Shown: one piece after another, positions 1 to 7,709 of the stretch
How positions within the stretch are numbered: the stretch's first letter is position 1
Layout: every line of letters starts with the position of its first letter
Origin: JBDRED01 sp043820025 [NCBI: Elusimicrobiota bacterium]
Lineage (GTDB): Bacteria; RUG730; JBDRED01
Direction of reading: 5' to 3'
Assembly: GCA_043820025.1 (NCBI GenBank)
Contig: JBDRED010000047.1
Location: forward strand, 1-7,709
DNA: 7,709 nucleotides
Program-made: the position numbers and the translations under genes
Notes under the pieces: generated by a model
What the model saw: only the letters and a program-made list of their open reading frames with translations
Database searches by the model: none
What the model was told of the DNA's origin: nothing

Positions 1-7
1 TCTAGAG

Positions 8-43
8 TAACCGAATTTAGGGGTCTGTCCCTCAGTTCGGTTA
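8..43. repeat. G-rich nested palindrome (REP-like)
   Basis: An 8-base perfect outer stem (TAACCGAA at 8-15 with TTCGGTTA at 36-43) encloses a second stem, AGGG (19-22) with CCCT (29-32), around a GTCTGT loop. The core GGGGTCTGTCCC resembles short palindromes I recall as dispersed copies in environmental bacterial genomes, sometimes near Y1 (RAYT-type) transposases. That family link is recollection and inference. No T-run follows, so it is not a convincing intrinsic terminator. Confidence 0.5.
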
Positions 44-74
44 TTGCTTTGACGCTACAATTTGATAAAAATGC

Positions 75-103
75 TTTACAATTTATGTTAAAAAAATTAT
101 TCT
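75..103 (+). promoter_or_regulatory. Candidate sigma70-type promoter
   Basis: TTTACA (75-80, five of six to the -35 consensus) is separated by 17 bases from TATTCT (98-103, four of six to the -10 consensus). It would make a leader transcript of about 220 bases before the large gene starting at 334, crossing the terminator at 282-308. In DNA this AT-rich such matches also arise by chance. Confidence 0.3.
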
Positions 104-127
104 ATCTTCAGTTGGTTTGATTTTTAA

Positions 128-150
128 TCAGAAGAGGGGTCTAATTCTGA
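128..150. repeat. Second GGGGTCT-bearing hairpin
   Basis: TCAGAA (128-133) pairs perfectly with TTCTGA (145-150) around an 11-base loop containing GGGGTCT (136-142). The 7-mer is identical to one at 20-26 in the upstream palindrome, so this may be a degenerate relative of it. With only two copies seen, the relationship is tentative. Confidence 0.35.
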
Positions 151-233
151 ATAGCAGAAAATTTGGCGATGGTAAGAGAGGTGGTGGAATGATAGTAAAA
201 AAATAAACAGGGCAGGTGAGGAAGGTGATGGCA

Positions 234-290
234 ATGTTTTATTCAGTAAAACAAATACATTTTAATATAGGTAATTTTATCCCGGCTTAA
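234..290 (+). CDS. Possible 18-codon leader ORF ending in a terminator
   Basis: A short ORF starts at ATG 234 (or in-frame ATG 228) and stops at TAA 288-290. GAGGAAGG at 218-225 is a strong Shine-Dalgarno match, 8 bases before ATG 234 and only 2 before ATG 228, so 234 is preferred. The stop codon follows immediately after the first arm of the terminator stem at 282-308, the geometry expected of a leader peptide in an attenuator. The peptide has several Phe and Ile codons but no run of one amino acid, so no regulatory amino acid is evident. The frame is closed upstream by TAA at 204-206. It could equally be chance. Confidence 0.25.
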   Translation: MFYSVKQIHFNIGNFIPA

Positions 291-308
291 TAAAGAGCCG
301 GTTTTTTT
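282..308 (+). terminator. Intrinsic (Rho-independent) terminator
   Basis: CCGGCT (282-287) pairs perfectly with AGCCGG (296-301) around an 8-base loop, followed at once by seven T residues (302-308). It sits 25 bases before the TTG start at 334. It therefore either ends an upstream transcript or conditionally attenuates transcription into the large gene. No convincing protein gene lies upstream within the window. Confidence 0.85.
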
Positions 309-333
309 ACGCCTATATACAAGGGAATCAAGC

Positions 334-2766
334 TTGAAGGCCATCACAAAAAAAGTATTTGCAATTACACTTTTGTTTCTATGCCTATCTTTATACTTGT
401 CTAAGTTAGACTCATCAAAAAGCATTAATAATAATACCGTAGCTTTTGAAAGTATATTCGCGAATAAAAACGGCAGAGCCAGAGACTATTTCATGCTGTT
501 AAATAATATTAATGGTTTAGATCCTCTTATTAAAAAATCTTTACTGCTCTATGTTTTAAACGGAGAACAAAGCCTAATGAATTCAGAAATAGCGGAAGAT
601 GCGCAAAATTTGCGTAGAAAAAGAAATTGGCATTATGAATTAAGGGACGACCCCCTCAAAAAACGCAGATTAGAACCGGGTGCGAATACACTTGAGGAAT
701 TTGGAATTTCTCAGCATGAGTTTGACGGATTAACAAATGAAGTACAATCTGCTCTTGAAAAAATACGCGAACATTTATTAATAGATAGAGGACGCGCATT
801 GACATCTTTAGAGCAGATACATTTAGAAAAAATTATAAAGGTATTAAAGATAAATCATTCTGAAAAGGTTATAAAGATTATAGAGGAATATATTGATACT
901 CAAATTAAAATAAGAGACCTGGAATCTGATTACAAAACAAAAGCAATTTCTTTAAATACGATAACGAGTCTAACTGATTTGGCGCCAGGGCAGGACGAAT
1001 ATCCTTTTGGAAAATTTAAATTAAACTTTAAAAATCATATGCTTTCAGTTTGTTTAAAAGCGGATGGTAAAACATATTTATATCGTTTGCCAAAAGAAAT
1101 AGGTATGTATAGAAAAGTGAGACGCGTAAAACCAAGTCATTCTAAAGAAGAATTTTTGTTGTGCGAAAGATTTAATGGCACAACAGTCATATTTAATAAA
1201 CAAGGGAGTCAAATCGGCAGTTATGAAATTGCAATTGAGGATATCAACGGTTACTTTAAAAAAGACGATTTAATTGTGTTGTTTACAAAAAATATGAGAT
1301 ATCCAAAAATAATTTTTGGCAATAGGATGGATATTTATATATCAGATTATTATCAAGAATCTTTTTATGAAGACAGGCTTGGGTTTTTTTCACGTGCAAG
1401 AATTAATGAAATGCTAAAAAGAATGCCTGATTTTACGGCAATTAAAGAGAGTTATTTGAGTAACATTATAAGTATTCACAGAGACGATCTTTATTACTAT
1501 TTCAGTACTGAAAGTAATGTTTGGCAGTTATTTTCACATATGAATCATGCTTTATTTTCAAAGTTAAGTTATAATTTTCTCTTGTTCATTAATTCGCTTG
1601 ATGAACAAGCGCTTAAAATTATATTGATGAGATTAATGGCGTTCTCTGAGCCGGATTTTCTTAATATTGCAAACAATATTGGAAGAATGTTTCTAGTTAA
1701 TGAGATTGCAGTCGAAGATTTGAGGGTTAGAAGTTTTGCGCATATGGTAAATTATTTTTTAAGAACTTTGTTATTGGCGCGTCAATATAAAAGAAATCTT
1801 TCTGAATTAATTTGCGGATTTGAAGAAAGCCTTTCCCGATTTGGCGTTATTTCTGCACTTGCGACATTCCATTATAATATCCACAAGGAAGTCTGTGGGT
1901 ATATAGACTATAATTATGACTCATGTCTTTACGCTTTTTTAGAACAAATGGGCAGTGTTTATATTGCTTATGATAATATTTTATTGGAATTGGAGGAATT
2001 AACAAGAGAGCTGTTTCCAGATAAATGGCAAGAGTGCATGGAAATGGCTGCGGCTGGAATCAACCCAAGCATAGCGCAGTACGACAGTGGAGCATACAGA
2101 GCGGATATTAAGACCAAAATGGAGAAATTGTGGAGTAAAGAACGAAAGCTCTATCATTTAAGCTTTTTAAGATATGGCGTAAGTCTCCCTGCTGAATCCG
2201 GATTATCTTTGATGAAGATTAAAACACGACTTTCTGACGAAGAAAGATTGTACGCAGTCTTAGATACAGCAGAAAACGGTATAAAAGTAAGCTTGAAAAA
2301 TTTAGTGGATGGAGTAATGAAATCCGATAACTGGTCATCATTATTGCATGACGATTTTCATTATACAGCTCCTGATCAAATAACATTATATAAAGATTTT
2401 AAAGAATTAAATTGGGGATATATTCAAACCGAGGAGGCATTTCTGCGTGCTGCCAATTTTTTTGGCGTTTATGATGAAAGAAAACTTTCAAAGCTGAAAA
2501 AAGTTTGGGCTGTTTCAAAGAAAATTGAGCTGGTTAGGGAACATGTTAAAGCATTGGAAAAAGATAAAAAAAGTGGAGTAGTATTTTATCCGTGGGGTGA
2601 TTTTGTAACGTACGCCGAGGGAAGCCGGAATGTGTGGCGTATATTAAGAGGTTTAATGAGAGCCGTAAATATTAATAATCTCGATGACATTTGTTATATT
2701 TATTGTTATTTCAGTTGTTGTAATGTTTCTTTTGCTTCTCTTGAGAGGCTTGCGTTTGCAGTATAA
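334..2766 (+). CDS. Large exported protein of unknown function; C-terminus suspect
   Basis: I do not recognise a family for this 810-residue product. The TTG start at 334 is chosen because AAGGGA (321-326) lies 7 bases upstream and the N-terminus then reads as a signal peptide or anchor: Lys at 2, 6 and 7, then a hydrophobic run over about residues 8-23. Cys17 sits in LFLC, which is not a good lipobox. Residues 90-200 are charged and probably helical. Residues about 215-335 look like alternating beta strands, and the rest is mainly helical. Base composition is uneven: lines 1261-1320 and 1561-1620 have 14 and 16 G+C in 60, but 2041-2100 has 32. The last 27 residues (784-810) contain five Cys within 11 residues and do not resemble the rest. 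A neighbouring frame encodes a membrane segment at that place, so a frameshift near 2669-2700 is suspected. It is probably envelope-located; its role is unknown. Confidence 0.75.
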   Translation: MKAITKKVFAITLLFLCLSLYLSKLDSSKSINNNTVAFESIFANKNGRARDYFMLLNNINGLDPLIKKSLLLYVLNGEQSLMNSEIAEDAQNLRRKRNWHYELRDDPLKKRRLEPGANTLEEFGISQHEFDGLTNEVQSALEKIREHLLIDRGRALTSLEQIHLEKIIKVLKINHSEKVIKIIEEYIDTQIKIRDLESDYKTKAISLNTITSLTDLAPGQDEYPFGKFKLNFKNHMLSVCLKADGKTYLYRLPKEIGMYRKVRRVKPSHSKEEFLLCERFNGTTVIFNKQGSQIGSYEIAIEDINGYFKKDDLIVLFTKNMRYPKIIFGNRMDIYISDYYQESFYEDRLGFFSRARINEMLKRMPDFTAIKESYLSNIISIHRDDLYYYFSTESNVWQLFSHMNHALFSKLSYNFLLFINSLDEQALKIILMRLMAFSEPDFLNIANNIGRMFLVNEIAVEDLRVRSFAHMVNYFLRTLLLARQYKRNLSELICGFEESLSRFGVISALATFHYNIHKEVCGYIDYNYDSCLYAFLEQMGSVYIAYDNILLELEELTRELFPDKWQECMEMAAAGINPSIAQYDSGAYRADIKTKMEKLWSKERKLYHLSFLRYGVSLPAESGLSLMKIKTRLSDEERLYAVLDTAENGIKVSLKNLVDGVMKSDNWSSLLHDDFHYTAPDQITLYKDFKELNWGYIQTEEAFLRAANFFGVYDERKLSKLKKVWAVSKKIELVREHVKALEKDKKSGVVFYPWGDFVTYAEGSRNVWRILRGLMRAVNINNLDDICYIYCYFSCCNVSFASLERLAFAV

Positions 2767-2842
2767 AGGGTGTCACATGTATTGCAGCATTCCCGGCAGG
2801 CAGTATAAATTAAGTTTTAATAATAACAAAAATCTATTATAA
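2684..2842 (+). other. Alternate-frame membrane segment, possible true C-terminus of the 810-aa protein
   Basis: In the frame one base on from the large ORF, ATG 2684 opens 52 codons to TAA 2840-2842. The first 20 residues are almost all Val, Ile, Phe and Leu, followed by Arg-Gly-Leu-Arg, a typical membrane span with a positive stop-transfer end. The frame is open back to 2669, after TAA at 2666-2668. No Shine-Dalgarno site precedes ATG 2684, so an independent small gene is less likely than a frame continuation of the upstream protein. The DNA here is T-rich, which by itself favours hydrophobic residues, so chance remains possible. Confidence 0.35.
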
Positions 2843-2852
2843 TAATAAAAAT

Positions 2853-2951
2853 TAAAGGGTAACAGGTCATAAACTATGTAGAGTCATCCTTTATTATTCG
2901 TAATACACAGTTGGGGGTTTCAAGTCGGTCACTACGGAAGTGAAAATCTTG
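2853..2951 (+). promoter_or_regulatory. Structured leader in front of thiG
   Basis: TAAAGG (2853-2858) can pair with CCTTTA (2888-2893). Downstream is a nested fold: CAAG (2921-2924) with CTTG (2948-2951), and inside it TCACT (2929-2933) with AGTGA (2939-2943) around loop ACGGA. The outer stem ends one base before the thiG Shine-Dalgarno GAGG (2953-2956), so folding could influence translation. A -10-like TATAAT lies at 2838-2843, but the matching -35 region is poor. The TPP riboswitch signatures (CUGAGA and the conserved ACCUGAUC stretch) are absent. The ligand, if any, is unknown. Confidence 0.3.
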
Positions 2952-2961
2952 CGAGGTATTT

Positions 2962-3729
2962 ATGTTAAAGATTGGAGATAAGGAATTAAAGAGTAGATTG
3001 TTTGTCGGTACCGGTAAATTTTATTCTTATGAAATCATGAGAGACGCTATTACCGCATCGGGCGCTGATGTTGTTACAGTTGCTCTGCGGAGGGTAGATA
3101 TTTCAGCTCGTGAGAACGATATTTTAAAATTTATTAATAAAGATGTTCAGCTTATGCCTAACACCTCCGGAGCAAGAAATGCGGATGAGGCTGTAAGGAT
3201 TGCAAGATTATGCAGGGCAGTAACAAATGCTTCTTGGATAAAGCTCGAGGTTGTGCCCGACCCTGTTTATTTATTGCCTGATCCAATTGAAACTCTAAAG
3301 GCTGCTGAAATTCTCGTAAAGGACGGGTTTACTGTATTGCCTTATATAAATGCTGACCCTGTGCTTGCTAAATATTTAGAAGAGGCGGGATGCGCAACAG
3401 TTATGCCGTTAGCAGCGCCAATTGGAACAAATAAAGGCCTTAAAACAATCGATATGCTAAAAATAATAATTGAAATGTCAAATATACCGGTAATTGTTGA
3501 CGCAGGTATAGGAAGGCCGTCAGACGCAATGGCAGCAATGGAGATTGGAGCAGACGCTGTGCTTGTTAATACTGCAATTGCAGTAGCGCATGATCCTGTG
3601 AAGATGGCCGGCGCTTTTAAGGATGCGGTTATTGCCGGAAGGAAGGCATTCGAAGCCGGTTTGGGAAAGGTTAGTGAAAAGGCAGAGGCGTCAAGTCCCT
3701 TAACAGGATTTTTAAATAAAGGGTTTTAA
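2962..3729 (+). CDS. thiG: Thiazole synthase ThiG
   Basis: ThiG forms the thiazole phosphate of thiamine from 1-deoxy-D-xylulose 5-phosphate, dehydroglycine and sulfur carried as thiocarboxylate on ThiS; it is a cytoplasmic TIM-barrel enzyme. The 255 residues match the family's usual length. Visible signatures are the N-terminal LFVGTGK (13-19), VALRRVDI (40-47), [15 protein letters not shown] (64-78), WIKLEV (92-97) with the Schiff-base Lys94 and Glu96, the [13 protein letters not shown] stretch (148-160), [11 protein letters not shown] (179-189) with Asp180, and [10 protein letters not shown] (198-207). Lys94, Glu96 and Asp180 correspond to Lys96, Glu98 and Asp182 of the Bacillus subtilis enzyme. 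ATG 2962 has GAGG 5 bases upstream and gives the full conserved N-terminus. It is the first gene of a thiG-thiH-thiE cluster. Its usual partner thiS is not upstream. Confidence 0.97.
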
Positions 3730-3753
3730 ACTGAGAAGGAATGTATTCTCAGT
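3730..3753 (+). repeat. Perfect hairpin directly after thiG
   Basis: ACTGAGAA (3730-3737) pairs perfectly with TTCTCAGT (3746-3753) around an 8-base loop, starting at the base after the thiG stop codon. No T-run follows, so it is probably not an intrinsic terminator. It could stabilise or mark the end of the thiG message, or slow readthrough into thiH. The CTGAGA it contains matches one short piece of the TPP riboswitch, but the rest of that motif is missing. Confidence 0.55.
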
Positions 3754-3831
3754 GGCCGCTCAAATTGCCAACATCCTTCGAATAACATTTCTACTCAGCT
3801 TAAAACAGCTTTTTTGACAAAGGGGTGCAGG

Positions 3832-4854
3832 TTGAAAAAAAAAGAGTTTTTATCGCTTATCACATTTGATCCTGCGGATAAAACATTATTTGAAGATCTT
3901 GCGCAAAAAGCAAGAGCGCTTACTATAAGCAGGTTTGGCAGAGTAAAGAGCGCATACATTCCTTTATATCTTTCTAATGAATGCGATAACACATGTTTAT
4001 ACTGCGGATTTAATAAGTCCAATAAATTTGATCGCAAGACTTTGAGCGCTGATGAAATTAGCGCTGAATTAGAAACTATATACAAAAAAGGATTTAAAAA
4101 TATTTTACTGGTTTCCGGAGAGAAAAAAGATTTTTCCAATATATATTATTTAGCTGACGCTGTCAGAATCGCAAAAAATACCGGATTTCATTCTATTTCA
4201 GTCGAGGTGGGAGCTCTTGATGAGAATTTAGCAAAGACTCTTGTTGATTCCGGAGCGCAGGGTTTTGTTCTTTATCAGGAAACTTATAATAGGGCTGTAT
4301 ATTCTTCAATGCACATTTCCGGAAAAAAAACTGATTATGATTTTCGTTTCGCCGGTCCGGAAAGGGCTGTATCTGCCGGATTCAGACACATAACACTAGG
4401 ATTTTTGGCAGGCCTGGCTGATCTTGTTGAAGAGGCGCAAGCTCTATATGAACATATTTCATACTTAAAGAAAAAATATTGGGAAATCGAATATGCAATC
4501 TCAATCCCGCGAATTACAAACGCGAAAGGAATAAATAGTAATTTTATAAAAGTCAGCGATAAAAAATTCGCGCAGATTCTTATGGCTTTTAGGATAGCGT
4601 TTCCTGATATGCCAATACTAATGTCAACGCGCGAATCTGAAATATTTAGAACAGGCATGACAGATATTTGTGTGTCAAGTCTAAGTATCGCGTCAAAAAC
4701 ATGTCCGGGCGGATACAGTAATGATAATAAATCTGAACTTGAGCAATTTTCTACTACGGATAACAGGCGTTTGGAAGAAATAGTCGAAATGCTTAAATCA
4801 AAAAATTATGATATATGTTTTAAAGATTGGCAGTGTGAACTGAATGAGAGATAA
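3832..4854 (+). CDS. thiH: 2-iminoacetate synthase ThiH (radical SAM tyrosine lyase)
   Basis: ThiH splits tyrosine into p-cresol and dehydroglycine, which ThiG uses to build thiazole. I start it at TTG 3832, because AAAGGGG (3819-3825) lies 6 bases upstream; an in-frame TTG at 3814 would add six residues but lacks such a site. From 3832 the protein has 340 residues. The [4Fe-4S]-binding CX3CX2C motif (CDNTCLYC) places Cys at 51, 55 and 58. Further family signatures are PLYLSN just before it, LYQETYN, the HISGKK and PERAVSAGF stretches, ISIPRI, LMSTRES, SKTCPGGYS and the C-terminal FKDW. The N-terminus is about 34 residues shorter than the Escherichia coli protein, judged by the position of the Cys motif. 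HydG, a related tyrosine lyase, is longer and has a C-terminal cluster domain not seen here. The gene lies in the same frame as thiG, about 100 bases downstream. Confidence 0.95.
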   Translation: MKKKEFLSLITFDPADKTLFEDLAQKARALTISRFGRVKSAYIPLYLSNECDNTCLYCGFNKSNKFDRKTLSADEISAELETIYKKGFKNILLVSGEKKDFSNIYYLADAVRIAKNTGFHSISVEVGALDENLAKTLVDSGAQGFVLYQETYNRAVYSSMHISGKKTDYDFRFAGPERAVSAGFRHITLGFLAGLADLVEEAQALYEHISYLKKKYWEIEYAISIPRITNAKGINSNFIKVSDKKFAQILMAFRIAFPDMPILMSTRESEIFRTGMTDICVSSLSIASKTCPGGYSNDNKSELEQFSTTDNRRLEEIVEMLKSKNYDICFKDWQCELNER

Positions 4855-4880
4855 GATGAGTTGTTCAATTTTATCTCTCA
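4845..4880 (+). repeat. Long perfect hairpin overlapping the thiH stop codon
   Basis: TGAGAGATAA (4845-4854) pairs with TTATCTCTCA (4871-4880) with no mismatch. Three further pairs (one G-T) extend the stem inward to 13, leaving a 10-base loop. The 5' arm contains the last codons and stop codon of thiH. No T-run follows immediately, so it may stabilise the message, aid processing, or act as a weak terminator rather than a standard one. Confidence 0.6.
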
Positions 4881-4905
4881 TAGGGGCTTGATAAATCAAG
4901 CCTAT
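4880..4905 (+). repeat. Second hairpin in the thiH-thiE gap
   Basis: GGCTTG (4885-4890) pairs with CAAGCC (4897-4902) around loop ATAAAT. The stem continues as ATA (4880-4882) with TAT (4903-4905) after a two-base GG bulge. It directly follows, and shares one base with, the hairpin over the thiH stop. The thiE Shine-Dalgarno site is about 20 bases further on. Confidence 0.5.
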
Positions 4906-4935
4906 ACAACCTAAAAAGTATATAAGGAGTCTGTT

Positions 4936-5571
4936 ATGATCAGAGGCGTTTATTTAGTTTCAGGGCTGAGGTTTCATAAAACATTCGATGAATATTTAAA
5001 CGCTGTCGAGGCTGCGCTAAAAGCCGGGATAAAAATTTTCCAACTGAGAGTAAAGGATGAATTAAAAGATAAGGATCATATCTTTCTTGCGCATCGTGTT
5101 CGAGAGCTGACAAAAAAGTATAATGCGTTATTTATTATAAATGATAGGCCTGATATTGCTTTATTATGCGGCGCTGACGGGCTTCATCTGGGGCCTAAAG
5201 ATATGAGCGTGCATGACGCCAGGCAGATACTTGACAAGGAAAAGATTATTGGTTTGTCCTGCCATTCAGAGGAAGATGTAATGAATGCATTAAATCATGA
5301 TATCACTTATTTATCTGTTGGCCCGGTATTTAAGACTGATTCTAAAAAGAGTCCTGATAAGATCGTTGGCCTGGACCTTATTAATTATGCTTTAGAAAAT
5401 ACGCATCTGCCTGTTGTAGCTATTGGCGGTATAGGATTAAAAGAAATACCAAATGTCCTCTCAACCGGCGTAAAATCAGTTGGCGTGATAAGAGCTGTAA
5501 TGGAGCAAAAAAATATCTATAACGCTGTAAAAGAATATATTTCGATATTTGATCAAAATCTATTAAAATAA
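4936..5571 (+). CDS. thiE: Thiamine-phosphate synthase ThiE
   Basis: ThiE joins hydroxymethylpyrimidine pyrophosphate to thiazole phosphate, giving thiamine phosphate. The 211 residues are close to family size. Seen in order: YLVSG at the N-terminus, FQLRVKD (35-41), FIINDR (66-71), GADGLHLGPKDM (79-90), IIGLSCHSEED (104-114), LSVGPVFKTDSKK (126-138) and VVAIGGI (160-166). Asp70 and Asp89 match the family's metal-binding residues. Ser108 and the Thr134-Ser136-Lys137 loop match phosphate contacts. The FKTDSKK loop also recalls TenI, the related thiazole tautomerase, but the IINDR and LGPKDM motifs favour ThiE. ATG 4936 has AAGGAG (4924-4929) 6 bases upstream. It follows thiH after an 81-base gap with two hairpins and is the last thi gene of the cluster. 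Confidence 0.9.
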   Translation: MIRGVYLVSGLRFHKTFDEYLNAVEAALKAGIKIFQLRVKDELKDKDHIFLAHRVRELTKKYNALFIINDRPDIALLCGADGLHLGPKDMSVHDARQILDKEKIIGLSCHSEEDVMNALNHDITYLSVGPVFKTDSKKSPDKIVGLDLINYALENTHLPVVAIGGIGLKEIPNVLSTGVKSVGVIRAVMEQKNIYNAVKEYISIFDQNLLK

Positions 5572-5576
5572 TAGAA

Positions 5577-5585
5577 TTATCCACA
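5577..5585 (+). promoter_or_regulatory. Perfect DnaA-box 9-mer, copy 1
   Basis: TTATCCACA is an exact match to the strong bacterial DnaA-binding consensus TTATNCACA. It begins five bases after the thiE stop codon and is followed by very AT-rich sequence (5586-5605). Binding by DnaA is inferred from the motif alone. Confidence 0.5.
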
Positions 5586-5616
5586 TATATCAATAATTTA
5601 AAAAACGCTAAAACAT

Positions 5617-5639
5617 GTTGAAATATAAGCTGTTTCAAC
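5617..5639 (+). repeat. Hairpin between the two DnaA boxes
   Basis: GTTGAAA (5617-5623) pairs perfectly with TTTCAAC (5633-5639) around a 9-base loop. It lies about midway between the two DnaA boxes. The following bases run GTTTCTTCTTG, too mixed to be a good terminator tail, though a weak terminator for the thi genes is possible. Confidence 0.45.
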
Positions 5640-5647
5640 GTTTCTTC

Positions 5648-5676
5648 TTGTATTATCCACAAAAGTTTAGTAAAAT
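5648..5676 (+). promoter_or_regulatory. Candidate promoter for nnrE with an embedded DnaA box
   Basis: TTGTAT (5648-5653, three of six to the -35 consensus) and TAAAAT (5671-5676, five of six to the -10 consensus) are separated by exactly 17 bases. The second DnaA box (5653-5661) overlaps the last -35 base and fills the first half of the spacer, where bound DnaA would be expected to hinder RNA polymerase. The transcript would begin about 75-80 bases before nnrE. Confidence 0.35.
5653..5661 (+). promoter_or_regulatory. Perfect DnaA-box 9-mer, copy 2
   Basis: TTATCCACA is identical to the copy at 5577-5585, in the same orientation, 76 bases start to start. It is followed by TTTAGTAAAATAG, AT-rich and containing TAG and TAA triplets, loosely like the DnaA-trio of some origins. 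No dnaA, dnaN, rpmH or similar origin-linked gene lies in the window. Confidence 0.5.
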
Positions 5677-5682
5677 AGCCTA

Positions 5683-5745
5683 AAGTTACATTTTTTTAGT
5701 GGCACAGCGCTGTTCAAAGATAGAAATTTCAGCTGCAAGTAACTT
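5683..5745 (+). promoter_or_regulatory. Inverted repeats in the nnrE leader
   Basis: AAGTTAC (5683-5689) can pair with GTAACTT (5739-5745), enclosing a 10-base palindrome ACAGCGCTGT (5704-5713). A GCTG/CAGC pairing is also possible inside. The outer stem ends five bases before the nnrE Shine-Dalgarno GGAGGG (5751-5756), so it could affect translation. ACAGCGCTGT could instead be an operator for a dimeric repressor. I match it to no known riboswitch. Confidence 0.25.
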
Positions 5746-5761
5746 AAAAAGGAGGGTTTAA

Positions 5762-6442
5762 ATGACTGCAAATAAAAAGATCCTAACAGCAAATGAGATG
5801 CGCATATTTGATGATTGGGCGATAAATAGTATAGGGATCCCGGGTATTATCCTCATGGAAAACGCAGGAAGAGCAGTTGCTGATGAGGTTTATAACTCAT
5901 ATTTTGCCAAGAAGTCAGGCTATTCTCAGGTGGATGTTTTTTGCGGTATGGGAAATAATGGGGGTGATGGCCTGGTTGCTGCCAGGCATCTTCTGATACG
6001 TGATATTAAGGTGAAGGTTTATGTTGTCGGCGGAATATCCGGCTTAAGCGCAGATTCTGAGCTAAATTTTAGAATACTTCGCAAGATAGGAGCTGTAGTA
6101 ACTCCAATATTGACAGAAAAGGACTTGTCCCGCGTGAAGCTTGGCAAAAAGGATGTTATTGTTGACGCGCTGTTTGGAATAGGGCTTAATCGTGATATTT
6201 ACGGAATACATAAAGATACCATTGAATTTATGAATAGCGCTAAATTTCCAATAATATCTGTTGATGTGCCATCCGGATTAAACGCGAATACCGGCGAGGA
6301 CTGGGGCGCATGCATCCATGCAAAGAAAACGGTTACCTTTTCTTTCCCTAAAAGAGGATTTCAGGTAAAGTCAGGCAAAGAAGCTGTTGGTAAGGTGATT
6401 ATTGCGGATATCGGCTCATTTAAGAAAAAAATAACCAGATAA
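5762..6442 (+). CDS. nnrE: NAD(P)H-hydrate epimerase (YjeF N-terminal domain)
   Basis: This enzyme interconverts the R and S forms of hydrated NAD(P)H (NADHX and NADPHX), damaged cofactors that a partner dehydratase (NnrD) then restores. Seen in order: LTANEM (8-13), MENAGRAVAD (32-41), the nucleotide-site glycines GNNGGDG (64-70) followed by LVAARHL, VDALFGIGLNR (134-144), VDVPSGLNANTG (167-178) with the conserved Asp168, KKTVTFSFPKRG (188-199) and the closing IADIG. At 226 residues it is the epimerase domain alone. In many bacteria it is fused to the dehydratase domain, which is not in the window. ATG 5762 has GGAGGG (5751-5756) 5 bases upstream. It probably has its own promoter near 5648-5676 and may be co-transcribed with pilT, 61 bases downstream. 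Confidence 0.92.
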   Translation: MTANKKILTANEMRIFDDWAINSIGIPGIILMENAGRAVADEVYNSYFAKKSGYSQVDVFCGMGNNGGDGLVAARHLLIRDIKVKVYVVGGISGLSADSELNFRILRKIGAVVTPILTEKDLSRVKLGKKDVIVDALFGIGLNRDIYGIHKDTIEFMNSAKFPIISVDVPSGLNANTGEDWGACIHAKKTVTFSFPKRGFQVKSGKEAVGKVIIADIGSFKKKITR

Positions 6443-6503
6443 TGTTGATTGTAAATTGTGAATAGGGAAAATATTCTTCAAATAAATTTTTTTAGGAGGG
6501 AAA

Positions 6504-7553
6504 GTGGAAATAAATAAAATTATCAGTATTGGCGTTGATATGGGCGCCTCTGATGTTCATATTTCTCCAACAAGAGTTCCAATGATAAGGGTTCTTGGCG
6601 AATTAAAACCTATCGAAGGTTTAGAAAAATTAACTAAGACAACTGCAAAAAATTTAATTTATAGTATGTTAAGCGAAGAGCAGAAAAAGATATTTGAAAC
6701 CAGTTCCGAGCTAGACTGCTCATACGAGCTTAATGGTGTTGGAAGATTCAGGGTAAATGTTTTTATGCAAAAAGACGGCATTGGAGCTGTATTAAGAATA
6801 ATACCAACCAATATTCCAAGCACTGACGATTTAAAACTATCTGATCCAATAAAGGATTTAGCAAAATTGAATAAAGGGCTGGTGCTTGTTACAGGCCCAA
6901 CCGGCAGTGGAAAATCCACAACTCTGGCATCTCTTATAAACACTATAAATAAACAAAGAAAGGACCATATTTTAACTATTGAGGATCCTATTGAATATGT
7001 TTATGAACAGGAACAATGCGTGATTACTCAGCGCGAGGTTGGCGGTCAAACTGAAACATTTGCCTCTGCTCTGAAGCATGCTCTCAGGCAGGATCCGGAT
7101 GTTATTCTTGTAGGCGAGCTTCGCGACCTTGAGACAATACAAGCCGCTTTAACACTTGCTGAAACAGGCCATGTGGTATTTGCCACACTGCATACCACTG
7201 ACGCTGCTCAGACAATTGATAGAGTTATAGATGTGTTTCCGCCTCATCAGCAGCAGCAAATAAGAGTTCTTTTATCAAATACCCTAAAAGCTGTTGTGGC
7301 GCAAAGGCTTTTATTAACAGCTGATGGAAAGTCACGGGTCGCGGTTAGGGAAGTGATGATAGTGACGCCTGCTATTGCAAATCTTATTAGAGAAGGAAAG
7401 ACTCATCAGGTTTATAGCGCTATTGAAACCGGCAAGGTTTTTGGAATGATAAGTATGGACAAGGCTGTAAGTGAACTCTTTAAGTCAGGAGTAATATCAA
7501 AGGAGACAGCGCAGAGTATTACGAATAAGCCGGGCGGCCAGGCTCAGGTATAA
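6504..7553 (+). CDS. pilT: Twitching motility ATPase PilT
   Basis: PilT is the hexameric cytoplasmic ATPase that drives type IV pilus retraction. The 349 residues match the family's usual length. Domains in order: an N-terminal PAS-like region (about 1-105) with GASDVHIS and RFRVN, then the secretion-ATPase core with Walker A GPTGSGKST (131-139), Asp box TIEDPIEYV (158-166), Walker B DPDVILVGELRD (197-208, catalytic Glu205) and His box TGHVVFATLHT (221-231). The C-terminal AIANLIRE (290-297) corresponds to the PilT hallmark AIRNLIRE with its first Arg replaced by Ala. This motif separates PilT from PilB/GspE assembly ATPases; PilU is an alternative. GTG 6504 is chosen because AGGAGG (6494-6499) lies 4 bases upstream and the protein starts as usual for the family. 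No other pilus gene lies in the window. Confidence 0.95.
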   Translation: MEINKIISIGVDMGASDVHISPTRVPMIRVLGELKPIEGLEKLTKTTAKNLIYSMLSEEQKKIFETSSELDCSYELNGVGRFRVNVFMQKDGIGAVLRIIPTNIPSTDDLKLSDPIKDLAKLNKGLVLVTGPTGSGKSTTLASLINTINKQRKDHILTIEDPIEYVYEQEQCVITQREVGGQTETFASALKHALRQDPDVILVGELRDLETIQAALTLAETGHVVFATLHTTDAAQTIDRVIDVFPPHQQQQIRVLLSNTLKAVVAQRLLLTADGKSRVAVREVMIVTPAIANLIREGKTHQVYSAIETGKVFGMISMDKAVSELFKSGVISKETAQSITNKPGGQAQV

Positions 7554-7569
7554 TGAGTCTAAAAATATA

Positions 7570-7709
7570 TGTCAAGGCAAAGCGAAAATGTTAATTTTTC
7601 AGCAAAGTAGAAATGTTAATTTTTAGGAATAAAAATTTCTGTGATTGCTGATGTAAAATTTGTCCATGTAAGACTTTTTAGATTTTTTGTAATTACAATG
7701 CTTTGCAAG
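7570..7709 (+). mobile_element. Possible left end of an IS21-type insertion sequence (partial)
   Basis: The stretch starts with TGTCAAGG and carries two direct repeats of 23 bases within the first 55 bases. IS21-family elements usually have TG...CA ends with several short internal repeats ahead of istA. The arrangement and wording here remind me of those ends. No transposase reading frame is visible before the window stops, so the identification rests on the repeats alone. No clear terminator for pilT is seen in this stretch. Confidence 0.4.
7577..7624 (+). repeat. Two 23-base direct repeats, 25-base period
   Basis: Copies at 7577-7599 and 7602-7624 share GCAAAG, three differing bases, then AAATGTTAATTTTT, giving 20 of 23 identical. 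The spacing of 25 bases places them on nearly the same helix face if about 2.4 turns separate them. They fit transposase-binding repeats at an insertion-sequence end; an operator pair downstream of pilT is another reading. Confidence 0.75.

What the first reader, a model, noticed from the sequence alone, without database searches (positions are those of the whole stretch)
5572..5761. Two perfect DnaA boxes in the thiE-nnrE gap
TTATCCACA occurs exactly twice here (5577 and 5653), same strand, 76 bases apart, flanked by AT-rich DNA and a perfect hairpin. By rough base composition one such 9-mer is expected about 0.1 times in both strands of the whole window, so two in 190 bases is unlikely by chance. 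It could be a replication origin away from dnaA, a DnaA-titrating site, or a DnaA-controlled promoter.
Basis: partly seen in the sequence, partly recalled or inferred. Interest (0 to 1): 0.6.

Follow-up and report, generated by a model that had tools for sequence, protein, structure and literature searches.

The report
Two DnaA boxes upstream of nnrE
Two perfect copies of the bacterial replication-initiator binding word sit in a gene gap; they are probably a minor DnaA-binding site or a coincidence, and the evidence argues against a replication origin.

Summary
The two exact TTATCCACA copies are real (5577-5585 and 5653-5661, + strand, 76 bases apart). About 0.07-0.16 are expected in the window, and no same-strand pair within 200 bases arose in 2 x 3000 simulated windows. 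An origin is not supported: GC skew is +0.19 left and +0.18 right of the gap, no origin gene is among the six main ORFs, and no weaker box lies around the pair. As calibration I searched the same spaced pair in 641 genomes of three phyla: 39 have it; the reversed control hit 1. Of 11 loci with only two exact boxes, 9 lie at dnaA/dnaN. So a lone pair can mark an origin, but beside dnaA/dnaN, which are missing here. All 57 loci have at least 3 box-like words at up to two mismatches; the window has 2. Best reading: an accessory DnaA site, possibly at a weak nnrE promoter, p about 0.45; coincidence is nearly as likely (0.40). No relative with thiE-nnrE was found, so conservation is untested. Side result: a conserved DnaA-box cluster upstream of a pal-like gene in Elusimicrobiota, not at the GC-skew switch in two contigs checked.

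The parts
5577..5585 (+). DnaA box 1, exact TTATCCACA, 5 bases after the thiE stop codon
5615..5641 (+). hairpin between the boxes (11 pairs, two of them G-U, loop of 5), followed by a U-rich stretch; possible weak terminator of the thi genes
   Evidence: not called by the terminator scan, which asks for three G-C pairs
5653..5661 (+). DnaA box 2, exact TTATCCACA
5648..5676 (+). weak promoter-like pair TTGTAT-17-TAAAAT; box 2 overlaps the last base of the first hexamer and the spacer (3 of 6 and 5 of 6 consensus bases, counted by eye; below the threshold)
   Evidence: hexamers listed; inference
5750..5755 (+). Shine-Dalgarno-like AGGAGG of nnrE
4936..5571 (+). thiE, thiamine phosphate synthase, upstream neighbour
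   Evidence: TIGR00693 above cut-off
5762..6442 (+). nnrE, NAD(P)H-hydrate epimerase (stand-alone YjeF_N), downstream neighbour
   Evidence: TIGR00197 above cut-off
6504..7553 (+). pilT, type IV pilus retraction ATPase, 61 bases after nnrE
   Evidence: TIGR01420 above cut-off

Best explanation
The pair is an accessory, non-origin DnaA-binding site. DnaA binds the two high-affinity boxes (inferred). Box 2 lies in the spacer of a weak promoter-like sequence ahead of nnrE and pilT, so bound DnaA would repress or time transcription of nnrE-pilT, and the pair would also hold a little DnaA away from the origin. Shown: both exact boxes, their place, and the absence of origin features in the window. 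Inferred: that this organism's DnaA reads TTATCCACA, that it binds here, and that expression changes.
For: Two exact boxes where 0.07-0.16 are expected; no same-strand pair within 200 bases in 2 x 3000 simulations. In the 80 pilT-side loci of other genomes the word occurs 13 times in 1.15 Mb, 2 times in the 336 kb of the 24 AT-rich ones, so it is a sparse word. Both boxes are in one intergenic gap on the strand of the downstream gene, the second ending 100 bases before the nnrE start. The same pattern (TTATCCACA N53-83 TTATCCACA) is found in 28 of 149 genomes of the phylum of G001 (Elusimicrobiota), 3 of 198 of the phylum of G002 (Nitrospirota) and 8 of 294 of the phylum of G320 (Planctomycetota); the reversed control hit 1 of the 641, and a scrambled pair 0 of 149. 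So such pairs are as a rule DnaA sites rather than noise. Non-origin clusters exist: 24 of the 30 Elusimicrobiota pair loci that I read lie upstream of a pal-like gene, and in the two contigs checked that site shows no skew switch.
Against: No weaker boxes: only the two exact ones at up to 2 mismatches in 301 bases (null mean 1.1), while each of 57 loci with the pair has 3 or more; but L202 and L203, both at dnaA-dnaN, have just 3, so the gap to the window is small. Of the 11 loci with only two exact boxes, 9 are at dnaA/dnaN. The other two are L141, inside an ORF, and L159, in a gap with four boxes at one mismatch or less. So a lone intergenic pair away from dnaA has no parallel among the 57 loci read. 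In AT-rich pilT-side loci the word is not enriched: 2 copies, against a mean of 3.6 for 1629 letter permutations. None of 60 nnrE upstream stretches from distant genomes holds a box. The promoter is weak. The gap lacks the element of the pal-type clusters (best score 0.2, rank 69 in the window; training 9.7-22.9).
Confidence: 0.45

Rival explanations
1. Coincidence: two unrelated copies of a 9-mer that the eye picks out because it is famous.
For: No weaker box around the pair. No conservation could be shown (0 of 60 distant nnrE upstreams). The reversed control pattern turns up once in 641 genomes, a rate like that of pairs away from both dnaA/dnaN and a larger cluster: L141 and L159, 2 of the 57 loci read, one of them inside a gene. 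The finding was picked after reading many possible motifs in an unknown number of windows.
Against: A same-strand pair this close did not arise in 2 x 3000 simulated windows. Both boxes fall in the same 190-base gap.
Confidence: 0.4
2. A chromosomal replication origin away from dnaA.
For: Exact pairs at this spacing mark real origins elsewhere: in G144 the pair in the dnaA-dnaN gap lies 154 bases from the GC-skew minimum of the 400 kb read. That site has only two exact boxes (L137). The gap is AT-rich.
Against: GC skew is +0.188 over 5.6 kb to the left and +0.182 over 1.9 kb to the right. The left value exceeds that of all 29 comparison sites (highest 0.113), and an origin should turn the left side towards negative. 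Fourfold sites lean the other way (left G 96, C 81; right G 39, C 52, summed by me). No dnaA, dnaN or gidA among the six main ORFs (ORFs under 60 aa, such as rpmH, were not looked for). No weaker boxes. The skew test over so short a stretch has limited power: two dnaA-linked pairs, L238 and L239, show differences of only 0.008 and 0.020 at this geometry, and the ranges of dnaA-linked and pal-side sites overlap.
Confidence: 0.08
3. Binding word of another regulator, or a piece of 5' leader or terminator structure, unrelated to DnaA.
For: The hairpin between the boxes folds better than most shuffles (z -2.18, 8 of 200 shuffles as good). nnrE has a 100-base stretch after box 2.
Against: No Rfam family at gathering score and only chance-level hits below it (best E 2.3). 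The leader does not fold better than shuffles (z 1.08 and 0.64).
Confidence: 0.07

Closest known systems
Dispersed DnaA boxes and DnaA-controlled promoters (E. coli dnaA, mioC, nrdAB; recalled)
   Same: few exact boxes in a gap upstream of a gene, near a promoter
   Different: no binding or regulation shown here; genes are nnrE and pilT; promoter match is weak
DnaA titration and conversion loci (datA, DARS1, DARS2; abstract and passages of PMC12371093 seen)
   Same: non-origin DnaA-binding DNA
   Different: those hold more boxes and an IHF site (recalled); here two boxes and no weaker ones
Bacterial oriC
   Same: exact TTATCCACA boxes in an AT-rich gap
   Different: no skew switch, no weaker boxes, no origin genes found
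pal-upstream DnaA-box cluster of Elusimicrobiota (found here, 24 of L133-L162)
   Same: an exact same-strand pair about 75-85 bases apart ahead of a gene on the same strand
   Different: that cluster has 5-6 boxes at one mismatch or less and a TGTAGAGTAAAA-like element, both lacking in the window

Membership tests
chromosomal origin (oriC) | cluster of DnaA boxes | tested here: not met
   two exact boxes and none weaker within 301 bases; the 57 loci with the pair have 3-14 box-like words, the dnaA-dnaN loci L202 and L203 only 3
chromosomal origin (oriC) | switch of GC skew at the site | tested here: not met
   +0.188 left, +0.182 right, over 7.7 kb only
chromosomal origin (oriC) | neighbouring origin genes (dnaA, dnaN, gidA and others) | tested here: not met
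   thiG, thiH, thiE, nnrE, pilT and an 810-aa ORF without family (six ORFs searched, none under 60 aa)
chromosomal origin (oriC) | unwinding element and DnaA-trio, helicase loading | not testable with these tools
   gap is 28.9% GC; AT-richness alone says little
DnaA-controlled promoter | box overlapping or next to a promoter | tested here: inconclusive
   box 2 in the spacer of TTGTAT-17-TAAAAT, a sub-threshold promoter
DnaA-controlled promoter | DnaA binds and changes transcription | not testable with these tools
   needs experiment
DnaA-controlled promoter | boxes conserved upstream of the same gene | tested here: inconclusive
   0 of 60 nnrE upstreams hold an exact box, but all are distant (full-length identity 47% or less) and none keeps thiE
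datA/DARS-like titration locus | dense box cluster with IHF site (recalled definition) | tested here: not met
   two boxes only; IHF site not scored
Elusimicrobiota pal-upstream cluster | five or six boxes with a TGTAGAGTAAAA-like element next to pal | tested here: not met
   no pal gene among the six ORFs searched

The most novel reading that the evidence does not exclude
DnaA directly times a nicotinamide-repair and pilus-retraction gene pair (nnrE-pilT) in an uncultured bacterium, tying NADH repair or twitching to the replication cycle.
Probability: 0.08. Interest if true: 0.45.

Novelty: new member of a known kind. Interest (0 to 1): 0.2.

Why it matters
If DnaA binds here it adds one more accessory DnaA site, in a lineage that I could not place, next to genes not known to me as DnaA targets. 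The calibration is of more general use: in the three phyla searched an exact TTATCCACA pair at this spacing is nearly always at a DnaA-box cluster or at dnaA/dnaN, so the pattern helps to find such sites in fragmented genomes; and it exposed a conserved cluster in Elusimicrobiota that does not seem to be the origin.

Tried and rejected
Relatives: nnrE in genome contigs gave none. A pilT tree puts the window with a MAG labelled Elusimicrobia HGW-2 and one labelled Planctomycetota (98/94), on long branches; the phylum of the window stays open. Omnitrophota was my own recalled guess; I reached no genome that I know to belong to it. Whole-genome searches: phylum of G002 and of G005, the same phylum (100 and 61 genomes, overlapping, thiE), phylum of G001 (198, nnrE), phylum of G009 and of G320, the same phylum (59 and 392, overlapping, nnrE, the latter with E up to 1e-36), the small phylum of G007 (16, pilT), and 9 plus 23 single genomes (nnrE). 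Best full-length identities: nnrE 47%, thiE about 42%, pilT 61%; partial nnrE pieces reach 53%. Viral contigs with nnrE, thiG, pilT and thiH: nothing.

Rejected: riboswitch or known RNA; Elusimicrobiota-type cluster element; sigma-54 promoter at TGGCAC (near 5700), looked at by eye, because the -12 part does not fit. Papers: searches (Omnitrophota, DnaA, replication origin, any two; TTATCCACA, DnaA box, intergenic; Omnitrophota, genome, thiamine; DnaA box with Elusimicrob: 2 papers; DnaA box clusters, transcription factor, intergenic: 1 paper). I saw passages, abstract among them, of PMC12371093 and PMC2275245; otherwise listings and starts of abstracts only.

Rows not read: of 36 matches, 30 came with a locus and were classified; two of the other six (G224:C10, G155:C7) were read later (pal-like gene beside them) and are not in the 30; four rows (second registers at G248:C15 and G242:C1, plus G248:C16 and G196:C5) were not classified. 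All 27 matches came with loci and had their boxes counted; gene identity was looked up by Pfam for a part of them and by tblastn with one Elusimicrobiota DnaA, DnaN and Pal for all. Several of the 57 loci are overlapping registers of one site (L194-L198 in G807; L211 and L213-L217 in G411; L204, L207 and L210 in G354), so loci are not independent. The 11 sites were chosen by me and left out L141 and L154; one search counts all 57.

Full report
Observation. The window holds exactly two perfect TTATCCACA words, at 5577-5585 and 5653-5661, both on the + strand and 76 bases apart; three further places differ by one base, at 1877, 3873 and 5847, and the total of five at up to one mismatch is reached by 16 of 200 shuffles. 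The expected number of exact copies in the window is 0.07 to 0.16, depending on the background model. In simulated windows two or more copies came up in 0.33% (order 1) and 1.3% (order 3), and a same-strand pair within 200 bases in none of 3000 for each model. The hairpin between the boxes is an 11-pair stem with two G-U pairs and a perfect 7-base core.

Surroundings. The six main ORFs of the window read rightward: an 810-aa ORF without family, thiG, thiH (376.3 bits, just under the NCBIfam cut-off of 380), thiE, nnrE, pilT. Box 1 starts 5 bases after the thiE stop codon is complete. The hairpin and a U-rich stretch follow, then box 2, which lies in the spacer of a weak promoter-like pair, and 100 bases after box 2 the nnrE ATG, preceded by AGGAGG. 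No Rfam family matches.

Is it an origin? GC skew is +0.188 to the left and +0.182 to the right. At fourfold sites the left side has 96 G and 81 C, the right 39 G and 52 C (my sums over genes), which is the reverse of an origin but a small sample. To see what such a test can show, I measured the same geometry at 29 sites with a box pair. L238-L244 are dnaA- or dnaN-linked pairs, with right-minus-left differences from +0.008 to +0.139. Twenty pal-side clusters of Elusimicrobiota gave -0.055 to +0.063. L245 and L246, with neither neighbour, gave +0.044 and -0.020. The window gives -0.010. The ranges overlap, so the difference alone decides little; but the left skew of the window is higher than at any of the 29 sites. 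The test is weak over 7.7 kb and points away from an origin.

Calibration of the pair. I searched TTATCCACA N53-83 TTATCCACA in 149 genomes of the phylum of G001, 198 of the phylum of G002 and 294 of the phylum of G320 (Elusimicrobiota, Nitrospirota and Planctomycetota, names inferred by me from record titles of G001, G002, G005 and G009). It occurs in 28, 3 and 8 of them. The built-in reversed control hit one genome in all (G771), and a scrambled pair hit 0 of 149. Of the 30 Elusimicrobiota loci read, 24 have a pal-like gene beside the boxes (one of these proteins checked by Pfam: OmpA family; the others by tblastn with it), 4 have dnaA with or without dnaN, and 2 have neither. Of all 57 loci, 11 hold only two exact boxes within 250 bases of the centre: L137, L141, L154, L159, L160, L191, L192, L199, L201, L202, L203. 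Nine of these are at dnaA or dnaN. The other two are L141, inside a long ORF, and L159, with two more boxes at one mismatch. In G144 the pair between dnaA and dnaN lies 154 bases from the GC-skew minimum of the 400 kb read, so a lone exact pair can mark a real origin.

What sets the window apart. All 57 loci have at least 3 words with up to two mismatches in 301 bases (3 at L141, L202 and L203; up to 14); the window has just the two exact ones, with 1.1 expected by chance. The margin over L202 and L203, which are at dnaA-dnaN, is one word. The window has no dnaA or dnaN among its main ORFs. It therefore resembles neither the dnaA/dnaN pairs nor the pal-side clusters, whose element is also missing. 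In the 80 pilT-side loci of other genomes the word occurs 13 times in 1.15 Mb where 4.35 are expected, with four pairs within 300 bases, all of them 11 bases apart; but in the 24 AT-rich loci it occurs twice, below the mean of 3.6 for permuted words.

Conservation. I found no relative that keeps thiE next to nnrE: 0 of 60 nnrE loci hold thiE in their flanks of up to 1.5 kb (some cut by contig ends), and one (L119, phylum of G320) has pilT after nnrE. None of the 60 nnrE upstream stretches (up to 400 bases) has an exact box. All are distant, so this neither supports nor refutes conservation.

Verdict. An accessory DnaA site, perhaps controlling nnrE-pilT, is the most likely single reading (0.45). 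Coincidence is nearly as likely (0.40), because the pair lacks weaker boxes, has no shown conservation and was picked from many possible motifs. An origin is unlikely (0.08). The steps from sequence to binding and from binding to regulation are inferred.

Side result. In Elusimicrobiota a cluster of 5-6 boxes (one mismatch or less) lies upstream of a pal-like gene in 24 of 30 loci read. A TGTAGAGTAAAA-like element stands just before the second box of the searched pair in all 24: 3 to 5 bases from the end of a 15-base frame that I anchored on variants of AGAGTA, so its presence is in part by construction, its fixed distance is not. In G144 the pal-side cluster (7 exact boxes) lies in a 279 kb contig of even negative skew, while the skew minimum of the other contig read is at dnaA-dnaN; in G131 the 397 kb around it has even positive skew. 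So it seems to be a non-origin DnaA site in the two genomes checked. One paper search for 'DnaA box' with 'Elusimicrob' listed two papers, neither about it by title; that is no proof that it is unknown.

Noticed in passing
L133-L136, L138-L140, L142-L153, L155-L158, L161: Elusimicrobiota: conserved cluster of 5-6 DnaA boxes (one mismatch or less) with a TGTAGAGTAAAA-like element, upstream of a pal-like (OmpA family) gene on the same strand, 24 of 30 loci read; in G144 it is not at the GC-skew minimum found, which lies at dnaA-dnaN. A candidate non-origin DnaA control or titration site.
   Followed up: partly
L193-L198 (G807:C56): TTATCCACA pairs repeated in tandem with about 64-base units near a RusA-family ORF in an AT-rich contig of the phylum of G002; looks like a repeated DnaA-box array.
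   Followed up: no
L208, L211, L213-L217 (G411:C18): Locus in the phylum of G320 with 10-11 exact DnaA boxes in 500 bases at six of these seven registers (5 at L208), built of repeated inverted boxes; dnaN lies several kb away, at L205 of the same contig.
   Followed up: no
L010, L011, L012, L014: Four Elusimicrobia pilT-side loci each hold two exact TTATCCACA 11 bases apart, 7 kb or so from pilT.
   Followed up: no
window 334-2766: 810-aa ORF with a signal-like N-terminus (by eye) and no Pfam or NCBIfam match.
   Followed up: no
L119 (G320:C99): nnrE followed by pilT on the same strand also in a genome of the phylum of G320, 1 of 36 nnrE loci examined.
   Followed up: no
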